Source: Flavobacterium sp. CYK-55 (lineage in GTDB: Bacteria; Bacteroidota; Bacteroidia; Flavobacteriales; Flavobacteriaceae). From it: a DNA stretch of 64,000 bases. The notes beneath the pieces were generated by a model. The model had not been told where the DNA came from, did not search any database, and saw only the letters and a program-made list of their open reading frames with translations. The DNA lies in contig NZ_JAHCDK010000010.1 in assembly GCF_018413465.1 (NCBI RefSeq), positions 62,001 to 126,000 on the forward strand, given 5' to 3'. Made by a program: the position numbers and the translations under genes. Shown piece by piece: positions 1-64,000 of the stretch. Within the stretch, counting starts at the first letter, position 1; every line of letters starts with the position of its first letter.

Positions 1-15
1 TAAATTTTCTTGTGG

Positions 16-47
16 CAAAGTTAATTTTTCTGAATGATTTTTTTCAA
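16..47 (-). promoter_or_regulatory. Promoter firing out of the window to the left
   Basis: On the minus strand TAACTTTG (16-23) matches the Bacteroidota -7 consensus TAnnTTTG. A TTG lies 21 bp upstream (45-47), which is good -33 spacing. It points to a minus-strand gene beyond the left edge, divergent from the metalloprotease at 225. No promoter of comparable quality faces right; TACCTTCG at 191-198 is the best weak candidate. Confidence 0.5.
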
Positions 48-224
48 ATGATTTTTTACACTATGATTGATGATTGTAATAACGTTGTGTTTTGATGCTT
101 AAGTTGTCTTAATATTTAAAAAGTAGAGTATTTCTATAGCAATCTGTTAAAAAATACAATCTAATTATCAAATTATTACAAAATAGATAGTACCTTCGCA
201 TCGCATTAACCCACTTAAATTGAA

Positions 225-2948
225 ATGAAAAAACTATTACTCACCTTGACTGTTGTAATGACTATGGCAGGAGCATATGCTCAACGAAAAGTGACCTGGT
301 CTTACACTTCTGAGAAAGTTGCCGATTCACAAAGAATTAAAGAAGAAAACTATTCTCAAAACCAACAACTACTTAAAATTGACTTGGCTAATTTTAAACA
401 AAGTTTAGCTGGTGTTCATGAAAAATTCTCACAACAACCAGGTCTTTTGGTTAATTTTCCGAATATTTCTGGACAAATGGAAACTTATGAAGTTTGGGAA
501 AACTCAAACTTTGAAGCTGAATTGCAGGCTAAGTTTCCTGAAATCCGTTCGTATGTCGGAAAAAGTTTAGACAATCCGGGATCAACCATACACTTCAGTT
601 TATCGCCTGACGGAGTTCAGACTATGGTGATGCGTCCTGATACAGGAAGCGAATTTATAGAGCCATACAGCAAAGATCATTCGGTGTATATTTTGTTTGA
701 TTCAGCAACCAGATTGGCTAACCGTTTACCGTTTAATTGTAGTACCGTTGATCAGAGAATCGGTGCTGAATTAGCTGAAAATCCGAGTGTTGCCAATAGA
801 GCAAACAATCAGCTCTACAAGACCATGCGTCTAGCGCTTTCTTGCACGGGCGAATACGGTGTTTATTTTGGAGGTACTGTTGCCGGTGCAATTGCGGGTA
901 TGAATGCCACAATGACGCGTGTGAATGCCATTATGGAAAACGATTTAGCGGTTCACTTGAATATGATTGCCAACAACAATTTAGTTGTATATACCAATGC
1001 TTCAACAGATCCGTATTCGGCTGCCGGAGCAGGTTCTGGTGGTGCATGGAATGCTGAATTGATGAACAACTTACACAACGTTCTTGGCGATAGTGCTTTT
1101 GATATTGGCCACTTGTTCGGAGCTTCTGGAGGTGGAGGAAATGCCGGATGTATTGGATGTGTTTGTTCAAACGTATTGTCAACCGGAGGTACAGCAGAGA
1201 ACAGTTATAAAGGTTCAGGATATACTTCTCCATCAAACAACGTTCCTGCCGGAGATACTTTTGATATTGATTATGTAATCCACGAAATGGGACACCAATT
1301 AGGAGCCAATCACACTTTTTCACACAATATAGAAGGTTCGGGAGTAAACGTAGAGCCAGGAAGTGGTTCAACCATTATGGGTTATGCGGGAATTACCAAT
1401 TATGATGTTCAATCTAATTCAGATGCATATTATACCTATAGAAGTATTCTTCAAATACAAACAAATTTAGCAACAAAGACTTGTCCGGTAAGTACACCAA
1501 TTGTAAATACACCGCCAACAGTTACAGCACCTGCTGATTTTGCTATACCATCAAATACTCCGTTTGTCTTAACAGCAGAAGTTTCTGATGCTGAAGGTGA
1601 TACTCTTACCTATTGCTGGGAACAAAACAATACAGCGACCTCTGCTTCAAGTGGTGCGAATTCAGTTGTTTCGCCAACTAAAACTACCGGGCCAAACTTT
1701 AGATCGTTTATTCCTAAAGCGGTTAAAGAAAGATATATGCCAGACATGACTAAAATTTTGGCGGGGACTTACAATGCTAACTGGGAGTGCCTTTCAACGG
1801 TAACAAGAGCATCAAAGTTTACGCTTACTGTTCGCGATAATAACCCGTCTGGCCCACAAACAACTACTGATGAAGTAATTGTAACGACCAAAACGGCTTA
1901 CAACAGCACAACTGCTCCAACTGGTGCGGGTCCATTTACAGTAACCTCTCAGAACACAACAGGAATTTGTTGGGCACAATCAAGTACACAAACCATTACT
2001 TGGGATGTAAACAATACAACCAGTTTGACAGGTTCAACCAATGTAAACATTAAATTGTCAACTGATGGAGGCTTAACATTTCCGCATGTTTTGGCCGCTG
2101 ACACGCCAAATGATGGTTCTGAAGATATAGTTGTACCCAACATTGCCGCGTCACAAACTTGTCGTGTAAAAGTTGAACCAACAGGGAACTACTATTTTGC
2201 GGTTAACTCTAAAAACTTTTATGTAGGTTATGAGGCGGTTAATGCTTGTGATACATACACATTCAACACGCCTTACAACATTCCGGACGGAAGTAACAAT
2301 TATACTTCTAAAACCATCAATGTTCCTACTGCAGGTACAATTACTGATGTAAACATTTCACTTAATGTAACACATCCAAATATTCAAAATTTGACTTTTG
2401 CTTTTGTTCGCCCGGGCGGCTCTTTGTCTACCTTGTTTACACAAATATGCTCAGGTAGTTCTGATATAAATGCAACTTTTGATGCTCAAGGAACCACTTA
2501 TACTTGTGCCAGTCCGTTGGCAGGCAATATCATTCCGCCGTCTAATTATAATATGTCTAGTTTGAATGGCTTAAACAAATTAGGAAACTGGCAATTTGGA
2601 ATCAAAGATAACGTGGCCGGTAATGCAGGAACGGTAAATTCTATTGCTCTAGAGATTTGCTCAACCAGTTTTGTGTTGTTGTCAAATAACGAGTTGACTT
2701 TCCAAAATTTAGCGGTTTATCCTAATCCATCAAACGGAAACTTTACAGTTGAGTTCCAATCAAAATCAAACAACAAAATTGGAATTGAAGTTTATGATAT
2801 CAGAGGAAGAAAAGTATTCGGACAATCTTTTGATAACAATGGAATGTTCCGTGAAAACCTTGCTTTGTCAAACATTCAACCCGGTGTTTACATGGTTTCT
2901 ATTCTTGACGGTGATGCCAAAACAGTCAAGAAAATTGTTGTTGAATAA
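225..2948 (+). CDS. Secreted reprolysin-like zinc metalloprotease with P domain and T9SS sorting signal
   Basis: This is a 907-residue extracellular protease. A Sec signal peptide spans residues 1-19 (MKKLLLT...AYAQ). A prodomain-like region follows. The catalytic domain carries the zinc motif HEMGHQLGANH starting near residue 353 and a Met-turn (STIMGYAG) about 30 residues later, the HExxHxxGxxH arrangement of the reprolysin/M12B group. Ig-like and fibronectin-like modules follow. A proprotein-convertase P-like domain lies at about 685-825, beginning near YTFNTPYNIPDGS. The C-terminus is a T9SS type A sorting domain (VYPNPSNGNFTVEF, ending KKIVVE), so export across the outer membrane by the PorSS machinery is expected. 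It is a paralogue of the next gene. Substrate is unknown; extracellular protein digestion is an inference. A factor-independent terminator follows. Confidence 0.9.
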   Translation: MKKLLLTLTVVMTMAGAYAQRKVTWSYTSEKVADSQRIKEENYSQNQQLLKIDLANFKQSLAGVHEKFSQQPGLLVNFPNISGQMETYEVWENSNFEAELQAKFPEIRSYVGKSLDNPGSTIHFSLSPDGVQTMVMRPDTGSEFIEPYSKDHSVYILFDSATRLANRLPFNCSTVDQRIGAELAENPSVANRANNQLYKTMRLALSCTGEYGVYFGGTVAGAIAGMNATMTRVNAIMENDLAVHLNMIANNNLVVYTNASTDPYSAAGAGSGGAWNAELMNNLHNVLGDSAFDIGHLFGASGGGGNAGCIGCVCSNVLSTGGTAENSYKGSGYTSPSNNVPAGDTFDIDYVIHEMGHQLGANHTFSHNIEGSGVNVEPGSGSTIMGYAGITNYDVQSNSDAYYTYRSILQIQTNLATKTCPVSTPIVNTPPTVTAPADFAIPSNTPFVLTAEVSDAEGDTLTYCWEQNNTATSASSGANSVVSPTKTTGPNFRSFIPKAVKERYMPDMTKILAGTYNANWECLSTVTRASKFTLTVRDNNPSGPQTTTDEVIVTTKTAYNSTTAPTGAGPFTVTSQNTTGICWAQSSTQTITWDVNNTTSLTGSTNVNIKLSTDGGLTFPHVLAADTPNDGSEDIVVPNIAASQTCRVKVEPTGNYYFAVNSKNFYVGYEAVNACDTYTFNTPYNIPDGSNNYTSKTINVPTAGTITDVNISLNVTHPNIQNLTFAFVRPGGSLSTLFTQICSGSSDINATFDAQGTTYTCASPLAGNIIPPSNYNMSSLNGLNKLGNWQFGIKDNVAGNAGTVNSIALEICSTSFVLLSNNELTFQNLAVYPNPSNGNFTVEFQSKSNNKIGIEVYDIRGRKVFGQSFDNNGMFRENLALSNIQPGVYMVSILDGDAKTVKKIVVE

Positions 2949-2974
2949 TCTAAACATTCTAAAAGTAAATATTA

Positions 2975-3000
2975 AACGCCTCTTCAAGGGGCGTTTTTTT
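2975..3000 (+). terminator. Rho-independent terminator after the first metalloprotease
   Basis: An 8-bp stem AACGCCTC/GGGGCGTT (one G-T pair) with a 5-nt TTCAA loop (2983-2987) is followed by a T run ending at 3000. Confidence 0.85.
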
Positions 3001-3015
3001 GTTTTACATAAATTG

Positions 3016-3023
3016 TATATTTG
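3016..3023 (+). promoter_or_regulatory. -7 element of the second metalloprotease
   Basis: TATATTTG is a perfect TAnnTTTG -7 element 27 bp before the start codon. The nearest TTG (2999-3001) is only 14 bp upstream, shorter than usual, so the -33 part is uncertain. The second protease therefore has its own promoter. Confidence 0.55.
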
Positions 3024-3050
3024 AGCTTTATTAACCAATAAATTGCTGTC

Positions 3051-5735
3051 ATGAAAAAAGTATTATTTTTTGCGGTTGCTTTTATTTCAGTCTCAATGAG
3101 CTATGCCCAAGATATCATCTGGAAGAAAGTTGACCATGTTCCTTCAGGTTTGGCCTTATTAGCCAGAGACTCAAATCCAACTGAATTCAAAATTTTTAGT
3201 TTGAACATAGAGGTTTTGAAAGCTCAGTTAGCCTTGGCTCCATCGCAAAACAATACCGGCCAGGAATCACAAATCATCATAGCATTTCCAAATGCGCAAG
3301 GTGAAATGAAACGCTACCGTGTTTACGAGGCCTCAGTAATGGATCCGGCTTTGGCTATTAAGCACTCAGAAATTCAATCGTATGTTGGCTTGGGGGTTGA
3401 TGACCCAACAGCCAGAATCAGATTCAGTACAACTATTTTTGGATTACACACGATGACTTTGTCAGGAATTGACGGGGCCACTTTTATTGACCCATACACT
3501 AAAGATTTGAGTTATTATATGGTGTTTAACAAGTCAAAATTAACAACCAACAAAACCTTCAAATGTGATGTTGCAGATACTGAAATTGACCTAGTTGATA
3601 CTATATTAAATCAGTCACCATTAAATCGTGCCAACAATAGTTTATTTAAAACTTATCGATTGGCTTTGGCTTGTACTATTGAATATGCTGCTTTTCATGT
3701 AAATGCAGCAGGAGTAGGTTCAGGAACTTTAGCTCAGAAAAAAGCCGCAGTTTTGGCTGCGATGGTGGTAACCATGACTCGAGTGAACGGTGTTTACGAA
3801 AGAGATATGGCACTAAGAATGGTTTTGATTGCTAATAATGAAAACATCATCAACATTACTTCAGATACTTTAGACAACACCAACGCCAATAATGTTCTTT
3901 TAGATCAAAATCAAACTTTCATTGATACCACAATTGGTAGTGCAAATTATGACATTGGTCACGTTGCCAGTACCGGCGGCGGTGGAGTTGCTACACCTCA
4001 ATCACCGTGTAATGACGGTATCAAAGCACGAGGAGTTACCGGATTACCATCACCAGTAGGCGATGAATACGATATTGATTTTGTGGCGCACGAAATGGGT
4101 CATCAGTTCGGATGTTCGCATACTTTTAATGGTGATCAAGGAAACTGCGGGGGCGGGAATCGCGTACAAACTTCTGCCTATGAGCCCGGAAGCGGTTCAA
4201 CTATAATGGCTTACGCCGGAATTTGTTCTCCGCAAGATGTACAATTGCACTCAGATGCGTACTTTCATGCCAGAAGCTTACTGCAAATGATTTCATTTGT
4301 CAATGCCGGAGGAAACTGCGCAGTAGCAATAGCCAACAATAATAACCCACCGGTAGTTAATGCAGGAGCAAGTTATACTATTCCCAACGGCACACCATTT
4401 GTGCTCACCGGCTCGGCTACTGACGCTAATGAAGATTCTTTAACCTATTGCTGGGAGCAATACAACTTTAGTTCATCAACAGCTTTGCCTTCGCCAACAG
4501 CCACCGGAGGGCCAAACTTCAGGTCGTTTAATCCAACGGCTTCACCCAAAAGATATTTTCCGGTATTCTCTAGTGTTTTGGCAAATAATTTAGCCCCAAC
4601 TTGGGAGGTTATTCCAACGGTTTCACGCTCAATGGTTTTTTCGCTTGTCGTGAGAGACAACCGAAGCCCACTGGGAGGACAAACCGAACGAGGTACCATG
4701 AATGTTACTTTTGCCAGTGTAGGACCATTTAGAGTTACCTCACAAAGCACCAATACAGCTTGGGACAGAAATTCTACCCAAACGATTACTTGGGATGTTG
4801 CCGGTACAACTGCCAACAATATCAATACAGCCAATGTTAATATTAGATTGTCTACCGACGGAGGGGCTACTTTTCCGTATTTGTTAGCTGAAAACACCCC
4901 AAATGATGGTTCTGAAGATGTTATAGCGCCTGAAGTAACATCATCTAATTGCCGTATTATGGTTGAAGCCGTAGGGAATATTTTCTATGCACTCAACACC
5001 AAAGCTTTTTATATTGGCTATACTTTGGTAAATGGCTGCAATACCTATACGTTTAATACGCCTTTTAATCTCAATGACGGTTCTAATTTATATACTGTAA
5101 AAACCATCAATGTTCCAACAGCAGGAACCATCAGTGATGTAAACATCAGCGTTAATGCAACACATCCGAATTTACAGAATTTAATAATGGCCGTTGCACG
5201 ACCGGGTGGAGCCATCGGAATTTATTTTAATCAGCAATGCTCCGGAAGTTCTGACATGAATGTAACCTTTGATAGTCAGGCGCCAACACTTACATGTGCG
5301 AGCCCAACAACAGGAACCTATGCGCCATCGGGAACACTTAATTTTGATAGTTTTAACGGATTTAGCCAACAAGGAAACTGGCAGTTTGGTTTTAAAGATG
5401 TGGTAGCCGGAAATGCCGGTTCAATTAATTCAATTGCACTTGAAATTTGTACTATTTCATTTGTAATGGCCAACAATAATTTTGCTTTTGAAAATTTTGC
5501 TTTGGTTCCCAATCCAAACAACGGAGATTTCAGCGTTCAGTTTAATTCAAATTCCAACCGCAACATTCAAATTTCGGTATATGATATGAGCGGCAGAACC
5601 ATCTTTGATCGCAGCTATGCCAACCACGGATTGTTTGAGCAAGAAGTGCGTTTGCAAAATGCGCAAACCGGAGTTTATCTGGTTTCAATCTCTGACGGTG
5701 AAAACAAAATGGTCAAACGCGTTGTCGTTCAATAA
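3051..5735 (+). CDS. Secreted reprolysin-like zinc metalloprotease, paralogue 2, T9SS-exported
   Basis: This 894-residue protein has the same architecture as its upstream neighbour: signal peptide (residues 1-19), propeptide region, catalytic domain with HEMGHQFGCSH starting near residue 347 and a Met-turn (STIMAYAG), Ig-like region, P-like domain (about 675-810) and a T9SS type A sorting domain (VPNPNNGDFSVQF, ending KRVVVQ). The two genes share domain order and long conserved stretches but differ throughout, so the tandem duplication is not recent. The catalytic domains differ around Cys-rich loops (GCVCSN in the first, SPCNDG and GNCGGG here), which may change substrate preference (inference). 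It has its own promoter and shares a bidirectional terminator with the convergent lipoprotein gene. Confidence 0.9.
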   Translation: MKKVLFFAVAFISVSMSYAQDIIWKKVDHVPSGLALLARDSNPTEFKIFSLNIEVLKAQLALAPSQNNTGQESQIIIAFPNAQGEMKRYRVYEASVMDPALAIKHSEIQSYVGLGVDDPTARIRFSTTIFGLHTMTLSGIDGATFIDPYTKDLSYYMVFNKSKLTTNKTFKCDVADTEIDLVDTILNQSPLNRANNSLFKTYRLALACTIEYAAFHVNAAGVGSGTLAQKKAAVLAAMVVTMTRVNGVYERDMALRMVLIANNENIINITSDTLDNTNANNVLLDQNQTFIDTTIGSANYDIGHVASTGGGGVATPQSPCNDGIKARGVTGLPSPVGDEYDIDFVAHEMGHQFGCSHTFNGDQGNCGGGNRVQTSAYEPGSGSTIMAYAGICSPQDVQLHSDAYFHARSLLQMISFVNAGGNCAVAIANNNNPPVVNAGASYTIPNGTPFVLTGSATDANEDSLTYCWEQYNFSSSTALPSPTATGGPNFRSFNPTASPKRYFPVFSSVLANNLAPTWEVIPTVSRSMVFSLVVRDNRSPLGGQTERGTMNVTFASVGPFRVTSQSTNTAWDRNSTQTITWDVAGTTANNINTANVNIRLSTDGGATFPYLLAENTPNDGSEDVIAPEVTSSNCRIMVEAVGNIFYALNTKAFYIGYTLVNGCNTYTFNTPFNLNDGSNLYTVKTINVPTAGTISDVNISVNATHPNLQNLIMAVARPGGAIGIYFNQQCSGSSDMNVTFDSQAPTLTCASPTTGTYAPSGTLNFDSFNGFSQQGNWQFGFKDVVAGNAGSINSIALEICTISFVMANNNFAFENFALVPNPNNGDFSVQFNSNSNRNIQISVYDMSGRTIFDRSYANHGLFEQEVRLQNAQTGVYLVSISDGENKMVKRVVVQ

Positions 5736-5755
5736 AAACCATATTTATATAAAAG

Positions 5756-5780
5756 AAAAGCCGCTTTGAAAGCGGCTTTT
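5756..5780. terminator. Bidirectional terminator
   Basis: A near-perfect hairpin (AAAAGCCGCTTT, loop G, AAAGCGGCTTTT) has A and T runs on both flanks. It ends transcription of the metalloprotease (+) and of the lipoprotein (-), whose stop codon is one base away. Confidence 0.85.
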
Positions 5781-5781
5781 C

Positions 5782-6297
5782 TTATGGCGTTGTCCAAGAA
5801 ATATGTTGGACGATTTGTGGTACTTCGGAAATCGTGAAATTAAAATCAACCGAAGTTTTATTTTGACTTTTAGCAACCGATAACTGACCATTTTTGATGG
5901 CATAATAACCCGTTTGTCCTTTGCAATAACAAAATCTACCAAAGAGCACTTTTTTCTGCGCCAAAGCTTCATTGGCTAGGCTGATGTTGTCATGATCACT
6001 CACTTCAAAAATCACTTCTTCGCGGTATTGTGCGTCTTGTAAATTTCCTTTGACTTTGCGTTTGTAGGTATATTGATAAACGCTTTTGACATTATCATCA
6101 ACCAATGTATAATACAAGCGGCCAAATTCGTCGGTTTTGAGTTCAATGGCTTTGTGCTGATTGAGTTTTACCGAGCAATCGCCATCTTTTGGACATTCAC
6201 TGGTAACGGTAATATTAGATTCGGCGACCGTTTGTTTTTTTGATTTGCACGAAAACAAGGTTGTTGCCAATGCTGTAATATAAATCGCTTTCTTCAT
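5782..6297 (-). CDS. Small lipoprotein of unknown function
   Basis: The 171-residue product begins MKKAIYITALATTLFSCKSKK. This is a lipoprotein signal with lipobox-like LFSC, so Cys17 should be lipidated. The remainder shows no motif I recognise. It contains a hydrophilic beta-rich region and a CYCKG segment near residue 123. It begins one nucleotide after the pth stop codon, so it is probably co-transcribed with pth and may be translationally coupled. Function cannot be assigned from sequence. Confidence 0.8.
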   Translation of the reverse strand: MKKAIYITALATTLFSCKSKKQTVAESNITVTSECPKDGDCSVKLNQHKAIELKTDEFGRLYYTLVDDNVKSVYQYTYKRKVKGNLQDAQYREEVIFEVSDHDNISLANEALAQKKVLFGRFCYCKGQTGYYAIKNGQLSVAKSQNKTSVDFNFTISEVPQIVQHISWTTP

Positions 6298-6298
6298 C

Positions 6299-6928
6299 TT
6301 ACTTTCCGTTAAAAGTAGTCATGGTGTTTGAGATGCCTGCTGTTCCGAATGATCTGACAATCTCAGCGCCCAACTGTAAACGCTCGGGCAAAAGTTGGTT
6401 TTCTTCGTCTGACCATTCGCCCAAAACATAATTCACTTGTTGGCCTTTTTTAAAAGTATCGCTGATGCCAAATCTAAAGCGTGCATACTCTTGTGTGTTC
6501 AAGATTTGCTGAATGTTTTTGAGCCCGTTGTGTCCGCCGTCGCTGCCTTTGGTGCGGATTCTGATCGAGCCGAACGGCAAGTTCAAATCATCGGTGATGA
6601 CCAATAAATTTTCAAGCGGTATCTTTTCTTTTTCAAGCCAATACTGAACGGCTTTTCCGCTGAGGTTCATATAAGTGTTGGGTTTGAGCAACAAATAAGT
6701 GCGGCCTTTAAATTTATATTCGGCCAAATCGCCCAAGCGAACCGTCTGAAAACTCAGTGATTCGGTGCGCGCCAAATGATCTAAAATTTTAAAACCAATG
6801 TTGTGGCGGGTATTAACGTATTCAGCGCCGATATTGCCCAAGCCGACAATGAGAAACTTCTTCATAACATCTGAGTTATCTGTGGGCTCGATGGTTTTTG
6901 AGGTGAATAAATTTGTGAGCCATTTCAT
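6299..6928 (-). CDS. pth: Peptidyl-tRNA hydrolase
   Basis: Pth cleaves peptidyl-tRNA released by stalled ribosomes and recycles the tRNA in the cytoplasm. The family motifs are present: FLIVGLGNIGAEYVNTRHN, including the catalytic His of NTRHNIGF near residue 44; the tRNA-binding PNTYMNLSG; and DDLNLPFGSIRIR followed by GSDGGHNGL. At 209 residues it is about 20 longer than the E. coli enzyme, because of an N-terminal extension (MKWLTNLFTSK...) before MKKFLIVGLGN. Met22 (base 6865) is an alternative start. I keep the long form because I recall similar extensions in flavobacterial homologues. A dispersed repeat separates it from rplY upstream. Confidence 0.93.
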   Translation of the reverse strand: MKWLTNLFTSKTIEPTDNSDVMKKFLIVGLGNIGAEYVNTRHNIGFKILDHLARTESLSFQTVRLGDLAEYKFKGRTYLLLKPNTYMNLSGKAVQYWLEKEKIPLENLLVITDDLNLPFGSIRIRTKGSDGGHNGLKNIQQILNTQEYARFRFGISDTFKKGQQVNYVLGEWSDEENQLLPERLQLGAEIVRSFGTAGISNTMTTFNGK

Positions 6929-6959
6929 GCGGTAAAAATAGCAAAATTTGTAGATGGTT

Positions 6960-7082
6960 CTATACGGTGAAACGCAAACCCTAGCCCTGACCGCAGCGGA
7001 TATCCTTTTGCTAAATGCCCAACTTTGCTTTAACTCAAAAATATCCGAGCAAAAGATATAAGCGTAGGGCAGGTTCCCGGCT
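6960..7082 (-). repeat. Dispersed hairpin repeat, copy 1
   Basis: On the minus strand the element reads GAGCCGGGAA...ATATCTTTTGCTC...AAAAGGATATCCGCTG...AGGGCTAGGG. The facing ATCTTTTGC and GCAAAAGGAT segments make a long imperfect hairpin. The same layout recurs at six other places in the window, listed separately. No ORF or tRNA signature is present. Confidence 0.65.
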
Positions 7083-7095
7083 CAAAATAAAACAT

Positions 7096-7127
7096 AAAAA
7101 AAAGCACCAGCGTAAACTGATGCTTTT
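7096..7127 (-). terminator. Terminator of rplY
   Basis: On the minus strand a 10-bp stem AAAGCATCAG/CTGGTGCTTT (one T-G pair) with the 6-nt loop TTTACG is followed by eight Ts. Confidence 0.85.
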
Positions 7128-7147
7128 GGTATAGTGTTTCGGAAAAA

Positions 7148-7753
7148 TTATTTTTTCTTTCCTTTTGCACCTTTTTCTGCTTTGGCAGCTTCTTGAGCAG
7201 CTTTCATCGCAGCACGTGAAATCTTCACTTGACAGATCACCGTGTTGTCTGGGTGCATCAACTTAAAGTTGTTGGTTTCTAATTTAGTAACATATAATTT
7301 GTTACCCATTTGCAATTCTGAAATGTTGGCCTCAACAAAATCCGGAAGATTTTTTGGCAAAGCTTTTACTTTCAATCTACGCAAGTTCAAACGCAAATCA
7401 CCACCCAACAATACACCTGGCGATGTTCCAACGATTTTCACCGGAACTTCCATCATGATTTCTTTGTTCTCGTTGAGTTGGAAGAAATCAATGTGCAAAA
7501 TTTTGTCAGATACTGGGTGAATCTGAATGTCTTGCAAAATTACATTGGTTGATTTTCCGTTCAAATCCACGACTACTGTGTGTGCGTTCGGAGTGTACAC
7601 CAAATTTTTAAATGCTTTTTCTTCTGCTGAAAAGTGAATTGGGCTATCTCCTCCGTAAATAACGCAAGGGATCATTCCAGCATCACGTAAGGCTTTAGTA
7701 GCTTTTTTGCCTACGCTTTCTCTTTCTTGTCCTTTAATCGTAATCGATTTCAT
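7148..7753 (-). CDS. rplY: 50S ribosomal protein L25 (general stress protein CTC family)
   Basis: L25 binds 5S rRNA in the large ribosomal subunit. At 201 residues this is the long CTC/TL5 form. The L25 domain spans about residues 3-90 ([50 protein letters not shown]). A C-terminal TL5-like beta domain follows (about 98-180, from [16 protein letters not shown]), and a Lys/Ala-rich tail ends in KGAKGKKK. It lies downstream of prs on the same strand, but a 218-bp gap containing a dispersed repeat separates them. It has its own terminator. Confidence 0.95.
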
Positions 7754-7837
7754 TGTAAAAAAATATAATTAATAAATAAAAATTCTCTGTTGTTAGACTT
7801 CAGTTACCTGTGGTCTGTTTTGGGCGTTGCGTTCGTT

Positions 7838-7960
7838 CCTCACGCCGCGCTATTCGTTTCAATCTTTTACTCCGCTTTGCTCCGCAAAAGGATTTCCACT
7901 GCTATCGCTAACGCAACCCTGTTCCAAATCTACGCTTGTTTTTTTCTTGCAGCGCAGCGG
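7838..7960 (+). repeat. Dispersed hairpin repeat, copy 2
   Basis: The forward strand carries the family layout: CGCTATTCGTTTCAATCTTTTACTC, then GCAAAAGGATTTCC, then ACTGCTATCGCTAACGC. It fills most of the rplY-prs gap. A 181-codon reading frame runs through it into the antisense of prs and is not a gene. Confidence 0.6.
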
Positions 7961-7971
7961 TCTTTTTTCTC

Positions 7972-8913
7972 CTACATTAAGAACTTCCCGCTAATCGAGT
8001 TGTTGTTTTGTACCATGCGCATCACATCGGCAAAAAGCGGGGCACAACTCACCACCCTTATTTTTTCAGACGTTCTTTGCAACGGAATCGAATCAGTTAC
8101 GATCAATTCACTCAGTTGCGAACGCTCGATTTTTTCATATGCATCACCCGATAAAATCGCGTGGGTACAAATAGCTCGAACGCTTAAGGCGCCTTTTTCA
8201 ATCATCAAATCGGCCGCTTTGGCTAGCGTACCGCCGGTATCTACCATATCATCTACCAAAATCACGTTTCTGCCTTTGACTTCTCCGATGAGTTCCATCG
8301 TGTCAATCACATTGGCTGCGCGGCGTTGTTTGTAACAAATCACCACATCAGATTCTAAAAACTTAGAATAAGCATACGCTCTTTTTGATCCGCCCATATC
8401 AGGCGAAGCAATGGTGAGATTTTCTAGATTTAAACTTCTTACATACGGCAAAAAAATTGTCGATGCAAAAAGGTGATCTACCGGTTTTTCAAAGAACCCT
8501 TGTATTTGGTCAGCGTGCAAATCCATCGTCATGATGCGGGTAGCGCCCGCAGCATCTAATAAATTGGCGACTAACTTGGCTCCAATCGGAACTCTGGGTT
8601 TGTCTTTTCGGTCTTGACGTGCCCATCCGAAATACGGAATCACGGCGGTTACGTGTCGGGCCGAAGCTCTTTTGGCGGCGTCTATCATGAGCAACAATTC
8701 CATCAGATTGTCTGAACTCGGAAAAGTCGAGCACACGATAAAAACCCTGAGCCCACGAATAGACTCTTCATACGACGGTTGAAATTCGCCGTCGCTGTAT
8801 TTTGAAAACGTCACTTTTCCGAGCGGTACGCCATAATGCGTGGCTATTTTTTCCGCCAGATGGATACTTTGCGAACACGCAAATATCTTAGCTTCCGGTT
8901 CCTGGTGTGGCAT
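7972..8913 (-). CDS. prs: Ribose-phosphate pyrophosphokinase
   Basis: This enzyme makes PRPP from ribose-5-phosphate and ATP for purine, pyrimidine, histidine, tryptophan and NAD synthesis. The 313-residue length is typical. Visible motifs are FSKYSDGEFQPSYEESIRG, the ATP-binding PYFGWARQDRK, the metal-binding DLHADQIQGFF, and the PRPP loop NVILVDDMVDTGGTL. I chose the start at MPHQEPEAKIF because it aligns with the usual N-terminus and lies 120 bp downstream of a good -7 element. It is probably the first gene of a prs-rplY group. Confidence 0.95.
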   Translation of the reverse strand: MPHQEPEAKIFACSQSIHLAEKIATHYGVPLGKVTFSKYSDGEFQPSYEESIRGLRVFIVCSTFPSSDNLMELLLMIDAAKRASARHVTAVIPYFGWARQDRKDKPRVPIGAKLVANLLDAAGATRIMTMDLHADQIQGFFEKPVDHLFASTIFLPYVRSLNLENLTIASPDMGGSKRAYAYSKFLESDVVICYKQRRAANVIDTMELIGEVKGRNVILVDDMVDTGGTLAKAADLMIEKGALSVRAICTHAILSGDAYEKIERSQLSELIVTDSIPLQRTSEKIRVVSCAPLFADVMRMVQNNNSISGKFLM

Positions 8914-9034
8914 TTTTGTCGGTTGTTTTATTCCGTGATTTCACATACAATATGGCTTGTTCATTTCTGAAAAGCCAGACGTATGTAAACGTCTCGGAGG
9001 TAGTTAGTTAGTGTGTGTTGCCGTAAATGCGGGG

Positions 9035-9042
9035 CAAATTTA
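9035..9042 (-). promoter_or_regulatory. -7 element upstream of prs
   Basis: TAAATTTG on the minus strand fits TAnnTTTG. No TTG sits at the ideal distance (one is 11 bp upstream). The implied 5' leader is about 115 nt. Confidence 0.4.
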
Positions 9043-9108
9043 GAAATAAAAATCAAGTTTCTAAGATTATTTTTCACAAATTTCTTTAGGATATGCTAGA
9101 TTATTTTT

Positions 9109-9116
9109 TACATTTG
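9109..9116 (+). promoter_or_regulatory. -7 element upstream of tRNA-Leu
   Basis: TACATTTG fits the consensus and lies 80 bp before the mature tRNA 5' end. It is divergent from the prs promoter. Confidence 0.4.
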
Positions 9117-9196
9117 CACCGTGTTTTACAGCAAGCATGATTTTTCATGATTGTTTAAAGCGATAAAGCCAACTGTTGTTGGTTTTTGTCTGTCAC

Positions 9197-9278
9197 GCCC
9201 GGATGGCGGAATTGGTAGACGCGCTGGTCTCAAACACCTGTGGGAAACCGTGCCGGTTCGACTCCGGCTCCGGGTACA
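9197..9278 (+). tRNA. tRNA-Leu (anticodon CAA)
   Basis: The acceptor stem GCCCGGA pairs with TCCGGGT (9269-9275). The D arm carries GGTAGA. The anticodon loop CTCAAAC gives CAA, which reads UUG. There is a class II variable arm and a T arm GCCGG-TTCGACT-CCGGC. The acceptor closes with a G-T pair, and one anticodon-stem position is a T-T mismatch. CCA is not fully encoded (ACA follows). A terminator hairpin starts six bases after the tRNA end. Confidence 0.93.
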
Positions 9279-9560
9279 AAAAGCTCCTCGATAGAGGGGT
9301 TTTTTTTTTAGAGCCGAGTCAAAATCTTTTTGTTTGTCGGCTCCGGGTACAAAAAGCTCCTCGATAGAGGGTTTTTTTTTTTTAGAGCCGAGTCAAAATC
9401 TTTTTGTTTGCCGGTATCGGGTACAGAAAGCCTCTGAGAAATCTCGATTTTTTCTATTTGTAGAATTTAGAAAATACCTGAAGCCCACTGGGCTTCCTCC
9501 TCTTAATATCAAATGGCTCCGGGTACAAGAAATCCTCTCTTTTAGAGAGGATTTCTTGTA
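9265..9560 (+). repeat. Array of tRNA-Leu 3'-end copies, each followed by a hairpin
   Basis: CGGCTCCGGGTAC, the last bases of tRNA-Leu, recurs. The first two copies (9265, 9338) are about 73 bp apart and share the terminator CTCCTCGATAGAGGG with its T run and the trailing AGAGCCGAGTC...TTTTTGTTTG segment. A degenerate copy (CCGGTATCGGGTAC) lies at 9411. A later copy (GGCTCCGGGTAC, 9515) is followed by a perfect 14-bp hairpin (arms 9526-9539 and 9545-9558). This gene-free stretch contains no believable ORF. Confidence 0.85.
9284..9311 (+). terminator. Terminator of tRNA-Leu
   Basis: The stem CTCCTC/GAGGGG with the tetraloop GATA (9290-9293) is followed by about ten Ts. The same hairpin is repeated about 74 bp downstream. 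Confidence 0.8.
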
Positions 9561-9590
9561 GGGCCCTCTGACTGTTAATCAGAGGCTCCT
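9561..9590 (+). other. Hairpin resembling a tRNA-Asn anticodon arm
   Basis: CCTCTGA (9565-9571), a 7-nt loop CTGTTAA (9572-9578) and TCAGAGG (9579-9585) form a perfect stem-loop. The loop has U33, anticodon GUU and A37/A38, as expected of tRNA-Asn. No acceptor, D arm or T arm is present, so it is at most a fragment. Confidence 0.55.
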
Positions 9591-9591
9591 T

Positions 9592-9618
9592 GAAAAACTT
9601 CATCAAATACATGAAGTT
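9592..9618 (-). terminator. Terminator of umuC-umuD
   Basis: On the minus strand the stem AACTTCAT/ATGAAGTT with the loop GTATTTG is followed by a short T run. Confidence 0.65.
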
Positions 9619-9646
9619 AAATTTTATTCGCATTTGCCCAACCGTC

Positions 9647-10081
9647 TCACTTCACCGCCTTAATCACATAGGTCACTATGCCCCAAATCATCAGTTGGGT
9701 TTCATCGGTTATTTGAATCGGTGGATATTTTGGGTTTTCGGGCATGAGCCAAAGTTCTTCTTTTTTGCGTTTGATGCGTTTTACGGTAAACTCGCCATCA
9801 ACAAAACAAACAGCAATTTTGTGGTTTAGTGGTTCAAGGCTCCGATCTACCACAAGTAAATCTTGATCGTCAATGCCTGCGCCGGTCATAGAATCTCCTT
9901 GTACGCGAATGTAAAAAGTAGCCAACGGATGCTCAGAAAGCGCCGTGTTGAGGTCAATGCGCGATTCGGTAAAATCAAGTGCCGGCGACGGAAAACCCGC
10001 CGAAACGCCATGACTCACAAACGGTAAAGGTTGTGCATCTTTGAGCTCAGGGGTATAAATAATGTTTTTTTTTACAGACAT
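9647..10081 (-). CDS. umuD: UmuD-like autoprotease subunit of DNA polymerase V (S24 family)
   Basis: UmuD self-cleaves when stimulated by RecA filaments, and UmuD' joins UmuC to form the translesion polymerase. The 144-residue length is typical. The candidate cleavage bond is Ala28-Gly29 (SHGVSAGFPSPA). The catalytic Ser64 lies in QGDSMTGAGI, and the general-base Lys101 in DGEFTVKR. The start overlaps the last 10 bases of umuC, so the two are translationally coupled. Here umuC comes first, the reverse of the E. coli order. Confidence 0.92.
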   Translation of the reverse strand: MSVKKNIIYTPELKDAQPLPFVSHGVSAGFPSPALDFTESRIDLNTALSEHPLATFYIRVQGDSMTGAGIDDQDLLVVDRSLEPLNHKIAVCFVDGEFTVKRIKRKKEELWLMPENPKYPPIQITDETQLMIWGIVTYVIKAVK

Positions 10082-11346
10082 TTTACAACGAGAATTTGAT
10101 CCAACTGAGTGGTGTATTTGGGCGAAAGCAACTGCTGTTTCATGTCCCAGGTTTTGGGGCTTTGCGTTCCGAGTTTTATTTTTCGGTCGCCTATTTTTCG
10201 ATTCACGGCATCAATGGCCTTCATTAGCGGCAAATGTTTCGGGTTTTCGTCTTCAAATAAATCAAATTGTTTTTGATTTTCCGGACTCAATTGGCTCACA
10301 ATCACGCCCGCTTTGGCAAAAACCAAATCCGGATTCCGCTGGTAAATTTGCGCCAACAAATGAACAGCGGTTTGCACCAAAGTCAGCGTAGAATTTGAAG
10401 CAAAAGGCAAAGTCATCAGCTGCTGATAGCTTCGGCTTTTTCGGTGGCCATCCGGGTAGTCCACCGTTTTTAAAAAAACATACACCGATTCACAACACGA
10501 TTTTTGTGCGCGCAATTTCTCGGCACAAACCGAGGCAAAGGTTGATACGCGTTCGCGCAAAGCATCGTAATCACGCAGCGCGTTCGGAAAACTCCGCGTC
10601 ACGGCAATGCTCTTTTTTTCGGTGAGCGGCGCTTCAAGATCCAAGACTGATTGCCCTTCGAGTTCGCTGGCCAAACGCAAACCCACTACGCCCATCTGGA
10701 GTTTGATCCACGCCCGGTGTTTTGGGTCAACAAAGTCATAAGCGGTCAAGATATTTCGGTCTTTCATCTTTTTAGACAACCTAAAACCAATGCCCCAAAC
10801 GTCTTCAATTTTCGTCCATTTAAGTGCTTTGATTCGTTTTTCATCAGTATCAATGATGTGCACGCCCAAGGTTTGGTTCGGAAACTTGCGCGCAATTTTG
10901 TTGGCTATCTTAGACAAGGCTTTGGTTGGGGCAAATCCCACACAAACCGGAATGCCCACCCATTGCTTGATGCGGTTTTTCATCTGCAAGCCATAGGCGT
11001 GAAAATCATCCACACGCAGACCATCAAAATTCAAAAAAGCTTCGTCAATACTGTATTCTTCAACATAAGGTGTATACTGCCGCAGAATTTCAAAAACGCG
11101 TTGGCTCAAGTCGCCATACAGCGCATAATTCGATGAGAAAACTTTTACATCGAGCTGTTTTAGCTCTGCTCGCACTTTAAATTCGGGCGCGCCCATCGCA
11201 ATGCCGAGCGCTTTGGCTTCGTCGCTGCGCGAGATGATACAGCCGTCATTGTTAGACAGCACCACCACGGGTTTTCCGTTCCATTGCGGCTGAAAAACGC
11301 GCTCACACGATACGTAAAAATTATTGCAATCTACCAAAGCATACAT
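10072..11346 (-). CDS. umuC: Y-family DNA polymerase, UmuC subunit of Pol V
   Basis: This is an error-prone translesion polymerase expected in the SOS response. The 424-residue protein starts with the Y-family signature MYALVDCNNFYVSCERVF, holding the first catalytic Asp. Other visible motifs are VVVLSNNDGCIISRSDEAK, SIDEAFLNF (the catalytic Asp-Glu pair near residue 100) and the thumb motif IEDVWGIGFRLSKKM. A little-finger region and a C-terminal DUF4113-like tail (about 370-424, ending TTQLDQILVVKCL) follow. It is the first gene of a two-gene operon with umuD. I could not identify an SOS operator. Confidence 0.94.
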   Translation of the reverse strand: MYALVDCNNFYVSCERVFQPQWNGKPVVVLSNNDGCIISRSDEAKALGIAMGAPEFKVRAELKQLDVKVFSSNYALYGDLSQRVFEILRQYTPYVEEYSIDEAFLNFDGLRVDDFHAYGLQMKNRIKQWVGIPVCVGFAPTKALSKIANKIARKFPNQTLGVHIIDTDEKRIKALKWTKIEDVWGIGFRLSKKMKDRNILTAYDFVDPKHRAWIKLQMGVVGLRLASELEGQSVLDLEAPLTEKKSIAVTRSFPNALRDYDALRERVSTFASVCAEKLRAQKSCCESVYVFLKTVDYPDGHRKSRSYQQLMTLPFASNSTLTLVQTAVHLLAQIYQRNPDLVFAKAGVIVSQLSPENQKQFDLFEDENPKHLPLMKAIDAVNRKIGDRKIKLGTQSPKTWDMKQQLLSPKYTTQLDQILVVKCL

Positions 11347-11407
11347 GGCTTAAAGGTACAATTCAGCCACAAAAAATAAAACCCACAGAAGTTAATTTCT
11401 GGTGTTT

Positions 11408-11512
11408 TTTATCAGAAGCTCATCCGGCTCTGCGCTTTTATCTGGGCTTGCTCAAGACCGCCGCCCAGGATAACCGCTGCGATCCGGGCTAGGGCAGTAG
11501 CGGTTGGGCAAA
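11408..11512 (+). repeat. Dispersed hairpin repeat, copy 3
   Basis: The forward strand reads AGCTCATCCGGCTCTGCGCTTTTATCTGGGC, then GCCCAGGATAACCGCTGCGA and TCCGGGCTAGGGCAG. This is the family layout, with a GGGC/GCCC-closed hairpin in place of TTTT/AAAA. It lies between the 5' end of umuC and the 3' end of nuoN. Confidence 0.7.
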
Positions 11513-11522
11513 ATCTGAACAT

Positions 11523-11545
11523 AAAAAAACCACCCGAAGGTGGCT
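11523..11545 (-). terminator. Terminator of the nuo operon
   Basis: On the minus strand the stem AGCCACC/GGTGGTT is capped by a UUCG tetraloop and followed by seven Ts. It lies 25 bases after the nuoN stop codon. Confidence 0.88.
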
Positions 11546-11569
11546 GTATATTTTTTTTAAAGCAGTTGT

Positions 11570-12940
11570 TTACCCCAGTAAATCCATCACCAACGACGGA
11601 AACAAACCAACGGTCAAGTTGAGTAAAATGGCTACAATCGCTACGGTATAAATCAAAACCGGAGTTCCGGTGCGCGTTTCATTCGGCTCTTTGGTGTACA
11701 TCGCCAAAATGAGTTTAAAGTAATAACCCACACTAATGATTGAGTTGATGACCGCAGCAATCACCACAATCAAATAACCCGCTTGAATGGTTGGTCCGAA
11801 CAAAGCCAATTTGGCAAAGAAGCCCGCAAATACCGGAATACCCGCCATAGATAATAAAGCACCGGTCAAAATCGCAGCCAAAAGCGGATTGGTTTTGCCC
11901 AAACCGTGAAAGTTTACAATATCTTCGTTGTCGCGGTTTTTGCACACATACAGCAAAACGCTAAAAGCAGCAATTCCCGCTAAGGCATAAGCAGTTGCAT
12001 AATACAACAACACTGAAGCAGCGCCGGTGGTATTGAGCAAAGTCATAAGCATAAAGCCCGCGTGCGAAATTCCTGAAAAGGCCAACATACGTTTTACGTT
12101 GGCTTGTTTGAGCGCCATCAAGTTGCCCACGGTCATCGAGGCAATTGATACCACCACCACAATAATCTGGAACTGATAAGATATCTCGGCGTTCATCGAT
12201 GTCAAAAGCTTAAACAAAGTAGCCATCGCTGTTACTTTGGCCAAGGTACTCATGGTTGCTGTGGTCAGCGCAGGTGAGCCTTCGTATACATCAGGCGCCC
12301 AAAAATGAAACGGAACCGCTGCAATTTTAAAGAACATACCAATGGTCATTAGGGCAATTCCAATCGGAAACCAAATCGGTAATTCAGCCGAACGCGAAAG
12401 CTCTGAAATTTCTTGAGTATCAAAAGTGCCCATCGCACCGTAAATCATACAAATTCCGAATAGGATAATTCCTGAGGCGAATGATCCCATCAAGAAATAT
12501 TTCATCCCGGCTTCGTTGCTTTTTAAGTTCATGCGGTTGCTCGCCGCCAAAACATACAATGAAATCGATAAAACTTCAATTCCTAAAAAGAACATAGCCA
12601 AATTGCCAAACGAAACCATCGCTACGGCGCCCGACAAAAGGAAAATTTTGAGTGCCACATAGTCAGACAGTTTGGTCGGATGCGCCTCATAAAAATTGTG
12701 GCTGAGCATCACCAAGAAAATCGTCAAAACAATAAACAAGCCCGAAAAACCCGAAGCAAATTTGTCTAAAACCAGCATGTGGTTGTAGAAACTTCCTTCA
12801 GTTCCGAACTCTGAAGCCGTCAAGCCCAATATGCCCAGTAAGCCCACTACCGTTAGTGGGATCAATACTTTTCTCAGATTTAGGATTTCAAGCAAAAGGC
12901 AAAATATACCCAATCCTACAATAGCAATTAATGTATTCAT
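11570..12940 (-). CDS. nuoN: NADH-quinone oxidoreductase subunit N
   Basis: NuoN is one of three antiporter-like membrane subunits of complex I that pump protons. The 456-residue protein is almost wholly hydrophobic, with about 13-14 predicted helices. Family features include FFKIAAVPFHFWAPDVYEGSP (conserved Lys in a broken helix), the central QANVKRMLAFSGISHAGFML, and a C-terminal Mrp-like helix set. It is the last gene of the operon, 14 bp after nuoM, and a strong terminator follows. Confidence 0.96.
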   Translation of the reverse strand: MNTLIAIVGLGIFCLLLEILNLRKVLIPLTVVGLLGILGLTASEFGTEGSFYNHMLVLDKFASGFSGLFIVLTIFLVMLSHNFYEAHPTKLSDYVALKIFLLSGAVAMVSFGNLAMFFLGIEVLSISLYVLAASNRMNLKSNEAGMKYFLMGSFASGIILFGICMIYGAMGTFDTQEISELSRSAELPIWFPIGIALMTIGMFFKIAAVPFHFWAPDVYEGSPALTTATMSTLAKVTAMATLFKLLTSMNAEISYQFQIIVVVVSIASMTVGNLMALKQANVKRMLAFSGISHAGFMLMTLLNTTGAASVLLYYATAYALAGIAAFSVLLYVCKNRDNEDIVNFHGLGKTNPLLAAILTGALLSMAGIPVFAGFFAKLALFGPTIQAGYLIVVIAAVINSIISVGYYFKLILAMYTKEPNETRTGTPVLIYTVAIVAILLNLTVGLFPSLVMDLLG

Positions 12941-12954
12941 TTCTTATCTGACGA

Positions 12955-14391
12955 TTATCGGTTGATTTCAGTTAATATGTTTTCAATGCTCGGCGTAATC
13001 AAATCGGTAATTGGTTTTGAATACAATCCAAAGAAAAACAATACAGCCACAATAGCCAGTAAAACAAGTTTTTCGTTCCAGTTTACTTCGGCAAAAGGTT
13101 TCGCATTGGTTTCGCCCAACATCACGTGTTGAAACATTCTGAGCATATAATAGGCGCCCAAGATGATGGTCAAACCACCGGCAATGGCAAAGGCCATATT
13201 CACTTGGAACAAACTGTATAATACGGTAAATTCACCCACAAAGTTAAAGGTTGATGGCAAGGCAACCGAAGCCAAAACCAACAACAAAAACAAAGAGGTA
13301 AACTGCGGGCTTTGTGCGCGAATTCCGCCCAATTCAGCAATTTGACGCGTTTGATAACGGCGCTCAATAATTTCAGCTACAAAGAACAAACCGACGACCA
13401 CAAAACCGTGCGCGAGCATTTGTAAAACGGCTCCGCGTAAACCATCCATCGTGAGTGAGTAGGCTCCGGCAGCGATCAATCCGACGTGTGCCAAAGAGGA
13501 ATAAGCCAATAATTTTTTGAGGTCTTTCTGGCGCAAAGCCACAATCGATCCGTAAATAACTCCGGCAATACTCAAACCAATGAGTGCGTATTGATAGCCT
13601 TTAGCGGTAAGCGGTGCCATCGGTAACTGCCAACGCAAAACGCTGTATAATCCCATTTTGAGCATGATGCCCGAAAGCAACATCGTGCCCACGGCCGGTG
13701 CTTTTTGATAAACATTAGCCTGCCAAGTATGAAAAGGAATAATCGGAATTTTGATGGCATAAGCCAAGAAGAATCCCATGAAAATCCAGAATTGCTGACC
13801 GCATGACAAACGCAATTGGTATAAATCAGCTAGGGCAAAACTTCCGGCTTGCAAGTATAAATAAACGAGTGCAGCCAACATAAAAAGCGATCCGCCCAAA
13901 GTATAAATAAAGAATTTAACCACCGCTTTTTTGCGCTCTTCCATATCGCCATTGCCCCAAAGCAAAGCAATAAAGTAGATTGGAATCAGCGAAAGTTCCC
14001 AGAAAATATAATACAACAAAGCATCGGTAGCCATAAAAGTGCCCACCATGGCAAAAGTCATAAACAAAATCAGTGCATACAGAGAACGGGCATTTTTAAA
14101 ATCAGTGCCCCAGCCCGATAAAATAATCAGCGGAGTCAAGGCTGCCGAAAGCAAAATCATCGCCATAGACAAACCATCGGCTTGCAAAGCAAAGGCTACA
14201 TTCGGATGCGAAATCCATCCAGACGAATAGACAAGCGGTGTTCCGCCACTCATCAGGTTCAACAAATGCAACGAATATCCGAGCGTGACAAGTCCGAAGA
14301 GCAAAGCTACTTTCGGCGCTAATTTGTCGCCCGAGAGATAGGTGGCCAGCGCACCGACCAAAAACAAAAGCAATAAGTAAACTATATCCAT
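12955..14391 (-). CDS. nuoM: NADH-quinone oxidoreductase subunit M
   Basis: NuoM is an antiporter-like proton-pumping subunit in the membrane arm. It has 478 residues with about 14 helices. Recognisable segments are the conserved FIYTLGGSLFMLAA helix, IPIIPFHTWQANVYQKAP, LRQKDLKKLLAYSSLAHVGL and the functional Glu of YYIFWELSLIPIYF. It starts 10 bases after nuoL and precedes nuoN. Confidence 0.96.
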   Translation of the reverse strand: MDIVYLLLLFLVGALATYLSGDKLAPKVALLFGLVTLGYSLHLLNLMSGGTPLVYSSGWISHPNVAFALQADGLSMAMILLSAALTPLIILSGWGTDFKNARSLYALILFMTFAMVGTFMATDALLYYIFWELSLIPIYFIALLWGNGDMEERKKAVVKFFIYTLGGSLFMLAALVYLYLQAGSFALADLYQLRLSCGQQFWIFMGFFLAYAIKIPIIPFHTWQANVYQKAPAVGTMLLSGIMLKMGLYSVLRWQLPMAPLTAKGYQYALIGLSIAGVIYGSIVALRQKDLKKLLAYSSLAHVGLIAAGAYSLTMDGLRGAVLQMLAHGFVVVGLFFVAEIIERRYQTRQIAELGGIRAQSPQFTSLFLLLVLASVALPSTFNFVGEFTVLYSLFQVNMAFAIAGGLTIILGAYYMLRMFQHVMLGETNAKPFAEVNWNEKLVLLAIVAVLFFFGLYSKPITDLITPSIENILTEINR

Positions 14392-14401
14392 CTGTTACTG
14401 A

Positions 14402-16282
14402 TTATTGAACGAGAAATAAATACGAAATAATGGCGCAAACCCCAATCACAAAGGCAAACAAATACAAACCGATGTTTCCGTTTTGCAATCTTCTACCTTG
14501 AGCGCCCAAGGCAACCGCGGTTTTGCCCAAGCCAAAAATGAATCCTGAAACAGCGGTTTCAATATAATCTCTGAATAGGCGCGATAAGCTATTGATGGGT
14601 TTTACGATGATCATTTCGTAGCATTCATCTACATAATATTTGTTGTATAAAACTTTGGCAAAACCTTCCATTTGCTCATCTGCCGGTGGCAATTGATTCT
14701 TTTTGAGGTATTGCGAAAAAGCGATGCCAATACCAATCAGCCCGCCTACCACAGCCACAGCCATGAGCATATATTCGGTGGTGCCCAAATGATGCGCCTC
14801 AGCTTTGTGTGCCGATAATACCGGAGCCAAATATTCGTTGAGCCAACTGTTGCCCGGCAAACTAATCAGTCCGCCTACCGTAGCCAAAATAGCTAATACA
14901 ACCAGTGGGAACGTAATCAGCGCAGGGCTTTCATGTAAATGGTGTTTTTGTTCTTCGGTACCTCTGAAATCATTAAAGAAGGTCAGATACAACAAACGGA
15001 ACATATAAAAAGCCGTCATGATCGAGGCTACAGAACCAATCACCCAAAGCGCTTTGTTGTGTTCAAAGGCCACCATCAAAATTTCATCTTTTGAGAAAAA
15101 CCCTGAAAACGGCGGAATACCTGAAATGGCCAAGGATGAAATTAAAAACGTAATGTAAGTAATTTTCATCACGCCTTTGAGTCCGCCCATGCGGCGCATA
15201 TCTTGTTCTCCGTGCAGAGCGTGAATCACCGAACCTGAACCCAAGAACAAACATGCCTTAAAGAACGCGTGTGTAATTACGTGAAAAACGGCTACTTCAT
15301 AAGCGCCCAAGCCCAAAGCCATAAACATGAGTCCGAGCTGAGAAACCGTTGAATAAGCCAATACTTTTTTAATATCGTTCTGAACCAAACCAATAGTGGC
15401 GGCAACCAGTGCTGTTACAGCTCCGACAATGGCAATTACATTTTGGATTTCGGGAGCCAAATCAAACAAGAAGTTCAAACGCGTGATCATAAAAATACCC
15501 GCGGTGACCATGGTTGCTGCGTGAATGAGTGCCGAAACCGGAGTCGGGCCGGCCATCGCATCAGGAAGCCAAGTATAAAGCGGGATTTGTGCTGATTTTC
15601 CGCAAGCGCCTATAAACAAAGCCAAAGCAGCAGCAGCAATCCAGAAAGCATCGGCTTTGCCGGTAGCGAGCGCAGTTTTGAGCGACATAAAATCTAAGGT
15701 TGAGAACAATACGCCCAAGATAAAAATTCCGATGAGCAAACCTAAATCGCCCACGCGGTTCATGATAAACGCTTTCTTGGCCGCATCGTTGTAATCTTGG
15801 TTTTTATACCAAAATCCGATGAGTAAATACGAGCAAAGACCTACGCCTTCCCAACCAATAAACATCATCGGAAGGTTGCTGCCCATTACCAAAAGAATCA
15901 TGAAAAACACGAACAAGTTCAAATACGCAAAAAACGAATGCATTTTTTCATCCTCGTGCATGTAACTCATCGAATACAAGTGAATGAGTGAACCGATTCC
16001 GGTCACAAACAACAACCACAAAATCGAAAGTTGATCGAGTAAAAACCCAAAACTCACTTTGAAGTTGCTGATGCTCATCCATTCAAATAAATCAACCGTA
16101 ATGGCTTGTTTGCTCTGACTGATTTGCATAAAGAACATCACCGAGGCAATGAACGATACGGCTACGGCCAAAGTTCCCAAGGCACCCGAGAGGGTTTTGC
16201 CGAGCGATTTACCCAAGAATACGTTGATTAAAAAACCAGCGAAAGGCGCTAATACTAACAATAAGGCTAGAGTGGTATCCAT
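14402..16282 (-). CDS. nuoL: NADH-quinone oxidoreductase subunit L
   Basis: NuoL is the distal proton-pumping subunit, with a long lateral helix bracing the membrane arm. It has 626 residues. The N-terminal antiporter domain includes MFIGWEGVGLCSYLLIGFW and QIPLYTWLPDAMAGPTPVSA, and LVQNDIKKVLAYSTVSQLGL follows. The C-terminal region after about residue 480 is the hydrophilic and amphipathic lateral helix plus a last transmembrane segment. It lies seven bases after nuoK. Confidence 0.96.
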   Translation of the reverse strand: MDTTLALLLVLAPFAGFLINVFLGKSLGKTLSGALGTLAVAVSFIASVMFFMQISQSKQAITVDLFEWMSISNFKVSFGFLLDQLSILWLLFVTGIGSLIHLYSMSYMHEDEKMHSFFAYLNLFVFFMILLVMGSNLPMMFIGWEGVGLCSYLLIGFWYKNQDYNDAAKKAFIMNRVGDLGLLIGIFILGVLFSTLDFMSLKTALATGKADAFWIAAAALALFIGACGKSAQIPLYTWLPDAMAGPTPVSALIHAATMVTAGIFMITRLNFLFDLAPEIQNVIAIVGAVTALVAATIGLVQNDIKKVLAYSTVSQLGLMFMALGLGAYEVAVFHVITHAFFKACLFLGSGSVIHALHGEQDMRRMGGLKGVMKITYITFLISSLAISGIPPFSGFFSKDEILMVAFEHNKALWVIGSVASIMTAFYMFRLLYLTFFNDFRGTEEQKHHLHESPALITFPLVVLAILATVGGLISLPGNSWLNEYLAPVLSAHKAEAHHLGTTEYMLMAVAVVGGLIGIGIAFSQYLKKNQLPPADEQMEGFAKVLYNKYYVDECYEMIIVKPINSLSRLFRDYIETAVSGFIFGLGKTAVALGAQGRRLQNGNIGLYLFAFVIGVCAIISYLFLVQ

Positions 16283-16289
16283 TGCGTGT

Positions 16290-16610
16290 TTATCCTTTTA
16301 ATTTTTTTAAGTTGTCAATGTCAATCGAGCCCAAATTGCGGAAAATCGAAACCAAAATCGCCAATCCAACGGCTACTTCGGCAGCGGCTACCGCCATCGA
16401 GAAAAATACAAATACCTGTCCTTGGGCATCTTGATGGTAGGTTGAAAACGCCACAAACAACAAATTCACGGCGTTCAACATGATTTCAATCGACATAAAA
16501 ACGATGATGGCATTTCGGCGATACAACACTCCAAAAACGCCAATGCAAAACAAAATGACGCTCAAAAAGATGTAGTTCTCAATACCTATTTGATTCAGAA
16601 TATTGTTCAT
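16290..16610 (-). CDS. nuoK: NADH-quinone oxidoreductase subunit K
   Basis: NuoK is a small membrane subunit with three helices and conserved Glu residues ([13 protein letters not shown]) in the proton path. I start it at [15 protein letters not shown] (106 residues), the usual NuoK N-terminus. The open frame extends 15 codons upstream, but that stretch overlaps nuoJ and is not NuoK-like. The chosen ATG lies one base after the nuoJ stop codon, which suggests coupling. Confidence 0.95.
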
Positions 16611-16611
16611 C

Positions 16612-17124
16612 TTACTTTTGTGATTTTTCTTTTTTAGACAATAATACCGTTCCAATCATGGCTGCCAACAACAAGATAGACGCGTATTCAAACGGCACCA
16701 TATATTCGTTGAGCAATACTTTTCCGAGTACTTTGATCGATTGGTAATCTTCACCAGTTGATACATATTCGCCCACAATAGGTTTTGAATTCACAAAAAT
16801 GGCAATGAGTACCAAACACATCAAGCAAAACAAAACCACCGCAGCCCAACGTGTCACGCGCGGCTTGTGGACTTCATCTTCTTTATTGAGGTTCATGAGC
16901 ATGATCGTAAAGAGAAACAAAATCATGATGGCACCCGAATAAACAATGATGTGCACGATGGCCAAAAACTGTGAGTTCAAAAGCAAGTAGTGACCGGCAA
17001 TCGAAAAGAAACAAATCACCAAATAAATCGCCGAGTGAATCGGGTTTTTGGTAAAAATGGTCAAGAACGCGGTAGCCAAAGTAATGGCCGATAACACGCA
17101 GAATAAAATGAGTACTACTGACAT
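16612..17124 (-). CDS. nuoJ: NADH-quinone oxidoreductase subunit J
   Basis: NuoJ is a five-helix membrane subunit near the quinone channel. It has 170 residues and includes [23 protein letters not shown] and the conserved [18 protein letters not shown] helix. Its ATG overlaps the last base of the nuoI stop codon (TAATG). The C-terminal tail SKKEKSQK is cytoplasmic and basic. Confidence 0.95.
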
Positions 17125-17672
17125 TAGTTCGCGTTTTTAGATTGAGTATTTTGCATGGCCATCTCCAACGGCATGACCAATTTGTCTTTTCCAAAAATAA
17201 AGTCTTCGCGATCGTAACTCGATGGCACTAAAACTTTTGATTTGGTCAAATAAATGGCGTCTTTCGGACAAGCTTCTTCGCACAATCCGCAGTAAATGCA
17301 ACGCAACATATTGATTTCATAAATCGATGCGTATTTTTCTTCGCGGTACAAGTGTTTTTCATCCGGTTTGCGTTCTGAGGCCACCATCGTAATGGCTTCA
17401 GCCGGACACGAAAGCGCACACAATCCGCAAGCCGTACAGTTTTCACGACCTTGCTCATCGCGTTTAAGCATATGCTGACCGCGATAAACCGGACTCATCG
17501 GACGCACTTGCTCCGGATACTGAATAGTCACTTTGCGCTTAAAAAGGTGGCGCAGGGTAATGAACAACCCTTTGATAATCGCAACCAGATAAAGGCGTTC
17601 CCAAAAGCTCATTTGCTTGTTGGAAACCACTACTTTTCTGCCTGACAATGAAATAGTTTCAATAGAAGCCAT
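17124..17672 (-). CDS. nuoI: NADH-quinone oxidoreductase subunit I (two 4Fe-4S clusters)
   Basis: NuoI passes electrons through clusters N6a and N6b toward NuoB. Two ferredoxin motifs are visible in the 182-residue protein: CTACGLCALSCPAEA near residue 80 and CIYCGLCEEACPKDA near residue 125. An amphipathic N-terminus docks to the membrane arm. It belongs directly after nuoH but here is separated by 734 bp containing a dispersed repeat and the ORF6N gene. Distal genes may depend on readthrough or an internal promoter. Confidence 0.96.
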   Translation of the reverse strand: MASIETISLSGRKVVVSNKQMSFWERLYLVAIIKGLFITLRHLFKRKVTIQYPEQVRPMSPVYRGQHMLKRDEQGRENCTACGLCALSCPAEAITMVASERKPDEKHLYREEKYASIYEINMLRCIYCGLCEEACPKDAIYLTKSKVLVPSSYDREDFIFGKDKLVMPLEMAMQNTQSKNAN

Positions 17673-17694
17673 TTGTTTTTATTGTTTTTCAGAA

Positions 17695-17800
17695 GCCTTT
17701 TCCCGCTATCCGCTTTATCTTTTTTTGCCTTTGGTTTTCGTTGCACTACAACGCAAAAGCTAAAAAAGGATGCCGCTTCTATCGGGGCTAGGGCATTGGG
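17695..17800 (+). repeat. Dispersed hairpin repeat, copy 4
   Basis: This is the clearest copy: TTTTCCCGCTATCCGCTTTA, then TCTTTTTTTGCCTTTGG, a CGTTGCACTACAACG inner hairpin, AGCTAAAAAAGGATGCCGC and TTCTATCGGGGCTAGGGCA. It lies inside the nuo operon between the ORF6N gene and nuoI. Confidence 0.75.
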
Positions 17801-17807
17801 TTTTTAT

Positions 17808-18332
17808 TTATAATTCCGGTTTAAAACCTATTTTCGTTCGTTCGTTATTCATTTGTTTTTGGTGCATCAACTCATCTAAATAGGTAAAAACCAATTCGAT
17901 GTTTTGGTCTTGACTCACCAATTTCTTTTTTATTTCTTCGAGTTCGAGTTTCCAATTCAAATTCGTCAACAGAAAATCTCTGAGTTTGACAAACACCTCA
18001 ATAATTTGGATGCTTACTTGGCTAGCTCGTTCACTTTTTAATACGTTGGCCAACTGCAAAATGCCATGTTCGCTAAAAGCGTAAGGCAATTTTCTGGATC
18101 CGCCCCAACTTGAAGTCGCATTTTGCGACTTCAAGTTTTCGTATTCTTCAGCTGTCAGTTGAAACATAAAGTGCTCGGGAAAGCGCATTTTGTTTCGCTT
18201 GATTTGCTCGTTAATCCTTTTTGTTTCGACTCCGTATAGCATAGCTAAATCACGGTCTAACATTACTTTGGTATTTCTGATGTAATAAATTTTATCAGAA
18301 ATCACCTCGTTTGAAATGAGTTCTTCGTTCAT
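17808..18332 (-). CDS. ORF6N (KilA-N-like) domain DNA-binding protein inside the nuo operon
   Basis: ORF6N domains occur in phage antirepressor-like proteins and are common as solitary chromosomal genes in Bacteroidota. I start at MNEELISNEVISDKIYYIRN (174 residues). The open frame runs 56 codons further upstream but only through nuoH antiframe sequence. Family hallmarks are VMLDRDLAMLYGVETKRINEQIKRN, RFPEHFMFQL and SSWGGSRKLPYAFSEHG. A helical C-terminal region follows (LELEEIKKKLVSQDQNIELVFTYLDEL). Codons for NLKSQNATS form a perfect nucleotide palindrome. Function is unknown; DNA binding is inferred from the family. It has no role in complex I and looks like an insertion. Confidence 0.88.
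   Translation of the reverse strand: MNEELISNEVISDKIYYIRNTKVMLDRDLAMLYGVETKRINEQIKRNKMRFPEHFMFQLTAEEYENLKSQNATSSWGGSRKLPYAFSEHGILQLANVLKSERASQVSIQIIEVFVKLRDFLLTNLNWKLELEEIKKKLVSQDQNIELVFTYLDELMHQKQMNNERTKIGFKPEL
18107..18137. repeat. Perfect 14-bp inverted repeat inside the ORF6N gene
   Basis: Arms AACTTGAAGTCGCA (18107-18120) and TGCGACTTCAAGTT (18124-18137) are exact reverse complements around TTT. They lie in codons for the conserved NLKSQNATS segment. Confidence 0.95.
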
Positions 18333-18406
18333 AAAAAATCTGTTTGGCGTTGATATATAAAATTTTGCGCTTTTTTGAGTGCTGCCCAAACGCACTTTAT
18401 ATTTAA

Positions 18407-19459
18407 TTACATACCCAAAAGAGCTGCAATTTCGTGTCTTAAAATGACAATTCCGGTAATCACAATATTGGCAATCGATAGCGGAATCAAAATTTTCCAA
18501 CCCAAATGCATCAATTGGTCATAACGGAATCTTGGAATCGTCCAACGAACCCACATATAAAAGAATATGAATCCGCAGATTTTAGCAAACAACACGGCAA
18601 TACCAATGATGTTGGCCACATTTACACCCCAGTTTTCAATCGCCCAGCCCATGCCCGGATAGTTGTATCCACCAAAGAACAAGACGGCCAAAATGGTTGA
18701 TGAGATAAACATGTTTGCATATTCGGCAAACAAATAAAAGCCCATCTTCATTGATGAATATTCGGTGTGATAACCACCAATCAACTCTGATTCACACTCA
18801 GCCAAATCAAACGGTGTACGGTTGGTTTCGGCAAAAGCACAAATCAAGAAAATCAAAAACGAAAGCGGTTGATAAAAAACATTCCAGTGCATGCCCGGTT
18901 GTTGTGCTGCTATTTCGCGCAAGCTCAAAGTTCCGGTCATCATCAAAAGCGCAATGATTGATAAGCCCATCGCTACTTCATACGAAACCATTTGCGAAGC
19001 TGCACGAACAGCACCCATCAAAGAAAATTTGTTGTTCGAAGCCCAGCCTCCAATCATGATTCCATATACACCTACTGAGATCACCCCGAAAATATAAAGC
19101 AAAGCCACATCAATGTCGGTGGCTTGCAAAATAATATCGCGACCAAATAAATGCAGTTTATCGCCCCAAGGAATCACGGCACTGGTCATCAGCGCTGTAC
19201 TCATGGCAATCGCAGGCCCAACGACAAATAAGAAACGGTTGGGTGTATTCGGAAAAAATTCTTCTTTTGAAAATAATTTTAAACCGTCGGCCAGCGGTTG
19301 AAAAATACCGCCGATTCCGGCGCGGTTCGGTCCGATTCGGTCTTGCAACCAAGCAGCAATTTTTCGTTCGGCCAAAGTTGAGTACATCGCCATAAGCATG
19401 GTAATGGCAAAAACCACTACAATAACCACACTTTTTTCTATGATAAAAGCACTATCCAT
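18407..19459 (-). CDS. nuoH: NADH-quinone oxidoreductase subunit H
   Basis: NuoH is the membrane subunit that forms the quinone chamber entrance with NuoB and NuoD. It has 350 residues and about eight helices. Family signatures are AAWLQDRIGPNRAGIGGIFQPLADGLKLFSKE and ETNRTPFDLAECESELIGGYHTEYSSMKMG, which carries the acidic loop. Its start overlaps the nuoG 3' end by eight bases. The last nuo gene before the interruption is this one. Confidence 0.96.
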   Translation of the reverse strand: MDSAFIIEKSVVIVVVFAITMLMAMYSTLAERKIAAWLQDRIGPNRAGIGGIFQPLADGLKLFSKEEFFPNTPNRFLFVVGPAIAMSTALMTSAVIPWGDKLHLFGRDIILQATDIDVALLYIFGVISVGVYGIMIGGWASNNKFSLMGAVRAASQMVSYEVAMGLSIIALLMMTGTLSLREIAAQQPGMHWNVFYQPLSFLIFLICAFAETNRTPFDLAECESELIGGYHTEYSSMKMGFYLFAEYANMFISSTILAVLFFGGYNYPGMGWAIENWGVNVANIIGIAVLFAKICGFIFFYMWVRWTIPRFRYDQLMHLGWKILIPLSIANIVITGIVILRHEIAALLGM

Positions 19460-20501
19460 TGTGGGTTAAGTTTTGTTGGTTTTTAATATCTTCTTCGGTC
19501 AGTGGCACGTTTTGCATACTGATTTTTTTGCGGTCGGTATCGCGTCCCATCAAAATATTTTTCTCGGTGTGGATGGTTACTTTACCCAATTTACGCGTGT
19601 AATTGTTTTGGTTAATTACAGAGTCTTTTTCAAACTTGCGCGGCCCTTCAATTACCCAATCCGCCGGATTTTTGTGGTCAAAACGACACTCATTACAAAT
19701 AAACTCTTCCACTTCATGGTATTCGTTTTTACGGCCGGTCACACGTTGAATTTCATCACCAAACATCCAAACGGTGGTTTTTCCGCAACATTTGGTGCAA
19801 TTGCGGTGTGCGTTGTATGGTTTGTTGAACCAAACTCTTGATTTGAATCGGAACGTTTTATCGGTGAGCGCACCTACCGGGCAAACGTCAATCATGTTTC
19901 CTGAAAACTCGTTGTCAATCGCTTTTGAAATACAGGTTGAAATGTTCGAGTGATCGCCTCTGTCCATAACTCCGTGTACACGATTGTCGGTAAGTTGGTC
20001 GGCTACCATCACACAACGGTAACACAAAATACAACGATTCATGTGCAACTGAATGTTCGGACCAATGTCTTCTGGTTCAAAAGTTCTTTTTTCTTCAATG
20101 AAACGCGTCTCTGATTTTCCGTGCTCAAAGCTTAAGTTCTGCAAATCACATTCGCCGGCTTGGTCGCAAATCGGACAATCAAGCGGGTGGTTGATGAGCA
20201 AGAATTCAGTGACGGCTTTGCGGGCTTCGGTTACGCGCTCAGAAGATTTGCTGTTGACTTCCATACCATCCATGACTTGAGTCACGCATGAGGCAACCAA
20301 TTTAGGCATCGGACGCGGATCGGCTTCGCTTCCTTTAGAAACTTCTACCAAACAACAACGACATTTTCCGCCGCTTCCTTTGAGTTTAGAATAATAACAC
20401 ATGGCCGGTGGCACCGACTCGCCGCCGATCATTCGGGCAGCTTGCAAAATGGTGGTTCCCGGTTCTACGTCAATTGATTGACCGTCTACAGTTACTTTCA
20501 T
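19452..20501 (-). CDS. nuoG: NADH-quinone oxidoreductase subunit G, short form
   Basis: NuoG carries several Fe-S clusters in the peripheral arm. This version has 349 residues, against about 900 in E. coli. It keeps the 2Fe-2S ferredoxin domain (MCYYSKLKGSGGKCRCCLVEV), the His/Cys cluster region (HPLDCPICDQAGECDLQ), the 4Fe-4S region (CILCYRCVMVADQ, then DVCPVGALTDK) and a further Cys set (NCTKCCGK, ICNECRFD). It lacks the molybdopterin-oxidoreductase-like C-terminal domain. I believe this short form is usual in flavobacteria, so it is not a truncation. Confidence 0.93.
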   Translation of the reverse strand: MKVTVDGQSIDVEPGTTILQAARMIGGESVPPAMCYYSKLKGSGGKCRCCLVEVSKGSEADPRPMPKLVASCVTQVMDGMEVNSKSSERVTEARKAVTEFLLINHPLDCPICDQAGECDLQNLSFEHGKSETRFIEEKRTFEPEDIGPNIQLHMNRCILCYRCVMVADQLTDNRVHGVMDRGDHSNISTCISKAIDNEFSGNMIDVCPVGALTDKTFRFKSRVWFNKPYNAHRNCTKCCGKTTVWMFGDEIQRVTGRKNEYHEVEEFICNECRFDHKNPADWVIEGPRKFEKDSVINQNNYTRKLGKVTIHTEKNILMGRDTDRKKISMQNVPLTEEDIKNQQNLTHNG

Positions 20502-20535
20502 TATCTTTAGATTTAAAGCTGAAATCAGCTTTTCA

Positions 20536-21900
20536 TTATACGGTTTGTTTTAATAAATGGCGCACTTTTTCAAAAGGCTCTGCCACAAAATGTTCTCTGT
20601 TTTTCACCTTTTCAGGGAATCTGATGTGAAACTCAAATTCTTCTTTAAAGTGTCGAATTGCAGCAGCCACCGGCCAAGCAGCAGCATCTCCGAGCGGGCA
20701 AATGGTGTTGCCTTCAATTTTGCTTTGGATGCTCCACAAAAGTTCGATGTCTTCTTCACGACCGTGACCATTTTCAATGCGGTGTAAAACTTTTTCAAGC
20801 CAACCGGTTCCTTCACGGCAAGGAGAACATTGCCCACAGCTTTCATGGTGGTAAAAACGCGAGAAATTCCACGTGTTGCGCACAATACAAGCCGTGTCGT
20901 CATATACGATAAATCCGCCTGAACCCAGCATAGAGCCTGTAGCAAAACCTCCGTCGCTGAGCGATTCGTAGGTCATGAGTCGGTCTTCGCCGGCAGCGGT
21001 TTTAAAAATCAAATTTGCGGGTAAAACAGGTACTGAACTTCCCCCCGGTACAAACGCTTTAAGCGGACGGTCTGAGCTCATTCCGCCCAAATATTCGTCA
21101 GAATTCATGAATTCATCTACGCTTAAGCCTAATTCAATTTCATAAACACCCGGATTTTTGATATGTCCTGAGGCTGAAATCAATTTGGTTCCGGTAGATC
21201 TTCCAACACCAATTTTAGCGTATTCTTCGCCGGTATTGTTCACAATCCAAGGCACGGCTGAAATCGTTTCAACATTATTTACAACCGTCGGATTGGCCCA
21301 AAGACCTGATACCGCCGGAAACGGTGGTTTGATTCTTGGGTTTCCGCGTTTTCCTTCAAGCGATTCAATGAGGGCAGTTTCTTCGCCGCAGATATAAGCA
21401 CCGCCACCGATTTGAACGTAGAGTTCTAAGTCATAACCGGTTCCGAGGATGTTTTTTCCGAGCCAACCGGCAGCTTTCGCCTCGGCAATAGCGCGCTCTA
21501 AAATTTTGTATACCCACATGTATTCACCGCGGATATATATATAGGACAAATTTGCGCCCAAGGCATAGCTCGAGGTAATCATGCCTTCAATAAGCAAATG
21601 CGGAATGTATTCCATCAAGAAACGGTCTTTAAAAGTACCCGGTTCTGATTCATCGGCATTACATACCAAATGTCTTGGTTTTCCTGATTTTTTATCGATG
21701 AAACTCCACTTCATACCGGCCGGGAAACCCGCACCGCCACGACCGCGTAGCCCTGAAGTTTTGACTTCTTCAACTACTTCGTCCGGAGTCATGCTTTTGA
21801 GGGCTTTTTCAACCGAAGCATAACCGCCTTCTCTGCGGTATACTTCGTAGGTTTTAATCCCCGGAACGTTGATTTTTTCTAATAATATTTTTTTCGACAT
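20536..21900 (-). CDS. nuoF: NADH-quinone oxidoreductase subunit F (NADH- and FMN-binding)
   Basis: NuoF oxidises NADH through FMN and cluster N3. I start at MSKKILLEKINVPGI (454 residues), one base after the nuoE stop codon. The frame extends 15 codons upstream into nuoE but without family similarity. Key features are the FMN/NADH glycine-rich GLRGRGGAGFPAGMKWSF, GAYICGEETALIESLEG and the cluster motif ESCGQCSPCREGTGW with a later Cys (NTICPLGDAAAW). Confidence 0.96.
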   Translation of the reverse strand: MSKKILLEKINVPGIKTYEVYRREGGYASVEKALKSMTPDEVVEEVKTSGLRGRGGAGFPAGMKWSFIDKKSGKPRHLVCNADESEPGTFKDRFLMEYIPHLLIEGMITSSYALGANLSYIYIRGEYMWVYKILERAIAEAKAAGWLGKNILGTGYDLELYVQIGGGAYICGEETALIESLEGKRGNPRIKPPFPAVSGLWANPTVVNNVETISAVPWIVNNTGEEYAKIGVGRSTGTKLISASGHIKNPGVYEIELGLSVDEFMNSDEYLGGMSSDRPLKAFVPGGSSVPVLPANLIFKTAAGEDRLMTYESLSDGGFATGSMLGSGGFIVYDDTACIVRNTWNFSRFYHHESCGQCSPCREGTGWLEKVLHRIENGHGREEDIELLWSIQSKIEGNTICPLGDAAAWPVAAAIRHFKEEFEFHIRFPEKVKNREHFVAEPFEKVRHLLKQTV

Positions 21901-21901
21901 A

Positions 21902-22432
21902 TTATTTATCGTGTAAGTTGATTTTACCTTCTTTGCAATCAGCAATCAGTTGGTCTACTTTTTCTTCGTTCAAATGTTCGTGGTAATAATCGCCCAATTG
22001 CATCATCGGAGCATAGCCACAAGCGCCCAAACACTCTACACCGCGCACTTCAAACATACCGTCAGCGGTGGTTTCACCTATGCCAACTCCAAGTTTTTTA
22101 CAGGTGTAATCCATCAGGTTTTCAACGCCGTTCAAACAGCAAGGCGAGGTCTGACAAAACTCAAACATATACTTGCCAATCGGTCTTTGATTGAACATGG
22201 TGTAAAAAGTCACCACTTCATATACTTCAACAGGTTTGATGCCCAAGATTTCAGCGACTTTGTCTTGCAGCTCAATGCTGAGCCAATTGTCATGCGCATC
22301 CTGAACTTCGTGTAAAACGGGCAACAAAGCCGATTTTCTCTTATCGTCCGGATAGTGGCTGATGAGTTCGTTGATGCGCTCCATCAAGGCCTCGGTGATG
22401 TTGATTTGCTGTGGATGTTGGGTTATTTTCAT
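21902..22432 (-). CDS. nuoE: NADH-quinone oxidoreductase subunit E (thioredoxin-like 2Fe-2S)
   Basis: NuoE holds the 2Fe-2S cluster N1a beside NuoF. The 176-residue protein has the helical N-terminus typical of the family (LLPVLHEVQDAHDNWLS) and the four cluster cysteines in CQTSPCCLNG and ECLGACGYAP. The stop codon and the nuoF start are one base apart. Confidence 0.95.
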   Translation of the reverse strand: MKITQHPQQINITEALMERINELISHYPDDKRKSALLPVLHEVQDAHDNWLSIELQDKVAEILGIKPVEVYEVVTFYTMFNQRPIGKYMFEFCQTSPCCLNGVENLMDYTCKKLGVGIGETTADGMFEVRGVECLGACGYAPMMQLGDYYHEHLNEEKVDQLIADCKEGKINLHDK

Positions 22433-22463
22433 TTAAACTGAAAATTTAAATTCTTCATTTATT

Positions 22464-23699
22464 TTATGCGTCGAGTTCTCCGGCAATCACGTTCAAACTA
22501 GACAAAATCACGATGGCATCTGAAAGCATCGCGCCTTTAATCATTTCAGGATACGCCTGATAATAGATAAAACACGGACGACGGAAATGCAAACGATACG
22601 GTGTTCGGCTGCCATCGGTAATCAAATAAAAACCGAGTTCTCCATTACCGCCTTCAACAGCGTGATATACTTCGGCCACCGGAACCGGAACTTCACCCAT
22701 CACAATTTTAAAGTGATAAATCAGCGATTCCATATTGTGGTATACGTCTTCTTTTGGCGGTAGATAATAATCAGGAACATCAGCGTGATAAGGGCCTTCA
22801 GGTAATTTAGCCAAGGCTTGACGAATGATGCTTAAACTTTCCCAAACTTCTGCGTTGCGCACACAGAAACGGTCATAAGTGTCGCCAGAGGTTCCTACCG
22901 GAACTTTGAAATCAAAATCTTCATACGAAGAATAAGGATGTGCTACACGCACGTCATAATCAACGCCGGCTGCACGCAAATTCGGTCCGGTAAATCCGTA
23001 TGAAATGGCTTTCTCAGCACTGATTGGACCTACATTTACAGTTCGGTCAATAAAAATACGATTGCGCTCAAAAAGGTTTTCAAATTCTTTCCAAGCTACC
23101 GGGAACTCTTCTAAAAACACATTGAGTTTTCTGAAAGCTTCTTCCGGCCAATCGCGTTCAAACCCACCAATACGACCCATGTTGGTTGTGAGGCGAGCGC
23201 CGCAGATTTCTTCGTAAATCTCATATACTTTTTCACGGAATTGAAACACGTATAAAAAGCCAGTATAGGCTCCGGTGTCAACCCCGAGAATAGAGTTGCA
23301 AATTAAGTGGTCGGTAATACGGGCGAGTTCCATGACAATAACACGCAGATATTGTGCGCGTTTGGGAACTTCAATGCCCAATAACTTTTCTAAAGTCATC
23401 CACCATGCCATGTTGTTGATGGGCGATGAACAGTAGTTCATGCGGTCAGTGAGTGGCGTGATTTGATAAAACGGTCGGTTTTCGGCAATTTTTTCAAACG
23501 CGCGGTGGATGTATCCCACAGTTGGCTCGGCATCTAAAATACGCTCGCCATCCATCAGTAATATGTTTTGGAAAATTCCGTGCGTAGCCGGATGCGTTGG
23601 CCCGAGGTTGAGTATCGAGAGTTCGCTGCCGTCTTCGTTTCGTCTTTGGTCAATTACCTTGGCGTATCGATGCTCTGGTGATAACAATAAATCTGACAT
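22464..23699 (-). CDS. nuoD: NADH-quinone oxidoreductase subunit D (49 kDa)
   Basis: NuoD helps form the quinone-binding cavity with NuoB. The 411-residue protein shows the 49-kDa signatures LNLGPTHPATHGIFQNIL (a His implicated in quinone binding), VGYIHRAFEKIAENR, and a C-terminal RLHFRRPCFIYYQAYPEMIKG. NuoC and NuoD are separate genes, unlike the NuoCD fusion of E. coli. Confidence 0.96.
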   Translation of the reverse strand: MSDLLLSPEHRYAKVIDQRRNEDGSELSILNLGPTHPATHGIFQNILLMDGERILDAEPTVGYIHRAFEKIAENRPFYQITPLTDRMNYCSSPINNMAWWMTLEKLLGIEVPKRAQYLRVIVMELARITDHLICNSILGVDTGAYTGFLYVFQFREKVYEIYEEICGARLTTNMGRIGGFERDWPEEAFRKLNVFLEEFPVAWKEFENLFERNRIFIDRTVNVGPISAEKAISYGFTGPNLRAAGVDYDVRVAHPYSSYEDFDFKVPVGTSGDTYDRFCVRNAEVWESLSIIRQALAKLPEGPYHADVPDYYLPPKEDVYHNMESLIYHFKIVMGEVPVPVAEVYHAVEGGNGELGFYLITDGSRTPYRLHFRRPCFIYYQAYPEMIKGAMLSDAIVILSSLNVIAGELDA

Positions 23700-23717
23700 G
23701 TGCTATCTGGAGTTATA

Positions 23718-24239
23718 TTAACAGTTGGTAGTGGTTCTTCCGAAGAAACGGTCGTCTTTGTCGGTGCGGCCGCTGTCTTCCATCGGGAATTCTTTGCGCA
23801 TCGGGAACGATTCCATTTCATCCATGTTCAAAATGCGTTTGAGTTGCGGATGTCCGATAAAATCAATACCGAAAAAGTCATAGGTTTCGCGTTCCATCCA
23901 ATTGGCAGAAAGAAAAATATTACTGACGGTTTTGATTTCGGGTTTTGCGCCGTTTAAAAAAGCACGGATGCGGATGCGTTTGTTTTCATACCAATTGTGC
24001 AGGTGATAAACCACCGAGAATTGTTCTGAGGCATCGTTGTCCGGATAGTGAACTCCGCAAACATCTGTTAGGAATTCAAAGCGCAATTCTGGGTTGTTCT
24101 TTAAAAACAAAATCACAGCGGTGTTTTGTGCCGGATCTACTTCAAAAGCAAAAACATCTTGCTCTTGCTGAAAATTTTTAACGCCGTCGCCAAAAGCTTC
24201 GGTGAGTTTATTTTGGATATCTGTGTTTTCTAATGCCAT
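23718..24239 (-). CDS. nuoC: NADH-quinone oxidoreductase subunit C (30 kDa)
   Basis: NuoC is a structural subunit of the peripheral arm. The 173-residue protein has the 30-kDa signature near residue 120 (ERETYDFFGIDFIGHPQLKRIL), then FPMRKEFPMEDSGRTDKDDRF. It begins five bases after nuoB and precedes the separate nuoD. Confidence 0.95.
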   Translation of the reverse strand: MALENTDIQNKLTEAFGDGVKNFQQEQDVFAFEVDPAQNTAVILFLKNNPELRFEFLTDVCGVHYPDNDASEQFSVVYHLHNWYENKRIRIRAFLNGAKPEIKTVSNIFLSANWMERETYDFFGIDFIGHPQLKRILNMDEMESFPMRKEFPMEDSGRTDKDDRFFGRTTTNC

Positions 24240-24244
24240 CTCAA

Positions 24245-24805
24245 TTATTTGATGTTGTAAGAAGCCAAAAGTTCTTGGTATTCTGGTGAACTTCTGCGAC
24301 GAACAGATTCAGTTCTCACCATTTCTTGTAATTTCATCACGCCGTCCACAATTTGTTCCGGTCTGGGCGGACAACCCGGTACATACACATCAACCGGAAT
24401 CACTTTGTCAATGCCTTGAAGCACAGAATAAGTGTCAAAAATTCCGCCTGATGAGGCACATGCGCCAACGGCAATGACCCAACGCGGCTCTGACATTTGC
24501 TCATAAACTTGACGAAGAATCGGAGCCATTTTTTTAGAAATGGTGCCCATTACCAACAACATATCGGCCTGACGAGGAGAAAAACTCACACGCTCAGAGC
24601 CGAATCGGGCCAAATCGTAATGTGATGCCATGGTGGCCATAAATTCAATACCGCAGCAAGAAGTAGCAAACGGCAAAGGCCAAAGTGAATTGGCTCGGGC
24701 AAGACCTACAACATCGTTGAGTTTTGTGGCAAAAAAACCTTCGCCAACCACACCTTCAGGCGGTGCAACCATATTTATTTTAGAATCGCTCATGGTAGTT
24801 TTCAT
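24245..24805 (-). CDS. nuoB: NADH-quinone oxidoreductase subunit B (cluster N2)
   Basis: NuoB holds the terminal 4Fe-4S cluster N2 that reduces quinone. Cluster ligands are visible as the tandem cysteines of [12 protein letters not shown], the Cys of [12 protein letters not shown] and the Cys of [15 protein letters not shown] use the first ATG (186 residues). [12 protein letters not shown] four codons later (base 24793) is an equally plausible start. Confidence 0.95.
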
Positions 24806-24856
24806 TCTTGAATTTTGAATCGGTTAGAATTGAAAATTCATCATTTGAAATAAATT

Positions 24857-25222
24857 TTATTCCCACTCTAAGGCTTTTTTCTTGATGATGTAAAAGAAAC
24901 CAACAAGTAAAAGTGCCATGAAAATGACCATTTTGATCATGCCTTCGGCGCCCAAGCTTTTGAAGTTTATGGCCCATGGATAAAGGAAAATAACCTCTAC
25001 ATCAAACAAAACAAACAAAATGGCTACTAGGAAATATTTTACCGAGAAGGGTATACGTGCGTTGCCGACAGATTCAATACCGCATTCGAAATTTTTGTCT
25101 TTTATTTGAGAGGAGCGCTTCGGGCCTAATTTGCCGGAAATAATGATGGTCATCACTACAAAACCAACAGCTAGAAGCATTTGCATGATAATCGGAAGAT
25201 AATCTAATTGATTCGATTGCAT
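24857..25222 (-). CDS. nuoA: NADH-quinone oxidoreductase subunit A
   Basis: NuoA is a three-helix membrane subunit with a long loop at the junction of the two arms. The 121-residue protein carries the signature FECGIESVGNARIPFSVKYFLVAILFVLFDVEVIFLYPWA, split here as ECGIESVGNARIPFSVKYF and the acidic helix VLFDVEVIFLYPWA. It is the first gene of the operon, 32 bp after a strong -7 element. Confidence 0.95.
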   Translation of the reverse strand: MQSNQLDYLPIIMQMLLAVGFVVMTIIISGKLGPKRSSQIKDKNFECGIESVGNARIPFSVKYFLVAILFVLFDVEVIFLYPWAINFKSLGAEGMIKMVIFMALLLVGFFYIIKKKALEWE

Positions 25223-25253
25223 GTTGCTGGAATACTTTAAAATTTTTCAACGA

Positions 25254-25283
25254 CAAAGATAACTTTCATTCATTAATTAGCAA
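25254..25283 (-). promoter_or_regulatory. Promoter of the nuo operon
   Basis: On the minus strand TTG (25281-25283), a 19-bp spacer and TATCTTTG (25254-25261) match the Bacteroidota consensus. The 5' leader would be about 25 nt. Confidence 0.75.
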
Positions 25284-25399
25284 CCAAAAAGTAAAATTTA
25301 GTCTATAAATCAGAAAGGCAACAGCGTAATTTTTATTCATTATAAATAATAAAAAAATAGTGCCTTTACATCTTGAAGAGCAATGATAAATAATGAAAA

Positions 25400-25422
25400 A
25401 CGCCTCGGTGAATTCGAGGCGT
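25400..25422 (-). terminator. Terminator of the cold-shock gene
   Basis: On the minus strand a perfect 8-bp stem ACGCCTCG/CGAGGCGT with a 7-nt loop is followed by TTTTT (25395-25399). Confidence 0.85.
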
Positions 25423-25452
25423 AGTCTAGTAAAGTCTGAAAATAGATATAAT

Positions 25453-25647
25453 TTAAAGAAGGTGAACCTCAGTGGCTACTTTCCCTTTTCTTCCGTCTTC
25501 TTCCTGATAGCTTACGCGATTTCCTTCGCGAAGTTCTTCAGCTTTAACTCCTGAGGCGTGAACAAAAATGTCTTTGCCAGTTTCTTCATCTGTGATGAAT
25601 CCGTATCCTTTAGATTCAACGTAAAATTTTACAGTGCCTGTGCGCAT
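25453..25647 (-). CDS. CspA-family cold-shock protein
   Basis: This is a single OB-fold RNA/DNA chaperone of 64 residues. Start at MRTGTVKFYVESKGYGFI gives the canonical length; 22 upstream codons in frame are the promoter and leader. RNP1 appears as KGYGFIT and RNP2 as DIFVHASG. A TACATTTG -7 element lies 29 bp upstream (25676-25683), so the leader is short, unlike the long cold-sensing leader of E. coli cspA. Confidence 0.93.
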   Translation of the reverse strand: MRTGTVKFYVESKGYGFITDEETGKDIFVHASGVKAEELREGNRVSYQEEDGRKGKVATEVHLL

Positions 25648-25675
25648 GGTAATGTTAATAAAAATTAAATAAAAA

Positions 25676-25683
25676 CAAATGTA
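25676..25683 (-). promoter_or_regulatory. -7 element of the cold-shock gene
   Basis: TACATTTG on the minus strand fits TAnnTTTG. The nearest TTG is 15 bp upstream (25699-25701), slightly short. Confidence 0.5.
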
Positions 25684-25774
25684 ACTTTTAAAAGTATACA
25701 AATGACAGCTCAAGGTTATTTTTTTGTAAAATTTATTGATTTACAAGCTTTTTGCTTTTTTCTTCAAAATAAAC

Positions 25775-27526
25775 TTAACTTAAATTGAGCTGAATTTGCA
25801 ATTCTGTAAGTTGAGCTGAATCTATCACCGAAGGTGCATCAATCATGACATCGCGGCCAGAGTTATTTTTCGGGAACGCAATAAAATCACGGATGGTTTC
25901 TTGTCCGCCCAAAATGGCCACCAATCGGTCTAAACCAAACGCTAAACCTCCGTGTGGTGGTGCGCCATATTGAAATGCATCCATCAAAAACCCAAATTGA
26001 TTGCGGGCTTCTTCATCAGAAAAACCTAAATATTTAAACATCAGTTGTTGGGTTTCTTTGTCGTGAATACGAATCGAACCGCCGCCAATTTCGTTTCCGT
26101 TGAGTACCATATCATAAGCATTGGCGCGCACTTTTCCGGGATCGGTTTCGAGCAATTTCATATCTTCAGGTTTGGGCGAAGTAAACGGATGGTGCATGGC
26201 ATGCCAACGGTTGCTGTCTTCATCTTTTTCTAAAAGCGGAAAGTCAATCACCCACAGCGGAGCAAACTCATCAGGTTTACGCAAGCCCAATCGGGTAGCG
26301 ATTTCCATACGCAAAGCACTGAGTTGTGTGCGGGTTTTGTCGGCCGGACCTGAAAGCACAAAAATCATATCGCCTGCTTTGGCTCCGGTGGCTTTAGCCC
26401 AAGCAGCTAAATCAGTTGGGTCATAAAATTTATCTACCGATGATTTATAGCTTCCGTCTTCGTTGCATTTTACATACACCATGCCCGAAGCACCGATTTG
26501 CGGACGTTTTACCCAATCAATAAGCGCATCGATTTCTTTGCGGGTCATTTCGCCACAACCAGGCGCAGCAATACCTACCACGAGTTCTGCCGAATTAAAT
26601 ACGCTAAAATCTTTGTGTTGCGCTACTGCGTTGAGCTCGCCGAATTCCATGCCGAAGCGAATATCGGGTTTGTCATTTCCGTAGGTTTTCATGGCGTGGT
26701 CATAGGTCATACGAGGGAATTTATCTACCTCAATGCCTTTGATTTCTTTGAGTAAATGACGTGTCAAACCTTCAAAAGTATCTAAAATATCTTCTTGTTC
26801 TACAAAAGCCATTTCGCAATCAATTTGCGTGAATTCAGGCTGACGATCCGCGCGCAAATCTTCGTCGCGGAAGCATTTCACAATCTGAAAATATTTGTCC
26901 ATTCCACCCACCATTAGCAATTGCTTAAAGGTTTGCGGCGATTGTGGTAAAGCGTAAAATTGTCCGGGATTCATGCGGCTCGGAACCACAAAATCACGAG
27001 CGCCTTCAGGTGTTGATTTAATCAAATAAGGTGTTTCAACTTCGCAAAAACCTTGTTTTGAAAGATAGTTACGCACTTCCATGGCCACGCGGTGACGGAA
27101 CAACAAACTGTTTTTTACCGGATTGCGTCGGATGTCGAGGTAACGGTATTTCATACGAATGTCTTCGCCGCCATCGGTTTCGTCTTCAATGGTGAATGGC
27201 GGAACAATCGCCGCGTTGAGCACGGTGAGTTCTTGTACCAAAATTTCAATATCGCCTGTTGGGATGTTGGGGTTTTTGGATTCGCGTTCAATGACTGTTC
27301 CGCGCACTTGAATTACGAACTCACGACCTAAAGTTTTGGCTTGTTCAAACACAGTTTTGTCGGTGCGGCTTTCATCAAAAACCAATTGCGTAATGCCGTA
27401 GCGATCGCGCAAATCAACCCAATTCATGAATCCTTTATCACGTGATTTTTGTACCCAACCCGCGAGGGTTACTTGGGTATTGATGTGGGCGCTGTTGAGT
27501 TCGCCGCAAGTATGACTTCTGTACAT
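25775..27526 (-). CDS. aspS: Aspartate-tRNA ligase
   Basis: AspRS charges tRNA-Asp. It has 583 residues and the bacterial class IIb layout. The N-terminal OB-fold anticodon domain (about 1-105) includes [22 protein letters not shown]. Class II motif 2 is [20 protein letters not shown] bacterial GAD insertion domain lies at about 280-400, and motif 3 is [14 protein letters not shown]. Whether it is discriminating or also charges tRNA-Asn cannot be decided here, since gatCAB or asnS is not in view. A -7 element lies just upstream (27546-27553). Confidence 0.96.
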
Positions 27527-27545
27527 GTTTGAAATTTTAACCGCG

Positions 27546-27553
27546 CAAAGTTA
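27546..27553 (-). promoter_or_regulatory. -7 element upstream of aspS
   Basis: TAACTTTG on the minus strand fits TAnnTTTG, 20 bp before the start codon. The only nearby TTG is 11 bp upstream. Confidence 0.5.
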
Positions 27554-27585
27554 ACCATAATTGTCAATTTACCATACGGTTTTTT

Positions 27586-27688
27586 GCTGAAGATACGGCG
27601 CTGCGTTAGGGATGGAAGCGGCATCCTCCCGTTTTTTTCGGGAGATACAGCGCACAGCCCGACCCGCAGGGAACGCCCTATTGACAAG
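27586..27688 (-). repeat. Dispersed hairpin repeat, copy 5
   Basis: On the minus strand: TAGGGCGTTCCCTGCGGGTC, GGGCTGTGCGCTGTATCTCC, a CCCGAAAAAAACGGG hairpin, GGAGGATGCCGCTTCCATCC and CTAACGCAGCGC. It fills the gap between the 5' end of aspS and the next promoter. Confidence 0.7.
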
Positions 27689-27760
27689 GGTTAACGGTGT
27701 TTTTGTGAAATTTTCAATGTTAAGTTTTTACCCAATGTTACCAAATTGTTAAGTAAAAGT

Positions 27761-27790
27761 TTGGTTAATGTAAATTAAAACCTAATTTTG
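27761..27790 (+). promoter_or_regulatory. Promoter of the MORN-repeat protein gene
   Basis: TTG (27761-27763), a 19-bp spacer and TAATTTTG (27783-27790) form a consensus Bacteroidota promoter, 32 bp before the ATG. Confidence 0.75.
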
Positions 27791-27822
27791 AGGTATTGAA
27801 AACAACTTAAAACAACCTACAT

Positions 27823-28143
27823 ATGAGAAAGTTTGTGATATTAGCAGGATTGATGATTTCAGGATTGGTACAAGCCCAAGCATTAGAACCTCAATTTGAA
27901 GTTATAGGAAACCGTGTTCAAATTACGTATTTCTATGACAACGGAAGAGTACAACAACAAGGTTTTTATAAAGACGGAAAACTCGATGGCGCATGGACAT
28001 CGTATGACGAGCAAGGCAATAAACTTGCGGTGGGCACTTATGCGCAAGGACAAAAAGTAGGCGAGTGGTCATTTTGGAGCGGATCGCAATTGAGCCGCGT
28101 GCGCTATACCGACAACCAAATTGCTTATGTGAGCAAAAACTAA
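27823..28143 (+). CDS. Secreted MORN/YwqK-type repeat protein
   Basis: The 106-residue protein has a signal peptide (MRKFVILAGLMISGLVQAQA) and then tandem MORN_2-type repeats with the pattern FYDNGRVQQQGFYKDGKLDG / YDEQGNKLAVGTYAQGQKVG. Such small proteins are sometimes labelled YwqK-family antitoxin, but no toxin partner is adjacent, so a periplasmic or envelope role is more likely (inference). It is monocistronic with a consensus promoter and terminator. Confidence 0.85.
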   Translation: MRKFVILAGLMISGLVQAQALEPQFEVIGNRVQITYFYDNGRVQQQGFYKDGKLDGAWTSYDEQGNKLAVGTYAQGQKVGEWSFWSGSQLSRVRYTDNQIAYVSKN

Positions 28144-28163
28144 AAATTAAGATTTAAAATATT

Positions 28164-28193
28164 AAAAAGCCCGCTGATGAAGCGGGCTTTTTT
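28164..28193. terminator. Bidirectional terminator
   Basis: AAAAAGCCCGCT (28164-28175), loop GATGA and AGCGGGCTTTTTT form a strong hairpin with A and T flanks. It serves the MORN gene (+) and the RND pump operon (-). Confidence 0.88.
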
Positions 28194-28219
28194 GCGTTTG
28201 TTTGTTTGTTTTGTTGTAT

Positions 28220-31200
28220 TTATTCGGCAAGTTTTGCAGCGCGTCTATCACGCAAGCGATACTTGATGCGTTTAACCAAGAAGAAGGTTACAGGAACAAT
28301 CACCAAAGTCAAAATGGTGGCATAGGTTAATCCGAAGATGATGGTCCAAGCCAATGGCGACCAGAAAATCACGTTGTCACCTCCGATAAAAATATGTGGG
28401 TTCAAATCAGTGATGAGTGAGAAAAAGTCAAAGTTCAAACCAATGGCCAGCGGAATTAAACCCAACACGGCGGTAAGCGCGGTGAGCAATACCGGACGCA
28501 AACGCGATTTGCCCGATTCGATGATGACTTCTTTGATTTCGTCTAAGGTTAAATCATCGTGTGATTCGACGCCTTTTTCTTCAACTTTTCGATCCATGAG
28601 CAACACAAAGAAGTCCATGAGTACGATACCGTTTTTCACCACGATTCCCGCCAGTGAGATGATGCCCATCATGGTCATCAGAATCACGAAATCCATGTTG
28701 GCAATCACATAGCCATAGAAAACACCGCTAAAACTCAAGAGCACCGTAAAGAGAATCACCATGGTTTTAGACATGGAGTTGAACTGCAACACAATAATCA
28801 AAGTAATTCCGGCAATAGCCAACAAGAACGCAATGTTCAAGAATGCTTGGTTTTTGCCTTGTTCTTCTTGTACGCCCGAGAATCCGTAAGCAATGTTTTT
28901 AGGCAATTTGTAAGTTTCCATTTGTTGGGCAATTTCTTTGGTAATCGCATCGGCATTGTAACCGGTCAATACGTTGGAATAAATGGTCATCACGCGTTTG
29001 TGGTTTTTGCGTTTGATCATATTAAACGTATTGGTTTTATCTGTGTGCGATACCGCTGAAACCGGAACTTGCATGATTTGTCCGTTGTTCGGATTGCGGA
29101 ATGTGAGCGATTGGTTGAACAAAATGTTCTCGTTTTTGCGCTGATCTTCCTGCATACGCATCACGATGTTGTAATCGTCATCGCCTTCTTTATAGGTAGA
29201 AATTTCTTGGCCGTAAACCGAACGACGCAAAGTAAATCCGAGTTGTCCGGTGGATACTCCGATGCTTCCGGCGTTGGCGCGATCTACACTTACTTGAAGT
29301 TCCGGACTGTCTTTGTTGATGTCAACTTGGAGTTTTTCAATGCCCGGAATGTTTTTAGAGTTGATGTACGAAATGATCTTGTTCGATTCGGCCAACATTT
29401 GGTTGTAATCGTCGCCTTTAAGCTCCAAACTAATCGGATATCCGGCTGGCGGACCGTTAGAATCTTTCTCAACCGTTACAATGGCACCCGGAATTCCTTT
29501 GACCAATCCGCGGATTTCTTCGAGCAATTTTGAAGTATCCACACCACGACGGAATTTGAATTCTCTAAAGTTAATCGAGACTTTTCCTTTATAAGGCGTT
29601 TCGTTGGCAGAACCGGCATCGACATTTGGGTTACCGGCGCCAACACCTACTTGTGAAACGATGGATTCGGCCAAGTAATTCTCACCGGTTGATTTGTCTT
29701 GGTATTTATCGAGAATTTTGACGATTTGTTGCTCGACATAACGCGTGGCTTTGTTGGTTTTTTCAATGTCGGTTCCTTGTGGATATTCAATATAAGTAAT
29801 AACTTGATTCGGGATGTTGTCCGGGAAGAAGAGCACTTTTCTCGGGAATACACCTACCAATACAAAGGATAAGATGAGCATTCCGATGATGCCCACAAAA
29901 GCATACCAAGCATTGCGTCCGGTGAGGATTTTAGCCAAAAAGATTTTGTATTTTTCTTCCATTCTCGGAAAGAAACTGTGCTGGAAGTCTTGTGTCCACT
30001 GATAAATTTTTAAGTGATAAGCCCACATCATACCCAAAGCAATCACGGCTAAATGCCCCATTGATTTGAAAAATTTACCGTCGGTGCTGTATCCCACCAC
30101 CAAAAAAATCACGGCTGCAACGCCCATATAAATGGTGTTGCGACGGATGTTCTTTTTAGAAACGTTTCTGTCTTCAATATCCATCGAACCGCCCGTCATG
30201 GCTGCGTTGACCACCATCGCCACAAACAACGATGCGCCTAAGGTGACCGATAAAGTCATCGGGAAATAAATCATGAATTTACCCATCGTGCCCGGCCACA
30301 AAGCAAACGGCAAGAAAGCCATCAGCGTGGTAGCGGTAGAGGAGATAACCGGCCAAGCAATTTCGCCGATTCCTAGTTTCGAAGCTTGCAGTCGTGTCAT
30401 GCCTTTTTTCATGTTGGCAAATACGTTGTCAACGACCACAATACCGTCGTCTACGAGCATTCCCAATCCCATAACCAGCCCGAATAAAACCATAGTGTTG
30501 AGCGTTTTGCCCATCGAAGCCAAGAGCGCAAAAGCAATGAACATCGACAGCGGAATGGCCGCGCCCACAAACAACGAGTTGCGCAATCCCATGGTAAACA
30601 TGAGTACAATCATCACTAGGATAATCCCGAAAATAATGTGGTTTGAAAGTTCATTTACTTGGTGTTCTACACGTGATGATTGATCACCGGTAAATTCGAG
30701 TTTGAGGTTTTTAGGCAAATAATTGGCTTGTGCCTCGGTTACTTTTTCGCGCGCTTGTTCAATGGCCGAAATCATGTTCTGACCCGAACGTTTTTTAACG
30801 CTGAGCATGACGACTTCTTGACCGCGTTCACGGGCATAAGTGGTGCGCTCTTTTTCTTTAAAGCTAATGGTAGCGATGTCTTTTAGATAAACCGATCCGC
30901 CAAATGATTTTACGATGATTTGGTTGAGTTCGGTCGGATCTTTCATCTCACCAATGATGCGGATGTTGTTGCGCGAGCCTTGTGAAACCAAGTTTCCGCC
31001 CGACAAAGTCATGTTTTCACTACGCACAGCGTTTTGAATATCGTCAAAGCTTACTTGAGCCGCGGTCATTTTAAAAATATCCACCGCAATTTCAACTTCT
31101 TTGTTGTCAACCCCGAGGATGTCCACCTTTTTTACTTCGGGAACTTCTTCAATATCGTCTTGCAGTTTTTCGCCGAATTTTTTGAGTTGTTGCGCCGTGT

Positions 31201-31681
31201 AATCGCCTTTGAGGTTGATGTTGAGCACCGGAACTTCTTCAGAAATGTTGAGCTCAAATACGTTGGGCTCGACTTTGCTTCCGTTGTCTAGATTCGGCCA
31301 ATCGGTGTCGGCTTTGGCGTTATCGACTTTGTCTTTGATTTTTTGTTTGGCGAGTTCAATGCCAATTTTGTCATCAAATTCAACAACGATCATTCCGTAA
31401 TCTTGAAACGAACTCGAAGCAATTTTGTTCACGCCACTGATGTTTTTGAATTCTTTTTCGAGTGGTTTTACAACGAGTTTCTCAACATCTTCAGCTGAGT
31501 TTCCTGGGAAAACCGACGAGATGTATACTTTGTTTTCGATGATTTCAGGGAAATCTTCACGCGGCATGGAGATGTATGAATAAATCCCCGCCACGACGAT
31601 GATAAAAGTCAAGATGTACACCGTTACCCGATTGTCAACGGCCCAACTTGATATGCTAAATTCTTTGTTATGCTTGCTCAT
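28220..31681 (-). CDS. RND-family efflux permease (AcrB/MdtC-like)
   Basis: This is the inner-membrane proton-driven pump of a tripartite exporter, 1153 residues. The first helix lies near residues 16-36 (VTVYILTFIIVVAGIYSYIS), followed by MPREDFPEI and porter domains. FGLVMGLGMLVDDGIVVVDN around residue 400 carries the paired Asp of RND proton relay, and a second membrane half begins near residue 965. It is about 100 residues longer than AcrB. Extra material at about 520-605 (NIRRNTIYMGVAAVIFL, GHLAVIALGMMWAYH) adds two hydrophobic segments. It forms an operon with an adaptor, a TolC protein and a TetR regulator. The substrate is unknown. Confidence 0.94.
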   Translation of the reverse strand: MSKHNKEFSISSWAVDNRVTVYILTFIIVVAGIYSYISMPREDFPEIIENKVYISSVFPGNSAEDVEKLVVKPLEKEFKNISGVNKIASSSFQDYGMIVVEFDDKIGIELAKQKIKDKVDNAKADTDWPNLDNGSKVEPNVFELNISEEVPVLNINLKGDYTAQQLKKFGEKLQDDIEEVPEVKKVDILGVDNKEVEIAVDIFKMTAAQVSFDDIQNAVRSENMTLSGGNLVSQGSRNNIRIIGEMKDPTELNQIIVKSFGGSVYLKDIATISFKEKERTTYARERGQEVVMLSVKKRSGQNMISAIEQAREKVTEAQANYLPKNLKLEFTGDQSSRVEHQVNELSNHIIFGIILVMIVLMFTMGLRNSLFVGAAIPLSMFIAFALLASMGKTLNTMVLFGLVMGLGMLVDDGIVVVDNVFANMKKGMTRLQASKLGIGEIAWPVISSTATTLMAFLPFALWPGTMGKFMIYFPMTLSVTLGASLFVAMVVNAAMTGGSMDIEDRNVSKKNIRRNTIYMGVAAVIFLVVGYSTDGKFFKSMGHLAVIALGMMWAYHLKIYQWTQDFQHSFFPRMEEKYKIFLAKILTGRNAWYAFVGIIGMLILSFVLVGVFPRKVLFFPDNIPNQVITYIEYPQGTDIEKTNKATRYVEQQIVKILDKYQDKSTGENYLAESIVSQVGVGAGNPNVDAGSANETPYKGKVSINFREFKFRRGVDTSKLLEEIRGLVKGIPGAIVTVEKDSNGPPAGYPISLELKGDDYNQMLAESNKIISYINSKNIPGIEKLQVDINKDSPELQVSVDRANAGSIGVSTGQLGFTLRRSVYGQEISTYKEGDDDYNIVMRMQEDQRKNENILFNQSLTFRNPNNGQIMQVPVSAVSHTDKTNTFNMIKRKNHKRVMTIYSNVLTGYNADAITKEIAQQMETYKLPKNIAYGFSGVQEEQGKNQAFLNIAFLLAIAGITLIIVLQFNSMSKTMVILFTVLLSFSGVFYGYVIANMDFVILMTMMGIISLAGIVVKNGIVLMDFFVLLMDRKVEEKGVESHDDLTLDEIKEVIIESGKSRLRPVLLTALTAVLGLIPLAIGLNFDFFSLITDLNPHIFIGGDNVIFWSPLAWTIIFGLTYATILTLVIVPVTFFLVKRIKYRLRDRRAAKLAE

Positions 31682-31719
31682 TTTTTTTGTTTAAGGATGT
31701 GTATCAAAGAATGTTTCGT

Positions 31720-32868
31720 TTAGAAGTTAAGCTTCATTCCCTCAGAAATGTTGTTCACACCGTCGGTTACAATCATGTCTTGGGCAGTTAATCCGCTCAA
31801 AATTTCAGTAACATTGTCAGATGATTGGCCTACTTGAACAACTACTTTTTTGGCCGTGGCTGTTTTGTCTTTGATGTTGGTTGCTACGTATACATAGTTT
31901 TCGCCAGAAGCATCTTTTTGGATGGAATTTGATGGAGCAACGATGGCTTTTTTGTTGGTGTAATCAATGATGCGCAACTTGGCCACTTGATTCGGGCGCA
32001 ACAAACCTTGTGGGTTCGGAACGCTTACTTCAATACCGAAACTGCGGTTGCTCGGGTTGATGAAATTGCCTACTTGGCGTACTTTTCCTTTGTAGGTTTT
32101 GCCCAGTGATGTTAAGAAAACATCTACTTCGGTTCCGACTTTGAGTTTGCCGATATAGGTTTCAGGCACTGATGTTGACACATACATATTACTCACGTTT
32201 ACGATGCGCATCAAACCTTGCGGTGTGCCCGGCGCAACAACTTGACCTTTTTCAACAAAAACTTCGTCAATGGTTCCGCTAAACGGAGCGCGAATCACGG
32301 TTTTGGCCAATTGTGCTTTTAGCTGTGCCACGCCTTTTTGCGCGCTGATCATATTGGTTTGCGCTTGAAGGTATTGCATTTCTGAGCCAATTTTTTTGTC
32401 CCAAAGATTTTTCTGACGATCAAAATTGGTTTTGGCCAGCGCAAATTGATTTTCTAAACTCGCGAGTTGTTGGCTCAGGCCGGCGTCATCTACACGCCCT
32501 AAAATTTGCCCTTTGGCTACGCTTTGTCCGGCTTTGGCATTGAGACTCACCAATGTCCCACTGAATTCTGGTTGTACGATGATGTTTTCTTTGGTGTCCA
32601 CATTTCCCTGAACTTCAAGATAATGCGTAAAAACCGTGTCTTGAATGGCTTGTACCGAGACCAAAGCCTCGTCTACTTTTACGTTGAGCTGGGTAAGCGC
32701 CGCATCAATTTTGTCAATATCTGCTTGTAAGGCTGTTTTTTTGGCTTGTAGTTCGGTTACTTTTTTGCCTTTGATTAAATCGTCGATAGAACCCGTGGCT
32801 TCTTCTTTTTTTCCGCATCCGATGACCAGTAATGCCGATGCCAAAATGAGTGTGATATGTTTTTTCAT
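31720..32868 (-). CDS. RND efflux periplasmic adaptor (membrane fusion protein)
   Basis: The adaptor bridges the RND pump and the TolC channel. The 382-residue protein starts as a lipoprotein (LILASALLVIGCGKKEE, Cys18). A coiled-coil hairpin follows at about 25-70 (LQAKKTALQADIDKIDAALTQ). The lipoyl/barrel-sandwich domain includes GTLVSLNAKAGQSVAKGQIL and TVIRAPFSGTIDEVFVEKGQ, and a beta-barrel and membrane-proximal domain complete it. It lies 38 bp before the pump gene. Confidence 0.93.
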   Translation of the reverse strand: MKKHITLILASALLVIGCGKKEEATGSIDDLIKGKKVTELQAKKTALQADIDKIDAALTQLNVKVDEALVSVQAIQDTVFTHYLEVQGNVDTKENIIVQPEFSGTLVSLNAKAGQSVAKGQILGRVDDAGLSQQLASLENQFALAKTNFDRQKNLWDKKIGSEMQYLQAQTNMISAQKGVAQLKAQLAKTVIRAPFSGTIDEVFVEKGQVVAPGTPQGLMRIVNVSNMYVSTSVPETYIGKLKVGTEVDVFLTSLGKTYKGKVRQVGNFINPSNRSFGIEVSVPNPQGLLRPNQVAKLRIIDYTNKKAIVAPSNSIQKDASGENYVYVATNIKDKTATAKKVVVQVGQSSDNVTEILSGLTAQDMIVTDGVNNISEGMKLNF

Positions 32869-32887
32869 GGTTGTATTTAGTGTTTAT

Positions 32888-34210
32888 TTAGTTTTTACTG
32901 AGTAATTTTTCAAGCGAAGCTCTTTTGGTAATGACATCCACCATGGCTTGCAAATAGGTTTGTTGCGCACTGTACAACTGACGTTGCGCATCGGTCAAAT
33001 CAAAACTTGACGTGAGTCCTTCTTTAAACTTGACTTGATTTTTGTTCTCGATGCGTTCGGCTAGGTTCAAATTGCTTTTTGAAGTGCCCAATTGCTCTAA
33101 GCTGAATTCATAATCGCTTTTGGCTTTTTCAAAATCTAATTTGAGTTTTTGCTCGGTTTCTGAGAGTCGGGTTTTAGATTGCTCGAGAGCGATTTTGGCT
33201 TGCTGCGTACGTGCGCTTCGGCCTAAACTACTGAAAAGCGGAACGGTCAATCCAACACCAACATTCGAATAATTAAACCAAAGTTGATCACTGTTGAACA
33301 TGGTAAATCTGCTCCCAAAAGTATTCGAACCAAAATTTACTTGTGCGCCCAATGACGGCAAAGCTTTGCTGCGTTCTAACTTGAGCAACAACTCGCTGCT
33401 GGTGAGTGTGTTTTGCCCAATTTGATAATCGATGTTGTTTTTAACTTGAAACTCTTCTTTGAGAATGGCCAAATCCATATTGTTTTGGGTTAGGTTTTCA
33501 AGCTTGTCTTTCAAGGTTAATTGATCTTCGAGGTTGATGCCTAAAACGAGTTTGAGCATATCAAGCGCAATGCGTTTTTGTCGTTTTACATTCTCGAGCG
33601 CGCTGTTGACCGATGCGAGTGTAATTTGCAATTGCTCGACGTTTTCTTCTTCAATAAAACCGTTTTTGTAGATTTCCTTAGTGTCACCTAAAGTTTTTTC
33701 TAAAGCTGCTTTGTTGCGCTCAAAAATTGCGATGCTTTCATCGGCCAACAAAACGTTTCCATAAGTATTGGTCACAATTTCGCGCAATTCTTGGTGGGTT
33801 TTTACCTTGGCATTTTCTGAAATTTTCAAATAGGTTTTTGCTGATTGCAATCCGACCAAATAAGAACCGTCAAAAATCAATTGGGTCAATTTAAGACTGG
33901 CATCCATCGAGTTGTAATTACCAAACGCGATGGTCGTGCTTTGACCGTTAACCGTAATTTGATTTTGTTGGATTTTTAAATTGTTCAAGTAATTGACGTT
34001 TCCGCTGATTTGTGGCAAACCGATGGTTGTGGTTTCCCATTTTTTCTTTTGGGCGGCTTGTACGTCGCGGCTGGCGTTGATGGAAGTGTAGTTGTTTTCA
34101 ATGGCGTGACTAATGGCCTCTTGTAACGTAAATGCATACGTTTGAGGCTGATTTTGCCCATACATCACTACCGAAAACAGCACCAGAATGAGATAGAGTT
34201 TGTTTTTCAT
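32888..34210 (-). CDS. TolC-family outer membrane efflux protein
   Basis: This is the outer-membrane channel of the exporter, 440 residues, with a signal peptide (MKNKLYLILVLFSVVMYGQ) and two OEP repeats rich in coiled-coil heptads. LQEAISHAIENNYT starts repeat one, and LTSSFDLTDAQRQLYSAQQTYLQA is the classic repeat-two signature near the C-terminus. It lies between tetR and the adaptor gene in the same operon. Confidence 0.93.
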   Translation of the reverse strand: MKNKLYLILVLFSVVMYGQNQPQTYAFTLQEAISHAIENNYTSINASRDVQAAQKKKWETTTIGLPQISGNVNYLNNLKIQQNQITVNGQSTTIAFGNYNSMDASLKLTQLIFDGSYLVGLQSAKTYLKISENAKVKTHQELREIVTNTYGNVLLADESIAIFERNKAALEKTLGDTKEIYKNGFIEEENVEQLQITLASVNSALENVKRQKRIALDMLKLVLGINLEDQLTLKDKLENLTQNNMDLAILKEEFQVKNNIDYQIGQNTLTSSELLLKLERSKALPSLGAQVNFGSNTFGSRFTMFNSDQLWFNYSNVGVGLTVPLFSSLGRSARTQQAKIALEQSKTRLSETEQKLKLDFEKAKSDYEFSLEQLGTSKSNLNLAERIENKNQVKFKEGLTSSFDLTDAQRQLYSAQQTYLQAMVDVITKRASLEKLLSKN

Positions 34211-34228
34211 AAAGCTGACTGATGATTA

Positions 34229-34825
34229 TTAATAAGTGTATTTGGATAGTTGTTTTTCTAATTCTTCAATGCCTTTGGCCGTTGCAATAGCTCGTGTATG
34301 GTATTCAAGCGCTTTGGCTTCAAGCTCGTAGGCATCTTTCTCAAGCATGGTGTTTTCATTGATCGAGAAAATCAAAGTATAATAGAATTTTACGGCAGCT
34401 TCTACATCGGTTTCTGCTCGGTACAAACCTTCTGAGATTCCTTTGAAGATGTTTTGACGGAACATTGTACTGCAATCTTCTACTTCGTTGGCCATCATTT
34501 TTTCATAAATCTCCGGATAGTGTTTTTTGAGCTGATAGGCCGGCGAATGATCAAACGATTGAAACATTTCTTTAAACATTTTGCGCAATTCAAAGTTTTC
34601 GGCAATGGCATTGTGGTTTTGAGCGACTACTTCGTCCATTACCGCATGAATTTTTTGATGCACCACTTCAGTGCCTTCTTCAATGAGTTTTTCTTTGTTG
34701 CTGAAATATTTGTAGATGGTTTTTTTTGAAATGCACATCTCGCAGGCAATATCGTCCATCGTCACACTTTTAAAGCCGAGCTTCAAAAACATATCGGTTG
34801 CCTTTTTGATGATTTTATCTTTCAT
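34229..34825 (-). CDS. TetR-family regulator of the RND pump operon
   Basis: The 198-residue repressor has an N-terminal helix-turn-helix (KATDMFLKLGFKSVTMDDIA, then ISKKTIYKYFSNKEKLIEEG). A helical ligand domain follows; its substrate is unknown. It is the first gene of the pump operon, with TolC, adaptor and pump downstream. A perfect palindrome overlaps its own promoter, which suggests autorepression of the whole operon released by a pump substrate or other ligand. Confidence 0.93.
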   Translation of the reverse strand: MKDKIIKKATDMFLKLGFKSVTMDDIACEMCISKKTIYKYFSNKEKLIEEGTEVVHQKIHAVMDEVVAQNHNAIAENFELRKMFKEMFQSFDHSPAYQLKKHYPEIYEKMMANEVEDCSTMFRQNIFKGISEGLYRAETDVEAAVKFYYTLIFSINENTMLEKDAYELEAKALEYHTRAIATAKGIEELEKQLSKYTY

Positions 34826-34845
34826 AGGTGGGATAAATTTCTGGG

Positions 34846-34875
34846 CAAATGTAAAATGGAAACTTTAAATACCAA
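34846..34875 (-). promoter_or_regulatory. Promoter of the tetR-RND operon
   Basis: On the minus strand TTG (34873-34875), a 19-bp spacer and TACATTTG (34846-34853) match the consensus, 20 bp before the tetR start. Confidence 0.75.
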
Positions 34876-34886
34876 AAAAGTTTCCA
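34857..34886. promoter_or_regulatory. Probable TetR operator
   Basis: TGGAAACTTT (34857-34866) and AAAGTTTCCA (34877-34886) are exact inverted repeats separated by 10 bp. They bracket the -33 element of the tetR promoter, so bound repressor would block initiation. Confidence 0.75.
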
Positions 34887-34926
34887 AAGTATTTACAATT
34901 TTTTAACATATGGTTCAAATGCTGTT

Positions 34927-34957
34927 TTGTCAAACCCGACAGAAAGATTTACTTTAG
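34927..34957 (+). promoter_or_regulatory. Possible promoter of the polyprenyl synthase gene
   Basis: TTG (34927-34929), a 20-bp spacer and TACTTTAG (34950-34957, one mismatch to TAnnTTTG). If it is used, the TTG proposed as a start codon at 34927 cannot be the start, and ATG 34972 is favoured. Confidence 0.45.
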
Positions 34958-34971
34958 CCAAAAATTTCTAC

Positions 34972-35946
34972 ATGCAAAGTCTCGCAGTTTACCAGGCTAA
35001 TTTTCAAGCTTATCTTGAGCAACATCAACCCCAAAAAGAGCCTAAAAATCTCTATGAGCCTATTGAATATATCCTCAGTTTGGGCGGAAAACGCATCCGA
35101 CCCATTTTGACTTTAATGAGTGCCGAAATCTTTGGAAAACACAGCCAAGAAGCATTACCAGCGGCTATGGCGGTTGAGGTTTTTCATAATTTTTCGCTTG
35201 TTCACGATGACATTATGGACGATGCGCCCCTTCGTCGCGGCAATGAAACTGTACACGAAAAATGGAATCTCAACACCGGAATTCTCTCGGGTGATGCGAT
35301 GCTTATTTTGGCGTATCAATATTTTGAGCAATACCCGCCGGAGATTTTTAAAGAATTGGCGCAACTTTTTAGCAAAACGGCGCTTGAAGTTTGCGAAGGA
35401 CAACAATGTGATATTGATTTTGAAACCCGAGATGATGTGACTTTGCCTGAATACCTCAAAATGATTGAATTCAAAACGGCGGTTTTGGTGGGTGCAGCTT
35501 TGCAAATGGGCGCCATCATTGCCCAAACCAGTACTGAAAATGCTCGTTTGATTTATGATTTTGGCCGAAATCTAGGCATTGCCTTTCAGTTGCAAGATGA
35601 TTATTTAGATGCTTTTGGCAATCCCGAAACTTTTGGCAAACAAGTAGGGGGCGATATCATCGAGAACAAAAAAACATATCTTTATCTTAAAGCGGTTGAG
35701 TTTGCTTCGGCAGATATGCGCGAACAACTAGATCAACTTTATTCAATCAAACCCAATGACCCAACCGATAAAATTGAATCGGTCAAGCAAATTTTTGAAC
35801 AAACCGGAGCCGTAAATGCTACGCGCACTGCAATTCAAGACTACACTTCAAGAGCTTTTCAATCATTAGAACAATTACAAATCAGTTCAGAAGCCAAGCA
35901 AATGCTTCATGCCTTTGGATTGAACTTAATGGGTCGTTCGGTATAA
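34972..35946 (+). CDS. Polyprenyl diphosphate synthase (trans-isoprenyl transferase)
   Basis: It condenses isopentenyl diphosphate onto allylic diphosphates to make a long prenyl chain, for example for menaquinone. The first Asp-rich motif is LVHDDIMDDAPLRRG and the second is LQDDYLDAFGNPETFGKQVG, with GGKRIRPIL upstream. I start at MQSLAVYQANFQAYLEQ (324 residues), which fits usual flavobacterial proteins. An in-frame TTG at 34927 would add 15 residues but sits on a likely promoter. It leads a three-gene run with very short spacers. Chain length cannot be told by eye. Confidence 0.93.
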   Translation: MQSLAVYQANFQAYLEQHQPQKEPKNLYEPIEYILSLGGKRIRPILTLMSAEIFGKHSQEALPAAMAVEVFHNFSLVHDDIMDDAPLRRGNETVHEKWNLNTGILSGDAMLILAYQYFEQYPPEIFKELAQLFSKTALEVCEGQQCDIDFETRDDVTLPEYLKMIEFKTAVLVGAALQMGAIIAQTSTENARLIYDFGRNLGIAFQLQDDYLDAFGNPETFGKQVGGDIIENKKTYLYLKAVEFASADMREQLDQLYSIKPNDPTDKIESVKQIFEQTGAVNATRTAIQDYTSRAFQSLEQLQISSEAKQMLHAFGLNLMGRSV

Positions 35947-35948
35947 AA

Positions 35949-36665
35949 ATGAACGCAAAAGCCATCAATTTTTTGTTCAGAAAAAACACTGAAAACCCTA
36001 AAACACTGTGGTTTTTAGCTGTCTTTTTCTTCGCTTTTACACCGTTGGCCTTGTCTGTAGAATCGGTTCAGACTCCCATGAACGGGCGTTGTGTAACCAA
36101 TGTCATGGCCATTTTGTATTTTTTGCTGATGTGGCTTTCAGCCGATAAACTTCTTCGGCTGTTGATGATGCACATGGTTTGGCTTTCATATATCGGTGAG
36201 CTTATTTTTTGCGAGTGGCTCAAGATGTATCACTATCGAACCGATGGAATTCCGATGTATGTTCCGTTTGGTCATGCCATTGTTTATGCTTCAGGTTATG
36301 TGTGGGCGCACAGAAATTGGGCAATACAAAGTGATGCGCTCATTCGAAAAATATTTACCGTTCTTTTTTTATTGTCATTTTTAGCGGTTGGCTGGTGGTT
36401 AAACGATATCTTTACCTTGGTTTTTGCCGTGTTCTTTTTTGCTTTACTCAAACGAAAACGCTGGCAAAATCTGTATTATTTTATTGCGGTTTGCGTAGTT
36501 TTTATTGAACTTGTTGGAACCTATTTTAATTGTTGGGCTTGGTCCGAAAAAACGTTTGACTATCTTCCGACAGCCAATCCGCCTATTGGAGCCGTGTTTT
36601 TTTATGCCGGCGGCGATGTGTTGTTGGCTAAATTGGTTCAGAAATTAAATCAGAATCACACTTAA
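35949..36665 (+). CDS. Polytopic membrane protein of unknown function
   Basis: The 238-residue protein has about six or seven hydrophobic helices (for example TLWFLAVFFFAFTPLALSV near 20, IFTVLFLLSFLAVGWWL near 135, LYYFIAVCVVFIELVGTYF near 170). Aromatic and His/Glu residues sit near helix ends (LSYIGELIFCEWLKMYHYR). I do not recognise a family. It starts two bases after the prenyl synthase stop codon, so it is probably co-transcribed with it. A role linked to a polyprenyl product is speculation. Confidence 0.75.
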   Translation: MNAKAINFLFRKNTENPKTLWFLAVFFFAFTPLALSVESVQTPMNGRCVTNVMAILYFLLMWLSADKLLRLLMMHMVWLSYIGELIFCEWLKMYHYRTDGIPMYVPFGHAIVYASGYVWAHRNWAIQSDALIRKIFTVLFLLSFLAVGWWLNDIFTLVFAVFFFALLKRKRWQNLYYFIAVCVVFIELVGTYFNCWAWSEKTFDYLPTANPPIGAVFFYAGGDVLLAKLVQKLNQNHT

Positions 36666-36668
36666 ATA

Positions 36669-37025
36669 ATGATGAGTTTTATAGCGCCTTTAAATACCGA
36701 TATGCTTTTGGATGAAGCCTCAAAACAAGAGCTCTACCTTAAACTCATTGAGCAAATCAACAAAGATTTTAATTTGGCCAATGAAGGTGTTGATTTTCCG
36801 ATGAGCACCACGCCTGAAGAACTCAAAATACAACTACACGAAAAAATGTACCGGCTTATTCAATACAAATTTGCCGAATATCTCAACTTGCTTTACATTG
36901 TTGATGTTTCAGAAGATCAAGTTAAAAAGCTCGACGGTTCAGACCTAAACAAACTTTCTAAAGAAGTAGCTTTTTTGATTCTCAAACGCGAATGGGTAAA
37001 AGTCTGGTTTCGCAACCGATACTAA
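36669..37025 (+). CDS. Small conserved-looking cytosolic protein of unknown function
   Basis: The 118-residue protein is helical, with no signal or membrane segment. It starts MMSFIAPLNTDMLLDEAS and includes a hydrophobic segment YKFAEYLNLLYIVDVSEDQV. It begins three bases after the upstream membrane protein, in the same operon. Its last four bases overlap the tail of the convergent YiiX-like gene. I do not recognise a family. Confidence 0.75.
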   Translation: MMSFIAPLNTDMLLDEASKQELYLKLIEQINKDFNLANEGVDFPMSTTPEELKIQLHEKMYRLIQYKFAEYLNLLYIVDVSEDQVKKLDGSDLNKLSKEVAFLILKREWVKVWFRNRY

Positions 37026-37645
37026 TTGATATTTTGTTCAAATATTTTTTTGAAATTGGGATTATTCCGAAAAAAGTCAACCGGATAATATTCTATAACC
37101 TCGCGCTCTAATATTTTTGAAGAAAAAAAATCCAAGGTTTGTTTATTCTTAACAAAATGAAACTTCTTGTTGTTTAATTTTTCTAGAACTTCAACACAAA
37201 ATTCAGAGCAATAAAGTTTTTTATTTTGGGCTTTAAAATCAGTATCGAAGGTGATTTTTTGCTTCGAATAACTCTGAAGAATTTCATATAATCTAAGCTG
37301 TTCCTTTTTTGATATAGCACATGCCCAAATACTCAGATAGAATAAATCCTGAGGGCTTTTAAAACCTGCAAGCGATTCAATAACCAAATCTGAAGGCCCG
37401 TTGCGGTCATTGATTACATGATAAATCATAAATTTTTTACGCACCCAAAGTCCAATTCCAACATGTGTGATATGCGGATCTTTAAGATTGTATTTTTCGG
37501 CTATTAAACCTACTTTTTGTTTGGTTCCGCGACAAATTAAATAGATGCAATCTTTGCGATATAGGTTTTGAGCTGATAACGAACTACTGCACAATAACAG
37601 CATGGCAGACCAAAACACAAGCAAGGTCTGAATTGTTGATTTCAT
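37022..37645 (-). CDS. YiiX/YaeF-like permuted papain-fold peptidase
   Basis: The 207-residue secreted protein has a signal peptide (about 1-25, ending SSLSAQ). The catalytic-type His lies in ITHVGIGLWV near residue 61, and the Cys in KLYCSEFCVEVLEKL near residue 150. The order His before Cys is that of the circularly permuted NlpC/P60 superfamily (YaeF/YiiX, peptidase C92). Amidase or peptidase activity on cell wall or lipid-linked substrates is inferred only from fold. It starts 11 bases after the DUF5686 gene. Confidence 0.8.
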   Translation of the reverse strand: MKSTIQTLLVFWSAMLLLCSSSLSAQNLYRKDCIYLICRGTKQKVGLIAEKYNLKDPHITHVGIGLWVRKKFMIYHVINDRNGPSDLVIESLAGFKSPQDLFYLSIWACAISKKEQLRLYEILQSYSKQKITFDTDFKAQNKKLYCSEFCVEVLEKLNNKKFHFVKNKQTLDFFSSKILEREVIEYYPVDFFRNNPNFKKIFEQNIN

Positions 37646-37656
37646 TATTTTGTGAT

Positions 37657-40041
37657 TTATTGTGTGCTGAACTGAAAAGTAATTTTGTAAGCTAGATTGT
37701 CATTCGCTTCCGGATGGGCATAATATCCGTATCGATAAAAAACAGCAGTTCCTATACCTAAGTAGCCAATATTTGAGACGTTTACCTTAATCAAATTGTC
37801 TAAGCCTAATCCGGCTTCTAAAAACACATTTTTTTGATCTTTAAACCAAAGATTTGCTGTGTTTTGTTGATTTAATAATTGACCCCAACCCAAATGATTA
37901 TATATACTCAGACCGGGTTGCACATATTTGGTTTTAAATAATAAAGTGCCAAAATGATGTTTTAAAAATAGATGTGCATATCGATCAGATGAAAACTCGT
38001 ACGGCTTCATGGTTTGAAAAGTATTCTTAGTCACATAAGGGATGTCGGAATCATAACTGCCTTCACCGGTAAACTGCAAACCTAAGGGTACTGTTTGGTT
38101 GATATAGCCTGACTCAAATCGGTAGGAAGTTGTTCCGAAATTAGTAGTGTAAAAGCTTTGTTCAACAGCCATTTGTAATTTGAGGTAATTCAAGTCTGAG
38201 TTAAACCAATTTTTGATTCCTTTTGATCCAAAAAAGTACAAGATTGGATAGGTGGTTCCCGAACTAATATTTCTGTTAAAAACCTGCGTTATTTTTTCTT
38301 TGTAAGCAAACCTCAAGAAAATTCTCAAATCGGTATTGTGGTATCGGCTCAAATTTGAAACAAAATCAATAGGGTAAACAGGCTTAATGCTTGTTCTGTT
38401 GAGCGAAGTTTCACCAGTTAAATATCTTGAAATTCTATACCGAGCAACAATTGAGTTTTGATGAACATTGTCAAACCACGAACTTATAAACCTTCTCCAT
38501 TTTAGTATATTTTTATCATACAGACTCAAATCAGTTCCTCCGATTTCAAATAGATTGTTTTGATGGCTAATACCAATACATAGCTCGTGTTTTTTTGAAA
38601 TAAAGTAGTTGGCTTCATAACCGTATTTCCACTCAGAATCGCCTGTTCCGTAACCAGCAAATGCGCCCAATGAAAATTTTGAAGAGATTTTTTCATTGGT
38701 GTAAAAACCAGTTCCTAACCGTAATTTTTCAAACTCGTTATAATGGAACGTTTGAGAAAGATCAAGATCAACATAACCCAAATCTACTCGATTGTTGGCT
38801 GCTTTTTCGGCTATTCTCAAATAGCGATCAAACTGATGTTTTTGCCCGATACTATCCATAAAGCGATAGGTTTTAATCTCCTGATTATTGAGCTTTTCTT
38901 TTCGGTTTTCATCCCAAAACGATGTGTCTTTTTGGCCTGCATCAGCTGCTAAATGAACCGCTTCCAGCGCAAATTCTTTACGGGTAAGTTTAGGATTAAT
39001 CTGCACTTGGTTAAGATAGCTTTTCCCTTCAAAAACAAAACCGGCTTTTTTAGACGGATATTCATCAAGTTGCAATACGTAATTTAATTGTTCCGGAAAC
39101 CAATAAGTTCCTCCAATTAATTGATATTGTTGTTGAATTTTTAAATTAATCTTACCGCGTTGATAAGGCGATGCAATTACATTTTGCACAGCATACTTAT
39201 TTGAGTTGATATACAGTAATCCTTTCAATCCATCAAAGTTCTTGTTTTTTTTAGGTTCAAACGAAATAATAAAAACAGTATCTTTTTCTTTCAGAAAAGA
39301 GTCTTCAATTTTAAACTTATATTTTTTTAAGCTGCCAGAGCTGATCGGATTTAAGTAGTGAATATCGATTAGTTTGATGTTGTCTTGATAAAACGAAAAA
39401 GGTTGCATTTCAGTAGCGACAGAGGCAAACATCGGGTTTTTAAATCCTGAGACTTTTGTAGCCAAAACTTCTTCATCGCTTAAATCGGGGGCGATAAATT
39501 TTCTGCGCGTTACGTTTTCCATGATAAATAAATGTTTTCCCCGCATAAATTGCTTCAAGCCAATACTGTCTTTTTGGTCTTTTGAATTGAGCTTAAGATC
39601 AGCAACCAATTTGTTGTAGCATTGATAAGTAAAAGACCCTGATTTTTCAGGATTGTTGATGTCTTTGTTTTCAATAACTTTTTTCATGATGCGCCAAGCA
39701 GGATTCTCACCGGGATAAACCGTAACCTCATTCAAATTTTGACTATCCGGAGTCAAGGCAATAGTCATGATCGAGTTCGGAGCTACTGTAAAAGGTACTA
39801 TTTTGGTTTGATAACCAATAAAACTGCACCTAAGCGAAGTAATCTCTTGAGCCGAATAATAACTAAATGTACCGTTGATATCGCTACTAACCGATAGAGC
39901 GCTGTTGTTGTTGAATATAATATTCGCAAATGACAAAGGTTCGCCTGATGCTGCATCAACAACTTTTCCTCGGAGCGTTTGTTGGGCATACAAACCGATG
40001 AAGAAAAAACAAAAACACAGAATCAAAAACTTTTTTTGCAT
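37657..40041 (-). CDS. DUF5686 family outer-membrane protein with carboxypeptidase-like regulatory domain
   Basis: The 794-residue protein has a signal peptide (about 1-20). A beta-sandwich like the regulatory domain of carboxypeptidase D follows (about 22-95; LRGKVVDAASGEPLSFANIIF). A periplasmic region lies at about 105-330. The C-terminal half is beta-rich with many aromatic strands (from about 430, HQFDRYLRIA onward) and ends FQFSTQ, consistent with a membrane barrel. The N-terminal domain is like that of SusC/TonB receptors, but no plug or TonB box is seen. It is probably co-transcribed with the YiiX-like gene. Function is unknown. Confidence 0.82.
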   Translation of the reverse strand: MQKKFLILCFCFFFIGLYAQQTLRGKVVDAASGEPLSFANIIFNNNSALSVSSDINGTFSYYSAQEITSLRCSFIGYQTKIVPFTVAPNSIMTIALTPDSQNLNEVTVYPGENPAWRIMKKVIENKDINNPEKSGSFTYQCYNKLVADLKLNSKDQKDSIGLKQFMRGKHLFIMENVTRRKFIAPDLSDEEVLATKVSGFKNPMFASVATEMQPFSFYQDNIKLIDIHYLNPISSGSLKKYKFKIEDSFLKEKDTVFIISFEPKKNKNFDGLKGLLYINSNKYAVQNVIASPYQRGKINLKIQQQYQLIGGTYWFPEQLNYVLQLDEYPSKKAGFVFEGKSYLNQVQINPKLTRKEFALEAVHLAADAGQKDTSFWDENRKEKLNNQEIKTYRFMDSIGQKHQFDRYLRIAEKAANNRVDLGYVDLDLSQTFHYNEFEKLRLGTGFYTNEKISSKFSLGAFAGYGTGDSEWKYGYEANYFISKKHELCIGISHQNNLFEIGGTDLSLYDKNILKWRRFISSWFDNVHQNSIVARYRISRYLTGETSLNRTSIKPVYPIDFVSNLSRYHNTDLRIFLRFAYKEKITQVFNRNISSGTTYPILYFFGSKGIKNWFNSDLNYLKLQMAVEQSFYTTNFGTTSYRFESGYINQTVPLGLQFTGEGSYDSDIPYVTKNTFQTMKPYEFSSDRYAHLFLKHHFGTLLFKTKYVQPGLSIYNHLGWGQLLNQQNTANLWFKDQKNVFLEAGLGLDNLIKVNVSNIGYLGIGTAVFYRYGYYAHPEANDNLAYKITFQFSTQ

Positions 40042-40056
40042 AGATAAATGTATAAA

Positions 40057-40086
40057 AAACCACAGTAAGCTATCTCACTGTGGTTT
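40057..40086 (-). terminator. Terminator of the secreted protein gene at 40096
   Basis: On the minus strand AAACCACAGT/ACTGTGGTTT with a 10-nt loop is followed by TTTTTT. Confidence 0.85.
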
Positions 40087-40095
40087 AATTAATTT

Positions 40096-40818
40096 TTACG
40101 GTTGGGCACCCCATCCAGAACTGTAACCAGAAGAGCCGCTTGAAGAATTAACAACAACTGTTCTAATACTGCCTTCGTCCATCCATCCGCCAATAACAAG
40201 GCCGACGAGTCCGCCAACAGCAGTGCCTATAGGGCCAAATGTGCTTCCATAACTAGCCCCAATACCGCCCCAAATAATAGCGTTGTATCCGTTAGAGCGA
40301 TTCAAAAGTACGGTGTCTGAATAATTGCTATGACCAAGTGACCCTTTGCCGGGCGAAGTTTCGGTCTGATCAAAATAGGGCGCTATCAAATTGTAGTTGA
40401 TGGCCAAAACACACAAGACATCCTTTTTTTCACGATCAGCAATTTTACTTTTTTGAACTTCGTCAACCAATTTGGTTATGCTGTAGTGCTCTAGTGATTT
40501 TTGTAAAAAAACCTTGGCTTCGTTTGAATACTTAGCATTTTTAATGATTGAAGCATTGTTAGCATTTTTGAAGCTTGCTAAAATTTGATTAAAATCAGCT
40601 AATGAAATGTTGCCCTGTTCCGGAAAGAACTTTTTGATGTAGAGGTCTAAAGTTTCTTGATCAATGTTGTTGAGTTTACCATTCTGATAATCAACATAAA
40701 CAGCTTTGGCTGCGGTGACTACATCAATTCCAAATTGATTGTAAGGGTTGTTGGCTTGCGCTAAGCTCAATGATGCGCAAAAAACGCTGGCAATAATGCC
40801 TAAAAGAATTTTTTTCAT
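40096..40818 (-). CDS. Secreted protein with glycine-rich C-terminal segment, unknown function
   Basis: The 240-residue protein has a signal peptide (1-20, ending SLSLAQA). A helical hydrophilic middle (about 25-145) follows. The C-terminal part contains a glycine-zipper-like hydrophobic stretch (GIGASYGSTFGPIGTAVGGL, VGLVIGGWMDEGS) and a Ser/Gly tail. Glycine zippers occur in proteins that associate with membranes, so envelope attachment is plausible. I do not recognise a family. Confidence 0.75.
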   Translation of the reverse strand: MKKILLGIIASVFCASLSLAQANNPYNQFGIDVVTAAKAVYVDYQNGKLNNIDQETLDLYIKKFFPEQGNISLADFNQILASFKNANNASIIKNAKYSNEAKVFLQKSLEHYSITKLVDEVQKSKIADREKKDVLCVLAINYNLIAPYFDQTETSPGKGSLGHSNYSDTVLLNRSNGYNAIIWGGIGASYGSTFGPIGTAVGGLVGLVIGGWMDEGSIRTVVVNSSSGSSGYSSGWGAQP

Positions 40819-40938
40819 GATATAAATATTAAATGGCGTTGATAATAAAAATGTTTGAACCTTCTCGAGAGTTTCAGAAAACTAAATTAGTAAGATTTGC
40901 AATTTATGCGCTGAGGATTTTCTGTAGTTTTTCTTAAT

Positions 40939-41472
40939 TTAAAAATAAACCCGAACAAACGGCATAAAGGCCTCGCTATACACAAAATCATCTTTTTTAA
41001 ACAGCACATTATATCTGAAACCCACCGTTATGTTGTCAGTACTGTAACCGGCACCAAAATACAAGGCGGTATTCCAAAAGTTGCGTTTGTATTCCAATTG
41101 TTTGAATTCTTGATTAACGCGAACTTGCTCTAATTCAACCGATAACTGAATGGCCTCCATCGGATTGAACAACCCGATCAAACTTCCGCCGTAAATATTT
41201 GACGTATATTCGTTTTTAAACTTTACATGACTGCCCTGCAAGCCTACACCAGCCGAAAAATAATCGTTAAAATTATAAACAGCACTGGGTGCAATCAGAA
41301 TATCGGTATAGCCTGAACCTACACTAATTCCGAAGCCTCCGCCAAAGCGTACATGATCCCAAAAGTCGCTTTTAGGGGTTTGGTTTTGAGCGTTTGAGGT
41401 GATGGTTAAAAGCAAACTAAAAAATGCGAAAATCCATTTTATTCTATCCGAAAAAAACACATTTTTAAACAT
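40939..41472 (-). CDS. Outer-membrane beta-barrel-like protein next to sucA
   Basis: The 177-residue protein has a signal sequence (about 1-28, ending SNAQN). Short amphipathic strands follow (VRFGGGFGISVGSGYTDIL, FSAGVGLQGSHVKF, TALYFGAGYSTDNITVGFRYN) and a C-terminal aromatic VYF, the pattern of a small outer-membrane barrel. I recall relatives being labelled alpha-ketoglutarate decarboxylase, apparently because they neighbour sucA. Nothing in this sequence supports that activity. Confidence 0.75.
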   Translation of the reverse strand: MFKNVFFSDRIKWIFAFFSLLLTITSNAQNQTPKSDFWDHVRFGGGFGISVGSGYTDILIAPSAVYNFNDYFSAGVGLQGSHVKFKNEYTSNIYGGSLIGLFNPMEAIQLSVELEQVRVNQEFKQLEYKRNFWNTALYFGAGYSTDNITVGFRYNVLFKKDDFVYSEAFMPFVRVYF

Positions 41473-41538
41473 GTCAAGTTTTTTTTTGATTAAAACATAA
41501 AAGTATCCAAATTAATGAGAAATGAAAGGCATTTATTG

Positions 41539-41546
41539 TACTTTTG
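41539..41546 (+). promoter_or_regulatory. -7 element of sucA
   Basis: TACTTTTG fits TAnnTTTG, 40 bp before the sucA start codon. No TTG at ideal spacing is seen. Confidence 0.5.
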
Positions 41547-41586
41547 CCTAACATTTTTTAAAAATCCGCACATTCCTATATAAATT

Positions 41587-44346
41587 ATGGACAGGTTTTC
41601 ATTTCTGAACGCAGCACATACCCAGTTTTTTGCCGATTTATACGAACAATACACCCAAAACCCAGACAGCGTTGAACCCAGTTGGAGAGCATTTTTCCAA
41701 GGTTTTGACTTTGGGTTGGAATCATCGGGTGAGTACATCGGTGAGCAAATTGCTGCCGAAGCTCAAACCGGCACCGGTTCTGAAAAACTTCAAAAAGAAT
41801 TCAACGTACTTCGTCTGATTGATGGCTATAGAACCCGCGGTCATTTGTTTACCAAAACCAATCCGGTACGCGATCGTCGTGTGTATGCACCCAATTTAGA
41901 TTTAGAACATTTCGGTCTGGGCGCAATCGATTTAGAAACCGTTTTTGATGCCGCCAGAGTATTGGGCAAACAGCCGTGTTCACTCAAACAAATATTGGTG
42001 CATTTACAAAATATGTACTGCCAACACATTGGTATTGAATACATGCACATGGAAAACCCGATTTTTGTCAATTGGGTACAAGAGCGCATCAACCAAAATG
42101 ACAACCAGCCCAACTTTAACGCTGAGCAGAAAAAACACATCCTCGGAAAACTCAATCAAGCGGTTTCATTCGAGAACTTTTTACATACCAAATATGTCGG
42201 ACAAAAACGTTTCTCGCTCGAAGGCGGCGAAAGTCTCATTCCCGCGCTTGATGCCGTGATTGAAGCGGCTGCCGAAAAAGGCGTAGAGCATTTTGTTATG
42301 GGTATGGCCCACCGCGGACGTCTGAATACGCTGGCCAATATTTTTGAAAAACCCACCCAAGATATATTCTCAGAGTTTGACGGAAAAGACTATGACAAAG
42401 AATATTTTGACGGTGACGTAAAATACCACTTAGGGCTTACCTCTGAGCGCAAAACCAAATCAGGTAAAAAAATCAACATTAATTTGGCGCCGAATCCTTC
42501 GCATCTTGAAACCGTAGGTGCCGTGATTGAAGGAATTTCTCGCGCCAAACAAGACAAATATTTCCCGGACGATTTCTCAAAAGTATTGCCGATTGCTGTA
42601 CATGGCGATGCGGCCGTAGCCGGACAAGGCATCGTGTATGAAATTGTACAAATGGCTTTGCTGGACGGATACAAAACCGGCGGAACCATTCACATCGTCA
42701 TCAACAACCAAGTAGGTTTTACCACCAATTACCTCGATGCGCGTTCATCCACCTATTGTACCGATATTGCCAAAGTAACGCTTTCACCGGTGTTACACGT
42801 CAATGCCGACGATTCTGAAGCCGTGGTGCACGCCATGTTGTTTGCCCTTGATTTCAGAATGCAATTCGGACGCGATGTATTTATCGATTTACTCGGATAT
42901 CGCAAATACGGACACAACGAAGGCGACGAGCCGCGTTTTACCCAACCGGTCTTGTACAAAATCATCGCGCGTCACAAAAACCCACGCGACATTTACGCCG
43001 AGAAGCTCATCACCGACGGCATTATTGATGCAGCTTATGTAACCAAAATTGAAAATGATTACAAAGCCAAGCTCGATGAAAACCTTCAAGCTTCGCGCAA
43101 AAAAGATAAAACCATCATCAAACCCTTCTTGCAAGACGAGTGGAAAGGCTTTGTTCAGGTTTCAGATGATGAAATGCTCAAAAAAGTCGACACCAAATTT
43201 GACCGCAAAAAACTCGATCAAATCATCGAGACCATTGCCAATTTGCCTTCAGACAAAAAATTCATCAGCAAGATTCAAAAAATTGTTTCTGATCGCAAAA
43301 CGATGTATGACAACAACGCCCTTGATTGGGGAACCGCAGAGGCTTTGGCCTACGGAACCTTGCTTACCGAAGGCTACGATGTGCGTATTTCAGGTCAAGA
43401 CGTTGAGCGCGGAACCTTCTCGCACCGTCATGCGGTAGTGAAAGTTGAAGACAGCGAAGAAGAAGTCATCTTGCTCAACCAACTCAAAGACAAAAAAGGA
43501 CAATTCCACATCTATAATTCATTCCTTTCAGAATACGGCGTACTCGGATTTGACTACGGTTATGCCTTGACCAATCCGAATGCACTCACCATTTGGGAAG
43601 CGCAGTTTGGTGACTTCTCTAACGGAGCCCAGATCATGATTGACCAATACATTTCTTGTGGCGAAGACAAATGGAACAACCAAAACGGCATCGTGCTTTT
43701 GTTGCCTCACGGATATGAAGGACAAGGGGCTGAGCACTCATCGGCGCGTATGGAGCGCTACTTGCAGCTTTGTGCCCGTCACAATATGTATGTAGCCGAT
43801 TGTACCACACCGGCCAACTTTTTCCACTTGTTGCGCCGTCAGATGAAAACCAAATTCCGCAAACCGCTCGTGGTGTTCTCGCCTAAGAGTTTATTGCGCC
43901 ATCCGCTGTGTGTATCTACCGTTGACGAGCTGGCCAAAGGCGAGTTCCAAGAAACCATAGACGATACCGGCGTTGACAAGAAAAAAGTAAAAACCGTAGT
44001 GTTCTGCACCGGTAAATTTTATTACGACATCTTGGCCGAGCGTGAAAACTTAGGCCGCAACGATGTAGCTTTGGTGCGCATTGAGCAGCTGTTTCCGTTG
44101 CCGGTAGAGCAACTCAAAGCCATCATCAAAAGCTATCCGAAGGCCGATGATTTTGTTTGGGCACAAGAAGAGCCGAAAAACATGGGCGCCTATAGTTATA
44201 TGCTCATGAATTTCGACTTGGTGCCTTGGCGTTTAGCATCGCTCAAAGCTTATGCAGCACCGGCTGCCGGAAGTCACACGCGTGATCGCCGCCGCCATGC
44301 CGATGCCATTAGAATGGTATTTGATAAAAATTTATTCAGATCATAA
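41587..44346 (+). CDS. sucA: 2-oxoglutarate dehydrogenase E1 component
   Basis: E1 decarboxylates 2-oxoglutarate with thiamine diphosphate and reductively acylates the lipoyl arm of E2 in the TCA cycle. The 919-residue protein shows the N-terminal FLNAAHTQFFADLYEQYTQNP, RTRGHLFTKTNPV, the substrate-site GMAHRGRLNTLANI, the ThDP-binding GDAAVAGQGIVYEIVQM with INNQVGFTT, and the transketolase-like LLPHGYEGQGAEHSSARMER. It lies upstream of sucB, with a 247-bp gap that holds a dispersed repeat. Confidence 0.96.
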   Translation: MDRFSFLNAAHTQFFADLYEQYTQNPDSVEPSWRAFFQGFDFGLESSGEYIGEQIAAEAQTGTGSEKLQKEFNVLRLIDGYRTRGHLFTKTNPVRDRRVYAPNLDLEHFGLGAIDLETVFDAARVLGKQPCSLKQILVHLQNMYCQHIGIEYMHMENPIFVNWVQERINQNDNQPNFNAEQKKHILGKLNQAVSFENFLHTKYVGQKRFSLEGGESLIPALDAVIEAAAEKGVEHFVMGMAHRGRLNTLANIFEKPTQDIFSEFDGKDYDKEYFDGDVKYHLGLTSERKTKSGKKININLAPNPSHLETVGAVIEGISRAKQDKYFPDDFSKVLPIAVHGDAAVAGQGIVYEIVQMALLDGYKTGGTIHIVINNQVGFTTNYLDARSSTYCTDIAKVTLSPVLHVNADDSEAVVHAMLFALDFRMQFGRDVFIDLLGYRKYGHNEGDEPRFTQPVLYKIIARHKNPRDIYAEKLITDGIIDAAYVTKIENDYKAKLDENLQASRKKDKTIIKPFLQDEWKGFVQVSDDEMLKKVDTKFDRKKLDQIIETIANLPSDKKFISKIQKIVSDRKTMYDNNALDWGTAEALAYGTLLTEGYDVRISGQDVERGTFSHRHAVVKVEDSEEEVILLNQLKDKKGQFHIYNSFLSEYGVLGFDYGYALTNPNALTIWEAQFGDFSNGAQIMIDQYISCGEDKWNNQNGIVLLLPHGYEGQGAEHSSARMERYLQLCARHNMYVADCTTPANFFHLLRRQMKTKFRKPLVVFSPKSLLRHPLCVSTVDELAKGEFQETIDDTGVDKKKVKTVVFCTGKFYYDILAERENLGRNDVALVRIEQLFPLPVEQLKAIIKSYPKADDFVWAQEEPKNMGAYSYMLMNFDLVPWRLASLKAYAAPAAGSHTRDRRRHADAIRMVFDKNLFRS

Positions 44347-44440
44347 GAAGCTCATTCCCGCTCTGCGCTGCAATCTTTGGGTTCTTCAAGAAAGAACCAA
44401 AAGGATTTCCGCTTCGATCGGGGCTAGGGCAGCAGAGAAA
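44347..44440 (+). repeat. Dispersed hairpin repeat, copy 6
   Basis: AAGCTCATTCCCGCTCTGCG, CTGCAATCTTTGGGTTCTTC, AAGAAAGAACCAAAAGGATT and TCCGCTTCGATCGGGGCTAG follow one another, giving a hairpin GGTTCTTCAAGAAAGAACC in the middle. It begins right at the sucA stop codon and separates sucA from sucB. Confidence 0.75.
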
Positions 44441-44464
44441 ACAGAAACAATACAATAAAGAATA

Positions 44465-44607
44465 AACTAAAATATACTACTATGATTTTAGAGATATTTG
44501 AAATTAAAAGGAGGACAGCCAGTGGCTGTCAGGTATTTTGAATATTCTAAAACAGTTCAATACTAATTAGAGAAATAACTAAAATATATTACTATGATTT
44601 TAGAAAT
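44465..44607 (+). repeat. Duplicated sucB start region with a mini-ORF
   Basis: A 31-bp stretch ending just after the first codons of sucB is present twice, at 44465-44495 and 44577-44607 (112 bp apart, two mismatches). The first copy keeps ATG ATT TTA GA and opens a 19-codon frame (44482-44541) that ends before sucB and is out of frame with it. The bases between hold a hairpin GACAGCC/GGCTGTC (about 44514-44530). Confidence 0.85.
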
Positions 44608-45823
44608 GAAAGTCCCATCACCGGGCGAATCGATCAAAGAAGTGGAAATCGCAACTTGGCTCGTGAAAGACGGAGATTATGTAGAAAAAGATCAAGCCAT
44701 TGCCGAGGTTGATTCAGACAAAGCAACCCTTGAACTTCCGGCTGAAGCCAGTGGCGTCATTACCCTAAAAGCCTCAGAAGGCGATACGGTAGCCGTTGGC
44801 GCTGTGGTGTGTTTGATTGACACCGCCGCTGCCAAAACCGCCGCCGCTGCACCTGCAGCCCCAGCCCCAGCCGAAAAACCCGCCGAAGCTCCTAAAGTAG
44901 AAGCTTCTAAACCTGCACCAGCACCAGCACCAGCCGCTACTTATGCAGCGCAAGCACCCTCACCGGCTGCTCGAAAAATATTAGACGAAAAAAACCTGCA
45001 ACCTTCTGACGTGATCGGCACCGGAAAAGGCGGTCGCATTACCAAAGACGATGCAGTGAATGCGGTAGCTTCTATGGGAACGCCCACCACCGGCGGTAAC
45101 CGGGGCAGCGAGCGTACCAAACTTTCAATGTTGCGCAGAAAAGTTGCCGAGCGTTTGGTTTCGGCCAAAAATGAAACAGCCATGCTTACTACGTTTAACG
45201 AAGTAGATATGACCAACATTTATGCGCTTCGCGAGCAATACAAAGACGAATTCAAAAACAAACACGGCGTGGGCTTGGGCTTTATGTCGTTCTTTACCAA
45301 AGCCGTTACCCGCGCTTTACAATTGTATCCGGATGTGAATTCGATGATTGACGGTCAAGAGAAAATCTCCTATAACTTTTGCGATATCTCCGTAGCGGTA
45401 TCAGGCCCGAAAGGATTGATGGTTCCGGTGATGCGCAATGCAGAAAACCTTTCTTTTAGAGGTGTGGAAGCCGAAATCAAACGTTTGGCTTTGCGCGCTC
45501 GTGATGGTCAAATTACCGTGGATGAAATGACCGGCGGAACTTTTACCATCTCCAATGGTGGTGTGTTTGGCAGTATGCTCAGCACGCCGATCATCAACCC
45601 GCCGCAATCAGGTATTTTAGGCATGCACAATGTGGTGGATAGACCGATTGTGCGCAACGGACAAATTGTGATTGCTCCGGTAATGTATGTGGCGCTTTCT
45701 TATGACCACCGCATCATTGACGGACGCGAATCAGTAGGTTTCTTAGTAGCAGTGAAGGAAGCGCTCGAGAATCCGGTAGAAATATTAATGGATAACAACC
45801 CTAAAAAAGCCTTAGAGCTTTAA
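44594..45823 (+). CDS. sucB: Dihydrolipoyllysine succinyltransferase (E2 of 2-oxoglutarate dehydrogenase)
   Basis: E2 moves the succinyl group from E1 to CoA. The 409-residue protein has one lipoyl domain (about 1-78) with Lys43 in VDSDKATLELP. An Ala/Pro/Lys linker follows (about 78-118). The peripheral subunit-binding domain (SPAARKILDEKNLQPSDVIG) comes next, and the acyltransferase core from about residue 175 ends with the active-site YDHRIIDGRESVGFLV. The start is confirmed by the lipoyl-domain N-terminus MILEMKVPSPGES. A decoy start lies 112 bp upstream. E3 is not in the window. Confidence 0.95.
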   Translation: MILEMKVPSPGESIKEVEIATWLVKDGDYVEKDQAIAEVDSDKATLELPAEASGVITLKASEGDTVAVGAVVCLIDTAAAKTAAAAPAAPAPAEKPAEAPKVEASKPAPAPAPAATYAAQAPSPAARKILDEKNLQPSDVIGTGKGGRITKDDAVNAVASMGTPTTGGNRGSERTKLSMLRRKVAERLVSAKNETAMLTTFNEVDMTNIYALREQYKDEFKNKHGVGLGFMSFFTKAVTRALQLYPDVNSMIDGQEKISYNFCDISVAVSGPKGLMVPVMRNAENLSFRGVEAEIKRLALRARDGQITVDEMTGGTFTISNGGVFGSMLSTPIINPPQSGILGMHNVVDRPIVRNGQIVIAPVMYVALSYDHRIIDGRESVGFLVAVKEALENPVEILMDNNPKKALEL

Positions 45824-45862
45824 GGGTTTCTTACGTTCCCGGATGGGACGCCTATATATTTG

Positions 45863-45896
45863 ATCCCGCTTGTTTTTTCAGGCGGGATTTTTTTTT
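45863..45896 (+). terminator. Terminator of sucB
   Basis: ATCCCGCTTG/CAGGCGGGAT (10-bp stem with one T-G pair), loop TTTTTT, followed by eight Ts. Confidence 0.88.
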
Positions 45897-45899
45897 AAG

Positions 45900-45945
45900 A
45901 CCTACAAGGTTTGATAAACCTCGCAGGTCACCCAACCTCGCAGGT
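45900..45945. repeat. ACCTCGCAGGT palindromic repeat cluster
   Basis: ACCTACAAGGTTT (45900-45912) faces AAACCTCGCAGGT (45916-45928), an inverted pair with two mismatches. ACCTCGCAGGT recurs at 45935-45945. It is an intergenic palindrome of REP type. Confidence 0.7.
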
Positions 45946-45999
45946 CAAAAAACCGCACAGTTTCCCACAGATTTTTCGTTTATTTGTGCAGCCGCGTGA

Positions 46000-46105
46000 G
46001 CGATGGGAGCAGAAATCTTGAGCGCCCGAAGCTTTGCGTAGGGCGGTCAAATTGCCGCGGACAGCGCGACGCGAGGAGGCACGACGAAGCGGCACGCCCC
46101 AAAAA
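46000..46105 (-). repeat. Dispersed hairpin repeat, copy 7 (divergent)
   Basis: On the minus strand: GGGGCGTGCCGCTTCGTCGT, CGCGCTGTCCGCGGCAATTT, AGATTTCTGCTCCCATCGCT and CACGCGG. The core GATTTCTGCTCCCATCGCTCACGC resembles copy 2 (GATTTCCACTGCTATCGCTAACGC). It lies between sucB and the MFS gene. Confidence 0.5.
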
Positions 46106-46128
46106 TCAGCAACCAAACAAACGGCATC

Positions 46129-47337
46129 ATGAAACAAAATCAGAAACAAGCAGCCATCGGGTTTATTTTTATCACGATGCTTATTGACATTACCGGTTGG
46201 GGTATTATTATTCCGGTGATTCCGAAACTCATTGAAGAACTCATTCACGGCGATATTTCGCAGGCGGCCAAAATTGGCGGTTGGCTCACGTTTGCTTATG
46301 CGATTACACAGTTTATTTGTGCGCCACTGATTGGCAATTTGAGCGATAAATACGGACGACGGCCGGTGATTTTGATTTCGCTGTTTGGTTTTGCGATTGA
46401 TTATTTGTTCTTATCGATGGCTCCGACCATAGGCTGGCTGTTTGTTGGGCGCATTATTGCTGGGGTGACTGGAGCGAGTATTACCACGGCTTCGGCTTAT
46501 ATTGCTGATGTGAGCACCCCTGAGAACCGCGCCAAAAACTTTGGAATGGTGGGTGCAGCCTTTGGGCTTGGGTTTATCATTGGGCCGGTCATTGGCGGAT
46601 TGCTCGGGCAGTACGGAGCGCGCGTTCCGTTTTATGCCGCTGCGGTTTTGTGTATGCTAAATTTTATATACGGACTGTTTATTTTGCCCGAATCATTGGA
46701 TAAAAGCAATCGTCGAGAATTTGATTGGAAGCGAGCCAATCCGGTGGGTGCTTTGCTCAATTTGAGAAAATATCCACAAGTGATTGGGCTGATTACCTCG
46801 GTTTTTATTTTGTATGTAGCCTCACACGCGGTGCAAGGCAACTGGAGTTATTATACCATGTATAAGTTTAAATGGGATGAAAAAATGGTCGGTATTTCAT
46901 TGGGTGTTATCGGTGTTTTGGTGGCCTTGGTTCAGGGCGGACTCATTCGGTGGGTAAACCCCAAACTCGGCAATGAAAAATCAATTTATGTGGGCTTTGC
47001 GCTGTATGCTCTAGGCATGTTTATGTTTGCCTTTGCTACCCAGAGCTGGATGATGTTTGCTTTTTTGGTGCCTTATTGTTTGGGCGGAATAGCCGGTCCG
47101 GCTTTGCAGTCGGTTATTTCAGGCGATGTGCCACCCACCGAGCAAGGTGAGATTCAAGGAACACTCACGAGTTTGATGAGCGCTTCGGCCATTGTAGGGC
47201 CACCGCTTATGAGCATGTTGTTTTATTATTTTACGCATGACCAGGCGCCGGTTCAGTTTGCCGGAGCACCGTTTATATTGGGCGGAGTGATGATGCTCAT
47301 CAGTGCGATTATTGCTTATTTTTCGTTTAAGAAATAA
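46129..47337 (+). CDS. TCR/Tet-family MFS exporter
   Basis: The 402-residue inner-membrane protein has 12 predicted helices and is a proton-coupled drug antiporter of the TetA-like group. Motifs visible are [19 protein letters not shown] in helix 1, the loop 2-3 motif [17 protein letters not shown], and the helix-5 antiporter motif [17 protein letters not shown]. There is no adjacent tetR, so actual drug specificity, including tetracycline, cannot be claimed. Many chromosomal members do not give clinical resistance. Confidence 0.9.
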
Positions 47338-47340
47338 ATA

Positions 47341-47370
47341 AAAAACCCGCTTCAACAGAGCGGGTTTTTT
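47341..47370. terminator. Bidirectional terminator
   Basis: AAAAACCCGCT, loop TCAACAG, AGCGGGTTTTTTT. It serves the MFS gene (+) and the T9SS protein gene ending at 47386 (-). Confidence 0.88.
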
Positions 47371-47385
47371 TATATCGTTTCATCG

Positions 47386-49770
47386 TTATTGGCGAATGAG
47401 TTTGACGGTTTTTTCTTGAGCACCGCTGCTGAGTTTGGCAAAATATACACCTTTGTTCAAGTCGGATAAATCTACTGAAGCATTTGCATTTTTAACTGCT
47501 TTAAACAACAATGTTTTTCCGAGGATGTCGCTGATTTCTATGTTATCGATTATAGCATTTTTCATTGAGAAATTGACTGTTGAAGCAGTTGGATTCGGAT
47601 AATATTCTAAACTTCCGCCCGCAAAAACATCCACGCCCAAAAACGGCACAAATTCTGTTGTGCATGTATTGGTTACAATGGCCGGATTAAAGTCAAAATA
47701 AATGTTGGCGCTGTTCGGAATGATGTCCCCCAAAGCAAAACCGGCTTTAGGTTTTACTTGAAACACAATGTAGCCATGACCGGTTACTTCGTCTCCGGCT
47801 ACCGAAGGCGGCAAGTTAACTCCGTCAAAACGCCAAGTCAAGTGATTGCCTATGCGATCGAGCGTATAATTATGACTCGCGCGTATCATTTTGATAGAAC
47901 CTTCATTGAGCTTGTTGTCTAAAACATCATCTACGCGAATATTGATGGCTTCGGCCGTTCCGGTATTCTCAAAGCGAATGGTATAGGTCAGATAATCATC
48001 GGCTGTAAAACCAGAATGCACAATCTTTCCGCCATGGGCTTCGGTTTTGTCGTTCGGATCATATGAACCAATGATGTTTTGAGTTATGCTCTGGCTGTTG
48101 TTGGCCATATGAGCGTCTGTAGGGGTAACCGAAACCGAATTGGTGAGCAATTGCCCCAAGCTTACCGTGGGAATGGTCGGCACTTGCATGGTTACGGTAA
48201 CCGATCTGGATTCGCCGGGATTAAGATTGTAAAAATTCAATGTGAATCCACTGGCGTTGGCTGTATACCCAGAATCTGAAACCGCCGTAACGGTTACAGC
48301 GTTGTCTTTGGTAAAAGTAAGGATGCCGCTTGGAATGGCTTGATTTCCTTCGTTTTTATAATTAATGGTGTTGGTGTAAGTAAAACCGGGTCTGGGTCTG
48401 CTCCAATATGAGTTAAGGTATACAGCAATATCAGTACAAGGAACTGCGGTAATGGCAAAATTATAAGTCACAATTCCGGAGCCATGGGCAACAGTAATCC
48501 CCGTGTAGGATGATGTTGCTATGGTGTATTGTGTGCCGCAATAATTGTTGTTCGGATTAATGTTGTATTGCAAAGTATACGAATGGTTTGGATTGGTTTC
48601 GTATAAATAATGCGTTCCGGTTGAAGTCATTACTTGGTGGCTCTCACCTGAATTTATTTGATAACTAAAAGAACCTTCGGTATAATTCTGTTCGCCGTTG
48701 TCTTGAACTCCGTTGTTATTGGTATCAATAAACGCATTGAGTTTAATACCGTCTGAGATATTCAAAGCTACATTTATCGGTACACTAAAAGGATTAATGC
48801 CCGGGTTAGAAACACCTATGTTGATAGGCGCATGCACAAGACCACTGTTGATGTGTTCTTGAGTAATCGGAGCATATCCGGTTAGTGTCGTTGCATCTGT
48901 TGCGCTTGGGGCAAGGATAGGTATCGGCCCGCCCGTGGGTGTAATCAGATAATAAACTTCCACATCGTTCATTGTACAAACTGGACTACTGTTGAATACA
49001 GTAAACTGATAATTGACAATATCGCCCACATTGACAATACCGTCATTGTTGTAATCCTGATAAGTTCCGGTTCCTGTTGCGCTGAGCGGATTGTCAATGG
49101 TCAGATAGCCGGCGGGTTTATAGTATTCGGCAATAATCCCGCAATTGTCGTTGGTAATCTCATAAAAATAATCTCCGAAGGTAAGATCCTGAATAAATAA
49201 GTCGGATTCTGGCTGTCCCGGAAATAGCTGATAAGTTCCAACAGGTTCAGAGATTCCGTCTTTGTAAAGTTTTAGGGAGCAAGGCCCACCAACAGCCGAT
49301 ACGTTATGGATTGTGATGGAACCACCATTCGGATATTCACACGTGGGTTGTGTGATGATGCTAGCATACGTTTGTAAACGGTGTATCAAAAAAGTAATCG
49401 TACTAACGTTTGAAGTGTTACCCATAAGATCTTGTACCGTATAGCTGATGTCTACGCTCTGTAGCGGAGGGCCAATCGGAAAAGGCATAAATGAAATATT
49501 CCCATTTGACACCATAAAAAACCCTTGAGGATTTACGTCGATTTCGCTTTGAATTCCGGGCTGGTTTTGATCAAGATCCACTGTGCTCCAATTTACACCG
49601 CCTCCGGTATTAGTCACACTGCCACTGCTTATTAAATACATAAAAGGCGAATTGCAATCTGACGCAAATATCTCAAAAAAGGCAGGGTTAGCTACAGGTG
49701 CTTGTGCTAATAAGGAGTTGTTACACAATATTCCTAAAAATAAGAATATGAGGTTATAATTTTTTTTCAT
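47386..49770 (-). CDS. T9SS-exported repeat protein with DUF7619-like domain, paralogue A
   Basis: The 794-residue secreted protein has a signal peptide (1-22). Ig-like and SdrD-like Ca-binding segments follow (DYNNDGIVNVGDIVNYQF, DTNNNGVQDNGEQNY), then a conserved C-terminal block (GSYDPNDKTEAHGGKIV ... NSANIYFDFNPAIVTNTCT, about 560-700) that I take to be DUF7619. It ends in a type A sorting domain (YYPNPTASTVNF, ending KTVKLIRQ). It lies 14 bp after paralogue B, so the two are probably one transcript. Role unknown; adhesion or surface attachment is a guess from architecture. Confidence 0.87.
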   Translation of the reverse strand: MKKNYNLIFLFLGILCNNSLLAQAPVANPAFFEIFASDCNSPFMYLISSGSVTNTGGGVNWSTVDLDQNQPGIQSEIDVNPQGFFMVSNGNISFMPFPIGPPLQSVDISYTVQDLMGNTSNVSTITFLIHRLQTYASIITQPTCEYPNGGSITIHNVSAVGGPCSLKLYKDGISEPVGTYQLFPGQPESDLFIQDLTFGDYFYEITNDNCGIIAEYYKPAGYLTIDNPLSATGTGTYQDYNNDGIVNVGDIVNYQFTVFNSSPVCTMNDVEVYYLITPTGGPIPILAPSATDATTLTGYAPITQEHINSGLVHAPINIGVSNPGINPFSVPINVALNISDGIKLNAFIDTNNNGVQDNGEQNYTEGSFSYQINSGESHQVMTSTGTHYLYETNPNHSYTLQYNINPNNNYCGTQYTIATSSYTGITVAHGSGIVTYNFAITAVPCTDIAVYLNSYWSRPRPGFTYTNTINYKNEGNQAIPSGILTFTKDNAVTVTAVSDSGYTANASGFTLNFYNLNPGESRSVTVTMQVPTIPTVSLGQLLTNSVSVTPTDAHMANNSQSITQNIIGSYDPNDKTEAHGGKIVHSGFTADDYLTYTIRFENTGTAEAINIRVDDVLDNKLNEGSIKMIRASHNYTLDRIGNHLTWRFDGVNLPPSVAGDEVTGHGYIVFQVKPKAGFALGDIIPNSANIYFDFNPAIVTNTCTTEFVPFLGVDVFAGGSLEYYPNPTASTVNFSMKNAIIDNIEISDILGKTLLFKAVKNANASVDLSDLNKGVYFAKLSSGAQEKTVKLIRQ

Positions 49771-49784
49771 GAATGTTTACAGGA

Positions 49785-52640
49785 TTATTGTTTGGCTATT
49801 TTAATGGTTTCTTCTTGTCCGTTGGCTTTTATTTTTACCAAATATATTCCTTTTTCAAAAGAGGATAAATCAAGGGTCGCCTCACGATAGTCAACCGTTT
49901 TTGAAAGCAATGTTTTGCCCAGAATGTCCATAACTTCAACAGTGTTTATGGCTGATGAACTGTTTTTCAGGTTAAAGGTTACCATGCCCGAAGTCGGATT
50001 CGGATAATATTCTAAACTTCCGCCCGCAAAAACATCCACGCCCAAAAACGGCACAAACTCCGTCGTACAGGTATTGGTTACAATGGCCGGATTGAAGTCA
50101 AAATAAATGTTGGCGCTGTTCGGAATGATGTCCCCCAAAGCAAAACCGGCTTTAGGTTTTACTTGAAACACCACATAACCATGACCGGTCACCGGGTCTC
50201 CATCTACCGATGGCGGCAAATCAATCCCGTCAAATTGCCACGAAAGCGCAGCGCCCGTGCGTTTTAACACATACGGATGGCTCGAAGCAATGGTGCGCAC
50301 GCTAGATTCGTCCAGTTGTGTGTCGAGCACATCGTCTACTTTTACGTTGATGGCGTTGGCGGTTCCGGTGTTTTCAAAACGAATGGTATAAGTCAAGTAA
50401 TCGTCGGCTGAAAAATCTGAAAAAACTACCTCAGAGCCGTGGCTTTCAGATTTGTCATTCGGGTCGTAGGAACCCACAATAATCTGGGTTAAGCTCGAAG
50501 TATTGTTGTTGGGTGCAATGTCATTCGGGGTTAAAGTAATCGAACATGTATTGGTTAGTTGTTGTCCCAAGGCCACTGTCGGAATGGTCGGAACCTGCAT
50601 ATTCACCGTTATAAAACGCGTCTCGTGTGGTTGTAAATTCGTAAAGTCATAGGTAAATCCGTTGGCGTTCATGACCACTCCGGCGGCAGAAGTGCCGGTA
50701 ATGTTCAGTAAAGGATCTTTGACAAAAGTAACCGTTCCTGAAATGGCTTGAATGCCTTGGTTGGTATACGTGATGTAATTTTGATAGATAAATCCGGGTC
50801 TAGGCGGTGCTGAATAAGTGTACAGATAAACGGCTAAGTCGTTGTAAGGAAGAATGGTAATCGGAAAGTTATAGGTTGTGATGCCTGAGCCTTGAGCTAC
50901 AGTCACATTGGTATAACTGCTCGGCGATACGGAGTAATTTGCCGCTATGGCCGGATTAACCGCATATCCTAAATGATAAACGTTGGTTGGGTTTGATTCG
51001 TAAATGTAGTGCTGTCCGCTGTTGGTTGCGATGTTTATATCTGATCCGCCATTGATGCTGTAGCTGAATTCACCCTGTGAAAAGTTAATCTCGCCCGGAT
51101 CTTGAATGCCGTTGGTGTTGAGGTCTAAAAAAGCGTTGAGTTTGATGCCGTCGGATGTGTTTAAAGCATAAGTGATTAACATGGCAAAATCATTGAATAG
51201 GGGTATCCCGTTTTGCATTCCAGAAATAGATAAACTGCTTGAAATTTCTCCGTAATTAATATCTTCTTGTGTAATGACATGAACAGCAGTAAAAGTGGTG
51301 CTGTCGGTGGTTCCTTGCGGAAAGAAAGCAATAGGGCCACCCTGAATTTCTAATCCTGAATGCAGCATGAAATCAGTTATATCTCCACAAGTACTATTCT
51401 GAACCGTAAAACTAAACTGAACAATGTCTCCTACATTGGTATAGCCATCATTGTTAAAGTCAATATAGGTTCCTTGCTCAGAGGTGTTGACAACAAACAA
51501 ATTGTCATTTATATTGAGATTTATATTAAACGATTCAAAACAATTCGCCAGCAAAATATCTTCGGCCAAAACATTCAATTGATACGATCCCGGCGCTAAG
51601 TTCGGGATACTTGTAGTTGTTCCGGCGCCGGTAAGCGTTTGTGTTGGGCCATTAGGCAGTTTTTTATAATTGATGGTCCAAGTGCCCATCTCGGGTAATC
51701 CGCTCAAAGCAACAGCGCCCGTGTTTACGGAACAAGTGGGTTGGGTAACGGCATCAATGATGGGTGTATTCGCTCTGCAATAATCCACTAAAACAGTTAC
51801 CGTAGCGGTATCGCAGTTACCAGGCGCAGTTAAATCACAAATTTGGTATATCAATGTATACAATCCGCTGGGCGTATTCGAGTTGGCAGATACTCGGCCA
51901 TCAGGGGTTAAACCTACATTCGGATTGGTGGTTGATAGTAAATTGAGAGAAACAGTATTCAGATTGGCCGGTTGACCCCCTGCGGTATCGTTAAACAACA
52001 CACTGCCGTTGCCCGGAGGCGTAGTGGTGCCATCTAAGTTTGATAAAGTAAACGAATCATCATTGGCCTCAATGGTAATCATCGGAGGGTTAAAAACCGA
52101 CACCGTTGAAGTACTACTACAGCCATTAACGTCAGTTACAGTGGCTGTTACAACATACATTCCGGGGGTATTGGGCGGAAGCATAAACGTTGGTCCTCCG
52201 TTTATAACAGGAGTTCCATTCATTGCCCAGAGATAGGTATAAGGTTCTTGACCTCCGTTTACCCAAGCAGTAACTATTGAGCTGGGCAAAGTAATAATGG
52301 TATTTAAAATAACTTGTAAATCACTATTGACAACCAAATTCACCGGAACGATACTTGTGGTTAATGCAATCGAGTTCAGCACCCGCGCAAAAACAACTTG
52401 CTGTGTTGTGCTGATCGTAAAGTTGGTCGGGTCAGCAATGGCGTTGAGGTTGTTGGTGGCATCGCCTTGTGTTAAATGATAGGTAATCGTTGCTTGTGGC
52501 GGATTTTGATTGCCCATTATTTGACTATTGAGCTGAGTCAAATCAAACGATGAGTCGTTACAATAATTAGTCAAGGTAAGGTTTTGCGCATAACCGATGA
52601 TGCCCATCAACAGCAATACGAGGAGGAGTGTTTTTTTCAT
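49785..52640 (-). CDS. T9SS-exported repeat protein with DUF7619-like domain, paralogue B
   Basis: This is the longest of the three paralogues (951 residues). After a signal peptide (MKKTLLLVLLLMGIIGYAQ) it has extra N-terminal modules. These include a PKD-like segment (AWVNGGQEPYTYLWAMNG) and a cadherin-like segment with NDDSFTLSNLDGTTTPPGNG. The shared Ca-binding-like stretches (DFNNDGYTNVGDIVQFSF, DLNTNGIQDPGEINF), the DUF7619-like block and a sorting domain (YYPNPTSGMVTFNL, ending ETIKIAKQ) follow. Its 3' part is almost identical in DNA to paralogue A. A terminator from paralogue C lies just upstream. Confidence 0.87.
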   Translation of the reverse strand: MKKTLLLVLLLMGIIGYAQNLTLTNYCNDSSFDLTQLNSQIMGNQNPPQATITYHLTQGDATNNLNAIADPTNFTISTTQQVVFARVLNSIALTTSIVPVNLVVNSDLQVILNTIITLPSSIVTAWVNGGQEPYTYLWAMNGTPVINGGPTFMLPPNTPGMYVVTATVTDVNGCSSTSTVSVFNPPMITIEANDDSFTLSNLDGTTTPPGNGSVLFNDTAGGQPANLNTVSLNLLSTTNPNVGLTPDGRVSANSNTPSGLYTLIYQICDLTAPGNCDTATVTVLVDYCRANTPIIDAVTQPTCSVNTGAVALSGLPEMGTWTINYKKLPNGPTQTLTGAGTTTSIPNLAPGSYQLNVLAEDILLANCFESFNINLNINDNLFVVNTSEQGTYIDFNNDGYTNVGDIVQFSFTVQNSTCGDITDFMLHSGLEIQGGPIAFFPQGTTDSTTFTAVHVITQEDINYGEISSSLSISGMQNGIPLFNDFAMLITYALNTSDGIKLNAFLDLNTNGIQDPGEINFSQGEFSYSINGGSDINIATNSGQHYIYESNPTNVYHLGYAVNPAIAANYSVSPSSYTNVTVAQGSGITTYNFPITILPYNDLAVYLYTYSAPPRPGFIYQNYITYTNQGIQAISGTVTFVKDPLLNITGTSAAGVVMNANGFTYDFTNLQPHETRFITVNMQVPTIPTVALGQQLTNTCSITLTPNDIAPNNNTSSLTQIIVGSYDPNDKSESHGSEVVFSDFSADDYLTYTIRFENTGTANAINVKVDDVLDTQLDESSVRTIASSHPYVLKRTGAALSWQFDGIDLPPSVDGDPVTGHGYVVFQVKPKAGFALGDIIPNSANIYFDFNPAIVTNTCTTEFVPFLGVDVFAGGSLEYYPNPTSGMVTFNLKNSSSAINTVEVMDILGKTLLSKTVDYREATLDLSSFEKGIYLVKIKANGQEETIKIAKQ

Positions 52641-52660
52641 AGCTTTTGTTTTTAAAAAAA

Positions 52661-52691
52661 GAAAACTCCAAATAAATCATTCGGAGTTTTC
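52661..52691 (-). terminator. Terminator of paralogue C
   Basis: On the minus strand GAAAACTCC/GGAGTTTTC with a 13-nt spacer is followed by TTTTTTT. Confidence 0.8.
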
Positions 52692-52706
52692 TACAGGGTT
52701 TGGTAT

Positions 52707-55019
52707 TTATTCTTTGATGATTTTAAACACTTTACTTTGTTTTTGTGCCGTAGCTTTTACAAAATATACGCCCGAATTAAGTTGCGATAAATTAATCTGC
52801 GCTTCTGTGGTTTGCAGTGTTTGCTCAAGAACGATTTGTCCAAGGGTGTTCGTGATGCTCACTTTCTCTATCGGGGTGGTGTTTGAAATTGTCAATTGGT
52901 CTTGTACCGGATTCGGGGCATAATGCAATTGGTCTAAGTTAAAAGTGGTATTAGATAAATTAGGCACAAACTCAGTAGTACAGGTATTGGTTACAATGGC
53001 CGGGTTAAAGTCAAAGTAAATACTGGCCGTGTTCGGAATCACATCGCCCAAAGCATAACCCGCTTTTGGTTTGATTTGAAAGGTCACAAAACCATGTCCA
53101 ATGTTGGTGTTGGGCACTGATGGCGGCAATTGAATATCATCAAAAAACCAAGTCAAAGAGCTGCCCTCACGATCTAGTGTATAACTGTGGCTGGCATTGA
53201 TCATCATCAAAGTGGTTTCGTCTAATTGATTGTCAAGCTCATCGGTGATTCTAACAAATTCAGCATTGGCCGTACCTGTATTTTCAAAAGTAATGGTATA
53301 AGTCAAATAGTCATCTGAGCCAAAATTTGCATGCACCACACGTCCGCCATGCGATTCGTATTTTTCGTTCGGGTCATACGAGCCCACAATGGTTTGTGTT
53401 AAAATAGCATTGTTGTTGCTCAGCATAATATCGTTGAGGGTTGGCTCAATACTCGCTTCAAAATGAACCAAATCACCCAAAGCCACCGTTGGAATGGTTG
53501 GCGTTTGCAGTGTGATATAAATATATCGGGTTTCATGCGGGCCTAGGTTGGCAAAATTATACGTAAATCCGTCGGCTGTAGGCACAGTACCCGGAACAGA
53601 AACATTGGTGATGGTTTGGTTGTCAATGTTGTGAAAAGTCACCGTTCCTGAAGCAATAGTTTGCACACCATGGTTTGTATAGTACAGATAAATATCATGC
53701 GTAAAACCCGGTCTTGGGTTGCTGCCATACATATAAAGTCCCAAATCAGTAAAAGGTGTTAAGGTAACCGGAAAATAATAAGTAGTAACCCCTGATCCGT
53801 TGGGAACGGTAATATTGTTGAGCGTTGGAGCCACTCCGTAAAAAGCCTGATAAGCGTTATAAACACTAAAACTAATGTCATATGAGTTGTTCGGGTTTAC
53901 CTCATACAAGTAGCAAGCATTGTTGGCTTGTAATTCAATAGCCGGTGCTGCATCATTAATCTGATACGTAAAAGAGCCATTGGTAAGTGTAGCCTCGTCC
54001 GGGTCTTGAATGCCATTGCCATTGGTGTCAACAAACGCAACGAGTTTGATGCCGTCAGAGGTGTTGAAATTATTGGTGTAGGTTAAGTTGACATAGGTTT
54101 GTTGCCCAATAATGCCGGCTGTACCACCGATGGTAATGGTTTTGGTTACTTTACCTGCGTTGATATCGGCTTGGGTTAAGGTGTAGTTATAGCTCATTGT
54201 AGTGCTGTCTGTAGCGCCTGCTGCCAATGAAGTGATGATGCCAACTGCCGGCAGTGAACCCGAGATTCTACGGATATTGGTCATGGTACAACCGCTGTTG
54301 TTGGTCACATTAAAACTGTAGTGAATTACATCACCCACACTCGGATTACCATCGGTATTTGTATCGGTGTAATTTCCTACCATTGACACATTCAGGTACC
54401 GCATGTCAACATAAACAGGCGAGGTAAAACAACCTTGAGCATTCCGCACTTTTAAGTAATATTCACCGGGGTAAAGATTGTTGATCGTAGCCGTGGTTCC
54501 GATACCAGTATATATAGCTGTGTTGTTTTGATTTAAAATGGTCCAAATACCAGAGGCTGGCAAACCTGTGAGGGTTACCGATCCGGTAGCTGAACTACAA
54601 TTAGGCAGTACAACACCGGTAACCACAGGCGGATATAAATCAGTACATCCTACGCTTACATAAGCTGCTGCCCAACTCGCTGATGTGCTGCTGTTGGTAG
54701 GCATAATCTCGTATTCAATAATGTAGGTTCCTACCGGAGCCGGACCGTTTGAAAATATAATAGCACCGGTGGTTTGGTCTAAGGTCAAGTAATTTGAAGA
54801 CGAGGATATCGAACTAAAAACCACATTTGACAAAGTGGCCGGCATGCCGTCAAACGTATCGTTGGCCAAGACATCTTGAATAGCAATGACAGGACCGGTT
54901 GCGTTGTCAATTGACTCGTAATCATCAACCGCAATAACGTTGGTGCTTTGTGCCGAAAGCACAGATGAAAACAACAAAGTGATGAATCCCAAGCAAAATA
55001 AAGCGTAGTGTTTTTTCAT
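52707..55019 (-). CDS. T9SS-exported repeat protein with DUF7619-like domain, paralogue C
   Basis: The 770-residue protein has a signal peptide (about 1-23, ending SVLSAQ). A cadherin-like N-terminal module (VDDYESIDNATGPVIAIQDV) is followed by Ca-binding-like stretches (DTNTDGNPSVGDVIHYSF, DTNGNGIQDPDEATL), the DUF7619-like block (GSYDPNEKYESHGGRVV) and a sorting domain (HYAPNPVQDQLTI, ending KVFKIIKE). It is the most diverged of the three. It is first in the 5'-to-3' order and has its own terminator. Confidence 0.87.
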   Translation of the reverse strand: MKKHYALFCLGFITLLFSSVLSAQSTNVIAVDDYESIDNATGPVIAIQDVLANDTFDGMPATLSNVVFSSISSSSNYLTLDQTTGAIIFSNGPAPVGTYIIEYEIMPTNSSTSASWAAAYVSVGCTDLYPPVVTGVVLPNCSSATGSVTLTGLPASGIWTILNQNNTAIYTGIGTTATINNLYPGEYYLKVRNAQGCFTSPVYVDMRYLNVSMVGNYTDTNTDGNPSVGDVIHYSFNVTNNSGCTMTNIRRISGSLPAVGIITSLAAGATDSTTMSYNYTLTQADINAGKVTKTITIGGTAGIIGQQTYVNLTYTNNFNTSDGIKLVAFVDTNGNGIQDPDEATLTNGSFTYQINDAAPAIELQANNACYLYEVNPNNSYDISFSVYNAYQAFYGVAPTLNNITVPNGSGVTTYYFPVTLTPFTDLGLYMYGSNPRPGFTHDIYLYYTNHGVQTIASGTVTFHNIDNQTITNVSVPGTVPTADGFTYNFANLGPHETRYIYITLQTPTIPTVALGDLVHFEASIEPTLNDIMLSNNNAILTQTIVGSYDPNEKYESHGGRVVHANFGSDDYLTYTITFENTGTANAEFVRITDELDNQLDETTLMMINASHSYTLDREGSSLTWFFDDIQLPPSVPNTNIGHGFVTFQIKPKAGYALGDVIPNTASIYFDFNPAIVTNTCTTEFVPNLSNTTFNLDQLHYAPNPVQDQLTISNTTPIEKVSITNTLGQIVLEQTLQTTEAQINLSQLNSGVYFVKATAQKQSKVFKIIKE

Positions 55020-55101
55020 AGTAATTTATTTAGTCTACCAAATGTAAGTAATATTACTACAGAAAAAACCAAAACCCAAAAATAAATTCCTTGTGTTCAG
55101 A

Positions 55102-55539
55102 TTATTGCAAATAAACACAGCCGTGGTAATAGTCAATAATAGCATGGCCGCTGAGCAAAACATCGGCGCCAATAATGCCCTGAACCGGTTGCGCTTTGTG
55201 TTGGCTAAGGGCTTGATTTACATGTGATAAATCAAAAACCACCAGCGGGAAATGCCGGGTTTTCCAGCGTCCGATTTGCAAGATGTTCTTGGGGGCTATT
55301 TGCGTATACATGCCCGTAGCACCCGCACCGGCCGCTTTGGTTGACGAGTTTTCAGGACTGAGCTTAAAGAGTTCTATACCTTCAAAACCCACGCAACTGT
55401 TGCTGGCTCCGGTGTCTAAAATAAACCATCCGGCCACGCCATTGATCTTGGCTTTGACCAACAAATGCTGTGTTTTACTGACTTTAAACTTTATTTTTTT
55501 ATAGCCTTGCTCATGCAGTAAATCGGGGAGTTTTTCCAT
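55102..55539 (-). CDS. Retropepsin-like aspartic protease family protein
   Basis: I start at MEKLPDLLHEQGYKKIKF (145 residues). The frame reaches 16 codons further to MNCFANF, but that stretch looks like promoter sequence (TTGTTTTG at 55574-55567 on the minus strand). The retropepsin-type catalytic motif is FILDTGASNSCV (Asp-Thr-Gly), and the flap and second half are GIIGADVLLSGHAIIDY. A single Asp motif suggests dimer formation as in retroviral proteases (family knowledge). No signal peptide is visible. Divergent from tatD. Confidence 0.83.
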   Translation of the reverse strand: MEKLPDLLHEQGYKKIKFKVSKTQHLLVKAKINGVAGWFILDTGASNSCVGFEGIELFKLSPENSSTKAAGAGATGMYTQIAPKNILQIGRWKTRHFPLVVFDLSHVNQALSQHKAQPVQGIIGADVLLSGHAIIDYYHGCVYLQ

Positions 55540-55594
55540 GGTAAAAAAACAAGAATTGTCTGGGGTAAAGTTCGCAAAACAATTCATTTAATTG

Positions 55595-55602
55595 TAATTT
55601 TG
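55595..55602 (+). promoter_or_regulatory. -7 element of tatD
   Basis: TAATTTTG fits the consensus, 18 bp before the tatD start. No TTG at ideal spacing is seen. Confidence 0.5.
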
Positions 55603-55620
55603 CTCGAGTTTTAAAAGTTT

Positions 55621-56385
55621 ATGATTACCGATACCCACACCCATTTATACAGCGAATCCTTTGCCGATGACCGATCAGAAATGATTCAGCGCGCATTGCA
55701 ACTAGGCGTCACCCGTTTTTTTATTCCGGCTATTGACTCTTCGTATACACAGGCGATGTATGATTTAGAGGCGGCTTATCCTGAACACATGTTCCTGATG
55801 GTGGGTTTGCACCCTACTTATGTCAAAGCAAATGTTCAGCAAGAACTAGCGCATGTGGCCCAACAACTTTCAGCCCGAAAGTTTTATGCCGTGGGCGAAA
55901 TCGGTATTGATTTATACTGGGACAAAACTTTTCTCAAAGAGCAACAAGAAGCCTTTAGAACACAAATTGCTTGGGCCAAACAATACGACTTGCCCATTGT
56001 AATTCACTGTCGCGACGCTTTTGATGAGGTTTTTGAAATACTCGAAGAAACCAAATCACCTGAATTGCGCGGTATTTTTCATTGCTTTACCGGAACCTAT
56101 GAACAAGCTTTGCAAGCCATAGCCTGCGGCATGAAACTCGGTATAGGCGGGGTGGTCACTTTTAAAAACGGACAGATTGATCAGTTCATCGCGCAAATTG
56201 ATCCGAGCCATATTGTTTTAGAAACCGATTCACCCTATTTAGCACCCAATCCTTATCGCGGCAAACGCAACGAAAGTGCCTACATTGTTGAAGTTTTGAA
56301 TAAATTGGCCGCCTTGTATCAAATCACGCCCGAAGAATTGGCGCAAATCACCACCCAAAATTCAAAAGCAATTTTTGGTATTTAA
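55621..56385 (+). CDS. tatD: TatD-family metal-dependent hydrolase
   Basis: TatD proteins are TIM-barrel metal-dependent DNases of the amidohydrolase superfamily. The 254-residue protein has the metal-binding DTHTHLYSESF at the N-terminus. The conserved Glu lies in AVGEIGIDLYWD, and His residues lie in VIHCRDAF and IFHCFTGTYEQA. The last metal Asp is in VLETDSPYLAPNPYRGKRN. It begins a co-oriented run of tatD, acyltransferase and asparaginase. Confidence 0.94.
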   Translation: MITDTHTHLYSESFADDRSEMIQRALQLGVTRFFIPAIDSSYTQAMYDLEAAYPEHMFLMVGLHPTYVKANVQQELAHVAQQLSARKFYAVGEIGIDLYWDKTFLKEQQEAFRTQIAWAKQYDLPIVIHCRDAFDEVFEILEETKSPELRGIFHCFTGTYEQALQAIACGMKLGIGGVVTFKNGQIDQFIAQIDPSHIVLETDSPYLAPNPYRGKRNESAYIVEVLNKLAALYQITPEELAQITTQNSKAIFGI

Positions 56386-56448
56386 GCGGTCAAAGTAGCG
56401 GCAGTTGTCAATAAATTTTGTTTTTTTGTTGCATCAAATAAAAAACAC

Positions 56449-57585
56449 ATGCAAAAATTCGACGCGATTCGCCCGTTTTATGATGCCGAGGTCAATGAAG
56501 CCTTAAGAGCATCGGTAAACCATCCGATGATGAAAGCGCTGATGAATTTTAGTTTTCCGGACCAAGCTGATGAAGTCTGGAAAGAACAACTGCTCAAAAC
56601 GCATTCTATACGCGATTTTCAGTGTAATTTTATTTATCAATCGCTGCAAAAAGTGCTCGAAAAAACTTCAGACGGGCTCTCGACTTCAGGGTTTGATAAG
56701 TTAGAAAAAAACACTTCCTACTTGTTTATCTCAAACCACCGCGACATTATTCTAGATACCTCATTGCTCAACGGAGCTTTGTTTGATCACGGTTTGGTCA
56801 TGACCGCATCGGCCATTGGCGATAACTTGGTGCGCAAATCGTTTTTAAGAACGCTATCTAAACTCAACCGCAATTTTATTGTACAGCGCGGATTACCACC
56901 CCGTGAATTGCTTGAGAGTTCAAAACTCATGTCTGAATATATTCGTCAATTGTTGCGCCGTGAAAACCGCTCAGTATGGATAGCCCAACGCGAAGGCCGT
57001 ACCAAAGACGGCAACGATGCAACACATTCGGGTGTTTTAAAAATGCTCGCCATGGGTTCTGACGAGGCCAATTTGATGGACTATTTTAGAAAAATCAAAG
57101 TGGTGCCGGTGTCGATATCTTATGAATATGACCCAACCGATGCCCTCAAAATGCCGCAACTCATGGCCGAGGCCAACAATGAAATCTACATCAAAGAAAA
57201 GAATGAAGATTTCATGACCTTGCTCAGCGGAATCATGGGACAAAAAAAGCACATCCACATTCATATTGGCGATGTCCTCAAAACCGAAATTGACCAAATT
57301 GAACGTGAGAATGACAACACCAACAAACAAATTCAAGCCTTGGCCCAAGCCATTGATGATTCTATACTATCAAGTTATAAATTGTGGCCAACCAATTATA
57401 TCGCTTATGATTTGTTGTATAAAACCAATGAATACGCGGCGTATTATACCGAGAATGAAAAACAACTCTTTGAGCGTAGGTTAGATCTAAAGATTGATCA
57501 AACCAACCCGATTTTGCTCGAAGGTTTCTTGAATATGTATGCCAATCCGGTAGTCAACAAACGCAAATATCAAAATGCAGTCTAA
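56449..57585 (+). CDS. 1-acyl-sn-glycerol-3-phosphate acyltransferase-like protein (PlsC fold)
   Basis: The 378-residue protein has the acyltransferase HX4D motif as ISNHRDIILDTSL near residue 97, then FIVQRGLPP and a later IAQREGRTKDG block, all typical of glycerolipid acyltransferases. No membrane helices are obvious. The N-terminal 80 residues (MQKFDAIRPFYDAEVNE) are conserved in a Bacteroidota subgroup as I recall it. Its last 11 bases overlap the start of the asparaginase gene, so the two are translationally coupled. The substrate is unknown. Confidence 0.85.
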   Translation: MQKFDAIRPFYDAEVNEALRASVNHPMMKALMNFSFPDQADEVWKEQLLKTHSIRDFQCNFIYQSLQKVLEKTSDGLSTSGFDKLEKNTSYLFISNHRDIILDTSLLNGALFDHGLVMTASAIGDNLVRKSFLRTLSKLNRNFIVQRGLPPRELLESSKLMSEYIRQLLRRENRSVWIAQREGRTKDGNDATHSGVLKMLAMGSDEANLMDYFRKIKVVPVSISYEYDPTDALKMPQLMAEANNEIYIKEKNEDFMTLLSGIMGQKKHIHIHIGDVLKTEIDQIERENDNTNKQIQALAQAIDDSILSSYKLWPTNYIAYDLLYKTNEYAAYYTENEKQLFERRLDLKIDQTNPILLEGFLNMYANPVVNKRKYQNAV

Positions 57586-58603
57586 ACCGCGCATCTTGCT
57601 GATTTATACCGGTGGCACCATCGGGATGGTCAAAGATTTTGAGACCGGAGCCCTCAAGGCATTTAACTTTTCAGAGCTACTGCACAACATTCCTGAACTC
57701 AAACAACTCGATTGCCATATTGAGACCATCTCTTTTACCGAGCCTATTGATTCATCAAACATGAATCCGGCTTATTGGGTCAAAATGGCTGATATGGTCG
57801 GAAATCACTATGCAAAATTTGATGGTTTTGTAGTGTTGCACGGCTCAGATACGATGTCGTATTCGGCCTCGGCCTTGAGTTTCATGCTCGAGCATTTAGC
57901 CAAGCCGGTGGTGTTTACCGGATCACAATTACCCATTGGCGATTTGCGAACCGACGCCAAAGAAAACCTCATTACAGCCATACAAATTGCTTCGTTACAA
58001 CACAAAGGCAAACCGGTGATTCAAGAAGTTTGCTTGTATTTTGAATACAAACTCTACCGCGGTAACCGCACCACCAAAATCAACGCCGAACACTTCAATG
58101 CATTTACCTCGCCCAACTATCCGGCCTTGGCCGAATCAGGCGTGCATTTGCTCGTGAACCACGCAGCGCTATGGCCACAAGACAAAGCCAAAAAACTCAT
58201 CGTACACCACCAGCTCGATAGCCATGTAGTGGTGCTCAAAATGTTTCCGGGCATGAATGAAACCGTGCTCAATGCGGTGTTGTCAATCCCAGGATTAAAA
58301 GGCATCGTACTTGAAACCTACGGCTCGGGCAATGCACCCACCGAAAACTGGTTTGTACAAGCGCTCAAAAAAGCCATCAAATCAGGCCTGCACGTGGTAA
58401 ACGTAACCCAATGTTCAGGCGGAAGCGTGCGCATGGGGCAATATGAAACCAGCACCCAACTCAAAAAAATAGGCGTGATATCAGGCAAAGACACCACCAC
58501 CGAGGCCGCTATTACCAAACTTATGTATTTGCTTGGTCAAAACGTAGCCCCGGCCGTGTTCAAAACCATTTTTGAAACATCCCTACGGGGCGAACTCAGT
58601 TAA
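57575..58603 (+). CDS. ansA: Type I (cytoplasmic) L-asparaginase
   Basis: It hydrolyses asparagine to aspartate and ammonia. The 342-residue protein has the asparaginase/glutaminase signatures: IYTGGTIGMVKD with the nucleophilic Thr, VVLHGSDTMSYSASAL with the second catalytic Thr, and LRTDAKENLITAI. No signal peptide is present, in line with type I. It overlaps the acyltransferase gene by 11 bases. Confidence 0.93.
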   Translation: MQSKPRILLIYTGGTIGMVKDFETGALKAFNFSELLHNIPELKQLDCHIETISFTEPIDSSNMNPAYWVKMADMVGNHYAKFDGFVVLHGSDTMSYSASALSFMLEHLAKPVVFTGSQLPIGDLRTDAKENLITAIQIASLQHKGKPVIQEVCLYFEYKLYRGNRTTKINAEHFNAFTSPNYPALAESGVHLLVNHAALWPQDKAKKLIVHHQLDSHVVVLKMFPGMNETVLNAVLSIPGLKGIVLETYGSGNAPTENWFVQALKKAIKSGLHVVNVTQCSGGSVRMGQYETSTQLKKIGVISGKDTTTEAAITKLMYLLGQNVAPAVFKTIFETSLRGELS

Positions 58604-58646
58604 TTTTTTTAAGTCAATAAAAATACATTTATTTGCACCCCAACAG

Positions 58647-58733
58647 AGAGAGGTGTCCGAGTGGTTGAAGGAGCAAGCCTGGAAAGTTTGTATGTGGGCA
58701 ACTGCATCGTGGGTTCGAATCCCATCCTCTCTG
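58647..58733 (+). tRNA. tRNA-Ser (anticodon GGA)
   Basis: The acceptor AGAGAGG pairs with CCTCTCT (58726-58732), with discriminator G at 58733. The D arm, the anticodon loop CTGGAAA (anticodon GGA), a long variable arm (about 58691-58709) and a T arm with TTCGAAT between GTGGG and CCCAT are all present. The length of 87 nt is right for class II Ser. CCA is not encoded. Confidence 0.94.
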
Positions 58734-58740
58734 CAAGACA

Positions 58741-58769
58741 AAAACCAAAGCGACAGCTTTGGTTTTTTT
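58741..58769 (+). terminator. Terminator of tRNA-Ser
   Basis: AAAACCAAAGC/GCTTTGGTTTT with the GACA loop (58752-58755) is followed by a T run. Confidence 0.85.
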
Positions 58770-59433
58770 ATAAAAGAATTGTGCGTCGAAAGTTCACTTT
58801 CGTAAGCAGAATTCTTTTATAAAAATCCCAGCTTTTGCAAAAAGCTGGTTTTTATCTTGACCACTGACCCCCCACAGGGATCACCGCAGGTAATCCCGTC
58901 CTAATCCCAGAAAACCATCCCCGTCGAAAGTTCACTTTCGTAAGCAGAATTCTTTTATAAAAATGCAGCTTTTGCAAAAAGCTGGTTTTTATCTTGACCA
59001 CTGACCCCCCACAAGGGAACACCGCAGGTAATCCCATCCTAATCCCAGAAAATCATCCCCGTCGAAAGTTCACTTTCGTAAGCAAAATTCTTTTATAAAA
59101 ATCCCAGCTTTTGCAAAAAGCTGGTTTTTATCTTGACCACTGACCCCCCACAAGGGAACACCGCAGGTAATCCCATCCTAATCCCAGAAAATCATCCCCG
59201 TCGAAAGTTCACTTTCGTAAGCAGAATTCTTTTATAAAAATCCCAGCTTTTGCAAAAAGCTGGTTTTTATCTTGACCACTGACTCCCCACAGGGATCACC
59301 GCAGGTAATCCCGCCCTAATCCCTTAAAAACCACCCGCTTCAAAAACAACCCTTATTAAAAGTTCTCACCAAAATACCGCAGGTGTTTTGTAACCGAATA
59401 GATATAAAAATCATCCCCTAAAACACCGCAGGT
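58766..59433. repeat. 138-bp tandem array downstream of tRNA-Ser
   Basis: Units start with GTCGAAAGTTCACTTTCG at 58785, 58923, 59061 and 59200 (spacing 138, 138 and 139 bp). Each holds CGAAAGT/ACTTTCG, the terminator-like hairpin CCAGCTTTTGCAAAAAGCTGG with a T run, and ACCGCAGGT followed by AATCCCATCCT-like bases. Decayed pieces (ACCGCAGGT at 59376 and 59425) follow. Copy 1 is also flanked by an exact 15-bp inverted pair (58766-58780 and 58810-58824). No gene is present. Confidence 0.92.
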
Positions 59434-59480
59434 TTTCCGAACAATTATATAAATCAACAATAATAAAAATAAGCCAAAAT

Positions 59481-59512
59481 TTGGAATTCTAGTTTTTAAG
59501 CTTTTATATTTG
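59481..59512 (+). promoter_or_regulatory. Promoter of the NYN-gene leader
   Basis: TTG (59481-59483), a 21-bp spacer and TATATTTG (59505-59512) match the consensus. The expected transcription start is about 59519. Confidence 0.7.
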
Positions 59513-59518
59513 CATCAT

Positions 59519-59577
59519 AAACGCCACGCTTTACTGTTAAGTAAAGTATAGCTACCGACTTAGGTAGCTTTTTTTTT
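59519..59577 (+). promoter_or_regulatory. Structured leader with terminator hairpin (attenuator or small RNA)
   Basis: Hairpin 1 is CTTTACT/AGTAAAG (59529-59535, 59540-59546) with a GTTA loop. Hairpin 2 is AGCTACC/GGTAGCT (59550-59556, 59563-59569) with loop GACTTA and nine Ts to 59577. The ACTTA of loop 2 is complementary to TAAGT at 59538-59542. The RNA would end seven bases before the NYN start codon. Confidence 0.6.
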
Positions 59578-59584
59578 GCCTATT

Positions 59585-60229
59585 ATGAGAACAATTTACT
59601 ACATAGACGGTTTTAATTTCTATTACGGATTAAAGAAGAGTATTAATCAAATTCATCCAGAATGGAGGGCCTTTTATTGGATTGATTTTTTGAAATTTGC
59701 AAATCAATTTGCTTTACCAGGCGAAACAATTGAAAAGGTTAAATACTTCACATCTCCTCCACTTAATAGTGGTAAAAAAAGTAGACAAAGCGCATTATTT
59801 AAAGCCAATGATTTAATTAATAAGGATAGGTTTGAAGTCATAAGGGGAAAATATTATGACAAAGAGATTGTATGCTCTAATTGCGCAACTAAGTTTACTA
59901 AGCCAGAGGAAAAAAGAACTGATGTAAACATTTCTGTTAACATGGTAGGTGATTGCGCACTTGGTTTAGTTGATAAAATAGTACTAATTTCTGCGGACAG
60001 TGATTTAGTTCCTCCAATTGAATTTATTAAAAAGCATTTTCCAAATATCGATATTAAAATATTTTTTCCTCCAGGAAATTTTAGTTATGATTTAAAAGAT
60101 GTAGCTAAAGGAAAAAAAGTTGTTAGGCTGGAACAGAATAACTTTAGATTTAGAAATTCGATAATGCCGGACGAAGTATTTAATCATGACAAAACAGATA
60201 GCGCGAAAATTCCCCCTGAATGGAAATAA
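59585..60229 (+). CDS. NYN-domain (PIN-like) ribonuclease family protein
   Basis: The 214-residue protein starts at MRTIYYIDGFNFYYGLKK. An in-frame TTG at 59576 overlaps the T run and is unlikely. Acidic residues of the NYN fold are visible as Asp8 (YIDGFN), Asp113 (KRTDVNISVNM), Asp123 (VGDCAL) and Asp138/Asp140 (LISADSDL). A CSNC pair at 97/100 might hold zinc with other ligands. NYN proteins are predicted RNases. The gene is more AT-rich than its neighbours and sits alone beside the tRNA-Ser array, which suggests acquisition. Its leader ends in a terminator immediately before the start codon. Confidence 0.87.
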   Translation: MRTIYYIDGFNFYYGLKKSINQIHPEWRAFYWIDFLKFANQFALPGETIEKVKYFTSPPLNSGKKSRQSALFKANDLINKDRFEVIRGKYYDKEIVCSNCATKFTKPEEKRTDVNISVNMVGDCALGLVDKIVLISADSDLVPPIEFIKKHFPNIDIKIFFPPGNFSYDLKDVAKGKKVVRLEQNNFRFRNSIMPDEVFNHDKTDSAKIPPEWK

Positions 60230-60247
60230 TTATATTTTTTTAACCCA

Positions 60248-61435
60248 TCACTCCACCACCAACTGCTCCACCCATCTTCCCTCATCGCTTTCCACCACCA
60301 CCCAATAACACCCTCTGGCAAAAGCACGTACATCTAAAGAAATATTATTTTCTACCGGCAGCCTATTTTGATAAATCACCCTACCTAAATCATCCAAAAC
60401 TAAAATTTTCTGAATATGCATCGGTTGTTGCGTTTGCAGATACACAAAGCCTGAAGCGGGGTTCGGGTAAACTTTTATTTGATTTTTTTGCCTGGCTGAG
60501 CTTGTAGCCAGTGAGCCGGTAGTATTTTTGTAGATTTGACCGTTGTAGTTAACGGCAAAACCCACGGTTGGATGGGCAAAATAAAAAGCAGAAAAAATAG
60601 GTTGGCCTTCTTCAAATGAAAATCCGTTTTGTGATAAATCTATTTTAAAAGTTTTTAGATTTTCGGGTTGGTTAATGACGGTTTCAGCAGGTGTGCCCCA
60701 AGCAATGTCTTCAGAGGTAGCAAACAACTGCAAAGCCGGATAATCTAAAAAATTGATCATCTCAAAATATGCCCCGCCATCCGTGGTTCGGTATAAAGTA
60801 TTTCCGTGTTTGGTAAAACCAACATTTTGGTTGTAAAAGTCAAATGCAGCGCGTCTCTCGCCATAATCAACTAACCCTATTGCTGTCCAAGTCAGGCCGC
60901 CGTCAATGGTTTTAGATAAATTATTACCCACCGAGCCAAAGCCGTTTATATCATCGATAAATTGAATGGTCTGAACGGGCGCTTGTGTATTTACTAACGA
61001 AAAATGAGCACCACTATCCTGGCTTTTATACAAAGAAAAGGGTGCGCTCGTTACCCACAAGGCGTTGGGTTGCGGGCAAGAAAAATCAATCACATCAATC
61101 AAAGTTGGAGTAATGTTGTTCCAATGTATTCCGCCGTCAAGGGTTTGAAATAAGTAGGAATGGTTGCTGTCTATACCCGAAACATAGCCTATGAGTTCAT
61201 TGGCAAACCGCACTTTAATCAATTTACAATTAATCCCGATGGATCGTTCTGACCAGAGCACCCCACCGTTGTTACTAATCAGGATTTTTCCGTTGTCACC
61301 CACTGCCACTATTTGTTGTGTATTGATACAACAAACGTCATAAAGGATTGATGAGGCATCTGTATAAACCAATTCCCACTGCGCATGGGCCCAAAAACAG
61401 TTTAAAACAACCAAAAGCGTCAAGAGTTTTTTCAT
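60248..61435 (-). CDS. T9SS-exported Ycf48-like beta-propeller protein
   Basis: The 395-residue secreted protein has a signal peptide (MKKLLTLLVVLNCFWAHAQ). Repeated BNR/Ycf48-like motifs follow (ISNNGGVLWSERS, FQTLDGGIHWNNI, YKSQDSGAHFSLV, SKTIDGGLTWTAI, YRTTDGGAYFEMI), which make blades of a propeller. A type A sorting domain (VYPNPASGFVYLQ, ending EQLVVE) completes it. Ycf48 in plants and cyanobacteria helps photosystem II assembly, but here the fold is reused and the role is unknown. It starts six bases after the stop codon of the next upstream gene, in one operon. Confidence 0.87.
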   Translation of the reverse strand: MKKLLTLLVVLNCFWAHAQWELVYTDASSILYDVCCINTQQIVAVGDNGKILISNNGGVLWSERSIGINCKLIKVRFANELIGYVSGIDSNHSYLFQTLDGGIHWNNITPTLIDVIDFSCPQPNALWVTSAPFSLYKSQDSGAHFSLVNTQAPVQTIQFIDDINGFGSVGNNLSKTIDGGLTWTAIGLVDYGERRAAFDFYNQNVGFTKHGNTLYRTTDGGAYFEMINFLDYPALQLFATSEDIAWGTPAETVINQPENLKTFKIDLSQNGFSFEEGQPIFSAFYFAHPTVGFAVNYNGQIYKNTTGSLATSSARQKNQIKVYPNPASGFVYLQTQQPMHIQKILVLDDLGRVIYQNRLPVENNISLDVRAFARGCYWVVVESDEGRWVEQLVVE

Positions 61436-61441
61436 ACCATT

Positions 61442-62116
61442 TTAATTTTGTTTGATCACTTTTAAGGCTTTGATTTTTTGGTTTTCTTTTGTATAAAATT
61501 GAACAGAATAAACCCCAGAAGGCAGATTTCTCACATCATATGAGCGGGATGCATTTTTAGGCAAAACCATCACTTTCTGACCCAAGGCATTGCTGATGCT
61601 CAGGGAATTAAAATCAAAATCATCTGATATATAAAACACATCACGCATTGGATTCGGATAGACCATTGCTGATGGAGCACTATTTTGTTGGGTTGCTAAA
61701 TTCAAGTCAATGAAATGACTGTATACGTTTTGAACCAAAATCGGATCCCGTGGGGGTTGATCGGCCAACATCAGCACATCAATAACTAGGGCAATATATT
61801 GAACGTTGCTCGGAATCACATGCGGGTATATAACACTCTGATTATAAATCAAAGGGTTGCCAAAATAAAATACTTCGGTGGTGATATCACAAGTCAAACG
61901 CACATATAACGTATCGCCATCGATATACGTTGTGTTGGTAAACACCGGCACATAATAATCGAGGATGGATACCTGAAAATGAAATGAGTAGTTGTCATCA
62001 GCCCATTTTTCATAAGAAAAGAATGGCGTTTGAACATTGTTGTGCACGTATTCTTGCGCGGTGACCCGCACCGAAAACAAACCACCCAAAACCAAAAGAA
62101 GGACTATTTTTTTCAT
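61442..62116 (-). CDS. T9SS-exported protein of unknown function
   Basis: The 224-residue protein has a signal peptide (1-20, ending VRVTAQ). A small beta-rich region (about 20-140) follows, and a type A sorting domain (VYPNPMRDVFYIS, ending KALKVIKQN). No catalytic motif is visible. It leads the two-gene operon with the Ycf48-like gene. TATATTTG on the minus strand (62183-62190) is the probable -7 element. Confidence 0.82.
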   Translation of the reverse strand: MKKIVLLLVLGGLFSVRVTAQEYVHNNVQTPFFSYEKWADDNYSFHFQVSILDYYVPVFTNTTYIDGDTLYVRLTCDITTEVFYFGNPLIYNQSVIYPHVIPSNVQYIALVIDVLMLADQPPRDPILVQNVYSHFIDLNLATQQNSAPSAMVYPNPMRDVFYISDDFDFNSLSISNALGQKVMVLPKNASRSYDVRNLPSGVYSVQFYTKENQKIKALKVIKQN

Positions 62117-62182
62117 AGGCTAAAACCGTTATACAAGACAAAAAAAGTGAAGCAGCAATACAGGGGTGGGTTGATTTCAATT

Positions 62183-62190
62183 CAAATATA
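62183..62190 (-). promoter_or_regulatory. -7 element of the small T9SS operon
   Basis: TATATTTG on the minus strand fits TAnnTTTG, 66 bp before the start codon. No well-spaced TTG is seen. Confidence 0.45.
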
Positions 62191-62194
62191 AGCA

Positions 62195-63150
62195 AAGAAA
62201 ACTTTGATGGGTATTAAGGTATTAAAAGTCAGATGTTTTTTTTGGTTTTACGGCAGATTTTCTGTAAAAAATCTTAATGAATCTAAGCTAAAATTGATTG
62301 GCTGCTCGGGTTCATTTTTTAATACTTTTCCATTGTTTATCGTTAAAGCCTAGCCTCCAACCGTCCCAAAAACCCTCCTCATTTTCTTAATAATTTGTTA
62401 AAGCTCTCGGGTAGATTTTCTGTAAAAACACCCAAAATAATAACTTTTCAGGCAGGTTCTTCAGAGCAGTTTCAGCCTGAAAAAGCCAATAAAAAAAGGC
62501 AGTTTCCGATTTTTTTAGCCTAGGGCAGGACGGAGTTGCAGAGTGTCTTAAAATTTTGTTAAAGCCATTAGCATATCTATCGCCCACAACGCCCATTTTG
62601 CGCTTTAAAAGGTTCGGGTTGCAAAACAGTTTTAAGGCACCTTTGTAGCACAAAACGGCTTTTTTCTCGAACAGACTGCCTTGAACCTGCCTTCAATCTG
62701 CTACGAACCCTTTTTAAAAATGCTGGAATTATCACACTATTCGTACAAAAAAGCCTTTTTTTGCAATTTTAACATTTTGGGCGTGCTACCCCCGTGTTGC
62801 GAAAGCTATTTTGGCATAGATTTGTATAGTGCTTTGCCAGCACCGTTGTGGTAGCCCTGGCCGATGAAAGAACGGGCGCAACCTGTGTAGAGCCCAACAA
62901 AGGCGGGTACTGAACGCAGCGGTTCACGGCCATGAGCCTGCGGTGGTTACCGTATTCCGGTGGGGTGTAGTGCCCCGAACAATGACGTGAAACCGTGGGG
63001 TTTGACGTGGGGTATTATCACAGCATTGTGTGAGTAGGGGTGGTGTATGTTATGAGCAAGACGCTCGCGGTAGCGGGGGGAAATAGGCTAGGAGTTTTGG
63101 GGTAAAAGATTTAAGATATAATATTGGTTGGGCGTTGACAAAATATTAAG
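62195..63150. other. Gene-free region with a GC-rich structured block
   Basis: I see no believable gene here. 62200-62760 is AT-rich, with a repeated AGATTTTCTGTAAAAA (62255 and 62411). A GC-rich block at about 62780-63080 has several short hairpins: TGAAC/GTTCA near 62910, GGGG/CCCC near 62965, AAACC/GGGTTT near 62993 and CGCT/AGCG near 63063. It matches no RNA family I can recall (RNase P, tmRNA and SRP motifs are absent). The 88-codon frame at 62387-62653 has no features of a gene. Confidence 0.5.
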
Positions 63151-63181
63151 TAAAAAGGCCACCATTTTAATGATAGCCTTT
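63151..63181 (-). terminator. Terminator of the partial T9SS gene at the right edge
   Basis: On the minus strand a 12-bp stem AAAGGCTATCAT/ATGGTGGCCTTT (two T-G pairs), loop TAAA, is followed by TTTTT-rich sequence. Confidence 0.8.
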
Positions 63182-63208
63182 GAATATAAAATTGTAATTG
63201 GTTAAGTT

Positions 63209-64000
63209 TTATCTTTTAATGACTTTAATTGTTTTTAATTCTTCACCTTGTAAGATTATAACATTATAGACGCCGGAGTTTAGATTTTCACCAAATTCTT
63301 TAGTTTCTGCATCAGAATAGTCAAATATTTGCTGCTCAATTAATCTTCCTAAAAGATCATATACTTTAATTTGAACAAGCTCATTTGAAGATGAATTGAG
63401 TTTGATTTTAAAGTTTCCAGAGAATGGATTAGGGTAAGCCGTGGTCTCAAATATTGTTTGGTTAGATAAGGTGCTTCTTGGGGCTGGATTAGCCGGCGTG
63501 TATACAGGGCAAACGGAACCATATACCGGATTCCCGCTTCCATCTTCTTGCCATTGTTGCGCACCGGGATTGCCAAATTTAATTTGAACCCTAACATAAT
63601 AAGTTGTATTAGGTTGGGGTACATAAGGACTTAGCTGCGTCAAACTGAAACTATTTGATCCTGATGTAACCAATCCTACTATTGTTCCTGCGTCAAAGGT
63701 ACTTGTTGTACTCACTTGAAATCGCCAGCCAGATGTTGAAAACCCTAGTTCAGAAGGAGATCCACAATAAAGAGTTGTACTGTAGCTGCTAAGTGTTTTA
63801 CCACAAGAGCCTTCAATTCCATTAATCGTTTGGGATAATTGTGTGGTTGGAGGTGATGGTGTAGTAATTTGACAAATAGATCCAAAAGCTAATTGACCGT
63901 TTAATTGATAAGTTGCTACTCTGATGTAGTAAGTGGTATTGTAATTTATTAGCCCGGGGATATTTAAATTAAACTGATAAGGGAGATAGTATGGAGGTAC
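63209..64000 (-). CDS. T9SS-exported protein with fibronectin-like repeats, partial (5' end outside window)
   Basis: The frame stays open to the window edge, so only the C-terminal 263 residues are seen. A GTG at 63715 is not the start. Two similar modules are visible: NYNTTYYIRVATYQLNGQLA with GSICQITTP, and PNTTYYVRVQIKFGNPGAQQ with GSVCPVYTP. They look like fibronectin type III or related Ig-like domains. The sorting domain is AYPNPFSGNFKIKL, ending TIKVIKR. Any catalytic domain would lie outside the window. A terminator follows. Confidence 0.85.
   Translation of the reverse strand, partial: VPPYYLPYQFNLNIPGLINYNTTYYIRVATYQLNGQLAFGSICQITTPSPPTTQLSQTINGIEGSCGKTLSSYSTTLYCGSPSELGFSTSGWRFQVSTTSTFDAGTIVGLVTSGSNSFSLTQLSPYVPQPNTTYYVRVQIKFGNPGAQQWQEDGSGNPVYGSVCPVYTPANPAPRSTLSNQTIFETTAYPNPFSGNFKIKLNSSSNELVQIKVYDLLGRLIEQQIFDYSDAETKEFGENLNSGVYNVIILQGEELKTIKVIKR

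Follow-up and report, generated by a model that had tools for sequence, protein, structure and literature searches.

A conserved two-hairpin RNA beside genes for HEC-09-like NYN nucleases suggests an undescribed bacterial switch, perhaps of phage defence

In the window, which is the whole 64,000-nt stretch of Flavobacterium sp. CYK-55 DNA that was analysed, a gene for a NYN-fold nuclease is preceded by a short RNA that folds into two hairpins and ends at an intrinsic terminator. This observation is confirmed as real and as one case of a widespread pattern. The RNA is found beside related NYN genes in several structural classes and in more than one orientation, and copies of it are carried by viral contigs. 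The combination of nuclease and RNA suggests an undescribed bacterial switch, perhaps one used in phage defence.

The RNA leader and nuclease gene of the window

The features of the locus are collected in Table 1. The arrangement of two hairpins and nine Ts ending 7 nt before the NYN start codon, described in the initial annotation, is confirmed by the sequence and by the fold: the leader (59517-59577) has a folding energy of -19.5 kcal/mol and a z-score of -4.45, and none of 200 shuffled sequences was equally stable. The consensus promoter described along with it is less well read as a sigma-70 site: a generic sigma-70 scan scored 9/12 at the TATATTTG site, and sigma-70-like sites in the surrounding region (7 seen, 13.3 expected) are at chance level or below. 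TAnnTTTG is the -7 promoter consensus of Bacteroidota, and it occurs 50-130 nt upstream of 40/46 NYN loci versus 14/167 other ORFs. The window promoter, judged from its sequence, is better read as a putative promoter of this type.

Table 1. Features of the RNA and NYN nuclease locus (positions are those of the window)
Feature	Position	Strand	Basis
TTG of the -33 region	59481-59483	+	sequence
-7 element TATATTTG of the TAnnTTTG promoter type (Bacteroidota)	59505-59512	+	sequence, predicted
Two-hairpin RNA, about 60 nt, class A	59518-59577	+	fold, covariation, model R1
AACGCC motif in class A RNA	59520-59525	+	sequence
Hairpin 1	59528-59547	+	fold; 6/7 consensus pairs changed on both sides
Hairpin 2	59550-59569	+	fold; 5/6 consensus pairs changed on both sides
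T run, nine Ts; with hairpin 2 an intrinsic terminator between RNA and NYN	59569-59577	+	
NYN nuclease, 214 aa, HEC-09 family	ATG 59585, stop at 60229	+	Pfam, PADLOC, predicted structure

Searched against Rfam 15 at gathering scores, the window RNA had no match, the abiF RNA included. Ten further loci with RNAs of the same class (class A) were also without a match up to E 10, again including the abiF RNA, and among 12 loci of other RNA types searched up to E 1 no family rose above threshold. A sub-threshold overlap with anti-hemB was seen on the opposite strand of one viral copy, L480 (21.8 bits versus 49.5 needed, E 0.9). Elsewhere in the window there are five Flavo-1 RNA copies (6979-7080, 7839-7917, 11417-11494, 17695-17793 and 44350-44429), and a 3.9-copy tandem array of a 139-bp unit (58784-59323), whose units contain an AGCTTTTGCAAAAAGCT hairpin, separates tRNA-Ser(GGA) from the NYN promoter.

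The window protein matches Pfam NYN (2.9e-7), which was the sole match in a scan at E 0.1, neither a ToxN-type toxin nor Abi_2 being detected. Its match to the PADLOC HEC-09 model (4.9e-45, judged without a curated cut-off) places residues 2-213 on positions 3-202 of the 203-position profile, while NCBIfam and PDB sequence searches gave no match. An AlphaFold2 model built from 47 rows has a mean pLDDT of 95.8, and the nearest solved folds are VPA0982 (2QIP; Z 14.9, rmsd 3.0, 156 aligned residues) and then the NYN domain of MARF1 (5YAA; Z 14.3, rmsd 2.6, 147 aligned). Outside NYN proteins the matches of the fold search were of intermediate quality and included Rossmann-like folds as well as other nucleases; ToxN is not among the matches listed, an absence that proves nothing. 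Residues D8, N11, D113, D138 and D140 are invariant across the 47 rows, and conserved acidic residues are expected in a metal-dependent nuclease. The protein is thus a NYN-fold nuclease with conserved acidic residues and predicted catalytic activity. That the putative toxin is not ToxN and that the RNA lacks tandem repeats, both noted at the outset, agree with the Pfam result and with Tandem Repeats Finder, which over 58600-60000 detected the 139-bp array alone and no repeats inside the RNA.

The initial annotation had also linked the locus, through its position beside a tRNA gene, to mobility, and synteny and the spread of HEC-09 through the genus offered nothing for this beyond patchiness. 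The tRNA-Ser(GGA) gene follows the asparaginase gene in 15/19 relatives with flank sequence, and in the genome itself. The window NYN was not seen in those flanks of the relatives, save for a crude motif match in L445, a genome that had no NYN match in a separate search. Since these tRNA-asparaginase flanks occur without it, the NYN locus is patchy, and HEC-09 was matched at E 0.001 in 13/348 genomes of the genus, three of them weakly.

Association, covariation and orientation in the NYN family

As a single query the window NYN matched neither genome contigs nor viral contigs, and relatives were retrieved with alignment A2 as the query. Genome loci were limited to the best 80 of at least 392 NYN relatives, and there were 42 viral loci. 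Upstream regions were read at 87 loci (80 genome, 7 viral), and these together with the window and five others made up the 93 loci searched for hairpins. A terminator hairpin (hairpin 2) with a T run lies upstream of NYN at 91/93 loci, the misses being L121 and L076, an open NYN gene without the RNA. The refuting case named in the initial annotation, that of NYN homologues lacking the hairpin leader, thus failed at these related loci. Across 77 distinct RNAs, the distance from the end of hairpin 2 to the matched NYN stretch is 12-69 nt (median 29).

Dropping NYN genes more than 90% identical left 46 of the 80 genome loci as a non-redundant set. Two hairpins and a T run lie directly upstream of all 46 NYN genes versus 1/155 other ORFs of the same loci, and a terminator alone is found before 46/46 and 7/155, respectively. 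Terminators are thus not rare among the control ORFs, as would suit the idea that the hairpins are chance terminators of neighbouring genes, but the contrast for the two-hairpin structure and the strong covariation described below refute that idea for the sets tested, and we find it scarcely credible. Among NYN genes of other families, 0/8 have the RNA upstream on either strand; one of the eight, L018, has a match downstream.

The class A alignment holds 48 RNAs, including that of the window, hand-picked from the 77 distinct ones. Of its cells, 92.6% are paired, compared with 29-44% in slid controls, and the covariation score is 0.535 versus 0.202 when shuffled. Changes on both sides of a pair number 121 versus a shuffled mean of 37.4, with 0/500 shuffles as high. 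The same holds for the paired cells and the score, while for the other two measures 2 and 8 of 500 shuffles were as high. The loop of hairpin 1 is UUUCUU in 30/48 class A RNAs and is preceded by a GCAACGCC-like motif. A kissing interaction between TAAGT and ACTTA of the two hairpins had also been proposed and is not supported, as the mean longest loop-loop complementarity over the 48 RNAs is 1.67 both as observed and when shuffled; in the window it amounts to 3 nt, and part of TAAGT lies within a stem.

A second type, class B, consists of a GAUAGYAUC hairpin followed by CCGACGC...GCGUUUC. In its alignment (19 rows of 21 extracted, L030 and L022 being left out), 96.9% of cells are paired, and both-side changes number 44 versus 12.6 when shuffled (0/500 as high). 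Common descent of the two classes finds no support from model R1, which was built with the window RNA and gave 14.7 bits at the class B locus L029 and no match at most others. A third type, class C, is known by eye and from single folds only (L024, L058-L066, L172-L180 and L186; Leptospira and other groups); of the 13 examples that were folded, most have hairpin 2 lengthened by an outer helix (GCG or GCA with TTGC or TGC).

The position of the RNA is not the same in all clades. Members of the HEC-09-proper clade have the class B RNA directly upstream on the opposite strand (divergent), as do Thermus and Microbacterium plasmids, and in one small clade, L006-L008, the RNA is downstream and convergent. 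Orientation labels were first assigned by inspection, after which a detector was run at four positions to check them. In the co-directional set, 54/59 loci have the RNA upstream on the same strand and 5/59 fail the strict detector; the other positions gave 3 upstream opposite, 0 downstream same and 2 downstream opposite. The divergent set of chosen loci gave 20/20 upstream opposite and 0 elsewhere. The convergent set gave 1/3; in the other two the T run, on visual inspection, falls within the end of NYN. At L023, a member of the tree, the detector finds no RNA. When the four orientation labels are mapped onto a tree of 83 selected proteins, 3 changes suffice, which is the minimum possible, and the clade joining the divergent and convergent rows has modest support (90/80).

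These arrangements (divergent at 20/20 loci in one clade, co-directional at 54/59 elsewhere and convergent in L006-L008) argue for action in trans. They also bear on the proposal that the hairpins do no more than attenuate the NYN gene in cis, which would suit the terminator before the ATG in the window and at the 54/59 co-directional loci. A cis attenuator cannot explain the RNA of the divergent clade, and both the divergent and convergent clades and the copies without NYN stand against it. Attenuation as the sole role is rejected on the ground of orientation, and overall we consider it very unlikely. The initial annotation had left the choice between an RNA-controlled nuclease and a plain attenuator; the first is supported by the layout, and the second is the one disfavoured by the divergent and convergent clades.

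HEC-09-like NYN genes were also seen on plasmids of 3.5-5.4 kb in Enterobacteriaceae and Pseudomonas (L020, L021, L247, L249, L252 and L253), with upstream hairpins by single folds; of those placed on the tree, L021, L249 and L252 do not pass the strict detector. In-frame stops are present inside the matched NYN stretch at 7/80 genome loci, and the RNA is present in 6/7 of these. Such RNAs beside a broken NYN give weak support to the antagonist reading set out below, since L121-L123 have one stop in common and the sequences are mostly metagenome assemblies; the stops may be assembly errors. PADLOC matches at 1e-10 around NYN comprise 101 ORFs in 45 families, restriction-modification included (191 ORFs found, 140 listed), and were not counted as evidence because there was no control set.

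RNA copies apart from NYN genes

R1 scores 54.5 bits on the window leader. A search of the whole genome up to E 10 gave 57 matches, of which the NYN leader was the highest and the next scored 32.6 bits. Plain terminators reach 39.4 bits, and under about 40 bits the model loses its specificity. At E 0.01, 26/148 genomes were matched, and five matches inspected (four from this set and one from a set of 227 genomes) had no nearby NYN motif. Applied with strict filters (E 2e-4) to the 227 genomes of the class, R1 returned the window's own leader and one plain terminator, from which the class A RNA appears to be rare in the class; it was not seen free of NYN in these genomes. Its confinement there to the window's own genome counts against the antagonist reading set out below.

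In viral contigs, three RNA-only patterns were matched by 66, 4 and 97 stretches; all of the first two sets and 80 of the third were examined, and most of these matches look like chance. Structured RNAs with NYN just downstream number five (L295, L304 and L322-L324). Four structured class A RNAs occur without NYN (L272, 58.7 bits; L280, 58.6; L321, 50.3; L347, 45.6), along with two weaker ones, L291 at 39.5 bits, level with the best plain terminators, and L265 at 27.1, below them. Given the score that plain terminators reach, four of the six are clear. The HEC-09 profile had no match on these six viral records, contigs that may be fragments. The L272 RNA lies about 100 nt from the contig end; that of L280 has a TTGACA/TATAAT promoter and precedes an 80-aa ORF, a 90% identical relative of which occurs in L423 without the RNA. 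The hairpin 1 pattern of the window type was found on one viral contig, which has neither such a terminator hairpin nor the NYN motif.

For class B, the pattern gave 85 viral stretches, of which 80 were examined, 53 of them distinct. At least 3 of 4 free positions pair in 33/53 (shuffled mean 16.2, maximum 25), and GCGTYTC, which the pattern did not demand, is present in 23/33 of the pairing stretches versus 6/20 of the others. A second filter retained 49 stretches (28 distinct) as structured. Within the 1.5-15 kb searched around the copies, a NYN profile match was found at 1 of the 28 distinct loci (L506), and a NYN gene may lie outside this range at others. The viral neighbours differ, and include a terminase small subunit, homing endonucleases and an AAA ATPase (ten and nine proteins scanned). 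No T run is present in 7/28 distinct copies, which may serve another function. A nearly identical class B RNA is shared by 13 viral contigs (L460, L462, L467, L468, L475, L483, L488, L489, L501 and L529-L532), where it sits just before a GGAGG-like ribosome site and lacks a T run.

These viral copies could be decoys. It is also conceivable, if quite unlikely, that the phage RNA is itself recognised or cut by NYN, in which case the phage copies would be triggers and the host copy a substrate used for tuning. Such a scheme is in keeping with viral class B RNAs being mostly without NYN in the DNA searched and adjoining unrelated phage genes (the terminase small subunit and homing endonucleases), but a trigger RNA is expected to be lost by the phage, and the scheme leaves unexplained why, in every NYN clade examined, the gene has stayed next to an RNA of that clade's own type.

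A candidate RNA-inhibited nuclease and its relation to known systems

The association with NYN, the covariation, the viral RNAs without NYN and the RNA beside broken NYN genes point to the RNA being a trans-acting antagonist of the NYN RNase, which on sequence evidence we regard as probable. The promoter would give rise to an abundant short two-hairpin RNA that ends at the intrinsic terminator, and the NYN ribonuclease would be made by readthrough or, in the divergent clade, from a separate promoter. The RNA would then act in trans on the NYN protein, binding and inhibiting an otherwise toxic enzyme and so keeping it inactive. Loss of the RNA, as might follow the shut-off of host transcription by a phage, would free the nuclease to cut RNA, and phages with an RNA copy of their own would keep it shut.

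That the RNA lies close to NYN in more than one orientation, and that its fold and loops are conserved, would suit a ribonucleoprotein just as well. NYN would then depend on the RNA, as cofactor or sensor, to be active or to choose its targets, and the two would form an RNA-protein effector. However, neither the class A nor the class B alignment contains a variable guide-like segment, and the viral RNAs without NYN and the RNA beside broken NYN fit an inhibitor better, so that a cofactor seems unlikely. The antagonist reading extends, plausibly though at slightly less than even odds, to a so far undescribed family of NYN nucleases (HEC-09 and its kin) that spans several phyla and is inhibited by RNA. 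Its members would act in phage defence or as addiction modules; the order of RNA and gene would have been rewired between clades, and many kinds of phage would answer with decoy RNA. If true, one more nuclease fold would be added to the RNA-controlled toxins, and HEC-09, a defence candidate for which a protein model is all that is known here, would gain a mechanism. Its RNA partner would have escaped notice because annotation does not go beyond the gene, and the phage-borne copies would provide a large number of RNA inhibitors made by nature.

The window NYN matches the PADLOC HEC-09 model, which is a protein model alone, and the available portion of the HEC-09 account in PMC12447246 mentions no RNA. 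The same portion reports that in one study of Pseudomonas syringae the presence of HEC-09 was correlated with susceptibility to phage rather than with resistance, which counts against the reading of the RNA as an antagonist within phage defence. HEC stands for Hma-embedded candidate, and several HECs are antiviral, with HEC-06 but not HEC-09 named in the accessible text of PMC12988326; a further HEC reference, likewise available in part, is PMC10855318. The open-licence literature searched, in the extracts it offered and with bioRxiv outside its scope, names no RNA partner of NYN, and a description elsewhere is possible.

The NYN domain of MARF1 and VPA0982 (2QIP) share the fold of the window protein over about 150 residues, and to our knowledge neither has an RNA partner of this kind.

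AbiF and its abiF RNA (RCd22, RF03085) also pair a toxic nuclease with an adjacent ncRNA that has a terminator. AbiF is a HEPN/Abi_2 protein, whereas Pfam finds only NYN in the window, and the abiF RNA motifs were unmatched in the window (gathering scores) and at the 10 loci (E 10). According to the excerpts available of PMC12373285, RCd22 acts in cis and trans through direct binding.

Type III toxin-antitoxin systems (ToxIN, CptIN and TenpIN) likewise consist of a small structured RNA, an intrinsic terminator and a ribonuclease gene, and the likeness in layout drawn in the initial annotation stands in this respect; that one promoter always serves both parts is not supported, given the divergent and convergent clades. 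Phage-borne RNA mimics are known there too, phage PhiTE carrying a pseudo-ToxI antitoxin RNA (PMC3475682, in the part available). The Rho-independent terminator between RNA and toxin gene of a single operon is found by sequence in the window and at the 54/59 co-directional loci, and at 0/20 divergent ones. Type III antitoxin RNAs are pseudoknotted; the RNA here has two plain hairpins, and loop-loop pairing, the sole pairing compared, is at shuffled level. The nuclease here is NYN and by Pfam not homologous to ToxN, CptN or TenpN, orientation is not fixed across the family, and the RNA has none of the tandem nucleotide repeats of type III antitoxins (PMC5086642, as far as its available text goes). 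On account of its toxin family and the lack of repeats, the module is not a type III member. By analogy, we infer that it may work like the type III and AbiF-RNA systems while belonging to neither.
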